From positions 171,638 through 235,637 of the forward strand of contig NW_001799010.1 of assembly GCF_000165425.1 (NCBI RefSeq): a stretch of DNA of 64,000 nucleotides, in the 5' to 3' direction. Of the stretch, positions 1 to 64,000 are shown piece by piece. The notes under the pieces are model-generated. The model had not been told where the DNA came from and ran no database searches. It saw only the letters and a program-made list of their open reading frames with translations. Source of the DNA: Paramecium tetraurelia. Lineage: Eukaryota > Ciliophora > Oligohymenophorea > Peniculida > Parameciidae. Positions within the stretch are counted from its first letter, which is position 1. Every line of letters starts with the position of its first letter. The translations under genes were made by a program, and so were the position numbers.

Positions 1-145
1 CCCTCTATATACTTATTTTGTGTTGGATGATTGATTAGAATTTTCGATGATTTAATATTTAATCTAAAATTATATTAATAAATAATTATTAATTATCTGC
101 TCAATAATTTGTCAATAAAAATTTATCGAGCAATTAAATAAAATA

Positions 146-832
146 ATGAAAAGTAATTAAGAATTCGAAGAAGAGGTAGAAAATTTAATCAGAGAAGCAG
201 TTTCAAAAAATAATACAATTATGAGGGATGATCTAGAAACTACAGGAAAGTCACCAAAAAAATAGTTCTTTTAAAATAGAAATAAGATTGATATAAATGA
301 GGCTTGGAGGGAGATTGAAAAATTATTTGAAAATTTCTCTATTCAGGAAAAGAAATCAATCGAAAATCCAATTTTGAGAGAAGAATAAAAAGTCATAGAG
401 TAAATTGAAATTTTAGAAACACCATAACCAAAGATGCATTCACTTTAGATAGAAACTACAAGAACTAAGGAACCGAATGAAGAAATGGAGAAGGAAAGAA
501 TTAACTGCATCGTAACAAGAAGGTTTAAGTTTAATTTGGACTGATTTTGTTGATGACTAAATTTTAAGTTAATTTTATAAATTTATAAAATTTTAAGTAT
601 TTAAATTATTACTAAATTTAGAAATAAAGTATTTGAAATCGATTATTTGCTTTCTTCATAAATCAAATCAATTATTAAGAATAAAGAGATATGTTAAAAT
701 AATTATTTGAATTTAAAATAAATTATTGAAGTCCAAATTGAATGGCCAGAGAAATACTTTGACTAGTAAAAGAGATTAAAAGAAGAAGAGTAAATGATTA
801 ATTACAAATTCAAGTAAGTTGGAATCTGTTGA
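146..832 (+). CDS. Orphan acidic/charged protein, splice structure uncertain
   Basis: I do not recognise this protein. With TAA/TAG as Gln, an open frame starts at the ATG at 146 (MKSNQEFEEEVENLIREAV) and runs to 541. Three in-frame TGAs lie between 542 and 559. The same frame is then open again from 567 to the TGA at 830-832, ending with a charged stretch (WPEKYFDQQKRLKEEEQ) that looks coding. A 57-nt intron starting at 510 and ending at 566 would join the parts in frame (about 209 aa). That is long for this genome, so a decayed gene is an alternative. The product is hydrophilic with no membrane segment or recognisable domain. Confidence 0.45.
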
Positions 833-1100
833 TCTTGCTTACATAAAATTGTATTTATTGAACTGGATAGTAGTTTCTTAGATAAATCTATTATAAATAA
901 TTTGTTAATATTTGTTATAAAAAATATATGATATTGTAAATAATTTAGATATATATAATATTATTTAATTAAGCGGGAAAATGATTTGTTGATTTCAAGG
1001 TAATCATAGAAGTAGAATAATAATTATATATAAATTTGGTTTGTTAAGTTTTATAAACAATATTTTTCTCTCTAAATACTAAATAATTAATTTCTAAATA

Positions 1101-1571
1101 ATGGGTTCTTAATAATAGAATTAAAATTAATAGCTAGTTTTGAGATTAAATTAATTTCAAATGGTTTCTCCAAGATACAAGTTTCTCAAACTTATCAATT
1201 TGGACAATTTTATTAGCTCACACTGCAAGAACCTCAATAAGATAATCATTTATCAATTGATTTTAAATTCTTTATGAATAATCAATAATTATTATTGATG
1301 AACAGTAAGAAAGATATAGCAGGTTCAATCAGTACACTAAGAAGAGTAATTATTTTAAGAAGATCTTATTGATTATGAAGCGAAAGGTGATGACTAATTA
1401 TATGTTATGGCAATCAAATTTAATGTTTGTGAAGACTACCTCATAAGAATCAATAATTTATCAAGTGATTTAATATTCCAAGGCTATCTCATAAAAATAC
1501 CAATGAAGAATTAGAAGACATTTCCAGTTATTCATATTCAAGAATAAAAGGAAAATTAGAATGTTTATTGA
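1101..1571 (+). CDS. LysM-domain protein (small, possibly decayed)
   Basis: The last third (DQLYVMAIKFNVCEDYLIRI, then NNLSSDLIFQGYLIKIP) matches the LysM fold pattern: an initial Y-x-V/M-A-x-K-F, a central L-x-x-x-N-N-L, and a closing G-x-x-L-x-I-P. In eukaryotes intracellular LysM domains occur in the OXR1/NCOA7 (TLDc) family, but no TLDc domain follows here. The model needs two introns, one of 38 nt near the N-terminus and one of 28 nt (GTAAG...CAG) near 1308-1335, giving about 134 aa. There is no signal peptide. Another frame past the stop (about 1550-1665) also looks coding, so the gene may be truncated or frameshifted. The domain call is fairly firm; the gene model is tentative. Confidence 0.5.
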
Positions 1572-1842
1572 ACCCTAAAGCTAATTCATTAAGATGTAAT
1601 GTGGATCATAATTGTTATTAGTTTATCTAATATATTGTATGTTTGAATCTGACGAAAGTGATTTGAATTTTTGATATTATATATGATAAATCTTTAATTA
1701 TATTTGAGTATAATTATTATTATAATAATTATAATTATATTATTATATTTTCTTGAAATTTGAATATATAATTAAAGCAAATATTATTATTTATTAACGA
1801 TTATTACATATTATAAGATATATTATAATTAGTCAATCAACG
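1572..1842. other. AT-rich spacer
   Basis: Mostly homogeneous A/T. Its first part holds the ambiguous reading-frame continuation of the LysM gene. Nothing else was seen. Confidence 0.5.
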
Positions 1843-2553
1843 TCAATGATTTTTGATTTACACAAAGTTCTGGCGTGGTTTGAATAACACTTTATTGTAA
1901 ACAACATCTAAACCAAACAGAGTGGCAAATAAAATTGCGTACATGGAGACAAGTTCGAACTTGGAAAGTAAAGCTTGAAAGCCATAGACATGTTATTCAT
2001 ATATCAAATAATGAAGGCCTATTTTGAAATATTATATATATATACCATAAATTCCAAAGTAGAGTACAACGTAGACAAAGTAGATTAAGTCCTTTGATTC
2101 TCATCTTTAAATGAGGCTATTTTTCGAATTGGTTGAGTTACCTAAAAATAGTCAGATGACTTACATTAAAATCCAGTTTCCTCCGTGAACATAACACATA
2201 AGGACCATATCAATTTAACTAACATCTCTATTGGCGAAGATCAACTTGGGGTCAATCAGAAACATTGTCCAAAACATAGTCATAACTATAAATATAATTG
2301 GATTCATGCACTAGTATGCATAGTGAGTGAAAGTGTGATGTCTTGGGATGTTGATAAGCCATCCTCTTCTACGGATGAATTTGAAGTCTTCCACGACCTG
2401 TGGGATGAGGAAGGAGTACATGCACAAATTGCTGATATTTGTCAAGTACTTTATTTAGTTCCAGAATTCTTCGATTGATTTTGAGTCAAAATTGACATAC
2501 ATAAAGTATGTGTGCACAATCAATTGCACTAAATGTATAATTGTTGGAATCAT
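1843..2553 (-). CDS. AIG1/FAR-17a (ADTRP)-family membrane protein, with one frameshift
   Basis: Multi-pass membrane protein of the androgen-induced gene 1 family; animal members hydrolyse fatty-acid esters of hydroxy fatty acids. It begins MIPTIIHLVQLIVHTYFMYV, followed by WNQIKYLTNISNL and a loop with RRRGWLINIPRHHTFTHYAY. A long TM segment and the conserved late His (CYVHGGNWILM) come next, then YFVYVVLYFGIYGLHYLIYE and a last TM segment. Introns lie at 2142-2164 (23 nt) and 2019-2045 (27 nt). The spliced length is 3n+1. The frame shifts near 2091, where KMRIK must join DLIYFVYV. Either a G was gained in the assembly or the gene is a young pseudogene. Family call confident; integrity doubtful. 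Confidence 0.7.
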
Positions 2554-2901
2554 TTGAGTTTAATATTATTAATGAGAATTATCATTATTTAATTTTCATT
2601 TTAAAGTGTTTACTCTTCTAGAAAATCTTAAGATTTCTTTAATCAAAAGATTTAATCAACACTTTATGGTTTTATGCTATAGATTTAATAAATTAGTCTA
2701 AATCTAAGCAAAATATAACACTAGATTTATAGTTGTTGATTTTGAGAATTTAGTTAATTTAAATAGAAATAACAAGATGTAAACTAAATTTAAATGTATG
2801 ATAATATTCTAACCAAATGGATATCAAAATGATTGTTCAAATTTTGAAACAATTAAATAAATAAATATTTAAATGATGATTTAAGTAAATTTTGTATAAA
2901 A
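2554..2901. other. AT-rich intergenic spacer
   Basis: Lies between the start of the AIG1-like gene and the stop of the next minus-strand gene. No open frame or structured element was seen. Confidence 0.6.
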
Positions 2902-5192
2902 TCAAGGAGATTGATCCGAATAATCTTATTAATCAAGTAATTAAACTTATAATGGAGTTTCCATGATTTCATCTTACTCATTGATTTGTTCATCTTCCTC
3001 AATAATCTTTTATAGTTCAATGTAATCTTCCTCATCGTCATTCATTTTCAATTTTACTTTTTCTAGATTCCCCTCTTCTTCATCAGAACTAGATGCTATA
3101 TTAAATAGATCAATTCAAATTACCTTCAACAGAATTTTCATTTTCGTTTTCATTTTCAATTTCCTCTTCATCACTGTTTACATCATTTCTAAACCTTACG
3201 GAATCACCATCTGATTAATCTCTTCTTTCACTGAATGGAAAGTTAGAAGGAGTCATGAGTGACCTTCCCTATTAAACAACAGATTGTTCACTTGATTATA
3301 ATGATTTATTACTTATCATCAGGTTCACTGGAAGACTCTTCTCTTGAATCAGACTTCTTAATGAACTTTTATACATTCATTTTAAATAAGCAATAACTAC
3401 CATCATTATTTTGAATTAATTTGATTCTGTCATGACTTTGATAACTTTTATTGTAATTAGAAATCATTTTCTTGATAAATACCAGATTGGATGGTTTGGT
3501 CTTTTTACTTAGGAAGATTCTCTTATGTTTAGTCAGATGATACAAAATGCCTTTATAATCAGTTCTATGAGGTTTTTATTCTGTTTACTCTTACTCCTCC
3601 TTCTCAAATTCAGGTTCTTAAAATGCCACTTTCAGATTCTTTTTGTTATTCTACTCTTTTATGGGTTCTTGAATTTGTTATTCACTCTCAATTTAAGTGA
3701 TCAATGTTTTCAATGACTTTGTTTTTTTAAAAGTTGGATTGGCATTATCATCTTGATTTCTTCTCCTTCTCTCTTCATTTTGATCCTCCTGATCACTTAT
3801 ATGATTGAGATTATCCTTTTTCTCATCTTGATCATCCACTATATAATTAACTTCAGTTGTATTGGTTAGATTATTTTGATTATCTCTATTTTCATTTTTG
3901 AGACTGATTTCATTGAATTTCTGCACTGATTATTAAATCAAGACTTTGGAATTGACTTTTTCTGATTCTTAAATGACAGTTGTATTATTGTCTGCTTATT
4001 GTTCATTCATTTTTTGTAAGAATTGTTCATATATCTCAGTTTTATTCACTTAACTATGGATATAATCCTTTACTTCCTTAGAACTCCATGCATCACTTAT
4101 TACCTTGTTAAATTCTTCATAAATGGGGAATGCGTTTTTAAGTTCAGTAACAGATTGATCATCTGATAGATGCTTCATATATTAGATTATAGTTCTATGT
4201 ATGGTATCTATACTTTTATCAATATTGACATTGTCTACTTTAAGAATTAGGAATTCATCTGCCTTTTCTAAAAACCATTTTTGAATCAATCTAATATTTT
4301 GAAAGTTCTCAACATATTTATTATGTCTGGAATCCAGAGTCATATATTTTGATCTCACTGCAAATCTCTCTTTATGTTTAGATTCTTTCTTAATGCATAT
4401 TGCAAATGGTAACACTCTCTTGTATTTTTTCATAATCTTCATCATAAAAATAGGTGTCAGATGTACTCCTTCAATGATGATAGAATCCATTTTTTCATCA
4501 AAAGTATTAATTACATGTTCTAATCTCTGTTAAACTAATTCACATTAAGCCTTATATCCTTTGATTATCCTCCTTTGATCACTGATATTCAGATCAGGCA
4601 ATGTCTTACCTGCCTCATAAGTACTTGCAAACAAAACAGGATTTTCTTCTTTTGATAAGAAATTTCTCATTATATGTCTTATAGAATCGGTGCTAGAAAT
4701 CTATGATAAAACTACCTTAAAACTGTAGAAATTCCAAATCTTGAGGCTAAAATGCTGCTGGCTGTGCTTTTACCAGTACCTGAAGTACCACCAAAAAGGA
4801 TTATGAGTGGCTACTTTTTTTCTGTCAAACTCCATGCAATTTAAAAATCTTCTTTATAAAGGTCTTCTTTCTCTCGAATGTACTTTTTCTCGAATACAGA
4901 GTTGAATACTATTTCTTTGAAGTGTTTTTCAGTTATTGTGGCTGAGTTTACTTGTTTATTAGATTATCCATTTAATGGTTGATGGTTCTTTTGTTTATCA
5001 AAATTTTCTAAAAGTATTGAGTGTTTTTGTACCCAACAATTTACTGAATATCATTTCAAAGATTTTCTCACAAAGAGAATATGAATGAGCTGCTTTGCAT
5101 CCGCTAATTTGCAAGATTATTTTTAACTTTTCCTTGTTGATTTTGCGGACTATAATTGGTAAATTGAATACTTTATTGTTTCTATTTATCAT
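2902..5192 (-). CDS. LPA1/2-phosphoglycerate-kinase-like P-loop protein
   Basis: P-loop kinase-like protein resembling plant LPA1 (low phytic acid 1) and archaeal 2-phosphoglycerate kinase. The N-terminal module (IIVRKINKEKLKIILQ, then GCKAAHSYSLCEKIFEMI) precedes a Walker A motif, GGTSGTGKST, in PLIILFGGTSGTGKSTASSI. Next come STDSIRHIMR and the family motif SIIIEGVHLTP. The last 350 residues are a polar, acidic tail rich in E/D/N/Q, not part of the family core. Introns fit at 23 nt (before STDSIRH), 25 nt, and 28 nt (twice), giving 728 aa; one of the 28-nt introns ends AAG, and its boundaries are the least certain. An upstream ATG at 5259 is an alternative start but is out of frame unless another intron is used. 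Substrate unknown. Confidence 0.75.
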
Positions 5193-5735
5193 TTGATGAA
5201 CTATCTTTCAGCACAAATATTACGTTTTAGTCAACATGATAAACATTAGAAGCACTCATTATTAATTATTTCTTAGTATTAATAATTCTATATTTGATAA
5301 AAATATAAGATTTATAATATTCAATTATTTCAAATGGACTCCATATGTTTAAACTAAAATACCAACCCTAACAATAAAGTCATGTAGATATTTCATATCA
5401 AGTCTTACATTTGATATCAACCAAAATATTTTATTTAATTTTTAAATATTATGATAACATATGAGTCATAAAATATCAATGTAATCTATATGTTTTCCAA
5501 AATGGCTTATTTTTGTATCAAAATAATTGATTATATCAAATCGGTTGACTTATATTCACTTGAATTTAGAGAAAGGTTTTTCTTATTTTTAAGGTAGAGG
5601 GTGTAAGAAATGATAAATGGATGATTAAATAGTGTAACATTACTATCAATTTTTAACATTTAATAGACAATATTATTATTTGCTTATTACTTAGTAATAA
5701 AATAACATTATCAGAGTTAAATTTTATTTTAAATA
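5193..5735. other. Divergent intergenic region
   Basis: Lies between two divergent gene starts, so it should hold both promoters. It is A/T-rich. A short frame from the ATG at 5259 on the minus strand may be an N-terminal extension of the P-loop gene. No other coding signal was seen. Confidence 0.5.
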
Positions 5736-6745
5736 ATGCGCAATATCTCGAAATATCGATTTAGTTCCATATTTGATTTAAGCAATCGCATTTCAAATGA
5801 TGAGATACATGCACAACTTAAGAATTATGGGTATCTATTGGTGAAGGACAAAAGAATTGATTGGAAAGCAAATGAGGAATATTTTGATCTGATGGAGGAG
5901 TATTTTTAAAAAAGAGCTATGCAATTGGAATAGACGGGAAAAGTTGATGATTGTTTTCCTCAATATAAATATTAAATTGGAATGGGATATGAAAATATTG
6001 GAAAGCCGAATTATGATAAGGAGTCTTTGAAATCTATGATAGATCAGCCAATCCTAATTGATAGAGATCCTAAGTGGAAATACTTTTGGCCTTATAGGTA
6101 TGATGGATAATACAATCCTCCTTAATGGGTTCCTAAAGATTTCCCTAATTTTGAAAGAATTATGAACTTATGGTAAATCTAATTATTAAGAACAACAGAA
6201 TCTGTATTAGAAATATTGTCATTGGCATTCAAGGAAGAGAAGGACTTTTTTTACAATAACATGAACAAGGCCACTCACTTATTGTCACCAATAGGTTGTG
6301 ATTTGCAGAAACACTCAATTAACACAAGATTTTCAGGATATCATTATGGTATTACATTATAGATGATTAAGATTTGAACTTTATCACTGTTCATACTAAA
6401 TCACGATTCCCAGGCTTGTTCGTATGGTTGCCAAACGGGAAAAGAGTGGAATTGAGAATACCAGAATAAACTGTTTTGTTATAGCCAGGAAAGCTGTTTG
6501 AATTAATGACAGGAGGAGTCTACAAGGCAGGATATCACGAGGCTTTTTTGACAGAAGAGGCTAAGCGAGAGTCAATTAAATTAAATAAGAGGTGGAGAGT
6601 GACTTCCACTTTGTTTTCAATGCTTAATGATGATACAATATTATAGCCATTGGAGTACTTTAAGGAGTTCAGTAATTCCAAGTAAGTACCTATTAGTGTA
6701 AGGGATTAATTTTAAAAGGAACTTAATAAATTGAGTTATGTGTGA
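5736..6745 (+). CDS. 2OG-Fe(II) oxygenase, isopenicillin-N-synthase-like
   Basis: Non-haem iron, 2-oxoglutarate-dependent oxygenase of the isopenicillin N synthase/gibberellin oxidase type. A 23-nt intron at 6349-6371 is placed exactly so that splicing creates HYDLNFITVH, supplying the HxD iron ligands. The third ligand is probably the His in KAGYHEAFL. The 2OG-binding R-x-S/T is in KRWRVTSTLF. The jelly-roll edge FPGLFVWLPNGKRVEL is also typical. The N-terminal half fits the family's first domain (LKNYGYLLVKD). Spliced length is 328 aa, within the usual 300-350. The substrate cannot be inferred, and neighbours give no pathway hint. Confidence 0.8.
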
Positions 6746-6772
6746 TATATAATGTGAAATAATTTAAACGTG

Positions 6773-8385
6773 TCATTTCTTAACTGACGAAGTGGTGACT
6801 TAAGTCAGAGGTTTTTAGTAATAGCTGGTTGATGGCCTTTGTTAAGGTTGTTATTGTTAAGTTTGGACAGCAGATTTGTTGACCTTATTTGGTTGGGAAG
6901 CCATCTATTATTAAATAAAAGGATAATAATATCCTTGTTTGGTTTGCATAGATTGAATCATGGAACTACTCTTATGATGAGTCTGTTGTTAAGGAGCAAC
7001 AGCTTATTGCTAGGCCTAAGACTGTTTGGGCATTTCCACTGAGGATTATCGTCCTCCCATCTAACCAGATTGTGGTCTCTAAGCTTTTCGTTATTATTGC
7101 AACAACAACTATTGCTAATAGATTTATTATTGGATGAGATCTGGTTGAGAAAGCTTTTGCTCTTAAAGAGTCTCTTCCTTCTCTGGAGCCTACTGAACTT
7201 GATTTTGTTTGTCATCCAGAGAAACTCCCAACTAGGCTAAATACTTAGCTTGCCATTTCTTTCGTTGTTCCTTCTTTCGTTAACTAATATCTGCATACAA
7301 TGCTTCTCGATACTCTTTGATAGTGAACTTCTTATTATCATTCATCGTAATCCTGATGGGATGCTAACACACAATCTCTTCGTCGGGAGAAGAGAAGTCT
7401 CTGACATACTTATGTTTCAAAGCTTGTTCTGCTGTCAACCTTTAATTGGGATTGTAACACAACAGTCTTCTAATCAAGTCTAAAGCTTCTTCTGAAGCTC
7501 CTTGGAAAAAGGACTAGAATGCTTTTTTCTTTGATGTATTTATGGAGGCCAAAATGTTAGCAGCCAAAGGACTTTCAAGAGAATCTATCTCATCGCCTCT
7601 TGGTTTTCCCAAGAGTTCTATAATCCTCTCAATTTGATTGAGTGTTGATGTTCCTGGGAAAATGGCTTTGCCAACAATCAATTCACCTATGATGCATCCA
7701 ACTGACCACATATCAACAGCCTTGGAGTATTTAGTAGACCCTAACAGAATCTCAGGTGCTCTATACCATCTTGTTGCTACGTATTCAGTTAACACTATTT
7801 AACCTACAAATATATTAAATCTGATCTAGTACTATCATCTTCTGTTTGAGCTAAGCTTCTGGCTAATCCAAAATCGGCCACCTTTATCAAACATTCAGAA
7901 TCCAACAAAATATTGGATGGTTTCAAATCTCTGTGGATTAATTCTCCAGAATGAATGAATTTTAATGCCTTCAGAGTTTAGTAAACTATATATTTCTTGT
8001 GAATCTCTTCCAATATATTTGCTCGCTTGTAATTATTATTATTATATCATTACAATCACTGCATGAAGATCAGTTTCCATGTAATCAAATACCAGGTAAA
8101 GATCCTTATTATTCTCTGCTTTTATGATGTTAAGCAATCTCACTATATTTTCGTGACCATTCAATTCCTACAAAAACATCACTTCTCTAAATGTTCTTTA
8201 AGCATCAGTCGCATTATGAAAAGCGTCGAAAACTTTTTTTAGTGCAACGACCTACAATAACTAAACAACTATACCTATTTCAACTTTTTATCCACTGCTT
8301 TCCACACTATGCCATATGCTCCTTTCCCTAATTTCGAGATAATCTCGAATTTCCTTGCTATATGAGGTTCTATCTCTTCACTCAT
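6773..8385 (-). CDS. ERK7/ERK8 (MAPK15)-type MAP kinase
   Basis: Atypical MAP kinase. MAPK15 relatives act at basal bodies and cilia. The N-terminus [20 protein letters not shown] matches the MAPK15 glycine loop, followed by [11 protein letters not shown] (catalytic Lys), [19 protein letters not shown] and the TEY dual-phosphorylation motif in [15 protein letters not shown]. Introns of 23 nt (8252-8274), 28 nt and 29 nt give 510 aa. The C-terminal 150 residues are a Gln-rich tail encoded largely by TAA/TAG, truncated in any standard-code reading. The stop (6773-6775) lies 27 bp from the stop of the convergent oxygenase gene. Kinase type confident. Confidence 0.9.
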
Positions 8386-8954
8386 TTCGTTATAAAAATT
8401 ATATTATCAATACAAACAATATAAATTATTTAAAAAATCTTGACCCAAACTTACACCTATATTATCCAATTTTAAATCAAAAATTACTCCAGGCTGTTGC
8501 ATCCTTCCTTCAATCTTAATTTAAGAAACTTACAATAATAAACAACAATCAATTTGTTTCTCAATTAATATTATTATATTAACTTCCATATTACGCTTTA
8601 TAATATCAAAATTAAGTGACTTTAGAATTATCTTCTCTATTTATACTATATTAACGCCACCTTTAAGATATTGATTCAATTACTCTCATCCAATCAATTT
8701 CTTAAAGTAGAGCTAAAAAAACTTTATAATAGATGCTACATATATCTAGGGTGTTAGATGTTTTTGAATAATTAAACAATAAATAATTTAGCTAAAATTA
8801 ATTAAGTATAATTTAATAAAATTGCTATTGATTTATTTTTATTAATAAAATCCAGTTTTAATTGGATAATAAATTATATGTATAAAATTAATCTTGTTGG
8901 ATCCAGTATGATATTATATGTAAGGATTATCATATTTAATAATTACTCTATAAA
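8386..8954. other. Spacer with a doubtful small frame (8407-8589, minus)
   Basis: Between two minus-strand genes. A 60-codon minus-strand frame at 8407-8589 contains GRMQQPGVIFDLKLDNIGVS, which looks coding, but no family, splice pattern or start can be assigned. The rest is AT-rich. Confidence 0.3.
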
Positions 8955-9602
8955 TCAATTTTATTAGGTTGGGTTTTCCTCTTATTTTTACTATTTCTCA
9001 GCTAACTCCTATTGATGTTATTGTTAATGGTTGATCTGTTGTAAACCATTTTGAAGTAGTCCTGCTAATTCGTTAATCTCTTTCTTTATTTCCTATTGTT
9101 GAGTATTTGATAATTGTAGCCCATCTACTTTGATTACTAATTTTCCACTATTCTAATCATTGGTTCCCTGTTGTGCCTTTGGTCGTTATTTAAGCAAAGC
9201 GTCTGTATTGATTTGTATTACCAAATAGTAATACTCTCCCAACCAAATGCAAAGTTGGAAGATAAAGGCGAGAGTATTTACTAATTTCACTTTACTTATA
9301 GCAAACCCTGCAATACAAATTGGTAAAGCGCAGCACAGATTGAAGAGGCAACCAATTCTTCCGTTGTAGCAATGCTGTACCATGAAAAAGGCACTCGCGA
9401 GTATGGAACAAACCTTGGAAGCTGTATTTTCGTAGCCAAAAACCTCAACACATAACACAATATGAATTGCTATTGCAAACATCGAGTAGAAGGATACAAC
9501 ACCTCTATTTGCCATTCTAGCATTTTCTTCTGCTTTAGTAAATTCCTCTTCTGAAAGTTATATTAATTCATTAATATTCCCTATTGTTAAAGTCTTCATC
9601 AT
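8955..9602 (-). CDS. Four-TM membrane protein with Gln-rich tail
   Basis: Not recognised. A single uninterrupted frame of 215 aa. After a short cytosolic N-terminus (MMKTLTIGNINELIQLSEEE) there are four hydrophobic segments at roughly residues 40-60, 65-85, 92-112 and 117-140 (for example GVVSFYSMFAIAIHIVLCV and LVNTLAFIFQLCIWLGEYYY). A polar C-terminal tail follows, rich in Gln written as CAA, TAA and TAG. Two adjacent ATGs open the gene. It resembles the many small tetraspan proteins of ciliates, but no family motif is visible. Probably a membrane component of unknown role. Confidence 0.8.
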
Positions 9603-10102
9603 GATTGTAAAAATATTAATTTGAGTTATTTGCTAAAATCTGAATTATGAATTAAAATATCTAAAGGATCTTTTATTTTTATAATCTCAATTTTCAATAC
9701 TACATTTTCGAATAACCCAAAGAGGGACTTGATGAAAACTGAAATTTAGTCCTTTTTGGCAGAAGTATCTATTGCAATATCATGTTTTCAGAATTATAAA
9801 TAATCAAAATTAAGGTTAATTATTACAACAACGAAAATAAAGTGGGAGTAATTAAGTATCTATTAAATGTCAAATTTAAGCAACAAACTAATATTTACAG
9901 TTATAATTATTCATTAATATATTTAAGAATAAAAAATAAATTTAATAAATAATAATAAATTATTAAGACAAATTCTGGTAAATGAGGATTATTATAAAGT
10001 TTACATAGATGTAAAATTCCATAATATAAACAATTCAGGATGTCATAGACATTATTTAGATATAATATTATTGATATAATTATATTTATTTAATTACATA
10101 AA
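9603..10102. other. Divergent intergenic region
   Basis: About 500 bp between two divergently transcribed genes, so the likely site of both promoters. No coding frame was recognised and no element can be named. Confidence 0.5.
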
Positions 10103-12249
10103 ATGGGTTAATAAATTATTGGAAAATGCAAATAATGTGGCCCACAAAATGAGGATATCTTACCGCAGATGGAATTCTCAAAGGAGATTAAGAGTGAAGT
10201 CGTCAAAAATCTAAAATAAAAGTTACATGAATTTGATTCTTATGCCATATAAAAGGTAACTACATATAGTCTGAAATATGATGGTTTGTTTAGAAAGGAA
10301 GACATCAAAAAAGAGAAGGTATACAATTTAGTAATAAGGTAATAGATTCGCTGGGTTTAGTTTTGCCTATGGATCTTGAGAAAATAAAGGTAATTAATGA
10401 AGAGGCAGGATTCAAATTCCACTGTGGTGTTAGTTTAGGAAATCCTATCAATATTGGATTTAAGACTGTCAGAGGATCCACGATTGAATTGAATGAATAT
10501 GGATACACTCTAGTGAAATTATGGGGTCTTGGGGAAATGATGATCAACTTTGAATCTTGCATATAAATTAAGGGCATTAAATTGGTTGGATTAGTGAGAG
10601 GAAACATTGACAATTATAAAAAGGTAATCATGAATAATGGATGGGAAGAATATGATCACATTATTCTTGAAGATGACAACATTCTAGATCTATAATATGA
10701 TGAATAGACTCATGAAATAAGGCACAACTCTATGCTAAGTGGATTATTGCTTTATGATGGATTTGTAATTTACAAGCATTATGTTGATAAATTGCAATTT
10801 CAGTGTGATTATCAGATTGTCAAAAAAGATGTTTTAGAATTGATTGAAAATGAAGTTAAGTAAGCTAACATAATTAATATGATTACCAACATCTCCTACA
10901 TTAAATAATAAGAATATGTCAAACTGAAATAGTTTATCATGACTTAAAAAAAGCAATCCTTCAGTAGAGATGTCGAAGTTACTATCAAAAAGAAAACTAT
11001 CTATTACAAAGAAGACAAGTAAGTTTATTATGATCAACCAATTATTTACATTAATAGTTCCCCAAAATCCTTCTCAATGGCTGATAAATTTGCCAATCAA
11101 TTAGGCAAAAAGAATCTTAAATGGGATTCCAAATTGTTGAAAGCTAAACTCAATGAGAAAATTAAAGAATTCTCTCTTAATGTTCAAATCGCCTTGCAAA
11201 AAGACATTATCATATCAATTACAAAAGAGTCTTGTCAAATATAGGTTCACCATTGGGAAAATGGAATCTTAGTGCCTTATTATAAAACCTTGGATTACAT
11301 CTCCTAAATCAAATTATGGATTGCAGCAAGTGAAGCCATCAAATATGAACCCAATGAAGATCCAGTGTAAGATCGAATAAGTGATTTGGTAGCTAAATTA
11401 TTTGAAAATATACCCAAAGTTGATAAAGTTCTTGGCACTAATTATGCTAATATACCTTTTGTAGAGAAATGGAGACCACCATATGAAGAATTCGATCCTC
11501 ATCCCAAAAATCTAGAAATCAATCGTAAAACTGATAAAATTCTATTGGTTTGGCTTTTTGATTATGAAATTGAGGAGAATATGGAAAAATTAAAAGAATT
11601 AATCAAAATCAAAAAAAATAATCCCTAACTTGGAATACAAATAGCAATTTTGAGTTATCTAAGGTTTTCAACATGGACTACCAAATTTTAAGCTTTTTTG
11701 GATAAATATGAATTAACTAGGTCAGTATTGGATAATACAATAGAAACATGGTTTCCTCAGGAAGAACAATTAGGAAGATTTAAATTTAATGTAATCCTTT
11801 AAAGAATATATGGATTAATGTTAGATAAATAAGACATGATGATTGTGGATTCAAAAGGAATTGTGAGATTAATCGATAATAGTGCGACAATTATTAATAA
11901 TTTGACTTAAGAAATTGATAAATTAAAAGAGAAAGTGAAAGTGGTTGTAAAGAATTACAACTATTGGAGGTAATATTAGAATTTAAAGAAATGCATTAGA
12001 GACAATCCTTAATTAGCTGAAATAGTCAAAAAGATTTAAGAGAAGGGAATTGTAGAGGAGAGCAAGGTACTCATAGAATAAATGAAGGATAAAGTTTGGA
12101 CATTTGAAAATGGGTAAGTTAAAGAAGAAAAATGGCATGAATAACCAACGAGAATTTTGAGAAATATAACAGATTATACTGATATTAATGAGATGGCTAG
12201 AATTATTGCGAAATACATTGATAATAATGATATTTGTGCATTGAAATGA
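10103..12249 (+). CDS. Orphan 708-aa protein
   Basis: Unrecognised. It begins MGQQIIGKCKQCGPQNEDIL, so a CxxC near the N-terminus is present. A 20-nt intron at 10319-10338 is phase 0. The body is mixed alpha/beta, with VLPMDLEKIKVINEEAGFKF, a charged middle, then a region (FVEKWRPPYEEFDPHP, KILLVWLFDYEIEENMEKL) that could be a thioredoxin-like fold. The last part is coiled-coil-like (TQEIDKLKEKVKVVVKN). No signal peptide or TM segment. It stops 13 bp before the stop of the convergent coiled-coil gene. The thioredoxin-like suggestion is only a hunch from predicted strand/helix order. Confidence 0.8.
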
Positions 12250-12262
12250 ATAATATATTGAA

Positions 12263-13458
12263 TCATTGTTAAGATTTTATTTTCTATTCTATTAATTATC
12301 TTTTCTCCTACTCTTATTATTATATCGTTAATATAGATTAGTTTTGTTTTTATAATTTTTTTATTGTTAATTTATTAGGTTCACTCAACTATTGAATCTG
12401 TGCATCCTTACTAGCTAAGACTTGCTACAATTGGCTAATCTAATCTTTGTAATATTATTGTAAGGTGTCTAATTTAATATTTGAAATACTTAATTAATTT
12501 TTTAGAGTAGAATTTTCCTTGATGTATAAATCTGATTTATATTTAGAATCCTCGATTTATGATTGGAATTGTCCTATGATTTACTTTAATTTTTTGTTTT
12601 CGTCAACGCTTTCCCTTAGTAATTATTAAAATTTCTTCATTTGTTCTGAACAGATTTCATATTTATTCTTTAAATCCAACTTCACTATATAATATTGAAT
12701 ACATATTCATACTATTGTTGGATTGGGATATCTCTTATTGATATTATAGAATTTTCTATGAGATATCCACGAATTATTTCTTAAAATGATCTCGTTATTA
12801 GGTCAGCTTTTAGAGTTTTTCTTCTAGCCCATCTACTTACATACTAAGGGATTCTATTTTATTTAGATTGTTAATATTTTCACCCATTAATTTTTCATTA
12901 AACTATTAAACACATTTTCTAGTTTCAGCTTTTGTTTTAATGTCCATTTGCAGTTCACTCAGACTTGATTATAGTTTGCAATTAAACAATTCAGTAGCTA
13001 TTAACTTATTCTATATGATATTATTCTCTTCCTCCTAGTTCTCCAATTTCTTCACATAATCATTAATCTGTTCACTCTATTTTTCCAAAATTCGTTCGAA
13101 CTCTTACTTCTGTTACTCCATAAGACTTTCTAGATGTTTCCTGAGTTTCTCCTCATTCTTTTATGACTCAAAGGTTAGTTCCTCAATAGTTCTCTAATAA
13201 GTCTAATTTTATTTTTAAAGATTATTTTCTAGCTATAAGTTCTATTCTTCTAATTCCTTTACTCTTATTTTAAGTGAATTCTTTTCGGATAATAACTCTT
13301 ATATTTATTATTAGTAAAATGAGCTATTTGTGATCACAATCTTAAATAATTAAATCCTCTACTTGAAGTTCCTTCTCTAAATTTTCAATTGTGTTCTATT
13401 AAAGTTAAAGCCCTTATTCAAAATCCAGTATCTCAACATCGCTATCCGAGTCACACAT
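12263..13458 (-). CDS. Long coiled-coil protein
   Basis: An almost wholly helical, charged protein of about 375 aa. It begins MCDSDSDVEILDFEQG; heptad-like stretches such as LEKELQVEDLIIQ and ESLSMQVDGLEEKLQKLT run through the rest. Introns fit at 40 nt (near the N-terminus, boundaries less sure) and 28 nt at 12685-12712. There is no motor, ATPase or zinc motif. In ciliates such proteins are often cytoskeletal or basal-body components, but nothing here proves it. Confidence 0.75.
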
Positions 13459-13959
13459 CCTATAAACTTTAATAATAATATTACATAAAAATGTCGACAA
13501 TTTATAATATTCATATTGATTAACTTGAATAATACATCTAAGTCTAAATAGAATGCTTTATTAACGATTGACCGATAAACGACTCAAAAATGATAGAGGT
13601 GTAACATGAAAATGCATCAGAAGTCTGTACCTTTTAAACTTGAATGATGCACACCATTGACTCAAATCCTTTTTATTAGATATCATTATTTACTGGTAAT
13701 AATAACTTAATTATATCTAATTAATTCTCTAATTCATTTTCTTTCATTCAAATTTGATAGAATAGTTAACATTATGCGCAGAAACAAAAATTCATTCAAA
13801 ATTATAATAATTATCACCTATTAAAGTAAAGAAGGAATTCTATTTTAAATTAAATGAACATTAATTTTTAATCCTATTAAAACTTTGCAGCAGAATGATA
13901 GTATTTCAGGAATATGTTGAATAAATTGATCATTTAATGTTAATTTGGAGTTATTATTA
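13459..13959. other. Gap with coding-like fragments (plus strand, 13491-13760)
   Basis: From the ATG at 13491 the plus strand reads MSTIYNIHIDQLEQYIQVQI for about 26 codons to a TGA. A frame offset by one then continues with SKMIEVQHENASEVC and, after another TGA, HTIDSNPFYQISLFTGNNN. This looks like a broken or unusually spliced exon set, perhaps an N-terminal part of the following ubiquitin-like gene or a pseudogene. I could not find introns that join it cleanly. Confidence 0.35.
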
Positions 13960-15108
13960 ATGATTATTTATATGATTCAAATATAATTTCCACAACTTAA
14001 TAATCATATTTATGAAGATGAAAATCCAGACTATGCAAAACCCATGCAATTCTATATATCTGAAGCCTTGAATCGTTTATAGAAATCAATTCCAATAGAA
14101 ACCAGATTCATTTTAAAGATCAATGATTAAGAAAAGGATATCACCGATGACTTATCAATTTTACTAATAAGTACAGCTTCAAAGATTAAAATACTTCTCA
14201 ATTTTTAGATTAAAATTGTTATCATATTTGAAACCCAAGAAGAGCAAATTACTCTTGATTATAATTGCTTTGATAATTTATTTTGGTTAGAAAAGCAACT
14301 CAAAAAAACTCATAATATATCACCCTATCAGTTAAATTTCTTTCATAAATAAAATAAACTGCATAAAGATAAACCCCTTATTGATTTACCCATTGAAAAT
14401 GACAATGTAATTAATTGTTAAATAATTGGGACTTATTTAATCAAATATGAGGTTGAAACATCTATAGAGATCAATATATATGCAACAATAGATTAAGTAT
14501 ATCAATAAGTGTAATAATGTTTCAATCTGTAACAGGAATTTCAACTCTATTTTTAGGAAACATTATTAAAAAAAAAAACATTGGATAGAGACTTATTATT
14601 TTATGAAACTTAAATAAAACCTTATTCTGAAATTAAATTGAAAATAACTTCAAAAGTTGCTATGTACATTTACATAGATACCATAAAGAAGTTCGAGTGT
14701 TATCTGGTTTCTCAAGACTTGAAGTTAAAGGATTTGAAAAATTATTTAATAGAATTATGTTAAATTGATAAGCTTTGTTAGTATTAATTTGTTGTTGAAA
14801 ATTAGATATTATTTGATGATTAATTTATTTCTCATTTATCAAAACAGTAATTGAACAATGTCATTACCTTAAAAGCAGTAGATGAAAGTATAAAATTCTA
14901 TATTTGCGAAAAAGATTTAGATTGTTTTAAAATAATTGTAGAAATGAATTAAAATACGCAAATATAGGATTTATAAAATTTAAAATAGTTGACGGGATAA
15001 TAATGTCAATTTTATTTTAAGAATTAGCTTCTAAAAAAGGAGGAGACATTCTAATAAATTAATTTAAAAAATAAAGATATTATTTATTATGAAATTCAAT
15101 CAACTTGA
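13960..15108 (+). CDS. Tandem ubiquitin-like-domain protein
   Basis: One frame of 382 aa. It reads as three or four consecutive beta-grasp units, each with the ubiquitin order of strand, strand, helix, strand. Recurrent signatures are an initial I-x-I/V-x-x-x-x-x-x hydrophobic strand, then a helix, then a Q-x-x-F/L-x-F-x-x-x-x-L-x-K/D-x-x-x-x-D motif. Examples are YQLNFFHKQNKLHKDKPLID, FQLYFQETLLKKKTLDRDLL, YQFVVENQILFDDQFI and CQFYFKNQLLKKEETF. No C-terminal Gly-Gly is present, so it is probably not conjugated and more likely acts as a fixed polyubiquitin-like scaffold. The ATG at 13960 is the first in frame after a TGA. The fold is inferred from the pattern only. Confidence 0.65.
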
Positions 15109-15385
15109 AAATTGATATTATTAATTACTTCAGATATAATGGCTTTTAATTTTATACTTCTTTAGTTAATAAATAACCAGAATCAATTTAATTTTAGATA
15201 TTGCTAAATAATAATGTAACTTCTGATTCCTATATGTAAGTTCTAAACATAGTTATTATATAAATCAATATCTCTAAACTATCTGAATTTCTTTTCTCTT
15301 GTCGTTCTATTGTTTGGCAGATTGATATAAATTTGATTCAAATTAAAGAAGTAGAAAAATTGTTATCATATTTATATTATAAAAT

Positions 15386-16375
15386 TCACATAAATGGTTT
15401 AGAATAACTTCCAGTTCCTAGATTGAGTAATGTTCTTAATCTATCAATTTCATCTTTCAATCTCCTATTTTCTTGAACAACATTGTAGTTTGAATTGGCT
15501 ATAATTAATAGATTTGATTACATAGTTCAATTTTATTTGATGATTATGGCCTCTAAAGTATTTAAGATTGTTGTTATTATTGTAATTATTAGAATTATTT
15601 CTAAAGTTATTCAATTTGAATTTTGAGATGTTGATTCTCCTACTCTAAATCTCCAGCACTTTATAGTACATATTCTAGTTCATCAAAGCCTTTCCTATAA
15701 ATTAATAATGTATTTTACATACTTTAAAGTATCTAATTCTTATTTCAATCTCTAATTTTCTTTTTACAGTGCTTCACACTACTTCTTGTTGTCCTCAAAA
15801 GAATACTTTGATAATTTCATTTAATCTAATTCGATTCTCAATGATCTATTTTCTTATTCTAATTGATTTCTATCTGCAATGAATCTGGCTGTGAGTTCTC
15901 GTATTTCCCTGTCTACTTATATCCTTCTTTGAAGTTCATTTTGATATCTCTGATCCTCACTTTCCTTATCTCTATTTTAATATTTAACTCTCCATTATTC
16001 ACATTCCATTTATAACAAGGCGAGTTTCTTTTCGTATTCCCCTATTTTGACTCTTTGAGATATCACTTCATTTTCAACTAAATCGACTCCCTTGTATCTC
16101 ATCTCGCTAGTATTAAGTAGTTGCTAAACGTGAGTATTTTCTTCTCTCAATCGATCATTTTCAACAGTAAGCAGAAATACAACCATGTAGATGTCCTCTC
16201 CTAACCAGGGTTTATTTGGAGGTTGTCCACCTTGCATGTCTTAGAAATTGGGTCTTTCTTCAATGATCTTGGCCTGAATCTGCTGTAATTGGAACTTCAT
16301 TCTTTATTCCTATTGAATTTGCGAAATGGATTGAGGGATTTCCCTATTGGGTTGCATAGGTGGTCTATACTCCAT
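15386..16375 (-). CDS. Coiled-coil protein, 312 aa
   Basis: Unrecognised. The N-terminus is Pro/Gln-rich (MEYRPPMQPNREIPQSISQI), then KPWLGEDIYMVVFLLTVEND leads into a long coiled coil (LREENTHVQQLL to ENQRLKQELDTLK). The C-terminus is another short coil (VVQENRRLKDEIDRLRTLL) ending near TGSYSKPFM. Introns of 28 nt and 23 nt keep the frame. The product is hydrophilic, with no membrane segment. The nearest guess is a basal-body or cytoskeletal structural protein, not supported by any specific motif. Confidence 0.75.
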
Positions 16376-16440
16376 AATAAATTTATTTATTTTTATTGGT
16401 AATATGAATTAATATATTTATTAATGTTTTCACAATGCTC

Positions 16441-16683
16441 TCAAATTGTTGTTGCTTTTTCAATGTTGTCATACTCAACTCCAATATAATATCTTTAAAA
16501 GACATTCTTTAGGTACTCATTTTTGCCCTTGATTAATCAAATAAGAGAGAGACTCTCCTTCTTGAGGTATCTTTGTGGTAGTATTAAATTGCATTTACTT
16601 TGATTAACTATCGATATGCGTTGGGATTAAAATAGGATTCACTATTTGAGATCCATTAAATAAACTAGAGTAATTGATGTCAT
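16441..16683 (-). pseudogene. Small frameshifted reading frame
   Basis: The minus strand reads SSLFNGSQIVNPILIPTHID and PQEGESLSYLINQGQ in one frame. From a five-base A/T run (16520-16524) it continues in another as NEYLKNVFQRYYIGVEYDNI, stopping at 16441. With one base fewer in the run the two parts fuse smoothly. No in-frame ATG was found, and the 5' end overlaps the start of the casein kinase gene. It is either a small gene with an assembly indel or a relic. Confidence 0.4.
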
Positions 16684-18010
16684 TATTAGAATCAATAAAT
16701 TAAAAATGGATAATCCCATTGGGCAACCGAAACTTATCAAATACTTACTTATAACAACAGAATTACAAGCTCATCCAGCGTTTAGGAATGGGTGCCTTTG
16801 GAGAGATTTACTTGGCTTAAAATAAACAGAAGGAGGAATACGCTATAAAATTAGAAAGAACCAATTGCCAATATCCACAGATTCTATATGAGGCCAAGGT
16901 GTATGCTTTCCTTCATCAGGATTCTCAATAATTAGACAAAGGTAATCTACTAAATTCACTTTCTCAGGTATCCCCAAGATATTTGGAGCAGCAACTGAAG
17001 GAGATTATAATTACTTGGTAATGGAGCTTTTGGGAAAATCAATTGAAGATTTATTTGCTTAATGCCATCGCAAATTATCAATTAAAACAGTATTATCAAT
17101 ATAAATTCAGGTGTGTATGCTTGCAGAACAAATGGTTTCCAGACTTGAATTAATGCATTCACGATCCTTCATACATCGTGATGTGAAGCCTGATAACTTC
17201 CTAATGGGCATAGGCAAGAAGCAGGCCAAACTCTATGTCGTAGATATGGGATTAGCCAAAAGATATTTGACCAAGGATGGACACATTCCATTTAAAGAAA
17301 ATAAACCACTTACAGGGACTGCTCGTTATGCAAGTATTAATACTCATTTGGGATATGAACAAAGTCGAAGAGACGACCTTGAAGGCTTGGCTTATGTTCT
17401 TGTTTATTTAGCCAAAGGCACTCTACCCTGGATGAACCTTGTATGTAACAATAAAAATGACAAATACGTTCTCATCAAAGAAAAGAAAATTAAGACAACA
17501 ACTGAGCAACTCTGTTCAGGATTACCTGAGGAAATGGCTTTGTACTTGAATTATGTTAAGAAATTGAAATTTGAAGAGAAACCAGATTATAATTATTTAC
17601 GGAATCTCTTCAAATAAACGTTACAAAAATAAAACCTGTAATTGGATTACATTTACGATTGGACCAAACCTGAAAAAAGAAGATAAGAAAACGATCAAAT
17701 GGATGATATCCGAAAAGTTAAGGAAGAAATTGCCAATAAAGAAGTGGATCCTAAATTAAAGCAAATTCCTCCTTAACAACCTGCGAAAGCTTAATCCATC
17801 ATTGCACCAAAACCCTAACCCTAACCTATCAATTCTCCTAAAGAAAATCAAAAAGTCCAATAGAAATAAATTCGACCACAATCTGCTCAAAAACCCATAG
17901 TTCCTAAAAGACCTCAATTACAAACTTAATAAGGCAAAAAACCACCGGTAGAACCTAGAGTAGCAGCACCGAGAATTGTAATTAATAAAGAACCTTATAC
18001 TAAATATTGA
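16677..18010 (+). CDS. Casein kinase 1 with Pro/Gln-rich tail
   Basis: Ser/Thr kinase of the CK1 family, 435 aa. Glycine loop [15 protein letters not shown], Lys in YAIKLERT, catalytic loop [12 protein letters not shown], and the CK1-specific [14 protein letters not shown] and [10 protein letters not shown] are all present; the DFG position reads DMG. A 26-nt intron lies at 16942-16967. The C-terminal 100 residues are low-complexity P/Q/K (KPQPQPINSPK). The first in-frame ATG is at 16677; a more downstream ATG at 16706 is in another frame. The tail contains two CCCTAA units at about 17811-17825, coincidental coding for Pro-Gln. Confidence 0.9.
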
Positions 18011-18092
18011 TATCTTATTTTTGAAGGTTTTATTTAAATCTAATGACTTTCATGTTTATTGCACTTTATTTTTATACTATTATAATTTATTA

Positions 18093-20183
18093 TCAATTAT
18101 TTTATTGCTATTAATCCTCTATTGCTTAAACCACTTTTAATGCGTAAGTCAAACTTTCAAATTAATTTTGAGGCAACTCCATCAATTACTCTTTGAATTC
18201 CTTTTTGTAATATTTTCTAAAATTTGTTTCAAAGGTGATGACTTATTTGTCTTATGAATATTGTATAATCTCCTTCAATAAATTAACAAAATCACTTTGG
18301 ATTTAATTAGCATATGTGTTCTAATACTTAGCTTAAAAGCTCCTCAAAATCTTTTGCAAAGATGCAGAACTCGGAATTGTTTATTGATTAGTCAAACCCT
18401 TAAATATTTTGTATACACTGGGTCTATAGTAGTTTTTCTCTGTTCCCAATACTTCATCATTTAAGATTTGGTTCTGTATTTCAATCCAATTCTGAGTCTT
18501 CTTTTGATTTTACACTGTACTCAAATAATCTTTTGCAACTGGCACCTTCTGTTTTTGGAAAATGGTGGATGGTTATTATTTGATCTCGTAGACTTTTTCA
18601 TAATAAAGGAACAACTTTTAAAGAGTCTCATTTGACACTTTGTAGAATCTAAGAAACAATTCCATAAGTGATTTCAATTTCTTAGCCCTTATTTACAGGG
18701 CTGCGGGTTCTTTATTGATGATCAACTCATTGATCTCATGACTCTCCTTTAACTAATTTTCTAATTCAATAGTTGCCTCCTCAAGAGCTTCCTGATATTT
18801 TGTTGCCACCAGAGTTTCAATCTAACCTGCTGAATTGATTATCTAAGTGAAGTCTTGGAATTGTAAATTCTACCTTCTTGTTATACAAAGCATGTCTTTC
18901 AATTATTACAATTGTTACTCAGTCAACATTGCTTATGGCTTCTGAGATAATTAGTTTAATGTTGTTAAGTCTGTTTGAAGGTGACTAGTAAATTTGATAA
19001 ATCTAGTATCTAGAATGCATTGGACATATCCATAAAATAGCAATTTCAATTAGCTTTGATGAACACAATCAGCAATCAAGTCAAAAATGAACGAATACTG
19101 TTTAAATTATTCATTCTATAATATTTTTTAGATTTTAGTCTCTATATTTTATTAGGTAACCTTCTTTTATCCTTGAGTAATTAAAAAGTATGTCAATTAA
19201 ATCAACTCACATATTTCTTCAGGAAGTACCTTATCTAGTGGAAATTACAGCACATAAATGCTTTGTTTGTCATAAAACAAGTTTAAAATATCCTTATCTT
19301 CATCCGCTAACTGACATTGAAAATAATTCCTTTTTTTACCTCTAATTTCTTCTATTTCTGTAAAGTGATCCTTAAGCCTAGGGTAAATTTTCGAGATTAT
19401 TTCACAATATGATGAGATGTCCTAGTCTTTATTTAATTATTGTAGATGATTTACAAATTTTTCTAGACTATAAGAATTCTATTATGTTTAATGAATCATA
19501 TCTAACTTAAGCACCTCTTTAAATACTGCACTCAATACAATAAGATAAGGACAAAGCTGTTAGGCAATTATGATAGAGTCTTTTTTGATTAAATCAATGA
19601 AAGTCTTCATGCTTTTATCTTCTTCAATTACTCGAAAATAAATAGTTTCAGTTTCAAGCAGTTCTGCTATTTTTAAGGTATATTAACTTGAAAATCTAAC
19701 TTCTTCTATTTTGCCTAATAAATTAGATAGAGCCTATTTGCAGCTGTCATCTTCAATTCCATTGATTAATGCTTAGATTTAAGTGCATTATTCATCTCTA
19801 GCCAATTCAAATTCTTTCGTCTGGTTTTTAGAAGCATACATCACCTATGCATTAAATATAAGCATTTTCAAGTCCTGAATGTTGTGATTTAAGTATTCAA
19901 ATGATTATTTCAAATAACTCTGTATGCCGATCATTTTCAAGGCCAAACACCTTGCTAAAGTGCTGCCAAATTATTCAAGAATATTGTATAAGTGCTGATT
20001 TGGAGTTAGGGGAGTGTGTTTAGTAACCGATATAATTGAAGTTTCCTTAGTATCTTATCCAAATCTAAAAATGAATATTGAGGTTTACATTGCACTTGAC
20101 TAGAAGATGGTGATTTGAGTTGGATTATCTTAGTTGGGAGGACTAACAAAAGAGAATTAATCTTAAGTTGATGCCTATTGCAT
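18093..20183 (-). CDS. Orphan 696-aa helical protein
   Basis: A single uninterrupted frame. After a polar Ser/Gln-rich start (MQQASTQDQFSFVSPPNQDN) nearly the whole protein is predicted helical, with repeated L/I/K/E patterns (LKLDMIHQTQQN, ETLVATKYQEALEEATIELE). It has no TM segment, signal peptide or catalytic motif. The size and all-helical character recall tethering-complex or HEAT-like subunits, but no family signature is readable. Gln is encoded mostly by TAA and TAG. Its stop lies about 80 bp from the convergent casein kinase stop. Confidence 0.8.
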
Positions 20184-20236
20184 GATATTAATTAGAATTT
20201 ATTATGTAAAGAATTAATAATTCTTAACTTAAGAAC

Positions 20237-20534
20237 TCATATTAATAATTATTTGGTCAATTCTATGTGGATACCGGACTTGTTATCCTGAGAGCTAGTC
20301 TTTATCTTATAGGTGATCCCACAATATTGATCATTTATTTATAAAGCAATCCTCACGCATTTTTCAATACTTGCAGACATCCCATGTATTAAAACAGTTT
20401 GAATGCTTTATTAGAGTATTATTAAATATTTACCCCTCTTCAAACAATTAAATAATCCGTTTAATGTATCGATTGATGTGAGCATCATGTTTTACAAAAA
20501 TCTCATTGAAAGCAGCCTTTTTATGAATTTTCAT
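20237..20534 (-). CDS. Alba-fold RNase P/MRP subunit, Rpp20/Pop7-like
   Basis: An 89-aa protein, MKIHKKAAFNEIFVKHDAHI onward. The core VLIHGMSASIEKCVRIALQI fits the Alba/Rpp20 signature (I-x-G-x-G-x-x-I-x-x-x-V-x-x-A). The ending SGIHIELTKQL resembles the last strand of Rpp20 (AIHIRV). Rpp20 binds RNA as a dimer with Rpp25 in RNase P and RNase MRP. One 28-nt intron lies at 20406-20433. An acidic open stretch upstream (20575-20665, containing YEHINFDELDE) could be an extra 5' exon but has no ATG. A general Alba-like protein is the alternative. Confidence 0.7.
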
Positions 20535-20674
20535 CTATTAAATTATAAATATATATATATATTCTAAAACAGAACTTTAATAAATTATTCATCCAATTCA
20601 TCGAAATTGATATGTTCATATTCATCGTTTGATGTAGTATATTGAATATAGTCTAAATTTTATAAATAAAATAA

Positions 20675-22566
20675 ATGAAAAATAAAAGATCAATCTTCTA
20701 AGAATAACAGCCAGATCATGATTTGATTCGAAAATAGAATGAAATCAATTTATAACCAGCAGTATAAGTATATAGAATGTATACTTCATTACATACAGTA
20801 GCTCAAGCACAATAAGTGGCTGACTCTTTGTCTTAAATAGATTTCATACAAAAACAATGTGAAAAGAGTATGAAGGTAAGAGATTTTGCTATGTATGCTG
20901 CTTAATTTTTCAAATATGAACATTACAATTTCGGGCAAACAATAATGAATCAAGGAGATTATGGAGATAGATTTTATTTGTTACTGAATGGTGAAGTAGG
21001 TGTATACATGAAACGGTCAAATGATGATATTGAGAATGATTTGGACATCTTGAATTAGTAGAGTAGTGAGGCTAACAATGGTGCAAACAATTCTTTAAAG
21101 AAAATGAAGAGTGTTGTATTGAATTAACTAAACAGATACGATTTAGCCTTAAGAATGTTAACAGATAATCCTATGTACTATAATAATGGAGTTCCTTTGT
21201 TTAAGAAAGTGTGGCAATATTATTCAGGTTAGTGTTTTGGTGATTAAGCACTAATTCATGATCAGCCAAGATCAGCAAGCATAGTGGTAGTATCAGAGGA
21301 GGCACATCTGATATCAATGAATAAACATGATTATAGATTGGTTTGTGAGAAACAGATTCAGGAATAGAATGCTAATGTGGATTATTTTATGAAATTGTTT
21401 AATGGAGCTAGCAAATTTACAGTTACCAAATTTATTTAGAACTTGAGAACCATTCAATTCTCAGCATAAACAATATTATGGAAGGAGGGAGATGAACCCA
21501 AATTCTATTTTTTGATTTTGAAGGGTAGAGTGCAATTATATAGGTATATTTCAGAGGAAATGATTACTCAACATGCCAGTAGAAAGAAGAAGAAGATCAT
21601 ATTAAGTCAATTATCAGATAATGCATTTGTTGGTTAAGAAGAGATAATCGAATCTCTTCCTTGTCGATTGTATTCTTGTTAGGTCTTGGATAATACATCA
21701 GCATATTACATGGAGGTTAATGAATTCAATAATCTCAAAAAGAACTTCCCTGACATTGTGAAATTACTGAAAGACAAGAGTTCTTTAATTTCTGAATATA
21801 TGAATAACAGATAAAATAACATCATTTCTATACTGGCATAACATGAACATCAAAAATAGGAACCACCCCAATTGATGATTACTGAAAGAAAAACTGTGTA
21901 AGAGATATTCAAAGATCCACATGATAGACCAGACAAGAATGACATTAGATCATAGAAACCTAAGATACTCTTACAAACTGAAATTGCTCATTAGAATATG
22001 TTGTATCATCTCAAGAAAAAACCAACTGATGCCAAATCTAAATTCTTAATGGTTGATACAAGTCTAATTGAGTAAATCAGAGATAGAGTATCCAGAAAGG
22101 TATGGACTGGAGCCGAAAAGAAGTAGAGAGTTAAAACTACCAATCTTGAAGAAAACTAGATTTTGATTACCAGGGTTTAAAGTGCAATCAATAAAAAAAC
22201 TACTCAAATGCAGAGTTTTGAATCCCTTGAAACTGTACTCTAAATCACTTCTACTAACCCTTTTTTTACTTCTCCAACCTTTGTGACTTCCACAACTAAC
22301 ACTGTTCCTCTTATTTAAAGATCCTGGAATCCAACAAGCAAATAATTAAGAGCTAAATTAAAAAAGACGTTGAGTTGTAGTCGAAACACACTTCCTACTC
22401 GTCACTCTGAAAATGAAGATATATTCTCACAATTCTAGCCCCCTAAAAGAATTCATACGTCCAAATCTCCCCAAAGAAGAATGTAAGATAATTTTATTAT
22501 TATTATACAAGTTACTCAGCTTTTGGATCTCACAAAAAGAATGATAAATTTTTAAGTTATTTTTGA
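20675..22566 (+). CDS. Protein with two cyclic-nucleotide-binding domains
   Basis: A 620-aa protein with two CAP/cNMP domains and no kinase or channel part. The first has NQGDYGDRFYLLLNGEVGVY, a long insert, then a divergent phosphate-binding cassette (GQCFGDQALIHDQPRSASIV) keeping the R-S/T-A order of the PKA regulatory pocket. The second has KEGDEPKFYFLILKGRVQLY. The last 200 residues are polar, rich in S/T/K/R. A 29-nt intron near 22483-22511 removes an otherwise long read-through and gives the ending GSHKKNDKFLSYF. Probably a cyclic-nucleotide effector rather than a classical R subunit, since no inhibitor sequence is visible. Confidence 0.8.
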
Positions 22567-22778
22567 TATTAATTTTGATTATTCATAAAATTTTGTAATG
22601 ATTATAAATAAAAGCATTCCCATTTTCACTTATATAATATTTATGTATATATTTGATAAAATAGAATAGAATTAATGTTAAATGACAATATATACAAAAA
22701 ACAATGACCATAATTGTGACTTAATATCTCAAATTAGTTTTAATGTGAATTTAATAAAAACAAATTATATTAAAAATA

Positions 22779-23813
22779 ATGTTATTAATTTTCTTGATTC
22801 CATGTGTTCTCTCTGTATAGAAGAACTTAGAAAAAGTGTGGATTGATACAGGTATTCAATATATGCACATCCTAGATTCTGGAGATGCTCAGGCATTGGC
22901 AATTCTGTATGCAGCCTTCAACTTCAATGTATTAGGAATTTCAACTATTTACGGAAAGACATCGTAATTAATTTAATGAATTAGAGCTGAAAAAGCAGGA
23001 GAAAATGTTCTGAAGTTAACTACAAATATCTAAATGCCATATCACATTCCAGTCATACAAGGATTAGATCTTCCATACAATAATCATTCATGTGTGACTT
23101 CACATGGGGATGGAATGTACCAAGCCAGTATATTTCCTGACCATCAAATCCCTATATTTAGTCAAGATTTAACTAAGGAGCTTAATATTTAAACTGAATA
23201 TCGAAGCAAGAATTCAACTGTATAGATAGTAATGTAAATCTTAGTTTACACTTCTGTTGTTAGGAGCAGCTACTAATTTTGCAAAATTACTTTAGAGATT
23301 CCCTGAAAGAATAAAGTCAATAGGAAGAGTCATAATTGTTGGTGGGGACACAGATGGATGTGATCCAAATTATAATTGTGATCCAGAAGCTTTACAAATC
23401 CTTCTGGAAATTCTTTAAGCCAACAACATACATATCACATTCATTCCTAAAGCAGAATAAGAAATTCCACAAAAATATCTAGATGCTTTAAGATAATATG
23501 ATAAGAAATTAAGCAATTGGGCTCTTGGCATGATAGAGTAAAGTAATTTCTCTATGCATAAATGTAATTGATCGAATAATATGTTTTAGTGTTGGGAGTA
23601 TATTTCCTATCTAATAGGGATTAATTTAAAATTGAAAAATACGGAGTGGAAATAGAAGAGAATAGTAATTGTAAGGGATATGTTAATTTCTTTGAAACAT
23701 CATTGCCAAATCAAGTAGAAGTGGTGACATAAATTACATTGGATAAATTTTTCAATAATTTACTTTAAAGCATAGGTAAAGCTGCAAGAGGAGCTTTGAT
23801 GAAGGATGAATGA
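22779..23813 (+). CDS. Secreted inosine-uridine nucleoside hydrolase
   Basis: Hydrolase cleaving the N-glycosidic bond of ribonucleosides. It starts with a signal peptide (MLLIFLIPCVLSVQ). Splicing of a 24-nt intron (22852-22875) creates VWIDTDSGDAQALAILYAA, the family's N-terminal Ca-binding motif in altered form (usual D-x-D-x-G-x-D-D). Further family landmarks are LLLLGAATNFAKLL and IIVGGDTDGCDPNYNCDPEA. Other introns are at 22964-22984 (21 nt), 23220-23244 (25 nt) and 23564-23589 (26 nt). The spliced protein is 312 aa, as usual. The motif has DA where DD is expected, so activity may be changed. Likely purine/pyrimidine salvage in a digestive or extracellular compartment. Confidence 0.85.
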
Positions 23814-24049
23814 GTCAATGTTTAAGTGAGGTATATATATTTATTATTGTAATTTTATTTGAATATTTACAATAATGTTTTCGTGTTATTAATTTGATAA
23901 ATGTATGCAGTTGATTTGTGAGTGTTATTTGATGGGAATACGTCAAATGAATTTTGTTCCATATTATTGAATTGAAATGATAAAATTGATTTTGAGATTA
24001 AATTTCTATTAGTACAATTTAGAATTAAATTTCGAATACAAAAATTATA

Positions 24050-26206
24050 ATGCAAATTCCACAAAATCAACCAGAATATAGACCAAGCAAATTGACTAGG
24101 TACTCAAACTAAACGTGTTATTCAATGGAAAATTGTGATGTATTCAACAATCAAATGGCGAATATGGACATGATGATGTAACAAGATTATTACCTTAAGG
24201 GATTAGATGACAATGTTATAATAAGTGTTTGAAGTACGATATACATAACATAAAGAAAATTAATTGTAAAAATTTTACAACATGCCAAATCAAGAGCGAA
24301 TGTATTATATGATTGATAAGGATTCAGGCAGAATTTTTGATATGAGAATTCCAGAGGTATCAAATTCCTATCTATCAAGTAAGCAAATGAGATACAAGAC
24401 ATTATGAATGGCAATACTGTTTATGTTATCAAAGACTAGGCTTGGAATGACTTTATGTATTCACCATTTCTAAATAGATTGCTGAGTAAAAAACTGAATG
24501 AACATCTGTTGGACTATGCAGAATTGGGTGATGCACAATCAATTGAGACATTGCTAATCCCATCCATGGATTATTACCTTGATATAGATACAAAGTACCA
24601 TAATTTGACATATCGACTTAGAGGTCTCGATGATTGGACAGCTCTGCATTTCGCATCAAATGAAGGGAATCTGGAGATTGTGAACATCCTATTAAAACAT
24701 GGGGCTACAGTTGATGCCTTAACTAAATTTCAAAGGAGTCCTTTCTTCTTGACAGTGATGTAGAATTTCTTAGATTGTGCCAAAGTGTTATTGCAACACA
24801 AAGCCAATATCAACATATAAGACAGGGATGGCAACACTCCATTGCACATAGCATCCTAAATGGGATTAATTGAAATGATTGTGTTTCTATTGGAGTCAAA
24901 GGCTGATCCAAATATAAGAAATAATTTCAATTAAAACTGTATCTAGATTTGCTGCGACGCAATTAGTTTGTAAGTGTATATTAAATATGGGTATGCTCAA
25001 CATGAAGAAGTAATAATATTAATCAATTAGAAAGAATTATGAGAGAACTATGATTCCTGGGACTAATTTCCTGCTCAGGAATGGGAGGTATGATCACGTA
25101 TTAAAATTGATGACAATGGAGAAGTTGGCTGAAGGAGGGATACCTTAGAATTCGAATTCAAGCAGTTCTGTTAAGAAAATGTCGAAGTTCTAGAATCTGG
25201 CTAAATTTATGAATGTGAGTGTTTTAAAATAGAGGATGACACCAAATATGTTCAATTTTTATCAATTATTGGGAAAGGGATCGTTTGGAGAAGTATATTT
25301 GGTAGATAAAATAGGACAAGAACAATAAAAACTATTTGCTATGAAGATATTAAAGAAAGAACGAATGATGTCTTAAAATTTATTAAGATATGCATAAACT
25401 GAAAAGGAAGTGCTGAGTATAATGCATCATCCATTCATAGTGAAATTGAATTATGCATTTTAGACAGAATCTAAATTATTTTTGGTAATGGATTTCTGTC
25501 CAGGAGGTGATCTATCTAAATTGCTTGATATAAAGAAAAAATTATCAGAAGAGGAAGCTAAAATATATGTGGCAGAAATCCTATTAGCAATTGAATGTTT
25601 ACACAAAAACAACATCATTTTCAGGGACTTGAAACCAGAGAATGTGGTATTAGATTCAGAAGGACATGCTCTATTAACAGATTTTGGATTGTCCAAAAAA
25701 GGAGTCTCGGAGGAAGAATTAAATAAATCATTTTGTGGTTCACCTGCTTACTTGCCACCAGAGATATTATCTAAATAGGGACACAACAGAATGGCAGATT
25801 GGTATGGATTAGGAGTAATGACATACGAATTATTGGTTGGTATTCCTCCATATTATGCCAATGAACGTGAACAATTATTTGATAATATTAGAAGAGGACC
25901 ATTAAAAATACCAAGAAGCTTGTCTGCTGAAGCTAAATCATTTATTGTTGCTGTACATTACTGTTTATATATAAGCTTCTAAATAGAGATCCGAATAAAA
26001 GATTGGGAGCTAATTCAGATGGTGAAGAAATTCGAGAACATCCTTGGTTGGCTAATATAAATTGGAAGGATTGTTATGATAGAAAATTGAAACCATCTAG
26101 ACCAACAGAACAGACTTTCAATAATGTACCTTTGAGAATCAACTTTATGGATATTGAAGAAAATAAAAATAAGATAACTGGATGGTCATTCTTTGAAGAA
26201 TCATGA
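24050..26206 (+). CDS. Ankyrin-repeat AGC-type protein kinase
   Basis: A 679-aa fusion. Residues about 130-290 hold ankyrin repeats (DWTALHFASNEGNLEIVNIL, GNTPLHIASQMGLIEMIVFL). A linker leads to an AGC kinase: FYQLLGKGSFGEVYLVDK, Lys in FAMKILKKE, IIFRDLKPENVVLD, LTDFGLSKKG, FCGSPAYLPPEIL. The AGC C-terminal tail ends WSFFEES, resembling a hydrophobic motif. The catalytic loop reads FRD instead of the commoner YRD/HRD, as in many AGC kinases. Four introns (31, 23, 34 and 29 nt) restore one frame; the 34-nt one is the least sure. The stop overlaps the stop of the convergent gene by 6 nt. Ciliates have many such kinases with fused sensor domains. Confidence 0.85.
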
Positions 26207-27277
26207 AAAATTATCACAAATTCTCTTACATGAATCATTTTTAAATGACCAATTCTCTATATGATGTTCCAATTTACTATCCAAATTCTACTTCTAATCC
26301 ACTATATTCAAAGCTAACAATGTTTCTACGAATAAAAACAATGAATCCTAAGTGTAATCATTTTCCTTATCAAAATAATCATCTGGAATTTTCTTTAATT
26401 ACTCTCTATAATCAATCCCCTCCTGTATATCATTCAATAACAATATTGTCAACAAATCAAAATAGTATTCATTAACCTCCAATTTATCCAATATCTTAAC
26501 CAATTGATTTCCTAATTATTAATCAATGATGGAATTTATTAATTAAATTAATCCTTAATTCAATTTATCAAATTACGTGATCTACTTCTTAATCCTCTCT
26601 CTATCACACTAATAGTTGGTTTGCATGTAAACTACTGACTGCATCCAACATTAATGGTTGCTTTATGAGAATATTTTGAAGGCCAATTCAAATATCTACT
26701 TATGAGGATTTGGATTCAACAACAGTATCTGTATCTCCTTGAAATAATCATTCTCCAAACAAATCTACATCATCTATCTCACTATTTATTCCTCCTTTAA
26801 ATCCATATATAACATAGAATTTATCACCAACCTTAAATCAATATGATCTATTTCATTTAATTTCGTAAGCAAGAAAGAACAATCTATATATCTCCTATGT
26901 CTTGCAGCTATCAGTATTAATAATGAACATATTTTTGGATATTACACAAAATTGTTTATATCTGACATCTCAAAATCAATGTTGTGTTTATCGAATAACT
27001 ATAAAATATCCTAAGCCAAATTAGCATATTGCTAATCTGATATCCATTAGAACGAATACTGCAATGCATTCATTAACAAAGTCTTCAACTCCTATATTCT
27101 GTCACTACTAACATCAAGTAAATTTTTTATATAAAATGAACATCTTCTGGTTTCACCTTAACAGTCTCTCGATCGCTACAACTTAGCAGAGCATTCAAGT
27201 TCCAAGATCATCTCTCTCCTTTCATCTGAATAATCAAGTAAATTCTACAAACACAACTTCACAATTTATTCAATCAT
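26201..27277 (-). CDS. Orphan helical protein, 358 aa
   Basis: A single frame from the ATG at 27277 (MIEQIVKLCLQNLLDYSDER) to a TGA at 26201-26203. It is all-helical, rich in Leu, Ile, Asp and Gln, with repeated amphipathic helices (SLLILIAARHRRYIDCSFLL, LDKLEVNEYYFDLLTILLL). The pattern resembles ARM/HEAT proteins but no canonical repeat can be aligned by eye. No TM segment. Its last codons overlap the last codons of the kinase gene on the other strand. Confidence 0.75.
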
Positions 27278-27565
27278 TTAAATTATAATTAATTAATTCA
27301 AAGATATCACATTTAAATATTACTAATTTCCATTATATTAAAATGAAGTACTTTAATATGTATGAATTTACAATTATCTGTTAACTTACAATAATTTATA
27401 AGATATTAATTAATGATCTAGAATTATCTCAATAATATTCATCTATATCCTTCAAGATATTCCAAATAATTTAACCAATTATATCTAAATCAAAGTAATA
27501 ATAATATACAGATTGAATAATAACAATATATGAATAATTATTATAGATATATAAATCCTTGTACG

Positions 27566-30500
27566 TCAAATTATACTTAATTTCTCACCATAAGGGTAGC
27601 ACATTTCACTTAAATAGGACGGGACAGTAGCAGCTCGTTCAGATTTGGATATAGCCAATATATCTTCAGAATTGAAACCAACAGTCTTCTTCAAGCACTA
27701 CAGATTCTATAGTATACATATTGAAGATTGTTACCTTTTTATCAAGTGCAGATAAATTGGGATGAGTCAAGATCATTCTCAAGAGCTATCTGAGATATGT
27801 AACAGGATGGAATTGCAAGATATAGTACCTTTCGACTAATAAGTTGACCACATCATGTAATTATTATTCGGTTGTATTTTCATATTGACATTTGAATATA
27901 TTATTCCATAATTCCTAATTATGTTAATCCAAAAGTGATAAGTCAAACTTTTCAGCTGATTTTGCATGTATCCAACTATATACATTCTACAAAGGGTAAT
28001 CAGTTTGATTCAATGATTCAACATGTTGATCTGAGGCATTGCCTATTTGTAACATTTCTTTAAGATCTTTTAATTCTACATCATTTAATCTGGACTCTTC
28101 AATCCAAACTAATTTCTCCTATTATTACAAATACAATTAATTGTCTCTTCTTCTAAATTGATGTTAAATTCCTAATTTTTTGTAATATTTGTGACTTAAA
28201 ATATCCAAGAATAACTGATCATCAAATAATTGACTCAATTATAATAAGAGATCACTGGCACTGAATTCTCCAAATTGTTTGAAATCTGAATGAATAAGAT
28301 CATCAAACTGCATGTCCTTTATTCTTAATTGAGTCACCTAAACATTTGGTTAGTAAAGACTCAAAGAATCTAAGAATTATAATTCCTATTTATTTAATTA
28401 TTTGCCTTCCATTTATTTATTCATCAAATAATAAGTAATCAATTTCTCCTCTGCTCTTGATCTCTTTCTTGTAACAAATTCATTGATACCATACAATAAG
28501 TCTACATCAAGATATCTATCAGGTGTCTATTGGATATCTAATTTCTCAATATCACTTTCATTAAATAGAATATCGATATAGTTAGTTTTCTATTTGTAAT
28601 AGGGGGAGGAATGTTTTCTTCTTAATTCACCCTTAATATCTTAAATTTTATCATAAAGAATTCTGTTAATTTTACGAACAATACTTTTAGCTTATTATTT
28701 GTTAATTTCTTTGTTCTTGACATCTTCTTACAACTTCATCAATAATTCCTTTCTCATTTTAATGAGATCGTCCAATGTTTTATTGACTTCCAATTTTTTC
28801 TTTAGATATTGTGTTGTCAAAAATGGATTGTATTATTTGATTTATTCATGTAAAATAACTTCTGGATCCCTTTATAAGTAGATACCAGTAGGCTTAGTTG
28901 ATTTATTAGCTGACAATCTCTCTTCAATCAATTTATCCCAAAATTTGATGTTGAATACAAAATCAGCAATTTCAGGTAAACTCTTAGATTTCAATTCTGC
29001 ATTCAAATTCAATAGATTTGCAATGAACAAATCGCTGGCATCGCTATGGTGATCCTTTTAATCCTTCTATAAGAATTTATATAATTGATTAAGTTGTTCT
29101 AACTCCTCATCTGACTTCTTAGCTGAATGTTTCTTCCAAGCAAGCGAATACGATTCAACAACTATCTATTATCTACGTTTATCAGAATGTGGAATTGGAA
29201 GCACATCTGAAATAAAACCATTCTCTTCTAATCTCTTAAATAAGTCTTAGTCTGGACAATAAGTAGGATCATAAATTCTATTACTAATCAAACTAGCCTT
29301 AAATCCTTCAATAGATGATTAAGGATTATATATTGATTAAGATGGGATCATTCCATACCATTTTGGAAACTTGATTGGTTGAACTTTAATTTCATCAATC
29401 AAATCTTAAAATACATTATTCTAATTCAATATATTCAATCTCTCTTGTAAATCAAGTAAAGTTTATTTCAACTTCAATTTATTTAAGTTGTCGTTCTTAT
29501 TTAAATAGTTCAAAGCTCTTTTCTTCAAATATTACCATTATGCGTTAAAGATTGTTTATGAACTCAATTCCTTACTATTTTCTTCTATTTAGACGCTCTC
29601 CAATCTATCCTTGATTTTATTAAACAAGATGATATCAGAATTTTCTAGATTAAATGCTAACTGCAATTTCTACTTGAATTGTTCCTTATCCTTACCTAAG
29701 AAATCATATAAAGTCATATATGGCTATGAACCTACTCTTAATTTAGCATATCCATTTATTTCATTATTTAAACTCAGATCATAAATCTCAATCAATTACA
29801 CTGACTTAGGTAAAGTTTCCTTAATGGCCTTATATACTTCAGTACGATTAATGTCCTTCTCTTCATAAATTAACTTCTGTCCAGAGTGTTTTTCTAATAC
29901 ATCAATTCTTTCCTGTTATTTTTCATTCAAATCTCTAATTGTATTCAAATTCTTAACTCTGAACTTGAGTTCTTCAATGAACAGTCCATAATTTTGATTT
30001 TACAATGCCAAATATGTAGCATAAGCAATTAGTTCATCTAAGGAGAGGATAGATAAATTCTCTGGTAATGGGAATTGTCTATCTGTTTTATTCAATTATA
30101 AATGAAGATGTAATGAATCTACCGAATTAAGAAGTTCTTCATCAGTAACTTAAGCTAAATACTCTCTGCTTTCAACATTAAGTCCAGCATTTGCAAATGC
30201 CTTTGCTAATTTATATTTATCTGAATGAACCAATAGAGACTATGCATTCTTTAATCTTTCTGCAATTTGATGTCCTTTGTATTCAGACACTGCTACCATC
30301 AAATTTCCAAAATCAGATAACTTTGGCTCCACAGGTTTTATTTGATCTTTATGAATTAATTTTATTTCTAATAGAGAAATGATAAATGCCATTAGATTTG
30401 GGTCTCTTCCTGAAATATATGAAAGTGCGGTTTCTAATGATAATGAGATGTCTTCCTTTTCAACTTCAACAGGATGCAACAAACCTGTAGATACTAAGGC

Positions 30501-31269
30501 TTCTTCAAATTCCATCATTTTAATGTTAGTATTAACGTGGATCCAATCAGATTTTTAGATATCAAGTAATTTTAAATAAACTCTTCTGATTTCTACGATT
30601 GCTTCCAAAACATAGAAGATATCAGATTGTGTTTCTTCAATCATCTTTTCAACTTCATAAATGAAATTGTTCATAGGCACATCTTTTTTTTCTTCAAAGA
30701 TATCTAATATAAATGCTTCAATTAATTATTTTTCTTCAGAATTTAACTCTTTAGCATCTAATTATTAAAATGCCTTTTCAACAATCTATTCGCTGTGTAA
30801 ATCGACTCCTGTGAGAGCCAATCCATGAATTCCTTCGGCCAAAATTCTATAATCATTCAAATTTAATAGGTCTTTAATTAGGACATCAAAACCCATGGAG
30901 GATTCAATTTATTTATGATCAAAGTAGGATCTATCTCCTCTTCCCTTTAAAGCATGTCCTAATTGAACAAATGTTTATCCAACAATTTCTTCATTCGAGT
31001 ATTCTCTTTTTTACAGGAATGCAGCCAGAATAGTTTTAGAAGGTACATTAGAAGTGAAGAAAGCATGACTTTACATTTTGTAGGCTGCTTGAGTATTCTG
31101 ATCAATTTACTTTTGTAATTAGATTGCTAATAAATATTGATGGATTGGTTATACCTTTATTTAGAGCCTTCTTAAATTGTCCAAGTTATGACTTGAAAAT
31201 ATCCTTACATTTGAGGTATTCATACTCATCACTAATTCTAAAGAGAGATCTCTATAAATATTTAATCAT
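27566..31269 (-). CDS. Giant orphan helical protein, 1215 aa
   Basis: Unrecognised. It starts MIKYLQRSLFRISDEYEYLK and ends MCYPYGEKLSII. The frame is continuous apart from two 28-nt introns, one near the N-terminus and one near the C-terminus (the latter removes a premature TGA and replaces the end with SEDILAISKSERAATVPSYL). Long helical stretches, abundant K/E/Q/L/N, no TM segment, no nucleotide-binding motif. The first 20 residues are weakly amphipathic, so a mitochondrial presequence is possible but unproven. Only 27 bp separate its start from the stop of the next minus-strand gene. Confidence 0.85.
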
Positions 31270-31296
31270 AATTAAAAGATTTTAATATTTTTATAT

Positions 31297-32282
31297 TCAT
31301 TTTTTCTTCTTAGTTAATGCTGCTGCCATTTCTTGGAGTTTAGACTCAATCTCAACTTGTCTATCCTTCAACCTCGTCTCCAGTTCTTATTATGCCAAAC
31401 TCAATTTATCCTGAATGGCATTCATAATCACAGAATCCAGTAACTCCTCATCTGTAGGTTCATGGTATTCCACTTCCTACTCTTCCATCTCAGTCTTTTT
31501 AAAAGATTAAGTGTCATCGGCCACAATAGGCTTGTAATATGTATGATCTTCTAGAGAAGGTTGTGGCAAGGGCAACTCAATTTGTAAATCAACCTAAATT
31601 TCTAATGGTCTTTGATTATGAGAGTGTGCTTGATGTAATAACAACCAATGAGACAGATAACCTAATATTATATAGATCTTATCTACCCTTCTCAATATAA
31701 TCGATAATTGGTGGCAATTACCTAGCCACAAATACTTTATGACATCCTTATCCATCAGTACTATGTTGAGATAGCAATTATTAAAATAGTTTTCTGTCTC
31801 CCTACAATGATTTCCCTCTTGTCAATCCCCCTTCCACCAACTTCCCAAACTTCTCATGTTGATTGATGTAAACTAAAAACATCATATTAATGAATATTAA
31901 TGCTTGGTCTCCACCAAATTCGAAATCCTAACAAACACTAAAATCATTGATCAATTATTCCCCCGCAATTTCAATATCAATGTCTCTCAACTTTTCACAA
32001 TGATTCCTCTCCAAAATCTAAATACTCCATTAATTATTCTACCTTGCACAAATATTCCTTTATCAAAATGCTCGCATCCTCTAAGTGAAATACTTCATTT
32101 ATTATATATTGACTAATTGGCAATCCCATACTTCACATATTCTGTAACTATTACTTTGTCCTGTATCGACCACATCCGTATTTTCTCTCCTCCTCCTACC
32201 TTAATTATTCTTCTAATTGTCTCTTCCTCTCTTCCTCTGCCAATCTAGCTGCTTCCTCTTCTTTCTTATTCTTCGGAGGCAT
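31297..32282 (-). CDS. Charged protein with KE-rich N-terminus and coiled C-terminus, intron structure unresolved
   Basis: It begins MPPKNKKEEEAARLAEEERK and ends with a coil (LSLAQQELETRLKDRQVEIE) and KKKK. The middle shows convincing coding pieces in three frames (NIQQMK, then NHCEKLRDIDIEIAGEQLIN, then FINMMFLVYINQHEKFGK, then NCYLNIVLMDKDVIKYLWLG, then RRVDKIYIILGYLSHWLLLH). Several introns of 20-40 nt must therefore lie between them. A 36-nt intron near 32070 and one near 31840 fit, but not all junctions could be fixed. The KE-rich start is seen in axonemal proteins; I make no family claim. Confidence 0.6.
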
Positions 32283-32638
32283 TTTTAATATTATAAATTA
32301 TGAATCATCATTAATACCAAATTCAAATGAAAACTTTCTTATATCATTTTGAAATCTTATAAAATCTATTTTGAGATATTAATAACTAAGACATGAAAAT
32401 AAAGTTCAAATCATCAATATATTTTACAATCGTATTAGACTTAAAATCTCAAAAATTAAAGTTTTCAATTAGAAGTCGTGTTCAAATTACAATCGAAGAT
32501 TTTTTCAGATGTAATCTAAGTTTATTAATGATTATTTATTATTATTTAAATTTATAGGTCCTTAAATTATTTAGATTAAGTGGGATTGCCTTAATTCTAT
32601 TCAAAAAGTGTATTTAAATTCTATTATTTAAGTAATTT
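32283..32638. other. Divergent intergenic region
   Basis: Lies between the starts of two divergent genes. A/T-rich; no coding or repeated element was recognised. Confidence 0.5.
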
Positions 32639-33332
32639 ATGTCGTATTAATCAATAATAGAAATTAATTTATAAAATCAATTCATGAATCTATCATTCCT
32701 TTCTTCATCAAAATTAAGAGAAATAATTGTTAACCCTAACAACCTAAATAAAAACTTAATTTGTGTGATTTGTGAACAACTAGTTTGGGATCCAAATGAA
32801 TGCAGTTAATGTTAAAATAATTTTTGTTCAATATGCATAAACGAATGGTTAAAGAAAAAAAGTAAAAAAATCATTCTATAAATAAATAGAAAATTGTCCA
32901 TTTGAATGCACTAAAAGAATGTAATTGAATGCTCCTCATAGAATATTAAGAAATTAAATCTCTGAATTATAAGTAAAATGTGTAAATAAAGGATGCCCTA
33001 AAGAAATGTAGCTATAAAACTTAGAGTCTCATCTGAAACAATGTGAATATATAGAAACTAAATGCCCATATCCAGATTGTTTATTTAAAGATAGTTTGAT
33101 AAAAATTGAGCCTCATAAGACATCATGCGAACACAGAACTCGGGTTTGCTAGAAATGTCTAGAAACTTATAAAGTTAAAGATAATCATGATTGTTTAGAT
33201 ATAGTGATAAAAAAAGTGAAAAAATAGGAGGATTAAATCAATAAATTATTAAGAAGACTAGATTGTTTAGAGGAGAATTAAGTTTTATTGGAATCAAAAA
33301 TTCTACTTTAACAGAGAAATTCTAAAAAATGA
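32639..33332 (+). CDS. RING/TRAF-type zinc-finger protein (copy 1)
   Basis: A 221-aa protein. Its RING-like part has CVICEQLVWDPNECSQCQNN followed by FCSICINEW and, after a 28-nt intron (32862-32889), a CP knuckle (NCPFECTKRM). Two TRAF-type fingers follow (VKCVNKGCPKEMQLQNLESH, then CEYIETKCPYPDC with spaced His/Cys). It ends in a coiled coil (QEDQINKLLRRLDCLEENQV). The architecture matches TRAF-like E3 ubiquitin ligases. A paralogue with the same order lies at 59401-60190 on the other strand. The substrate is unknown. Confidence 0.85.
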
Positions 33333-33769
33333 CTTCATATTAAATATTATTTTTAATCTAGAAATAAAGAATTAATAATGGAATCTAACATATTCAATTT
33401 TCTTAATACTTCTACAAAATTTATAGTAATTTAAATAAATGTTAAAACACAAAAGATTTGGGTAAAAACATCACTTATGGTAATAATATTGAAGTGTTTC
33501 TAAAACTAGAGGATACATTTCATTATATTAAAAGGAGAATCAAAGTAAAAACTATGATAAATGTTAATATAAATATAATGATTAATTTATAGAAATTAAA
33601 TTAAATTTAGTATTGGATTTTTAAGATAAGAAATTAAATCAAAGTTAATATTTTCTGAGCTATATTTGTAGATCTTAGATTTATTTCTAATAGTTCATTT
33701 ACATTCTTTTCATTTGCTCTTATAACGATGAAATTTGTGATGAATATAATTTGATGGTTCTATTCAAAT
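33333..33769. other. Intergenic region between convergent genes
   Basis: About 437 bp, longer than the usual convergent spacer here. A 60-codon plus-strand frame from the ATG near 33379 (MESNIFNFLNTSTKF...) is open in the ciliate code but of uncertain coding value. Nothing else was seen. Confidence 0.4.
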
Positions 33770-34102
33770 TCACTATCTAATCTAGTTTATTATTAATTTT
33801 ACGCTGCGTGCTTCTTCCTACTCAAAATCACTTGTTTATTGTTCTCTAGATATTTATACTTTAACTTCCTTCTCTTTTTCTAAATTTTCTAATCTCTGGC
33901 CCATCTTTTCAAACTTTTTCTAGTAATGATGATCAAGCAATGTAATTTTTGAATCTCCCAATTATTTTTATTATTTGTCAACTGTATTTTCAATATGTGA
34001 AGGTCTTCCGCTAAAAAGTAATTTTTCATATTGTTAGTCTCTTATGACACAATTCTGTACTTTTCTCTCAATCGAATCAAGTAATTAATGAGTTTGTTAC
34101 AT
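33770..34102 (-). CDS. Small coiled-coil protein, 110 aa
   Basis: A single frame from ATG-TAA-CAA (M-Q-Q) at 34102 to a TGA at 33770-33772. It starts MQQTHQLLDSIERKVQNCVI and continues with a coil (QKKFEKMGQRLENLEKEKEV). It is hydrophilic, with a helical pattern and no TM segment. Size and all-coil character recall small subunits of trafficking complexes such as BLOC-1/BORC, but no family signature is certain. Other frames here are also open, but this one has the best composition and a clean start and stop. Confidence 0.6.
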
Positions 34103-34196
34103 ACTTTTAGAATAAACTTTAATAATAAATAATTAATCAAACTTTGATTTTGAGTAAAATTATTTAAATTATTTATTTGAATAATGATAATATTAG

Positions 34197-36843
34197 TCAT
34201 TTCTTTTTTTTGCCAGGCTTCTTCTTTCCTTTTTCATCGTCAGCTGGTTTCTTGAGTTTATCAATTCTTGCCTTATTTCCAGAGAGATCATCATGTAATT
34301 TTCGAAACTCTTGATATTGTTACAAGAATGTAGATTGTTGAACAGCTAATGGATCAACGAATTCGCTTATTCGATATGGGATTTCAGCAGACAAAATTAA
34401 ACGTCTCTCTGTCAATATCTTTCTGAGTGCTTCTTTGATCTAAAATCCTAATTCAATATAATACATTTCCTGCAGTAAATCCTTCTGTAGCATGAGCCAA
34501 AGAACTCAAGGGGAAATTGGGATGTAGTTAAATCTTTCTTTCTTCAAAAAACCTCTAGAATATCATTATTCTTGTAGCATAATTTGGACAAGGGAAATAG
34601 ACTCTTCTTTTGAAAAAGGATTTCATTTGTTTTTTATTAGCATTCCAAGGAGCATAACTGCAACCAATGATAGTAACGTTTTCTTTCTACTTTTCAGTGA
34701 AATACTTCCCATATTTCAATAAGTATTTTCTCAATTTAACCCAATTCATGCCTCCTGCAGATGATGGCTATTAATCACCCTTCTTCTTCTTTTTCTTACC
34801 TTTGAAAATGCGTTCAATTTCATCAATATATATAATAGCAGGCTAGAAACAGGCAGCAGTTTTAAATGCTAATGATAGCAAATAATCAGGTTTATCTTAA
34901 TATTTGTTTTCTATATTGGCAGGTGATAAATCTAGGATCAAAGCATCACATTCAGTTTATAATGCTCTAACTGCATGAGTTTTGCCTGAACCATGAGGCC
35001 CATAGAATAAGACATAATTACTTTCTTTGACATTGTCCTTAATATACGGAGATCCTAATGGCATTCCAACAAATTGAACTAAAACCTACCTTAAATCATA
35101 AATGGAAGGATCAGCTACTTATTCTTGTAACATTTCTTATTTTTATCTTAAAGGATTACAATTTCCAATGAGATCTGATATTTTTGCTGGTTCTAATTTC
35201 TTAGCTATACCTGATTCAATCAATTCAGCCAACATATCTCTAGGATCTTTCTTTGCAGTTCCCTTGTCCCCAGGGAATTTCTTTTTCTTCTTCTTTGCCA
35301 CACTTCTAAAACCAAAATTAATTTCTCCTTCTTCTAACAGATCATCTTCTTCTGCTTTTGCAGCTGGTTTTGCTTTCTTTTTTTTAGATTTCTTTTTTTT
35401 TGGATATTTCATTTTCTTTGCCTTCAATGCAATTCTTAAATTGATTAACTCCATATCAATCATTTCATCTACTACTTCTCTTATTTATTTTTCTACTCCT
35501 TTTGCAATTTCTCCCTTTAATAACGAATTTTCATGCTTTTAATAAGGATTTAATTAATCATTTCTCCATTCATGATTATGTTTTTCAATTAAATCCTACA
35601 TCTTTACAATAGCTTCAGTAGGCCCTTATTCTACTCTAATATCTTCATCTTCTTGCTTCTTCTTCTTCTTCTTTTTTCCCTTATTTTTCTTAGCTGCTTT
35701 CTTTTCCTTATCCAACAAATCCATCATTTCTTATTCTTCTTCAGTCAATGGCAATCTCACTTAATCTTTTTTATAAAATTAAGCAACTTTTGGTGGCACT
35801 AATTTACCTTCTGCTTTCTGGACTTCACTCATATACCACCTTCTTCTTTCAGCCAACATTTAATTTTAGATATCATCTTACCAATCATTCATCAAATTAT
35901 CCTTTGCTTCAACTAAGGCTGTTTTATACTCTTATAATCTTTCCTATTGCTTCTCTTTCATCTTCTCTCTCTACAGATGATATGTCTTATAAGCATCAGT
36001 TTCTTGTAATTGTTTTTCCAATGTAAATCCCAAAAATAGTGATTCCTACTCTCTTAAATCCCAAACTATCTCTCTAGCTTTAAATCCTCTATAGTATTTT
36101 TAGATCGTTGTTATGGCTTCTTCTCTCTCAGTAGAATCATGCACTTCCAATCCTTCTTGCAATTTCTTTTGTTTCTCTTGTTTCTTTATTTCTTGCTTTT
36201 TCAATTGTTTTGCCAAGAGCACTCTCTCAATACCTTATCTTCCTCTCTCGTTCTTTTAGATAAACCATATAGCTTATTCAATATTTTCCAAAACAGCCTT
36301 GTCTACTAACACTTCTTCTTCTGGTTAAGTAGTATCATGAAATTCATTTAAAAAATGATTAAGCATTTATTTTCGATAAGCAAGTTTTCTATTTTGCTCA
36401 TCTGAAAAATAATGAGGTAAAGAAACTTCAGTATCTTCTATGAGTCTCTTTTCATCAAAAATTACCTAATGCAAATTTACAAAATCTGATCTTATCACAT
36501 TACCTTAAGTTGAATAGAAAATCATGGCCTATATAATTTAAAATCATGAATGTACCTGCTTGATTTGAATTTATCTTAACATGGTATTTTCAAGCATCTT
36601 CTTTAATAAACGTCTTTTTTAAGGGTGTAACAATTAATCATAACAAGTTTCAAGTGATTTATATGCATCAACGTAAAATAAGTATAACTTCCCATAGTAT
36701 ACAAACCACTCCTAATCAGGCCTTACTAACTTTAGATTTTGTTTGACCTGGTTCTCAATTAATGGATCCATTTCGATTTGGAGGGCCTCCATAAGTTAAT
36801 TGATGGACTGCCTCCATTTCAAATTAAAATATGAAGTTGACAT
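34197..36843 (-). CDS. DRC11/IQCA1 axonemal AAA protein
   Basis: Homologue of IQCA1, the AAA-domain subunit 11 of the nexin-dynein regulatory complex that links outer doublets in motile cilia. The N-terminus is diagnostic (YKSLETCYDQLLHPQKRRLL). An IQ-like helix follows (ITTIQKYYRGFKAREIVWDL), then a long K-rich linker (GKKKKKK and PKKKKSKKKK). The AAA domain has Walker A FYGPHGSGKTHAV and Walker B AIIYIDEIERIF. Introns of 27 nt and 25 nt give 864 aa, in the family range. It starts at the ATG at 36843 (MSTSYFNLKWRQSINQL). Confidence 0.92.
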
Positions 36844-36864
36844 ATAATAATAAATAAATATATG

Positions 36865-37337
36865 TCATTCAAAAAATTAGTATGGCGTTGATCCATTTGG
36901 ATGATGGCAATCTGGACAAATATGAATGATATCCTTGCAATCATCCATATAGCAAGGTAGACAGGCTAGACACAAAATTCCAAAAGAACATAGAAGTAAG
37001 AGACATGAAACTGTGTATGTGCCTTTTCCTACTCTTCTGCGGAGTTTAGTTTGAATCTTTAAACAAGATTAAGCAATATAATTACTTACTTTTTGCATTT
37101 CTGACATATCAATTTAACGGAGCAAATTTACCCATTCCCAGTTTCAGCAAGGGAGTTGACTAAGTTAATTTCCTTTAGACTTGAAATCTCAGGAATTTTT
37201 GGAGTAATTAATTAAGGTGTTAAATTATCTTAACATTAGATATGCTTGTTCTAAGTTTAAAGGTAGAGATTAGCATTTCTTTCAAGATGTTGGAATATTT
37301 CATCTCCTTGACTTTTGTATAGATCTTAATGAGCCAT
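36865..37337 (-). CDS. LITAF-domain membrane-associated protein
   Basis: A 147-aa protein of the LITAF/CDIP type, zinc-binding proteins at endosomal and lysosomal membranes. The split zinc site is clear: the first knuckle LICQKCKKQ, a hydrophobic membrane-inserting stretch (TVSCLLLLCSFGILCLACLP) with the usual Cys-rich end (CYMDDCKDI), and the second knuckle HICPDCHHPNG. A 29-nt intron (37057-37085) falls just after the first knuckle; its phase is fixed by the domain. The Gln/Pro-rich N-terminus is typical. It lies 21 bp upstream of the start of the DRC11 gene, same strand. Confidence 0.9.
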
Positions 37338-37462
37338 AAATTATAATTGCTTATTAGATAAATGAATAATATAATGGATTGTTACAAGATATATGTATTA
37401 ATTAAATAAACAGTTTATAAATCCCATATTATTGTAAAATAATTTATGTTGTTTGAACTATA

Positions 37463-37529
37463 ATTAAGAATTGTGCGCTCTTATTTTATAGAAAATTAAG
37501 AATTGTGAAAATAATAAATTGAGAGCGCA
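37463..37529. repeat. Inverted and direct repeats in a short spacer
   Basis: A perfect 8-bp inverted pair (TGCGCTCT at 37474-37481, AGAGCGCA at 37522-37529) is GC-rich against an AT-rich spacer. The 13-bp word ATTAAGAATTGTG occurs twice (37463-37475 and 37495-37507). The spacer lies between the divergent LITAF gene and the one-TM protein gene, so these may be promoter elements. Confidence 0.5.
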
Positions 37530-37577
37530 AATTGTAGAGTTTTAATTTAATTAATTTCTATAAAATAAAGTATTAAT

Positions 37578-38107
37578 ATGTCTTAAGAGAAAAGCCAATC
37601 CCCGAAGCCAAAAGCTTATTCTATGTCTTGTTCTAAGTCAGAAATACTAGATAATTAAACAGAAGTAGTGCATCGAGCTACTAAAAGTGAAATGATATAC
37701 CCAAATAAAGATTTGGATGGAGGCCAAATAAACAGCTAATAAATGTAGAGCTAATCTGGAAACTATTTAAACATCATAATATTAGGCTTAGTTATTTTAG
37801 GATTGACTGCGGGTTTAGTGATAGGATATAAAATAATGAAATCAGGAAATGTTTAGGATGAGGAATAAATGAATGTGTTTGTGAACATTGTCTCGCAATC
37901 ATTATTAAATAATCTTGAATAGCAGAAATATCTCATCATAGATGATTAACTTAAATAATTGAAAAAATTTTATGAAAAACAACTAACTAATGTTCTATGG
38001 CAGAAGGTAAGTGTATATAATGTAAAACATAGATTGTGAAGCATATTCAATAATAACCAAACGTAATTATTAGTTAAGATAAGAAAAAGTGGATATTGAA
38101 AGAGTGA
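37578..38107 (+). CDS. Single-TM protein, 167 aa
   Basis: Unrecognised. A Ser/Lys/Gln-rich N-terminal part (MSQEKSQSPKPKAYSMSCSK) is followed by one strong TM segment (NIIILGLVILGLTAGLVIGY) at about residue 75 and a helical, charged C-terminal part (EQQKYLIIDDQLKQLKKFYE). A 26-nt intron at 38007-38032 precedes the last exon. No signal peptide, so probably a tail- or signal-anchored type II protein. It converges on the PFK-2/FBPase-2 gene with 28 bp between stops. Confidence 0.75.
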
Positions 38108-38135
38108 AAAAAATTATTATTTTATTATTACCATT

Positions 38136-39498
38136 TCACAAATCAAGGAATGATTTAACCTTCTTTATTGTAGCTTCATCTTGAATTTCCCAATGTCCAG
38201 TCATGGGATCAATTTTTATTCTTGTTTCTTTGCAATAATATGCAGCAGGTACTAATTTAATAACCTGATGTAATGGAATGTTTAATTTAGGTATCTCAGG
38301 TACTTCGTGTTCATGAAAGTAAGCATACAAACATCTCAGTATGGCTTGATGAGCAATGACTATAACAGGTAATCTTGATCTTTCAATTTCAAAAATTATT
38401 TATTCTACTCTGCTGATCACATCAAGATAAGATTCTCCTCTTGGGTATCTGTAAGTTAGTTTGTTCATTTTGCGTTCCTCATAATCCTAAGGGAATTTAT
38501 CAGCAATCTATTAATATGTCAATCCATCGCATATTCCAGGATTTATCTCATCTAAAGCCTTCAATGAATAATATTCGATTCCCAACAATTCACAAACCTC
38601 ATTACTTGTGCGCAACGCTCTCTGCATAGTTGAAGTAATCATCTTGATATTTCTATTGCCTTCTAATTCTTATACAAAATATTTGCCCAATTATTTTGCA
38701 TACATCAATCCTGTTTAAGTTAAATCGGAATCACCTCCTACTTTATGACCAACATTATATTAACTCTCCCCATGTCTGGACAAATATATTGGTCGAGGAT
38801 AAATGTGCAAATTCATCAAATATGAGACTAATTTGGATTATAAGAATCCTTAGATATTATATATCATAATCTAAATTAATTGTATTTTATTTTACATCAT
38901 TTCCAATATCAATGATCTTTATAAATGAAATGTTCTCATCCATGTCTATTGGTTCATATACCTTAGTATATTATTCAATTCTCTGTTGAAAATCTTAAGT
39001 AGCTTCGTCAGATGACTTTCCAACATAATCAGGATTGTTCAATTTGGTCAACTAAATATTTCTCAGAATGACATCTTCATCATTGCATATTGATTCAACC
39101 CAAAATACTTGAACTTCACTAAACTTTTATTGTAATGTCTCCATGATCAATTTTCTTCTTTACTTTGTGGTATTCGTCCCATCATACAAACTAACATCTC
39201 CTTCATTCCTAAGATAATTTATCATATCATTCAAGGCCAATAAGGCACACTCATCTCTTGCTTTAGATGCCTTCATTTAATTATGATCTCTTACATCTTT
39301 ATTGCCTGGATCAAAGAAATTCGAGTTGCAATCTGTTCCACATATCTGTCTTCTGTAATTTCCGATATTAAATACTTTGCTCTTGAAACCCATCCAATTC
39401 AAATATCTACAAATCTTCCTTGAAATGTATGTCTTCCCTCTGGCTGGCAATCCAACCATTCCAATAACCATCTTTTGTTACTTACCTAACTCTTGCAT
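38136..39498 (-). CDS. 6-phosphofructo-2-kinase/fructose-2,6-bisphosphatase
   Basis: Bifunctional enzyme setting fructose-2,6-bisphosphate, the regulator of glycolysis and gluconeogenesis. The kinase half has Walker A GMVGLPARGKTYISRKICRY, the family's FNIGNYRR, and SLYDGTNTTKQRR. A 25-nt phase-0 intron (38871-38895) precedes the phosphatase half, which has YLSRHGESQYN (phosphohistidine), GGDSDLTQTGL, STMQRALRTS and VIAHQAILRC. Spliced length is 445 aa, close to the usual core. It starts at MQELGKQQKMVIGMVGLP with almost no regulatory N-terminal extension. Both active sites look intact. Confidence 0.95.
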
Positions 39499-39650
39499 TA
39501 TTGTTTATTTTAATAATAATATTTTATTCCACTCTTATACATTTATACAATGTGTAATTAGACGGTCTATTGATTTGAAATCGACTCACATATACTACTC
39601 AAATGCTAGAAAGCATAATATTATTGAATTAATCATGAGATTAATTAAAT

Positions 39651-40951
39651 ATGCCTAAAAAAATTATTTGTACTCTCGATCAATATGCTAACATCTTTCG
39701 ACATTGTGAACTTACATACAAATAATTTAAAAAACTAATCCATAAGAAAAACAAAAGATCATTGAATTAATAAGTATTTAGCTTCAGATGCAAAGTGTGT
39801 ATGAATCATAGAGACACATCTCCACATCGAAGGTGTAATGGATGTCAAGACCTCTTTCATCTAAAATGTGTGGACGAAGAGAGTAAATAGCTATGTTCCA
39901 AATGCTAAGTTCAATTATAAAATATGCTACTCAAATTATAATATATAACACAAGTCGAAGGAGATACTTTGATTGTACATGAATGCAAGTCAGCAAATAC
40001 TATTTGTAGTGTCTGTTACGCCATTTGTGATGAAAATCAAAGTAAGATTTGTTATCGATGTAATCTCCGATAACATGTACAATGTTATAATAGTCAAACT
40101 GAATTCTGTTCTGTATGTGATTAATACTTAAAAGACAATCTACCTTACTAATATGATACTATTCCAAATTATATTCAATTATGGAAATCAGAATATACAT
40201 GTTAAGATGATTTAATTATAATTGATAAAGTGAAAAAATAGAATCGAGTCAGATTGTATCTACCAAAATATTCTGATTCAAAAGAAAAACAACTCTAAGA
40301 ATCTTATTCATTAATTAAAGCATTATGTGCTAAATCTATTTACTTCTCAGATGATCTGACCTATTTTCCAGAAGACTCTAAACCAGAAGACAATAATGCC
40401 AAGTACGAACGCAAATTGGAGGATCTAGACGAAGAAAATTTGAAGTCCTTTCTATAATTCAAAGAATTTAGTAGATTAGGTATCACTCCTTAATTGATGG
40501 TTGACTTTCATATTAAAACTGGGTTTATTGCTAAAGCTACTGGATTCATTAAGAAGGGTTCAATCTTAGCGGAATATTGTGGAGAAGTCAAAAAGTGGAA
40601 AAACATCATTTTTGATTAAAATGATAGTATCATGGTAAGTTTTCGTTTAATTAAAGGAATTACTGTCTCATCCAAATCCAAAGAAAACACTTTATGTTGT
40701 TCCAGAAAAATATTCTAACATAGCTAGGTTTGTTTGTGGAATTGACAATAAAATTAAAGAAGTAAATCAATCTGAATTAATTTAAGCAAGTGGAAATAGT
40801 TAATGTAAAGTGTTTGAGAGTAGCCATTAACAAATAGGCTAGAATTATAATGTATGCTTGTAAGGATATTCAACCAAATGAAATTTTATATTATGATTAC
40901 AACTCAGGAGGCAAATATTTATATCCAACAGAAGGATATTAAATACTGTGA
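39651..40951 (+). CDS. TXR1/ATXR5-6-type SET histone methyltransferase
   Basis: A 417-aa protein. An N-terminal PHD-like zinc finger (FRCKVCMNHRDTSPHRRCNG, then FHLKCVDEES) and more CxxC pairs precede a C-terminal SET domain. The SET part matches plant ATXR5/6 and Tetrahymena TXR1, H3K27 monomethyltransferases linked to DNA replication: ILAEYCGEVKKWKN, NPKKTLYVVPEKYSNIARFV, VKCLRVAINKQARIIM and the end ILYYDYNSGGKYLYPTEGY. The family's I-N-G-I-N variant of the NHS motif appears as CGIDNK. Introns are at 40635-40656 (22 nt) and 40762-40786 (25 nt). H3K27 specificity is inferred from the family. Confidence 0.85.
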
Positions 40952-41705
40952 AATTATTATATGTTCAATAGTAGAATATATACATTTTATTACATTTAAA
41001 ATATCTATAGAATAAATATAAAATTAATTATCAATAAATTTAACTATCATATAATTATGAATATCATTTGATTGTATTGAAATGTCTTTTATATATGATT
41101 AATTTACAAGGATTATGTTCGAAATTTCTCTAATATCAATAAATAGAAGAAATTTAAGAATTCAAAAAAATTAATTATTATTGGAAATAATTTATTTTAA
41201 TTTTGCTGTTTTCAAAAAAACTATTCAAATTGAATTGCAAAACCTTACTAGTATGATTTATGTTGGAAAAAAAATTTAACTGGGACAATGATGTTTATTA
41301 ATTATTGAATGATCTATTATGGGTTAATGATTTTAAATTATTAAAATATCTGATTAAATATATTTAAATAAATCTTATTGAGTTTCGAGCAAAGGTCTAA
41401 TTAGTTATTTATACATAGCACATATTTGTAAATAAAGTAGAAAAATTGATCTTAGAGTTTAGCGAGTTTTTATTTATAATTTTTGTTATAAGGCTATAAT
41501 TTCAAAGTATCAACAATGTCTTTCTTATCGTAATATAAGTAACAATTATTATAATTTTGATTACTAATACTTATTAACTGCTTTGGATTTGTATTAAATT
41601 TTAGAATTCGCTAAAAATTTCGGCAATTAATTATGCTATATATCTATAAATTAAGAATAAATTTATTTAATCAAATCTTAATTTTTAATAATATTTTTAT
41701 TTAAA
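40952..41705. other. Longest gene-free stretch
   Basis: About 750 bp between two plus-strand genes. Very AT-rich, several short A-runs. I see no coding frame with good composition, no tRNA-like cloverleaf and no repeat longer than expected in such DNA. Confidence 0.5.
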
Positions 41706-43049
41706 ATGGATTGGGCAAGATTAGAGATCATAGTCCCTATATTTCTCATTATTATATATACCTTGTATTATAGAAAATTCAGATTTTATCTTATATCTGA
41801 AAAAGCACAACCAAATGTCATCAGACACAAATTAGCCAGAGGAACACCTCCACCTTCATATCCAAATGGATGGTATCGGCTTTGTAGAAGTACAGAATTG
41901 AAGATTGGGTAAGGAGTTATCACTTAATTTATAGATAAGTGGAAGAAATAAAACTTGCTGGTCGTCACATAGCTTACTATAGAGGTACAGATAAAGTAGT
42001 TTATGCTGTTGCTGCTTATTGTCCACATATGGGAGCTAATCTTGGAATTGGAGGATAAGTTAGATTCAATTCCTGTATTGAATGTCCATTCCATGGATGG
42101 ACATTTGATGGAAAATCTGGATTATGTGTCAATTCTGAAAAATTAGATCCTAAAATTGTATCAACATATTGTTACAATAATATTCAAAATATGGATCCTA
42201 ATAAGAAAGGAGAATATTTACAAAAAGTAGAAGAAGGAGAAATCAAAATAAAAACTTATCTCATTAAAGAGATTAAAGGAATGGTCTATATATGGCTCCA
42301 TTGTTTAGAAGCAAAACCATGGTATGAACCAGTGTCAGAATAAAGTGATCATCTTTAATTAAGAGGGGAGAGTGTGAATTACGTAAATTGTCACATTTAA
42401 GAAATTCCTGAAAATGGTGCTGATGCTAGACATTTTGATTATATTCATTCATCAGTTAATGACTATATTCCAACTTGGATAGTCAGTTTCAAGTGGACTA
42501 TGAAAAGTCTGCCTGCAAATGACCCAGATTTCTATAAGAAGATGGAACACAGCAAAGAGAAGGTTCGTAAGTATTAAATGAATCTATTCGATCAGTATTT
42601 ATCAAATAAAGATTTACGATAATATATGAATGTTTTATGTTTGGATGCATATTTGGTTTTCTTTAATAAATGGAAATTTAATGTGATTTGGGCAACTGGA
42701 TTTTAAATGGGACCAGCAACAGTGGCCTTGTATGTATTGTCTGATGTTTTTGAAGCCTTATATAAATAGGCTATTCAACCAGTTGAAAGATTCAATTTGA
42801 AAGTCTTTCATACTTTATATACAACAAGTATACTCCCTTATTGGGCCAGTGCTTACATATTGGGGAGGAGAATTGAGACAAGTGATTGCAGATGTCAGTT
42901 TGTGGAATAATAAGATCTTTACAGATAAGGTTGCTTATAATTTAAAGGGTGATGCTGATCCTTTGCTATTGAAATGGAGATAATGGTACGCTCAATTTTA
43001 TGAGGGATCCAGGGAATTTGAGAAAAGTTTAGATGCTTTGGAATGGTGA
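41706..43049 (+). CDS. Rieske sterol C7-desaturase-like oxygenase (copy 1), frameshifted near the end
   Basis: Rieske non-haem oxygenase of the Neverland/DAF-36 cholesterol 7-desaturase type, known from insects, nematodes and Tetrahymena. An N-terminal membrane anchor (IIVPIFLIIIYTLYY) is followed by YPNGWYRLCRSTELKIG and the Rieske cluster (YCPHMGANLGIGG plus CIECPFHGW). The iron site lies in ENGADARHFDYIHS. A 26-nt intron lies at 41909-41934. The remaining length is 3n+1. Near 42862 the frame must change to reach LRQVIADVSLWNNK and the end SLDALEW, which copy 2 reaches without a break. A 19-nt pseudo-intron could mask it. Bases 41853-42327 are near-identical to copy 2. Confidence 0.85.
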
Positions 43050-43071
43050 ATATGAATTTAATAAATTAAAA

Positions 43072-43389
43072 ATGTTATAATAAGAATAATTATTTATTGT
43101 TCTAATAGTGTTAGTTATAATAGCAATCATCATCGCTCATTTAATAACCAAATGTTAAGGGAAAGAGAAAGAGTAATAAGCAAAAGATAGATTGAGAAAG
43201 AAGTTTATTAAAAATAATATTGAAACATTAAATGACATGAATGAAGAAGAAGCATTATTACTTTAGGAAACTTTTAAGAATACTCTTGAGAATTCTAAAC
43301 AAGGAAAAATAGCAAAATATGATGCTGGGATGCAAAAAATACAGGAAATCAGATAAAAAACTGTGAAATTTATTCTTACACACGAATGA
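43072..43389 (+). CDS. Small single-TM protein, 105 aa
   Basis: A single frame. A short Gln-rich N-terminus leads into one TM segment (FIVLIVLVIIAIIIAHLI), then a charged helical region (RLRKKFIKNNIETLNDMNEE). The start is 22 bp downstream of the Rieske stop. Unrecognised. Probably a signal-anchored protein with a cytosolic coiled domain. Confidence 0.7.
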
Positions 43390-43489
43390 TTTATAATTGT
43401 ATATAATCATAATATTGGATTATTATCTGCTTATATAGAAATAAAATTAATTAACAGATCACGAATTATTATTATTTTATTTATTAATA

Positions 43490-46400
43490 ATGCTCTCTGA
43501 TTCCAAGTATGATATTTTTACTATCCATAAGCAATCGACTTTCAACTTAATTGTCTCCTAAATTGAAGGGAATAATCGTATCCCAATTAATCAAGACATA
43601 ATCCTCCCTCTCTATATAAGACGCATTTATAAGGTAGGCTACTTTACTATTCATTTTTAGATGGTAGGTTAGAACCAACCCTGAAATTGTAAAGAAGGCT
43701 GTTGACAAAATCCTATTGAATTCTAAGTTGAATTAATTTAACGCTTTCCACAAACTCAAATTCTTATTAGGGTATTAAAAACTATTAAGTAAATAGTACA
43801 CAACCACCAAAGGAAGTTAGAATGAATGCAAAGAAAAAAAAAAATTTGAGCATAATCAATTTGGCATTATTTGTTCAAAAAAAAGAATTATAACTCAAAA
43901 GATAGGCAATTGAATCAATTAAACCAACCTCGCAAGATACAAATAAAATGCTTGGCTTACTGATTTGGTCAATAAGTTCAAAATATAGAGAAAGATATTT
44001 ACGAGAAAAATTTAATTGGTGGAAGTTAATTGCTAAAATCAAATCTAATAAATTAGAAAAACAACTTAAAGCATTAGAAAGATTAGGAGACGAATATAAT
44101 ATGAGAAATGATAGATTAGATAGATAAAGACTAAAAGAAGTACATAATAACATAAATCTTATTAGGCATTTGAAATTTGGAGAGGAGACTTGTTAAATTT
44201 TAGGTTAAAGAAAAAGTTCTTTGCTGTTCTCCTTAAAACAACATTCGGAAGATTGCAAAGATGTTATACAAGATGGGTCGATTTACCAGATAAAAGAGAA
44301 AACGATATTAAGAAATAAGGATTATTATTAATTAATAAATTAGGAAATAAAGTAGACTAAAATAAAAGATTGGTTTGGAATGCTTTCAAAGATATTCATG
44401 ATGAAGCTAAAAATAAAAAAACTAAAGTCATCAGGGAATTGATTGAAGTTACATTCAATTAATCTTATACAGCATTTTATAAATGGGCAAATTATAATAC
44501 ATATGCAAAACTAACTGAAACTAATCTTAAGAAAATTAAATCATTCTAATAGAGCGCAAATGTAACTCACTAACTAGTCAAATAAGAAACCTTTAAGTTG
44601 TTTAATCTTAGTAAAAAGATGCAAATCTGTTCATTTCTTGATAAAATTATTTTGAAGTTGCAATAAAGATAAAAATTAGACTCTTTGAGATAAATTGAAA
44701 ATTACTGCGTTCAAAAGAAAATGGAAGAAAAACTTAAAAATATAAACAAATAAGACTTGATATCAAGATTAAAAGATACAGCCAATAAAACAGAAAAGGG
44801 GTTGCTCAAATAAGTTTTAAAAAAATTTTCACTCAATAGAACAACATAGGAGATCAAAAATAAATATTTTGGCAGAATTCTCTTATCTGTTAATGGATAA
44901 TTAATAGATGCATTTAGAAAATGGAGGAAACCTTACCTAATCCCAATGATATAAATAATATTTAAAAAGCTTCTAAGTTTTAAATTAAATTGTAGATGTT
45001 TATCACAAATAAACGTAAATAAGCATATGATCCTTTAAAATATCTTTATTATGATGCATTGTAAAAGAAACGATTTTGTATAAGATAATTATTCTCAGTT
45101 ACAATGAGCGCTCCTTAGAGATATTTAAAATAATGGCAGAATGTAGCCAAAGTATATAAATCAGTTGTAGCATGTTAAAAAACAAATAATTTATTTTATT
45201 CTCTAGCTTTGATAATACAGTCCAATCTACTAACGTTCGTATAGAACAAAAAAGATGTAGATATTAAAGAGAAATGCATCTAGAAAATTTTAGCATCTTA
45301 ACATAGTAATTTAGCCATAGCCTTTTTTAAATGGAAAAGTCATAATAAATAGGAGTAAATTTTGGAAAGATTAGGGGATGAGAAAATGAAATTTCTAATT
45401 CTAAATTTAAAGAAATTTTTAGAAAATGATAAAAAGTAGAGATTAAGAAGAGCTTTAAATCTATTTCATTAAAAACTTTAAGTAGCATAATAGATAAAGA
45501 AAATAAATCTTAGATTAATGTAAACTGTAGTTGGATAAGTGAGTTCGAGCTTTTAGAAATGGAAGTATTTACCAGAAGATAAGGTGAATGGATCAACTGC
45601 AAAAGTAAGTAAATTTATGATATCTCTTGGAAGAGTTGCTTATAGGTTTGTAAAAGTTAATTCATGGAATATTATGGAAGATTATCTTTTAGATGGATAA
45701 GCTAAAAAGAAATATTGTATAAATAAAATCATCTCTGTCGGCTAAAGTGATTTAAAAACAGCATTTCTAATTTGGCATAGAAGATCATGGGAAATGAAGA
45801 TGTTTGATTAGTTTTCATAATTGAATGTTACATTGAATGATGAAATAATTAAATAAAGATTAATTAATTGGATTAATTCCGGCAATAAAGTGAAACATTA
45901 TGCATTGATTGAAATTTTAAAGAGATTCCATTAAAATGCAGAATCTCATAACTTAAGAAGGAAAGCGTTAGCAATAATACATAGAAATACAATCTCTTAA
46001 GTTTGGATATCATTTAATAAATGGAAGCAAATCCCTGAACATGATTATTCATAATTAACAAAGGTTACTAAATTTGAATAATCTATTAATCGTTTCTTAA
46101 TTCGTCAAGCAAAGAAAAAGACATGGAATCCCTTAAATGAAATATATGATGATGCACTAGCAATAAAAAAACGAGCAGTTTTGCTCCTTGTGAAAACATA
46201 AGAATCAGAACAATAACAGGCTCTTAGCAAGTGGAATAAGAATGTGGCTTTGATTTAGGAAGTTGAGAGATGCAAGAGTGTTATATTGCTATTTAAATTT
46301 GTGGGTGATCAAATATAATGTAATTTATAAATTATGCAACCCAATCAAGAGTCAAGATTAAAAGAAAAAGCATTGTTGAAAATAATTGGAGGTAATTATG

Positions 46401-49350
46401 ATAACATTAGATATTTTTTTATGAGATGGAGAAATTATTTAAAATTTGAAAGATTACAAGCAATCGAAGGAGAGAAAAAAGAATTTCTGATTCGCTAGAT
46501 TGGATTTTTTTATAGAAATAACATGAAATCTAAATTGAGATTGGCATTGTCTAAATTCAAAAGAAATTCAGTTCTTAGTGCAGTTTAATAGAAGTTTTTT
46601 TCAAGATTATTTTCTACTAAGTTTGGAGGAGCAATTGTGGCATTTCAGAAATGGAAAAATCTTCCTGATATCTAAAATTACGAAAATGTAAAAAAGGGAA
46701 GAAGATTAGAGAAATTGTTGGAAAACCTATATAGAGGCAGAATCAAATTATCATATGATCCATTAAAAGATGAATATTAAGAAGCTATGAATAAGAAGAT
46801 GCATTGCATAAGAAAATTAATCATCTTAGGCATGGGATCAAATAAGAGATTGTTTTTATCATGGAGAAATACGAATAGGTTATTGAAATCAATTGAAACT
46901 TGCAAGTAAACTACAAATTTCTTTTAAACTCTTTCATTGACATTGTCTGGAAATGTCTAAGTCATTTTTAAGACTAATCAACTTTAAGAAAAAGTCTTTG
47001 AAAAAATGTTATCTTAATACAACAATTTATTAAGATGGGCATTCATCAAATGGAATAATTAAGCTAAATCAGATAGGATTGCCTCATTGATGGATAAAGA
47101 GACAAGAAAGTTTCTATTATTTGCACTTTAAAGAAATTTAAAACATAATAAAATTGGGTAATTAAGAGATATATTGAGAAATTTTAATGATCGTCGAAAT
47201 AGAATAAATTTAATTAAAAAAATACAATTGAAGTTTTTACATACTTTTGCAGGTTAAGTTGAAACCTCCTTTTTGAAATGGAAACAATTACCAGATTCAT
47301 CTAATCTCAAATAAGCATCAAGATTTGAATAAAAATTGAACTCATTTAAAATATAAATTCTTAGAAAGAGTAGTTTTAAATATTTACAAAATATTTATTA
47401 GGATGGATAAGCAAAATAAAAATATGCTATCAATAAATTGATGTTTAATTGTATGAGTGTGGAAAAGAAGGTTTTCTTATAATGGAATAAAGTAAGTGAA
47501 TTGCAAAAGACTGAAGAAAGAGCTAGCAAAGTTATGGGTTTCTTTGGCTCAATAAATAAAATTTAATAAAATCATATGTATTTCTTCTTTGAGGATTAGA
47601 TTAAAGAATTGAAAAAGCAAGAGGAACTAGTTAGACTATTAAAAGAATGGGAAGAAATGTTCAAAGATTCTTATTAGAAATGGAAATAGACTCAAGCTAA
47701 ATTAGATTTATTGGCTAGTCAAAATAGATAGAAATAAAAGTTTTCTATAATTGAAATACTTAAGGATTATATTTAAAATAAAAAGAATTACAATTTAAGA
47801 TTGATTTTAAGAAAGTTTAGCAATTCAAATAAAAGTCAAAAGGCAGTAAACAAGTTTTTATTAGGAATATCACATTCATCAATTGGTTAATTACATAACT
47901 CATTTTAAATGTGGAGGAGATTGCCTGAACCATAGAAAACTAAATAGGGATATATATTTGAAAAGAAAATTTTCAGTTTATTTAGAAAATAACTATTATA
48001 ATCATTCGATGGCTTATAAGATATCTATTTTTAGGCATTAAATAAAAAGCGAAGAGTTGTATTATTATTAGTAAGAACCACTAAATCATAATAATAATAA
48101 GCAGTACAAAGGTGGCGAGATGCGTTAAATTAAATGAATTAATAAGAATTATAGAATGTTTAAGAAAACAGAAAGTTAGCTATACAACTCTTTTATTAAC
48201 ACAAAATGAATTAGTTGAATGTGGCCTTCATTGAATGGAGAGACACTATAAGATTACATACAAATAAGTAAGAAAATAAGACACAAAGGGATGAAAGATT
48301 AAAAAAAGAAGCTATTTTATTGTTCCAAAATTATGCTTATGTGAGATTAAGAGTTTATTTCACTTAATGGAAGATAAGAGCAGTCAAAAGAAATATGATA
48401 TAGATTTGTTAAGCAATCTAAAGAATGATATAATTAAATAGATTTGCTGAAAAGGCTATGAAGAAATATGTTATGGATATTTGGAAAGGACAGCCTTCCA
48501 AGAATAAATGGTTTAAGAGAGTAGCTGATATCATCGCGAAGAATTCCAAAATTAGTAAATAAATAGCTTATTGGAGAATGAGAGATAACTTGAATTAAAA
48601 AGCAGTTGGGTTATCTACTCAATAAATAATTAAATGCAAGAAGCTATTCAATAATTTATTTAAAGCTTTTGATAGAATCAAGCAAAGAGCATTTACCCTT
48701 TTAGAACATTATGGTAAAGGCATACCCGATGATACTTCATTCTAACCTTCACAAACTAGTTTCCTTCAATAGACTCCTATTAAGAAAATAAAGGATACTT
48801 TCTTTAAGTCAGATTTCGATTCGATCCTATAGAAGAATGGTCAAAAGATGGCACTTAATGCTATTTCAAGAGTAGTTAAAGTGTATTTCAAGTAGAGATT
48901 TATTGAATTAATGATTGAATTGGGAGATTAGAAACTAAGAAAAGTTTCCACACATAAAAAAAAGGGAGCAGAGAAATTATTTGCAATTTTAGAACAGAAC
49001 TTGAAATTGAAAAAATAAGTCATTTGCTATTAAATATCATAAGTAATTAATATTAAAAATATTTAGGTTAATGAATAAGGAGTATTGAATTAGATCAATG
49101 AAATTATTAATTATCAATAATCAACTTAGAGTAGTAGTAGATTAGAATCAAGTTAATTGAAAGAGCAATAGCTAAAACTAAATGAAAAAGAAAGAATGTT
49201 AGAGGGTTGGCAAGAGAAATTAAGATGCGTGGCAATTAATAGGTTTTATTACATCATAAATCTTCTAGATTAATCAAAGCTTTAGAAAGATGTGAGGATC
49301 ATTTTGTTGAGGATGCTTTTGTTGCCATTTCTGAATACTAACTTAAATGA
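43490..49350 (+). CDS. Giant W-K-x-L-P repeat protein (~1925 aa)
   Basis: A very large helical, basic protein. Its hallmark is a recurring F-x-K-W-[KR]-x-[LI]-P-[DE] motif: RWVDLPDK, KWKYLPED, KWKQIPEH, KWKNLPDI, KWKQLPDS, MWRRLPEP. The first Trp codons lie near 44274, 44922, 45560, 46022, 46652, 47279, 47912 and 48482. Between them further F-x-x-W motifs occur (FFKWKSHNK, FIKWNNQAK, FMRWRNYL). The pattern recalls Sfi1-type centrin-binding repeats, whose core also has Trp-Lys, but the ~210-residue period is much longer. Introns of 34, 26 and 26 nt fit. Two apparent indels occur, at an 11-A run (43834-43844) and near 44930. The last exon ends EDAFVAISEYQLK. Confidence 0.8.
43834..43844. repeat. 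A11 run at a frameshift point
   Basis: Eleven A within a coding exon. The frame before it and the convincing frame after it (leading to IESIKPTSQDTNKM) connect only if the run is ten bases. It is an assembly-error candidate or a real frameshift site. Confidence 0.7.
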
Positions 49351-49420
49351 ATAATTATCATATAAAAAGAAGCAATATCAATTTAAGTTCATTGATGAAA
49401 TTAACATTATATATTTAATC

Positions 49421-50490
49421 ATGGGAAACACAACTTCTAATCATCCTCAAATAACAGAAGTCTTGACAGAATACCACTTTTAACATAAGAATTGTCTTAT
49501 TACCTCTCATTCTTCATAAAGAAAAATTTTAAAAGCTGCTTCAAAACGAAATGAAATGCCCCATAAAAGTAATCGCCGATTTGCTCCCAATATTGTCAAA
49601 TCTTTGGAGTTTAAGAGCGAAGGTAATCAATACATACAGATGAAACAATATAAAAAAGCTATTGAATCCTATACAAAAGCTATTGTAAGTTGTGCTATCT
49701 AACTAGAATCTCTATGATAATGATTCAATCTATTTCTCAAATCGTTCAGTGGCTAATAAACTTCTCAATAGATTCTAGGAAGCTAAATAAGATGCTTAAT
49801 AAGCTATAAAAATTGATTAGTAAAATTCAAGAGCTCATTTCCTTTATGGAACTGTTATTTTGATTGAAGTCCAAATGTTTCCTGACATTAATGAGGCTCT
49901 CATAAGGCAAGCATAATTGGGAATCGAAGAACTCGAAAAAGGTAATATAATCTTTATATTTTATAGCTTCTGTATAGGTTAAATAAAATAAAAATGAATA
50001 AAAAAATAAATTAAAAGTCTTGATTAATTAAAATTTGGCTAAAGGAAAAAGAATGGTATTCTTGATAAGATAAGAAATAGATAAAAGAAGTACTTTTTAT
50101 AATCATATCCATTTAGATATCTAATCTCTAAAATAAACTCTAAATGATATTTCTCATAGATAACATCATAACTTAGATTGGAATTAAATAGAACAGATAA
50201 TCCATAAGAAAATGGAAATTATTTTACCAGAATGCTTTGTATGTCCAATCACATATGAAATAATGGATGAACCAACACTTCTCAATTCAGGGTTAACATA
50301 TGATAAAAATAGTATTTAGTAGCAATTTAAATTAAATGGCTATCTGGATCCTATGACAAGAGAAAACATTGATCCTTTGGGGTTGATTCAAAATATTTAA
50401 TTATAATAAGGAATATAAGAAATCCAATAGCAATATGGATGGGTAGGGATAGAAAATGAGAAAGATTACAAGGCAATTAAATTTGAATGA
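49421..50490 (+). CDS. CHIP-like TPR and U-box E3 ubiquitin ligase
   Basis: A 340-aa protein with the STUB1/CHIP layout. A TPR block (KSEGNQYIQMKQYKKAIESY, LYDNDSIYFSNRSVANKLL) is followed by a helical middle and a C-terminal U-box. The U-box has ECFVCPITYEIMDEPTLLNS, GLTYDKNSIQQQFKLNGYLD and PMTRENI. CHIP binds Hsp70/Hsp90 through the TPRs and ubiquitinates their clients. A polar N-terminal extension (MGNTTSNHPQITEVLTEYHF) is not in animal CHIP; its M-G-N start could be N-myristoylated. Introns at 49685-49706 (22 nt) and 49942-49966 (25 nt). Confidence 0.88.
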
Positions 50491-50523
50491 CTTACTTTGT
50501 AATATTTATTGAAATGATAACTC

Positions 50524-51263
50524 TCATTTCTTTTTATTCAACTTTTTTGAAATCTTTTTCTTAATCTAAACTTTCTTACTTTGCCCTTTTTACTTGCCTT
50601 TATTAACCACTTCTACAGCTTTCTATTTTGTTGGTTTTCTTCCAGGTTTTAGTTTTTATTATTTAGATTAGGCTTTTTAAGCACTTGGTACTTTTTAGGT
50701 GACATTATTGTTTTTGGATTTTGGTCTTCCTTTTTGTTTTTTTTTATTTTTCTCCTCTTTTTATTTATCTTATTCCTTATCAACCTTTTGTGAAGATTCT
50801 TTTTGTTTTCCAATTTTCCCAGGTTTTCCAGGCTTACCAGGTTTTCTTCCTTTCTTCTTTTTTTATTATTCATCTGCAATTTTTCCCTCCTAAGCATTAT
50901 CTATAACACAATTATTTAAAGTTAAATCAGCAATTGAGCACAAAATTCCATCAAATAAATATCCTTGTATTTTTTTTTATTCATTTTCGTTGTCCATATT
51001 TGTAAATGGATAGTTTGCTTAAACTAATTTCAATTCTTATAATTTTTATTATATTTCTAATTCTTAATTAAGCATTGTTACCTCTTTCTCAATCACATCT
51101 TTTTAATATTATTTCCATTATGCTTAAGTTTCTTTGCTAATGAAATAGATGCATTTTGTTACTTTTTCAATTGTTGTTATATATAATCTAATTTTGCTTA
51201 GAAATCTATATTCTTTAAATTAATAGTTGTGATTGGCAAGGCCTATTATTTATTTTTATTCAT
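50524..51263 (-). CDS. Lys-rich AT-hook-like protein, 237 aa
   Basis: The N-terminus is helical (MNKNKQQALPITTINLKNID), with a coil (EKEVTMLNQELEIQQKLQEL). After LFDGILCSIADLTLNNC the last 110 residues are very basic and contain AT-hook-like cores: GRKPGKPGKPGK, KGRPKSKN and KPGRKPTK. AT-hooks bind the minor groove of AT-rich DNA. A 26-nt intron removes a frame break after QQQLK. The end is KKLNKKK. Probably nuclear or chromatin-associated; the function is inferred only from composition. It lies 28 bp from the stop of the cofactor D gene, same strand. Confidence 0.75.
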
Positions 51264-51291
51264 AAATATATAATATAATTTTTATATTAAC

Positions 51292-54200
51292 TCATAAACT
51301 TAATAATTGCTTCAATTAACTTCTACACTCTTCAATATTTTTATCTAATTCTTCCTATTAAATAATAGAATCAAATAAATACAGATAGCCAATCAGTTTC
51401 TAATAGATAATCCTATAATAAACAATTATTATCCGTAGATATCAACTCTTCATTATCATGCGATAACAAGTACAAGTAAAATGCTTCTGCCAATTGTTTT
51501 CTTACTTTAGGTAAACTAAAAATATATATATCAAAAATGTTACTCGCTAGTTAATATTTCAAAGATATGTTAAATAATGTGATGAAACAATTCTGGATTG
51601 ACTGATAAAATATCGATGATTAATTGAACACTTGCAGATAATTTATTTATTGATTGAGTTTTATGAGTTTCTTTGTAAATTAATTGGAATAGAATTTCAG
51701 TTTACTATTTAATTATAGGTAATGATTGTATTTCCTCCTTTTGTAAAACAAGTGAAGCTGTTTTAAATAATGGAATAACAACTCTTTCATCTAATGCATA
51801 TAATTTAAGAATTTCAATCAAATTGGTCATTAGAAGATCAAGATTTTGATTCAGATGTATATATTACATTAATGCTTCTTCACTAAATTTCTATATTGAT
51901 TCACTAATCCCTCCAACGCTAATACACAATCCGGTTAGGATGTATCTACAAAATGTAGGATATGCAAGAATGGGAACTATTAATCGATAACAGCAATGTG
52001 GTAGATTCCAATGATAAATTAGATCTGTTTTTCCTATGGTTTATAGAACATCTTTTAGGTTTTTAATTTCAGCCTCAATAATTTCACTTTAGAAGGTTTG
52101 ATCCACTCTTTCTTAATCTTTTATTATAGTCTCTTATAAGTTAGCAGTTGAGAATATTGTAGATATTTATTCATAATTTTCAAACCTTTATAATTTAGGA
52201 AATACAGATTTAAACAAATCCTACAACACACTACCAGCTAGTAATCTGACTCTATCAATCTTTTCACATAATTACTATAATAATTGCCCAATAATTTTGA
52301 TAATACATTATTCATTTATGATAATATTTCCTATATGATTTCTTTCAATATAACCTACATAACAAACTAAAATTGATTAAATAGCAATTATTGAATTTTC
52401 TCTAATGAATAACCCTACATCTCCTTTTTTATTCACTGTGTAATCTAACATTGCATAAAGTATGCAATCAATAACAGGTAAGAGTTGAGCTTCACAATTA
52501 TAATTATTGTTCAATTAATTAATAATGCTTTGTCCAAGAGACTTTATGGCAAACTTTCTAGTGTCTGGATCAATACTCCAACTTGTTAATTTAGCTCTTT
52601 TCTTTGAAAGACCAATTGTGTACAATATACTTAGATCTTCATTATGTAATACCTAAGGTGAAAAAGATCCAACACTTTAAGCATAACCTCCCTATATCAG
52701 TACTTGAACAGTAGTTGACTTTTGATGCAATTATTTTATGACTCTTTTTAAGAATTCTTTACCATCTATTAAGTATTGACCTTATGTTTGATATTGATTG
52801 CTTAATAATCTTAAAGCTTTGGCTGCTGATATCTGTATTTCTTCCAAAGGATTCTTTAAACCATCTTCAATAAATTTCAAATAATAAGCATGTTGATCTA
52901 TTTAAAGTGGTAATTTAGAAATAGAGATGCATTCAATTAATCTATAGGCAGCTATTCTAATTTATTCTCCACTCTTTCCTTTTAAAGAGTCCTCTAATAT
53001 TTTTGGTATTTGCATGATCTCATCTATGATTTCTTCTGAAAGTAAATTCATATTTTCGGCTTATAATAATTACTCATATTATGATTTGAAAATTGTTATG
53101 TGTTCTCCAGCTTTTGCTAATTATCTTTCATTTTTAGTTAATGTCCTAAGGAAAACTGAATCCTTTAACTCCTTTTCCTCTGAGTTCTTAGTGATATTTC
53201 CTGATTATGCAATAAGTAAATCTCCCAAAGCAAATAAGGCACCATGTTTTGAATTCAGGGATTGTAATTTAACCATTTTTAAAATGCTTTCATAAATCAA
53301 ATTCTCCTTGAAATAGGTTGGATTCAACACAAGCAATCTTCCTAAACTTTTGGCTGCCAATTTTCTAACTTCTTTATCTTGACTTGCTATCTTAATAAAA
53401 GCTAAATGATCAACCATCTATTTAAAGTATTCTGGATAGGAAGCTACGAATGGAGCAATTCTTAAATAGGCATTATGAATCATAGCCAATGAAAAATAAT
53501 CCGCTTCTGTTAATATGCTTATACCATGTGGTATAATATTAGGACACCTTCCAACTAATTCTTAGAAAGTACTTGATGCTGCTCTTCTAACATTTACTTC
53601 TCGATCGAAAATCATAACAATTACTAAATGTTAAGCCAAAGCAAGGACATGATTTTTTAATATTTCAGGATCATAAGCCCTAGCAGCAGACCAAGCAATG
53701 AAACATGCTGAATCTCTGACATTTACACCAATACTATAACCTCCTTGATTCTACTCAAAAATCAAGGCTTTGCAAATAATAGGAATGATGGATTCTAATT
53801 TATTTTCAAGAATTAGTCCTCTTCTACATAATTCTCCTAACGCTAGACAACCACCATGCCAGGCAGTGTCTCCATTGATTGGAGTGAAGCATGTGTTGAT
53901 TAATGAATCAAAAATATCATCTGCTTAATCTAAATTCAATCTAGCACATATTCTGCCTATACCCTTAGCGGCTGACCATCTAACAACAGTATCCTTATTT
54001 ATTATTTATTATAACAAAGTATCTACAACAGTTTCTAAGCCTTCCTAATCAACATCAATGAAATAATCAACATCCTCTAGTTAAATATTTGACTATTATT
54101 ATTATTGTAATTATTAGTTTGTTTTGGATATTTATGAGTTGGTGACAATTCTTGAATAATCAATGATTGTTAATGTTTATTATAGATTTGTTGTGCCTTT

Positions 54201-55283
54201 TTTGTATGTCCAACTAACAACTCTTGGTCTTAAATAAACTAATCCAATTCTCTAAGTTAATTTGGTTAGAAACAAGTTTATTAATGTACCTTATTATTTC
54301 AAGTTGAGTAAAGGCAATAAAATATATAAATTATTCTTCAACACATCTCTTTGAACAACTTTCAGAATTTCTACCAAAGTTTCCAGGATTCCTGTTATAT
54401 AAAAAGTATTAAGAATATTATCTTGCAATTCATGAATTTATTTGACACTCCAATTTAAAAATTATTCTAATAGATTGCATTTCAATATATCTGTTCTACT
54501 GAATAATTTAGACAAATATAGTGCTCCCATGTTTCTTAATTTTGTGGATGATTTTAAATAATTGACTCCCAAATTTAACAATGATGTTATTATCGTATTG
54601 CTTGATGTGAAAGTGTCTTAAATGGCATTAAAGATTTAAGAATCAATTGAATTTAAATCAAATGGAACTAAAACTATTATGCTTAACCACATGAGAATAA
54701 CATATTTAGTTTCCCAATTCTAATTAAGATCTGTTGAGCAATGTTACAAATACATAACAACTGGTTCCAAATTGCAGACTTCATGTGGACAGTATCTGCT
54801 GATTGTTCTTATTCCTCTCACTTTTGTAAGAATATAAATTGTATCACAAATGTTGTGAAATTCTTCACAGCTACTTACCCCAACATTATTAACATTTTTT
54901 AGCACATAAACTTTTACTACATCCATAAAACTCACACAAATCTATTCTAAAATAGAATCTAGTAATGTATTTTATTCTTGGTATTTTTCAAATATGTGAC
55001 ATACTCTATTTTTTACTTTAATAAATGGAAATTTCTGTAATTGAGGATTATTTTCATTTTACACAATGAATTTTTATGTAAAATAAACACACATATTTTT
55101 TATATCCTTCATTATTATTTCAAAATCCAATTACAATTATTCTTCATGTTGCTTATTTGTCATTTCTTATTCTGAAATACTATATGCGAGATTTTATTTA
55201 TCTTCCTCTTCTATTTCATCATACTACAAGTTATTGTATTTCTTCCTTAAATTCAGATCTTCTGATTCATAGTAAAATGCCAT
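51292..55283 (-). CDS. Tubulin-specific chaperone D (cofactor D)
   Basis: HEAT-repeat protein that binds beta-tubulin and assembles alpha-beta dimers with cofactors A, B, C and E. It is long (about 1300 codons), in the family range. Diagnostic stretches in order: IYILTKVRGIRTISRYCPHE near the N-terminus; TAWHGGCLALGELCRRGLI; GGYSIGVNVRDSACFIAWSA; FDREVNVRRAASSTFQELVG; MVDHLAFIKIASQDKEVRKL; LNSKHGALFALGD; and late in the protein DYTVNKKGDVGLFIRE. A 28-nt intron fits at 51516-51543; others must exist since the raw length is 3n+2. It starts MAFYYESEDLNLRKKYNNLQ. The end (EECRSQLKQLLSL) is 28 bp before the AT-hook gene start. Confidence 0.92.
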
Positions 55284-55331
55284 TTTTATTTTTATAAAAG
55301 AAATTAATATTAATTTATATTCTTTAAATTA

Positions 55332-56826
55332 TCATAATTACTCACTTAATTTTGATATATGATTCCAGAATTCTTCTACATTCTCTTTGGTTGTTGTGTG
55401 ATTTGAAATAGACACTCTAAGATAAAATACACCCTTAATTTCTGATCCACTTATAAATCCAAGCATAGTGTTTTAATTTATTAACTCTTGTATTTTTCTA
55501 TTTAATTTATTTTATGTAGTCAAATCTTCATGAACCAATAAAAATGTGACTAATCCCAATTATGGTTTTGTAAATATCCTGAATCTGTTAGATGATCTTA
55601 CTAATTGTTCGAAATGATTAGCCACTTCTATCTTCTATTAAATCTATTCTTTCATACCATTCAATCCCAAGCTTTTTATCATCCAAAACATTTTAATTGA
55701 ATTAAATCTCTTACCCAAAGCTACCTGCCAATCCTTATAATCCCAAACATCATAATTATCGGTGAATTTATTCTTATAAATCTCAAAATCTATCTTATTT
55801 CCCATAGCTTCAGCTAATTCACTTTTATCATTAACATAAAATAAGCTTCCAGTCAACCCACACATCATCAATTTTGCAAAGTTGATTTCTATAGAATCTG
55901 CAAACTCTAAGCCTTTGGCTTTCTCTCTGTATTCATTTATAAGCCAAGATGACCCAGCATAAGCGGCATCCACATTGAACCAAATTTAATATTTCTAACA
56001 AATCTCACCTAATTTATCTATCGGATCGAATGCACAAGTTCCTGTTGTGCCAAATGAACAACTTAACCAAAATGGAATAAGCCCATCTTTAATATCCTGC
56101 TCAATTATCTCTATTGCCTTCTATAAATCTACAACATAATTTTATAATTCCTCGTTAAATATAACAGGTAGTTTCTTTTAATAATATATATCCTTTAAAT
56201 GCAATGCTTTTGTAGCACAAGCGTGAGCACTCTCGACATAATAACCTACAAATTTGCAAATTTATGCAGAATCTGTATTTATTTTCAATTACTTCATCTT
56301 TCTTCTCTTAGCTACATGTACAGAAATAAAGATGGCATCTGAAACTGTGCCAGCTATTGTCCCTCCTCCTTAATTTTTCATTAAAAATTTGTTAGGTAAA
56401 TCTAAACCATATACTACCCAATCAACTACAATATTTTCCAATTCTGTTTATGCAGGAGAAGCTAGCCATTAAAACCCAGGTGTTCCAAACGCAGAAGCAA
56501 ATATTTCTGCTATTATTGAAGCATGTGTAATGTTTGATGGGTAATATGCATAAAAATTTGGATGACTCCATAAAGTCAGTCCAGGGAAAATCTAAACATT
56601 CAAGCTAGTAATTTACTTTAGTTTCAGTTTCTTTTAATATGCTATCGAGGGATTCTGGTTCTAAGGGAGGCTATTCTGAAAATTGTTATCTCAAGAATCC
56701 TGGTTAAACCTGAGGGACAACCGGGTATTTTAATTAGGCAATCTCATCAAATTTATTCGACACCAATTGCAACATTTTTGTACCCGCTTCCACTAATATT
56801 TCTGTATTTAAGAACTTCTTGCTCAT
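55332..56826 (-). CDS. Aromatic-L-amino-acid decarboxylase-like PLP enzyme
   Basis: Group II PLP-dependent decarboxylase (DOPA/tyrosine/tryptophan/histidine type), 489 aa. Landmarks are GLTLWSHPNFYAYYPSN, FGTPGFQWLASPAQTELENI, GGGTIAGTVSDAI, SFGTTGTCAFDPI and FNVDAAYAGSSWLINEY. The PLP lysine region reads SIEINFAKLMM instead of the common N-x-H-K-W, so the Lys is present but its His and Trp neighbours are not. A 25-nt intron lies at 56592-56616. It starts MSKKFLNTEILVEAGTKMLQ. The substrate cannot be chosen from sequence. Its stop is 48 bp upstream of the cofactor D start. Confidence 0.9.
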
Positions 56827-57027
56827 TATCTAATTAATTACGCTATCTAATTTATATTAAATAATTATCAATATATCAAATTTAATTAAAATGTCTTGAA
56901 TATTTCATCCTCATCATTATGATTAATGCATGTTCAAAAATCATATATAATATTAATTAAATAATGCAATTCAAGTCTAAATTTAAAAATATAAATCTTC
57001 TTATTAATAATATTATTACACAAACCA
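56827..57027. promoter_or_regulatory. Short divergent intergenic region
   Basis: Only 201 bp separate the divergent starts of the decarboxylase and Rieske copy 2, so both promoters must lie here. No consensus element can be named. Confidence 0.4.
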
Positions 57028-58370
57028 ATGGAGTACCTCTCATTGGAAATACTATTATCTTTTTGCTTCATAGCACTCTATTATCTCTATTATAAGAAGT
57101 TTAGATTCTTTGTAATAGAGGAGAAAAAGAAAGAAAACATTATTAGACACAAATAAACAAGAGGCAAGTGCCCCCCTTCATATCCAAATGGATGGTATCG
57201 GCTTTGTAGAAGTACAGAATTGAAGATTGGGTAAGGAGTTATCACTTAATTTATAGATAAGTGGAAGAAATAAAACTTGCTGGTCGTCACATAGCTTATT
57301 ATAGAGGTACAGATAAAGTAGTTTATGCTGTTGCTGCTTATTGTCCACATATGGGAGCTAATCTTGGAATTGGAGGATAAGTTAGATTCAATTCCTGTAT
57401 TGAATGTCCATTCCATGGATGGACATTTGATGGAAAATCTGGATTATGTGTCAATTCTGAAAAATTAGATCCTAAAATTGTATCAACATATTGTTACAAT
57501 AATATTCAAAATATGGATCCTAATAAGAAAGGAGAATATTTACAAAAAGTAGAAGAAGGAGAAATCAAAATAAAAACTTATCTCATTAAAGAGATTAAAG
57601 GAATGGTCTATATATGGCTCCATTGTTTAGAAGCAAAACCATGGTATGATCCTATGGTTGAGAAATGTGATCATTTGTAATTAAGAGGAGAGAGCATCAA
57701 CTACATTAACTGTCATATTCAAGAGTTTCCGGAAAATGGAGCAGATATTCGCCATTTTGATTATATTCACGCATCAGTTAGTGATTTTATTCCTACTTGG
57801 CTTATTAAATTTAAATGGAACATGAAAAGCATGTCTGCAAATGATCCAGACTTTTATAAAAAAATGGAACACCCTAAAGAAAAGATCAGAAATTATTAAA
57901 AGTAATTATTCGATCATTATTTGTCAAATAAAGATTTAAGACCATATATGAATGTATTATGTTTAGATGGATCTCTGATGTTCTTTAATAAATGGAAAAT
58001 TAATGCATTATATATAACAGGATTTTAAATGGGGCCTGCCACAATCTAATTATATATTTTATCTAGTCTATTTGAGGTTTTCTATAAATAAGCTTTGCAA
58101 CCTGTCGAAAAATTCAATCAAAAGGTTTTCTTAACATTACACATAAATTCTTATTTACCTTATTGGCTTAGTGCATATATTTTATCAGGAGGGTTGAGAT
58201 AGATTATTTCAGATGTAAGTGTGTGGGATAATAAAATATTTGCAGCTTAAAGTTGCTATAATTTAAAAGGTGATGCTGATCCTGTATTAATGAGATGGAG
58301 ATAATGGTATTCGTAATTTTATGAGGGATCAAGAGATTTTGAATAAAAATTAGATTCATTAGAATGGTGA
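57028..58370 (+). CDS. Rieske sterol C7-desaturase-like oxygenase (copy 2, intact)
   Basis: Intact 438-aa paralogue of the gene at 41706. Same plan: membrane anchor (LSFCFIALYYLYYKKFRFFV), YPNGWYRLCRSTELKIG, Rieske ligands in YCPHMGANLGIGG and CIECPFHGW, iron site in ENGADIRHFDYIHA, ending KLDSLEW. The 26-nt intron (57231-57256) is identical to that of copy 1. Bases 57175-57649 match copy 1 at 474 of 475 positions, while both flanks are clearly diverged. Likely role: introducing the delta-7 double bond in sterols at the ER with a reductase partner, from family knowledge. Confidence 0.9.
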
Positions 58371-58751
58371 TGTAGCAAATATAAATTATTAGTATATAGT
58401 ATATTTTATTAAAAGTGAGCAGACAAAAATATTATTTTATCTTAAACTTTTGTTTGTATATTTTTTTATTTAAAAATTACAATTTTATTATTAATTGTTC
58501 ATCAAGGGAAGTATTTGAAATGTATTAATCCAATCATAGCCATCTAGATTAACCTCATTATCCGATTCAAAATGCAGTTGCTCTGTTAAATGTTTTTACA
58601 GAGTGTTGAAATGATAGATAAGTTAGTAGAACAATTTAGTTAATATTTTACTAAAATTTATGCTTCCTACATTCTTATAAGAAACATCTAAAATTATATT
58701 TTGATAATTAACTTAAACTTAATAAAATGATGTTGTTAGACTCTTTAACAT
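58356..58751 (-). CDS. Doubtful small protein convergent with Rieske copy 2
   Basis: An open frame of 131 codons from the ATG at 58751 (MLKSLTTSFYQVQVNYQNII) with good composition up to HFESDNEVNLDGYDWINTFQ. The last 40 codons are lower quality and overlap the end of the Rieske gene by 15 bp, so the real 3' end may come sooner through an intron. No family recognised. Confidence 0.35.
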
Positions 58752-58924
58752 ATATAATTATTTGATAACTTATCTAAAAATTAATAAAAGATATGCATTA
58801 TTTTCTCTTTAATTAAGATAAAATAATGAAATATTGATTTTGGTATTCTATCATTAATTTAGTAGATTATAAGTGAAATTATAATTCCATTTTAATTATA
58901 TTATTATTATTATCTTTTGATTTG

Positions 58925-59309
58925 ATGATACAGGAAAAAAAGTATAATTCAGCAGATTTCTTCCCTGTGTACCTAGCTAATGGCTAGCCAATCTTCAAAG
59001 GCATTTTGACAACTTTTACAATGCATTAAGTAATCTGTGTGAATTCAGAGCTCCCAAATTATTGAATTTTAGAGATGGAAAAATAGTTAATGGCTTCCAA
59101 TAATGTCTATAAAGGTAACTTTCTCAGATGGGACTAATTAACTGGTCACCTGAGACTCTTTAATCTTGTTTTAAGGCTTTGGAAAAAAATATGAATTAGG
59201 AAAAGCCAAAAGATACACAGGAAATCTTCTAAAGAATAAAAAGGAAATTCAAGTACATATTCTTATTTTAGGCTTGATTTTCATATTTTAATGTTTTTAT
59301 TGTTTTTGA
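58925..59309 (+). CDS. Small MORN-like protein or remnant
   Basis: A model with two introns (36 and 31 nt) gives 105 aa. The middle (NNVYKGNFLRWDQLTGFGKK, then YTGNLLKNKK) matches the MORN repeat pattern Y-x-G-x...G-x-G-x-x-x...Y-x-G. It ends in a hydrophobic tail (ILILGLIFIFQCFYCF). MORN proteins usually carry many repeats, so this may be a gene fragment. Intron positions are chosen to keep the frame and are not otherwise proven. Confidence 0.4.
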
Positions 59310-59400
59310 AATATATATAGTTTGAAAATAATATAATTAAGACATAAATTACACAATAAAAATTTTAAAACTAATGACAAAATATTTCAAAAATTATATT

Positions 59401-60190
59401 TCAAATGATTTCATACAATTAGCACTCCAAACATTAACATACACCACACTTTTTGCAAATACTTTGTGTATTTTTCAAATGACATTTGTCACATTTCACC
59501 ATCACTTAATTTTACTCAAATTCATGTTAACACAAATCATTAATTTATTAATTTTTTTTTTTTTCATTTTAATCTAGTCTTTTTGCTAATTTCCTTATGA
59601 TTTTGTTTTATTATTATATCTACTTCTCCATTAATTTAATTTTTTTTATTACAATATCCAGACAATCATGCTCTTCATTCATTTTATGAATTAGTTTACA
59701 TTTCTAACAAGTTTTAGTGATGTATCCACATATCTATTAATGAACCTTCATTTATTGCAAACAGTCTTTGAAATTACAGCCAGAATGTGGACAGTTAGTT
59801 TTTTCGTATTCGCATTACTTCAAATGAGAATCTAGTCTTGAGAGTTACATTTATTGAGAACATCCTTCATTTATACATTTAATCTGTATTTCAGAGATTA
59901 AATTTCTTACTATTGGATGAGAATCGTTCAATCTAATGTTTTGACAACAATTTTAACAAGATTCTATTTTATAGATCACACTTTATACAATTTTTCTCTA
60001 ACTATTTAAATATACATATAGAACAAAATAGTATTTTACATCCACTACACTCCTTAGGATCTACAACTAATTCTTAACATATTACACATATTAAGTGTAA
60101 ATTGATGCTTTTAGGATCCACAATTAAACTTCTAAGTATTGGAGATTAAGAAATGGATAAAGAATTCATTGATATTTTTTATTGATTCAT
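59401..60190 (-). CDS. RING/TRAF-type zinc-finger protein (copy 2) with extra Cys cluster
   Basis: A 254-aa paralogue of the gene at 32639. The RING has ICVICQELVVDPKECSGCKI, FCSICIFKQ and, after a 25-nt intron, SCQNCCQ. The TRAF fingers have IKCINEGCSQQMQLSRLDSH, then CEYEKTNCPHSGCNFKDC. A coil (MEKQIQQQNKIIRKLAKRLD) follows. Unlike copy 1 it then crosses a run of 13 A and continues with a Cys-rich end (VKCDKCHLKN, CKKCGVCQCLECQ) absent from copy 1. If the run were one base different the protein would end soon after the coil. Likely E3 ligase. Confidence 0.75.
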
Positions 60191-60698
60191 TTCTATTAAG
60201 ATATCTCTCCTAATAAATACTAAATTTTATAAACCTCTTAAATTTTATTGTAATATAAAATAATTATGAAAATAGTATTTCCGATAAAGTTTAAATAGTT
60301 TGCATTTAAATTTGTTTTCAATAAACTCAAAACAATAATACTTGAATGTATTTTAATACTTTAGATTTTTTAGTCTTTAAAAAGTAGTTTGATTAAAATT
60401 AATGCAATGATTTCTACTTTATTTAATCTTAATAACAGCACAAAAATGTTAAATAAATGTAGTATTATATGAAAATGTTATTATATATTTGGATGTTTAA
60501 GTCAATTAATAGATGAAATCTTTACGAATATTAGAATTAAGTTGTATCCTTTTTAGAATTAGAAAGAAGAAGTGAATATAGCATTACCTAATACCATAAT
60601 TTTAGAATATCCGATTTTCAATAAGAATCTTCATACGAAGCAGCAATATACACTTGTTTGGTGGATTGCGACACAAATTTATTTAGAGAATTTAATAA
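60191..60698. other. Divergent region with ambiguous open frames
   Basis: Two plus-strand frames are open between about 60500 and 60737. One reads FLELERRSEYSITQYHNFRI, the other IRIKLYPFQNQKEEVNIALP and NTIILEYPIF. No ATG or splice site selects one, and both overlap the next gene's start. Upstream of 60500 the DNA is AT-rich spacer. Confidence 0.35.
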
Positions 60699-62925
60699 AT
60701 GCATATTCACAAAATTATTAGTAATAATTTTATCATGAAAAGGCATAGCACAGGAAAAAAATTTCACAGAATAAAAGGAATAAAAAAGGCTGACCTGAAT
60801 GCGATTATTTCTGAAACTCCAAAGCAAATTGAAGAGTTTATTGAAAGTCTCTCATCCCAAGGATCGCTGATCAAAAAAGTAAAATATGCATATTTTTAAA
60901 CAAAAAATGGTTTAAAGTTTCCAGGATTTATTGGTATTGTTCATTTTCTTTTATCGAGCAACCGAGCCTATTGTACCAAATGACACTCTTGTCACTCTCC
61001 CTAGAGAAACCTTACTTACCACCCTATAGGCATTTGAATCTCCATTAAAGCCTATGTTTCTAGAATATCCATAATTTTTTAGTCCCTAATTTCATTCCTA
61101 ATGGGAATATCACCAAATTCTTGCATTTTTATTATATGAATATTAAAGAGGAACTGATTCCAAATGGTATTATATGATAGTAAACTTCCCAAGAGATGTT
61201 GACTATGCTGTATTTTGGAATACACAAGAATTAGAATCGCTAAAAGATGAAAATATAATTAAAAGTGCAAGAAAAAAATATATAGGGCTTCTAGTTACTT
61301 TTTAAACTCTTAGATATATAGCAGACAAATTTCCAAACCTTTATAAACCTGGAATTGTAACAATGGAAAATGCCATATGGATTCATACAAGTATTGTTAC
61401 AAGATGCTTTGGAGGATAAGGGTTGAAATATGTCACAATGGTACCATTTTGTGAGCTATTTAATCATGAATGTGCTGATGTATGTTATGATCTAGAATAA
61501 TAAGATTAAAGTACAAGGTACAATTATGAATTTATGACAAAAAAATTAGTTCAAGGTTAGGAGAATGATGATGAGTTGTCAATTACATCTTCAGAAAATT
61601 CTTAATTTTCAGAAGATGACATGAGTGATTCGGAATTTGTAACAGGTGAGTACGATTAATATTAAGAATTTAATTTTGATAAATTTAGTGAAAATTCAAT
61701 CATAAATTTTGAAGAAAATATAAAAAGTTTTTTCAAGAAAAATTAATCAGTGAAAAGTGATGAATTAATTAAAATGAGAAAAGAATTTAATATTAGATTG
61801 AATATTTAACAAGATGTTTTCTAATTAGCAATAGATTGCAAAGCATATTTGTTTTAAACAATTGATTTTGGAGATAATTTTTCAATTTTTTTTTTAGGAC
61901 AAATCTTTTAGTAATTGGATTAACTAATCTAATAATTTTTTAGTTTGGAAAGGTCATCCTATTAAGCAAGAGCAGAAATACAACAAATTAAAATTGATTG
62001 CAATTTGTATAAAAATTTTTGGTATTCTTTTTAAAATGAAGTTCTAAAAAGACCAATCTAATAAAAATACAATGTGTTTGCTCAAAAGATAGTTCGGAAA
62101 CCAGAAAGGCCCATATTTAGCATGGAATAAATCTTATCCCAACCTGTTGATCGAAGTTGTGATTATTACACATAAGCCTTCTAGAAAGAGACTTTTAAAA
62201 ATCTTCTAATGAGAACCAGAGATCCTTTCGAGAAAGGGGCCTAGGTATATTTTTGCTATAGTCGATTGTCGAATAGAATTATGTTGCTTAAATATGGAAT
62301 GTCTCTAGAATATAATAAATATGATAGTACATTTCTAAGAGTTGAATTTTTAAAATATATTAAAAATAAGGTGGGTATTTGGATTGTTCATAGATTTAAA
62401 CTAAATAAATTAAAAAGATTCAAACTAAAACATATAGTTCCTCCTTATGAATTAATTGTTTTTTGTAAATTAATATATTGGTAATACATCATTTGTAATA
62501 ATTTTCTAGGAACACGAATGTTCATTCTGTTAACACTATTTTTAATATCTAAGATTTGTAATTAGAAAGATAAGCTTTATCCTTAGCCCTGGAAATTTTG
62601 ATTGAATAAAATTCAAAATTTAAAGAAACAATTGAAGAACTTGAGTAATTGCTGCTTGAGAAAAGTTTAGGATATCATTAATATTTTGCAGTTATCTATC
62701 GATTAGAAAGATTGAGAATATATCGTCGAAATATTCAGTATTGAATTTATTCCATTTAGTCTAATTAATATAAGCATAATTGTAATAGACAAATTGATGA
62801 AAGGAGTTCCATATGAAAAAGCAATTGAAAGAACAGAGTTTGATTTAGATTTCTATGAAACAAATAGGTACATATTAAGGAAATATTTTGATTAAATAAG
62901 AGGGGCATTATATCAATAAAAATGA
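60699..62925 (+). CDS. SET-domain protein methyltransferase, Rubisco-LSMT/SETD type
   Basis: A 716-aa lysine methyltransferase of the split-SET class (plant Rubisco LSMT, SETD3/SETD6). After a basic N-terminus (MKRHSTGKKFHRIKGIKKAD) comes LKFPGFIATEPIVPNDTLVT, then LPRETLLTT and the iSET region. VPFCELFNHECADV holds the conserved N-H. An acidic insert of about 150 residues follows (SENSQFSEDDMSDSEF). Then come DPFEKGAQVYFCYSRLSNRI and LLKYGMSLEYNKYD, the C-terminal SET and substrate-binding start. Introns of 25, 29 and 22 nt (the last at 62738-62759) fit. An internal Met at 60735 is an equally good start. Targets unknown. Confidence 0.85.
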
Positions 62926-62929
62926 AATT

Positions 62930-63301
62930 ATGTATTTGGTAATATAAAGTCATCATCATATTCAAATTTATTATATTTAATTGTAGATTTATCTATTAGA
63001 AGAAAATTTATTTAGAGGTATTGCATTATTGAAATCTAAAGATATATTTTTGGATGATTTAATTGTATTCTTGCTTAATTTGAATGTTGAATTTATTCCA
63101 TATAAAATATATATATAGCACTTATTATTATATGTCGTCATATATTTTAACATTAAGAAGACAGTTGCGCGATAGATGAAAATACTGTGTGAAAGTGAAA
63201 GATATCTCAAAAAAAAAGCTAATAAATTAAAAATTAGAAAACTACCACACTTTTAAAGGAATAAAGATATTTTGGTAGAGGAAACAATAAGATAACTCTG
63301 A
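62930..63301 (+). CDS. Doubtful 123-aa frame after the SET gene
   Basis: Open in the ciliate code from the ATG at 62930 (MYLVIQSHHHIQIYYIQLQI). It has a convincing second half (DIFLDDLIVFLLNLNVEFIP, MKILCESERYLKKKANKLKI). A frame of this length without TGA is not rare by chance in such DNA. The start lies 5 bp after the SET stop, so it could also be a skipped 3' exon. No family recognised. Confidence 0.35.
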
Positions 63302-63630
63302 TCAAATCGAACTTATCAAGAGTTTCACCTGAAGAAATTTTATCAAACATAATCAAAATATATTTTTGCTAGTTATTTTTAGTATAAAAAAATGCATTTT
63401 AATCTAAAAGCAAACACAGATTTTTTAAATTTTAATTAATAATCATTGGTTTATTACAATAACCCTTTTATTGGAAATAACAAATAGGATCTTAAAACTG
63501 TTATTTTTCATTTAGTTGAAAGAACACCTATTAACAAATTTCATAGTTTTATTTCTTTGCGATTTATCTTAAATTAACAAACGATATTATATTATTAAAA
63601 TTATCAGTTAATATTGTTAAGCGTAATCAG
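63302..63630. other. AT-rich intergenic spacer
   Basis: Between a doubtful plus-strand frame and the stop of the edge gene. Nothing recognised. Confidence 0.5.
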
Positions 63631-64000
63631 TCAAAAACTGGTTCCTAAATACAACCAATGGTCTTAAAGACCAAATTCATTTTTCAACTTATGAAATTCT
63701 ATAAGAAACTCACCTTTATTATACTTGAACTTGTGCTTGGGTTGATTTTTTATTACATAATCTAAGCAACGAATGACTATTGTATGATGATTTTGCGAAC
63801 TTATTGAGAGTATTATTAGTGTTTAACTATTAGAACCTGCCACTTATTATTAGTTATACCTTAATGTAATTGAGCTTAGGACTTTGGAACTAAGACAACC
63901 ATTAATTTGTAGATTCTTAATTATTTGATAGAGGCCACTTCAGGTTTATACCGTTGAATAGTAAATATTTTAGAAATATTTGCTTGATATAGTTTTATTG
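63631..64000 (-). CDS. Partial gene cut by the right edge (C-terminal part)
   Basis: Only the 3' end is in the window. Before a 23-nt intron (63837-63859) the minus strand reads RYKPEVASIKQLRIYKLMVV, and after it IISSQNHHTIVIRCLDYVIK-like sequence, then KGEFLIEFHKLKNEFGLQDH and the end WLYLGTSF. The intron phase fits exactly. The mix of hydrophobic and charged residues looks like a soluble alpha/beta protein, family not recognised. The start and most of the gene lie beyond position 64000. Confidence 0.65.

Follow-up and report, generated by a model that had tools for sequence, protein, structure and literature searches.

A 475-bp near-identical tract in two linked, strongly diverged Rieske oxygenase genes of Paramecium, probably left by gene conversion

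We analyzed a window of 64,000 nucleotides (the whole stretch of DNA, GC 28%) whose genetic code, intron size and GC content fit Paramecium, and translated it with the ciliate code (code 6), in which TAA and TAG are read as Gln. Two predicted Rieske oxygenase genes, here called A and B, lie in this window in the same orientation and share a tract of near-identity. The features that concern us are:

41706..41908, plus strand: gene A exon 1, with an N-terminal hydrophobic segment (judged by eye), a linker and the start of the Rieske domain (from translation and alignment with B)
41909..41934, plus strand: gene A intron, 26 nt, GTA..TAG, inside the tract and the same as the gene B intron
41935..42952, plus strand: gene A exon 2 as read, ending at TGA 42950-42952 after a frameshift near 42861-42873
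41853..42327, plus strand: tract copy A, 475 bp, with 474 bases as in copy B; spans amino acids 50-199, the Rieske [2Fe-2S] domain (from direct comparison, maximum-likelihood borders and the domain span)
44699-49714: ORF of 1672 aa, one of the features between the Rieske copies
51534-55331, minus strand: tubulin-folding cofactor D gene, between the Rieske copies
55335-56690, minus strand: pyridoxal-dependent decarboxylase gene, between the Rieske copies
57028..57230, plus strand: gene B exon 1 (from translation)
57231..57256, plus strand: gene B intron, 26 nt, GTA..TAG
57257..58370, plus strand: gene B exon 2, stop at 58368-58370; the gene is intact and encodes 438 aa
57175..57649, plus strand: tract copy B (from direct comparison and maximum-likelihood borders)

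In Pfam searches, the product of gene B matched Rieske (PF00355, 3e-19; residues 56-140), Rieske_2 (residues 56-185) and KshA_C (PF19298, 1.7e-10; from residue 194), and gene A as read gave Rieske at 3e-19 and KshA_C at 8.4e-06. The best PDB match to gene B was KshA, both by sequence and by fold; a fold search with a model of gene B exon 2 placed KshA structures at the top, with 4qdc first (TM 0.58). All four cluster ligands are present in both copies, and the iron motif E/D-X3-D-X2-H-X4-H was found as ENGADARHFDYIH in A and ENGADIRHFDYIH in B. With their Rieske and KshA_C domains, their four cluster ligands and an iron motif of the form E-X3-D-X2-H-X4-H, the proteins are alike to the Tetrahymena sterol C7 desaturase DES7, described as a Rieske-type oxygenase (PMC9485055), and to DAF-36, Neverland and bacterial KshA. 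The account of the Neverland family in PMC7609953 gives the same iron motif and the cluster motif C-X-H-X16-17-C-X2-H; the spacing between the ligand pairs is 18 here instead of 16-17, and the likeness to the family is drawn from this description and from KshA. Judged by its Pfam domains and its match to KshA, gene B is predicted to belong to the Rieske oxygenases of KshA / Neverland / DES7 type; A and B alike are probably genes for a sterol-acting oxygenase.

When compared to 20 aligned bacterial relatives, the ciliate protein carries about 20 extra residues after the Rieske cluster. This insert (~42137-42223 and the equivalent in B) is absent from those relatives, was modelled poorly (pLDDT <50) and lies wholly inside the tract. 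Among the matches listed, Gemmatimonadetes / Gemmatimonadota MAG contigs (L001, L002, L003, L013, L022, and L026) were some of the closest bacterial relatives; their Rieske domain starts with YPDGWYRL, where the ciliate has YPNGWYRL, and L026 is 53% identical to the ciliate protein over residues 49-127. This likeness is a possible lead on the origin of this eukaryotic Rieske line.

Gene A, as read, encodes 406 aa and its frame shifts ~0.5 kb downstream of the tract. The frame homologous to B continues past the shift to a TGA at 43047-43049; of 57 codons counted in this part, 40 specify the same amino acid as in B and none is an in-frame stop (pN 0.147; pS 0.584). Since the frame beyond the shift is still conserved and uninterrupted, the frameshift would be either a young loss of function or a sequence error. 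An intron as its explanation was considered and dropped: besides the known intron, gene A has a single GTA..TAG candidate of 18–39 nt, 42734-42769, and this one, 36 nt long, precedes the shift and sits within conserved coding sequence. The C-terminal block that is lost from A contains columns at least 90% conserved with the 20 bacterial relatives (D319, W323, R348, W350, Q353, and F354 of gene B exon 2; the gene A row of this alignment was cut before the shift), suggesting that gene A, in the form read here, probably does not yield a functional enzyme.

Base-by-base comparison of 41853-42327 with 57175-57649 (offset 15322) revealed 1 difference in 475 positions. The sole mismatch, C at 41977 and T at 57299, distinguishes TAC from TAT, both of which encode Tyr, and the intron within the tract is the same at 26/26 bases; the earlier note, which had reported one C/T difference with the whole intron and the synonymous sites alike, was exact on this point. 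A two-rate maximum-likelihood scan returned precisely 41853-42327 (mismatches: 1/475 inside, 250/867 outside; gain of 118.8 lnL) with an uncertainty, within 3 lnL, of 8 bases at each border (start: 41853-41861; end: 42319-42327), and a global alignment of the two genes placed the borders at 41853 and 42327 as well. The longest run with at most one mismatch covers 475 of the 1342 aligned coding-region sites, compared to a maximum of 77 in 10,000 shuffles. The claim that the genes differ at many positions on either side also held when we followed identity along the aligned genes: it is 474/475 in the tract and far lower in the coding flanks (left: 84/147 aligned sites, 57%; right: 533/720, 74%), where the longest identical run is 18 bp. 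Outside the genes, identity over 200 bp drops to 103/192 aligned positions (54%) ahead of the start and to 80/191 (42%) past the stop. The reading frame and splice sites are intact across both tract junctions in both copies.

Gene B has 439 codons, 438 of which have all bases aligned to A; we counted 437 (49 in the left flank, 149 in the tract and 239 in the right flank) and left out the codon cut by the left border. The silent difference per site between A and B is 0.90 in the left flank, 0.011 in the tract and 0.66 in the right flank (0.70 for the flanks together), and the corresponding non-silent differences are 0.31, 0, and 0.17. The dN/dS of the flanks is ~0.1, a rough figure given that dS is near saturation, indicating that both genes were constrained for most of their history.

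We consider DNA-mediated, non-crossover gene conversion between old, linked, same-orientation Rieske paralogues to be the best explanation of this pattern, and a probable one. The tract with its sharp borders, the identity of silent sites and intron, the DNA kept between the copies and their common orientation all point to non-crossover conversion: both genes and the intervening genes are retained, and the flanks keep their older divergence. The suggestion of the earlier note that conversion between copies 15.3 kb apart and in the same orientation fits the tract is therefore the best supported reading. The template would have been DNA, as the intron is retained and identical, which rules out a cDNA-mediated patch; a recent segmental duplication is likewise ruled out, because the high identity is confined to 475 bp and drops to the values given above outside the genes.

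An ancestor would have suffered a break in one Rieske copy in its germline, and repair would have drawn on the other copy without crossing-over. About 475 bp of one copy (amino acids 50-199, i.e., the Rieske domain and the intron) would have replaced the homologous part of the other, the DNA between the copies would have stayed in place, and one silent change would have arisen since. The exchange may have been tolerated because only the electron-receiving domain was swapped and the substrate-binding catalytic domain was left untouched. We infer a single event with A or B as the donor, its location in the germline nucleus, and its tolerance through an exchange limited to the Rieske domain. Codon usage of the tract is A-like by 9.2 lnL, and with a permutation P of 0.17 it gave no decision on the direction of transfer. 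Among genome-contig relatives that might polarize the event, the 80 listed of 122 are all bacterial by title, with no ciliate among them, and no relatives were found in the viral contigs.

As described in PMC3924818, conversion mostly takes place where identity exceeds 80%, its rate being low under that level, and tract lengths average tens to hundreds of bases. The flanks, at 57% and 74%, fall short of this partner identity; as that source allows rare events below it, we take it as usual rather than strictly required. Given the low flank identity, either the two Rieske segments already resembled each other more closely when the event took place, for which earlier conversions may be the reason, or the event was a rare one. 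This low identity also makes one fresh event between A and B hard, and so lends something to a rather unlikely alternative in which conversion took place repeatedly and the tract is the part where it persists, the flanks having become too diverged to convert any more and the conserved Rieske domain still converting, or in which a third Rieske paralogue, such as a copy from a whole-genome duplication (WGD) elsewhere, overwrote both A and B. Base composition speaks for the third copy to a degree, since the tract looks as if it came from elsewhere: third-position GC (GC3) is 24/149 (0.16) in A and 23/149 (0.15) in B, compared to 82/288 (0.285) and 78/288 (0.271) in the respective flanks (Fisher P = 0.005 and 0.006); it is below that of 58/58 windows of 149 codons drawn from 12 other long ORFs of the window, and when adjusted for amino acids it has a z of −3.2 against a minimum of −2.5 in those 12 ORFs, not all of which are proven genes. 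The codon usage, with no clear pointer to either A or B (two-sided permutation), agrees with such a source. The GC3 contrast is nevertheless weak: a free scan for low-GC3 segments misses the tract borders, returning codons 45-250 in A and 50-437 in B, and 5/60 shuffles did as well in each gene, so that we dropped the contrast as a mark of foreign origin. Moreover, a search of the window for a further Rieske copy (ORFs of at least 40 aa, blastp E ≤ 1e-6) found none, and this alternative needs more events. According to PMC5485702, conversion raises GC, and the low tract GC3 is opposite to the rise reported there for Paramecium conversion; the low value is unexplained, and it leaves room for a third donor gene without proof.

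An assembly artefact, in which the sequence of one copy was filled in or corrected with reads from the other, seems decidedly unlikely to us. The frameshift of A, 0.5 kb downstream and the sole hint of sequence trouble close by, would mark a weak assembly stretch if it were a sequence error, but there is no N in the window, neither frame nor splice sites are disturbed at the junctions of either copy, and assemblers should not confuse copies that are 57–74% identical. The single silent C/T suggests that two sequences were seen, although it could itself be a base error. The earlier note had named an assembly chimera as the main alternative; identity is a precondition of a misjoin at a repeat and not something that it can create, so what stands of that claim is the copying-in of reads by gap filling or consensus, which alone could create the tract. 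As for purifying selection alone having kept the Rieske domain identical, the domain is indeed the best-conserved part of the family (11/16 invariant columns of A1, the alignment with the bacterial relatives, fall in it), but among degenerate codons that specify the same amino acid in A and B, only 1/142 differs in the tract (141 identical) compared to 76/182 in the flanks (106 identical; Fisher P = 6e-22), and the intron is identical too. Silent sites and intron rule out amino-acid selection as the cause and bear out the earlier doubt that selection alone could be invoked; we give this reading almost no chance.

Returning to conversion between A and B as the favored reading, we compared the tract with the domain structure. 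The earlier note had stated that the tract stops at no domain border; the comparison does not support this, as the tract corresponds to the Rieske domain. Its left end follows the hydrophobic N-terminal segment (again as judged by eye) and lies six residues ahead of the Pfam Rieske match. In an AlphaFold2 model of gene B exon 2 (22 sequences; mean pLDDT 72.8, ~67–78 around the border; pTM 0.67), strand 116-120 (gene B 184-188) was taken as the last Rieske strand, and the next element is helix 132-136 (gene B 200-204), so that the right end, at gene B 199, is predicted to fall in the linker that leads from this strand to the first helix of the catalytic domain. Random placements matched the domain as well as the tract does in 10/289 cases, in a test that was chosen after the fact, and we take the match as a hint only. 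A mild reason for it could lie in the Rieske domain being the best conserved one, with selection removing any conversion that extended into the part that binds the substrate. A further reading, which we hold to be very improbable, is that repeated or selected exchange keeps the Rieske domain common to A and B, with separate catalytic domains, for use in mixed A/B trimers. It derives from the trimeric build of Rieske oxygenases, where a catalytic iron is served by the cluster of the adjoining subunit (as described in PMC12445004) and receives electrons from it, and from the meeting of the Rieske domain with the redox partner. If that were true, the same domain-limited conversion would be expected independently in sister species; if the frameshift of A is real, mixed-trimer use would have ended or the product of A would be altered.

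Next, we considered the age of the event. With the mutation rate of 1.94–2.44e-11 substitutions per site per division that is stated in PMC11334263, one difference per ~114 silent and intron sites corresponds to ~2e8 cell divisions (~5e6 to 1.3e9), if these sites are neutral. The tract had been called recent, and this holds relative to the divergence of the paralogues (silent difference 0.011 vs. 0.70); counted in divisions, which are of the order of 10^8, it does not.

When the window was compared with itself by blastn (word 11, E ≤ 1e-10), genes A and B were the only pair returned; this is not a complete list of repeats, as the search missed a second, more diverged pair. That pair, found by protein comparison, lies at 32375-33329 (plus) and 59404-60706 (minus), i.e., inverted, is cysteine-rich and by eye resembles RING/TRAF zinc fingers. 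Used as a control, it showed 69% DNA identity over 572 bp and no near-identical patch. One member lies ~1 kb from gene B and the other ~8 kb from gene A, and from these positions both pairs might go back to a single duplicated block that is old and has since been rearranged. Recent single-gene duplications are very rare in the Paramecium species covered by PMC10195154, which reports a median of 28 per genome, and the deep divergence of the linked A/B pair is in line with a duplication long ago.

Conversion between Paramecium paralogues from whole-genome duplications is documented, as the accounts in PMC10195154, PMC11334263, PMC5485702, and PMC3464196 indicate, and in the Paramecium aurelia paralogues of this origin the same process appears as a sudden drop in silent divergence. 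The published Paramecium scan, as those sources describe it, followed Ks per gene along duplicated blocks, whereas here the drop concerns a 475-bp piece inside one gene, in a linked pair 15 kb apart with a flank silent difference of ~0.7 and no rise in GC. The Caenorhabditis genes fog-2 and ftr-1 are similar in that conversion took place between linked paralogues and into a region of only 77% identity (as given in PMC3966223); those two are tandem neighbors with a KS of 0.28 according to the same source, whereas genes intervene between A and B and the flanks have diverged far more at silent sites. According to these accounts such conversion is common in Paramecium; the process itself is thus already known, and what is unusual here is the low flank identity, the linkage of the pair and the single-domain extent.

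At single-base resolution, the locus offers a clear example of what is probably partial conversion in a pair of linked paralogues that have diverged strongly. It also carries a warning for gene trees, in that a tree of the Rieske domain would present A and B as newborn twins and a tree of the catalytic half would present them as ancient. From the match of tract to domain comes a hint, open to testing, that selection filters the conversions that persist.
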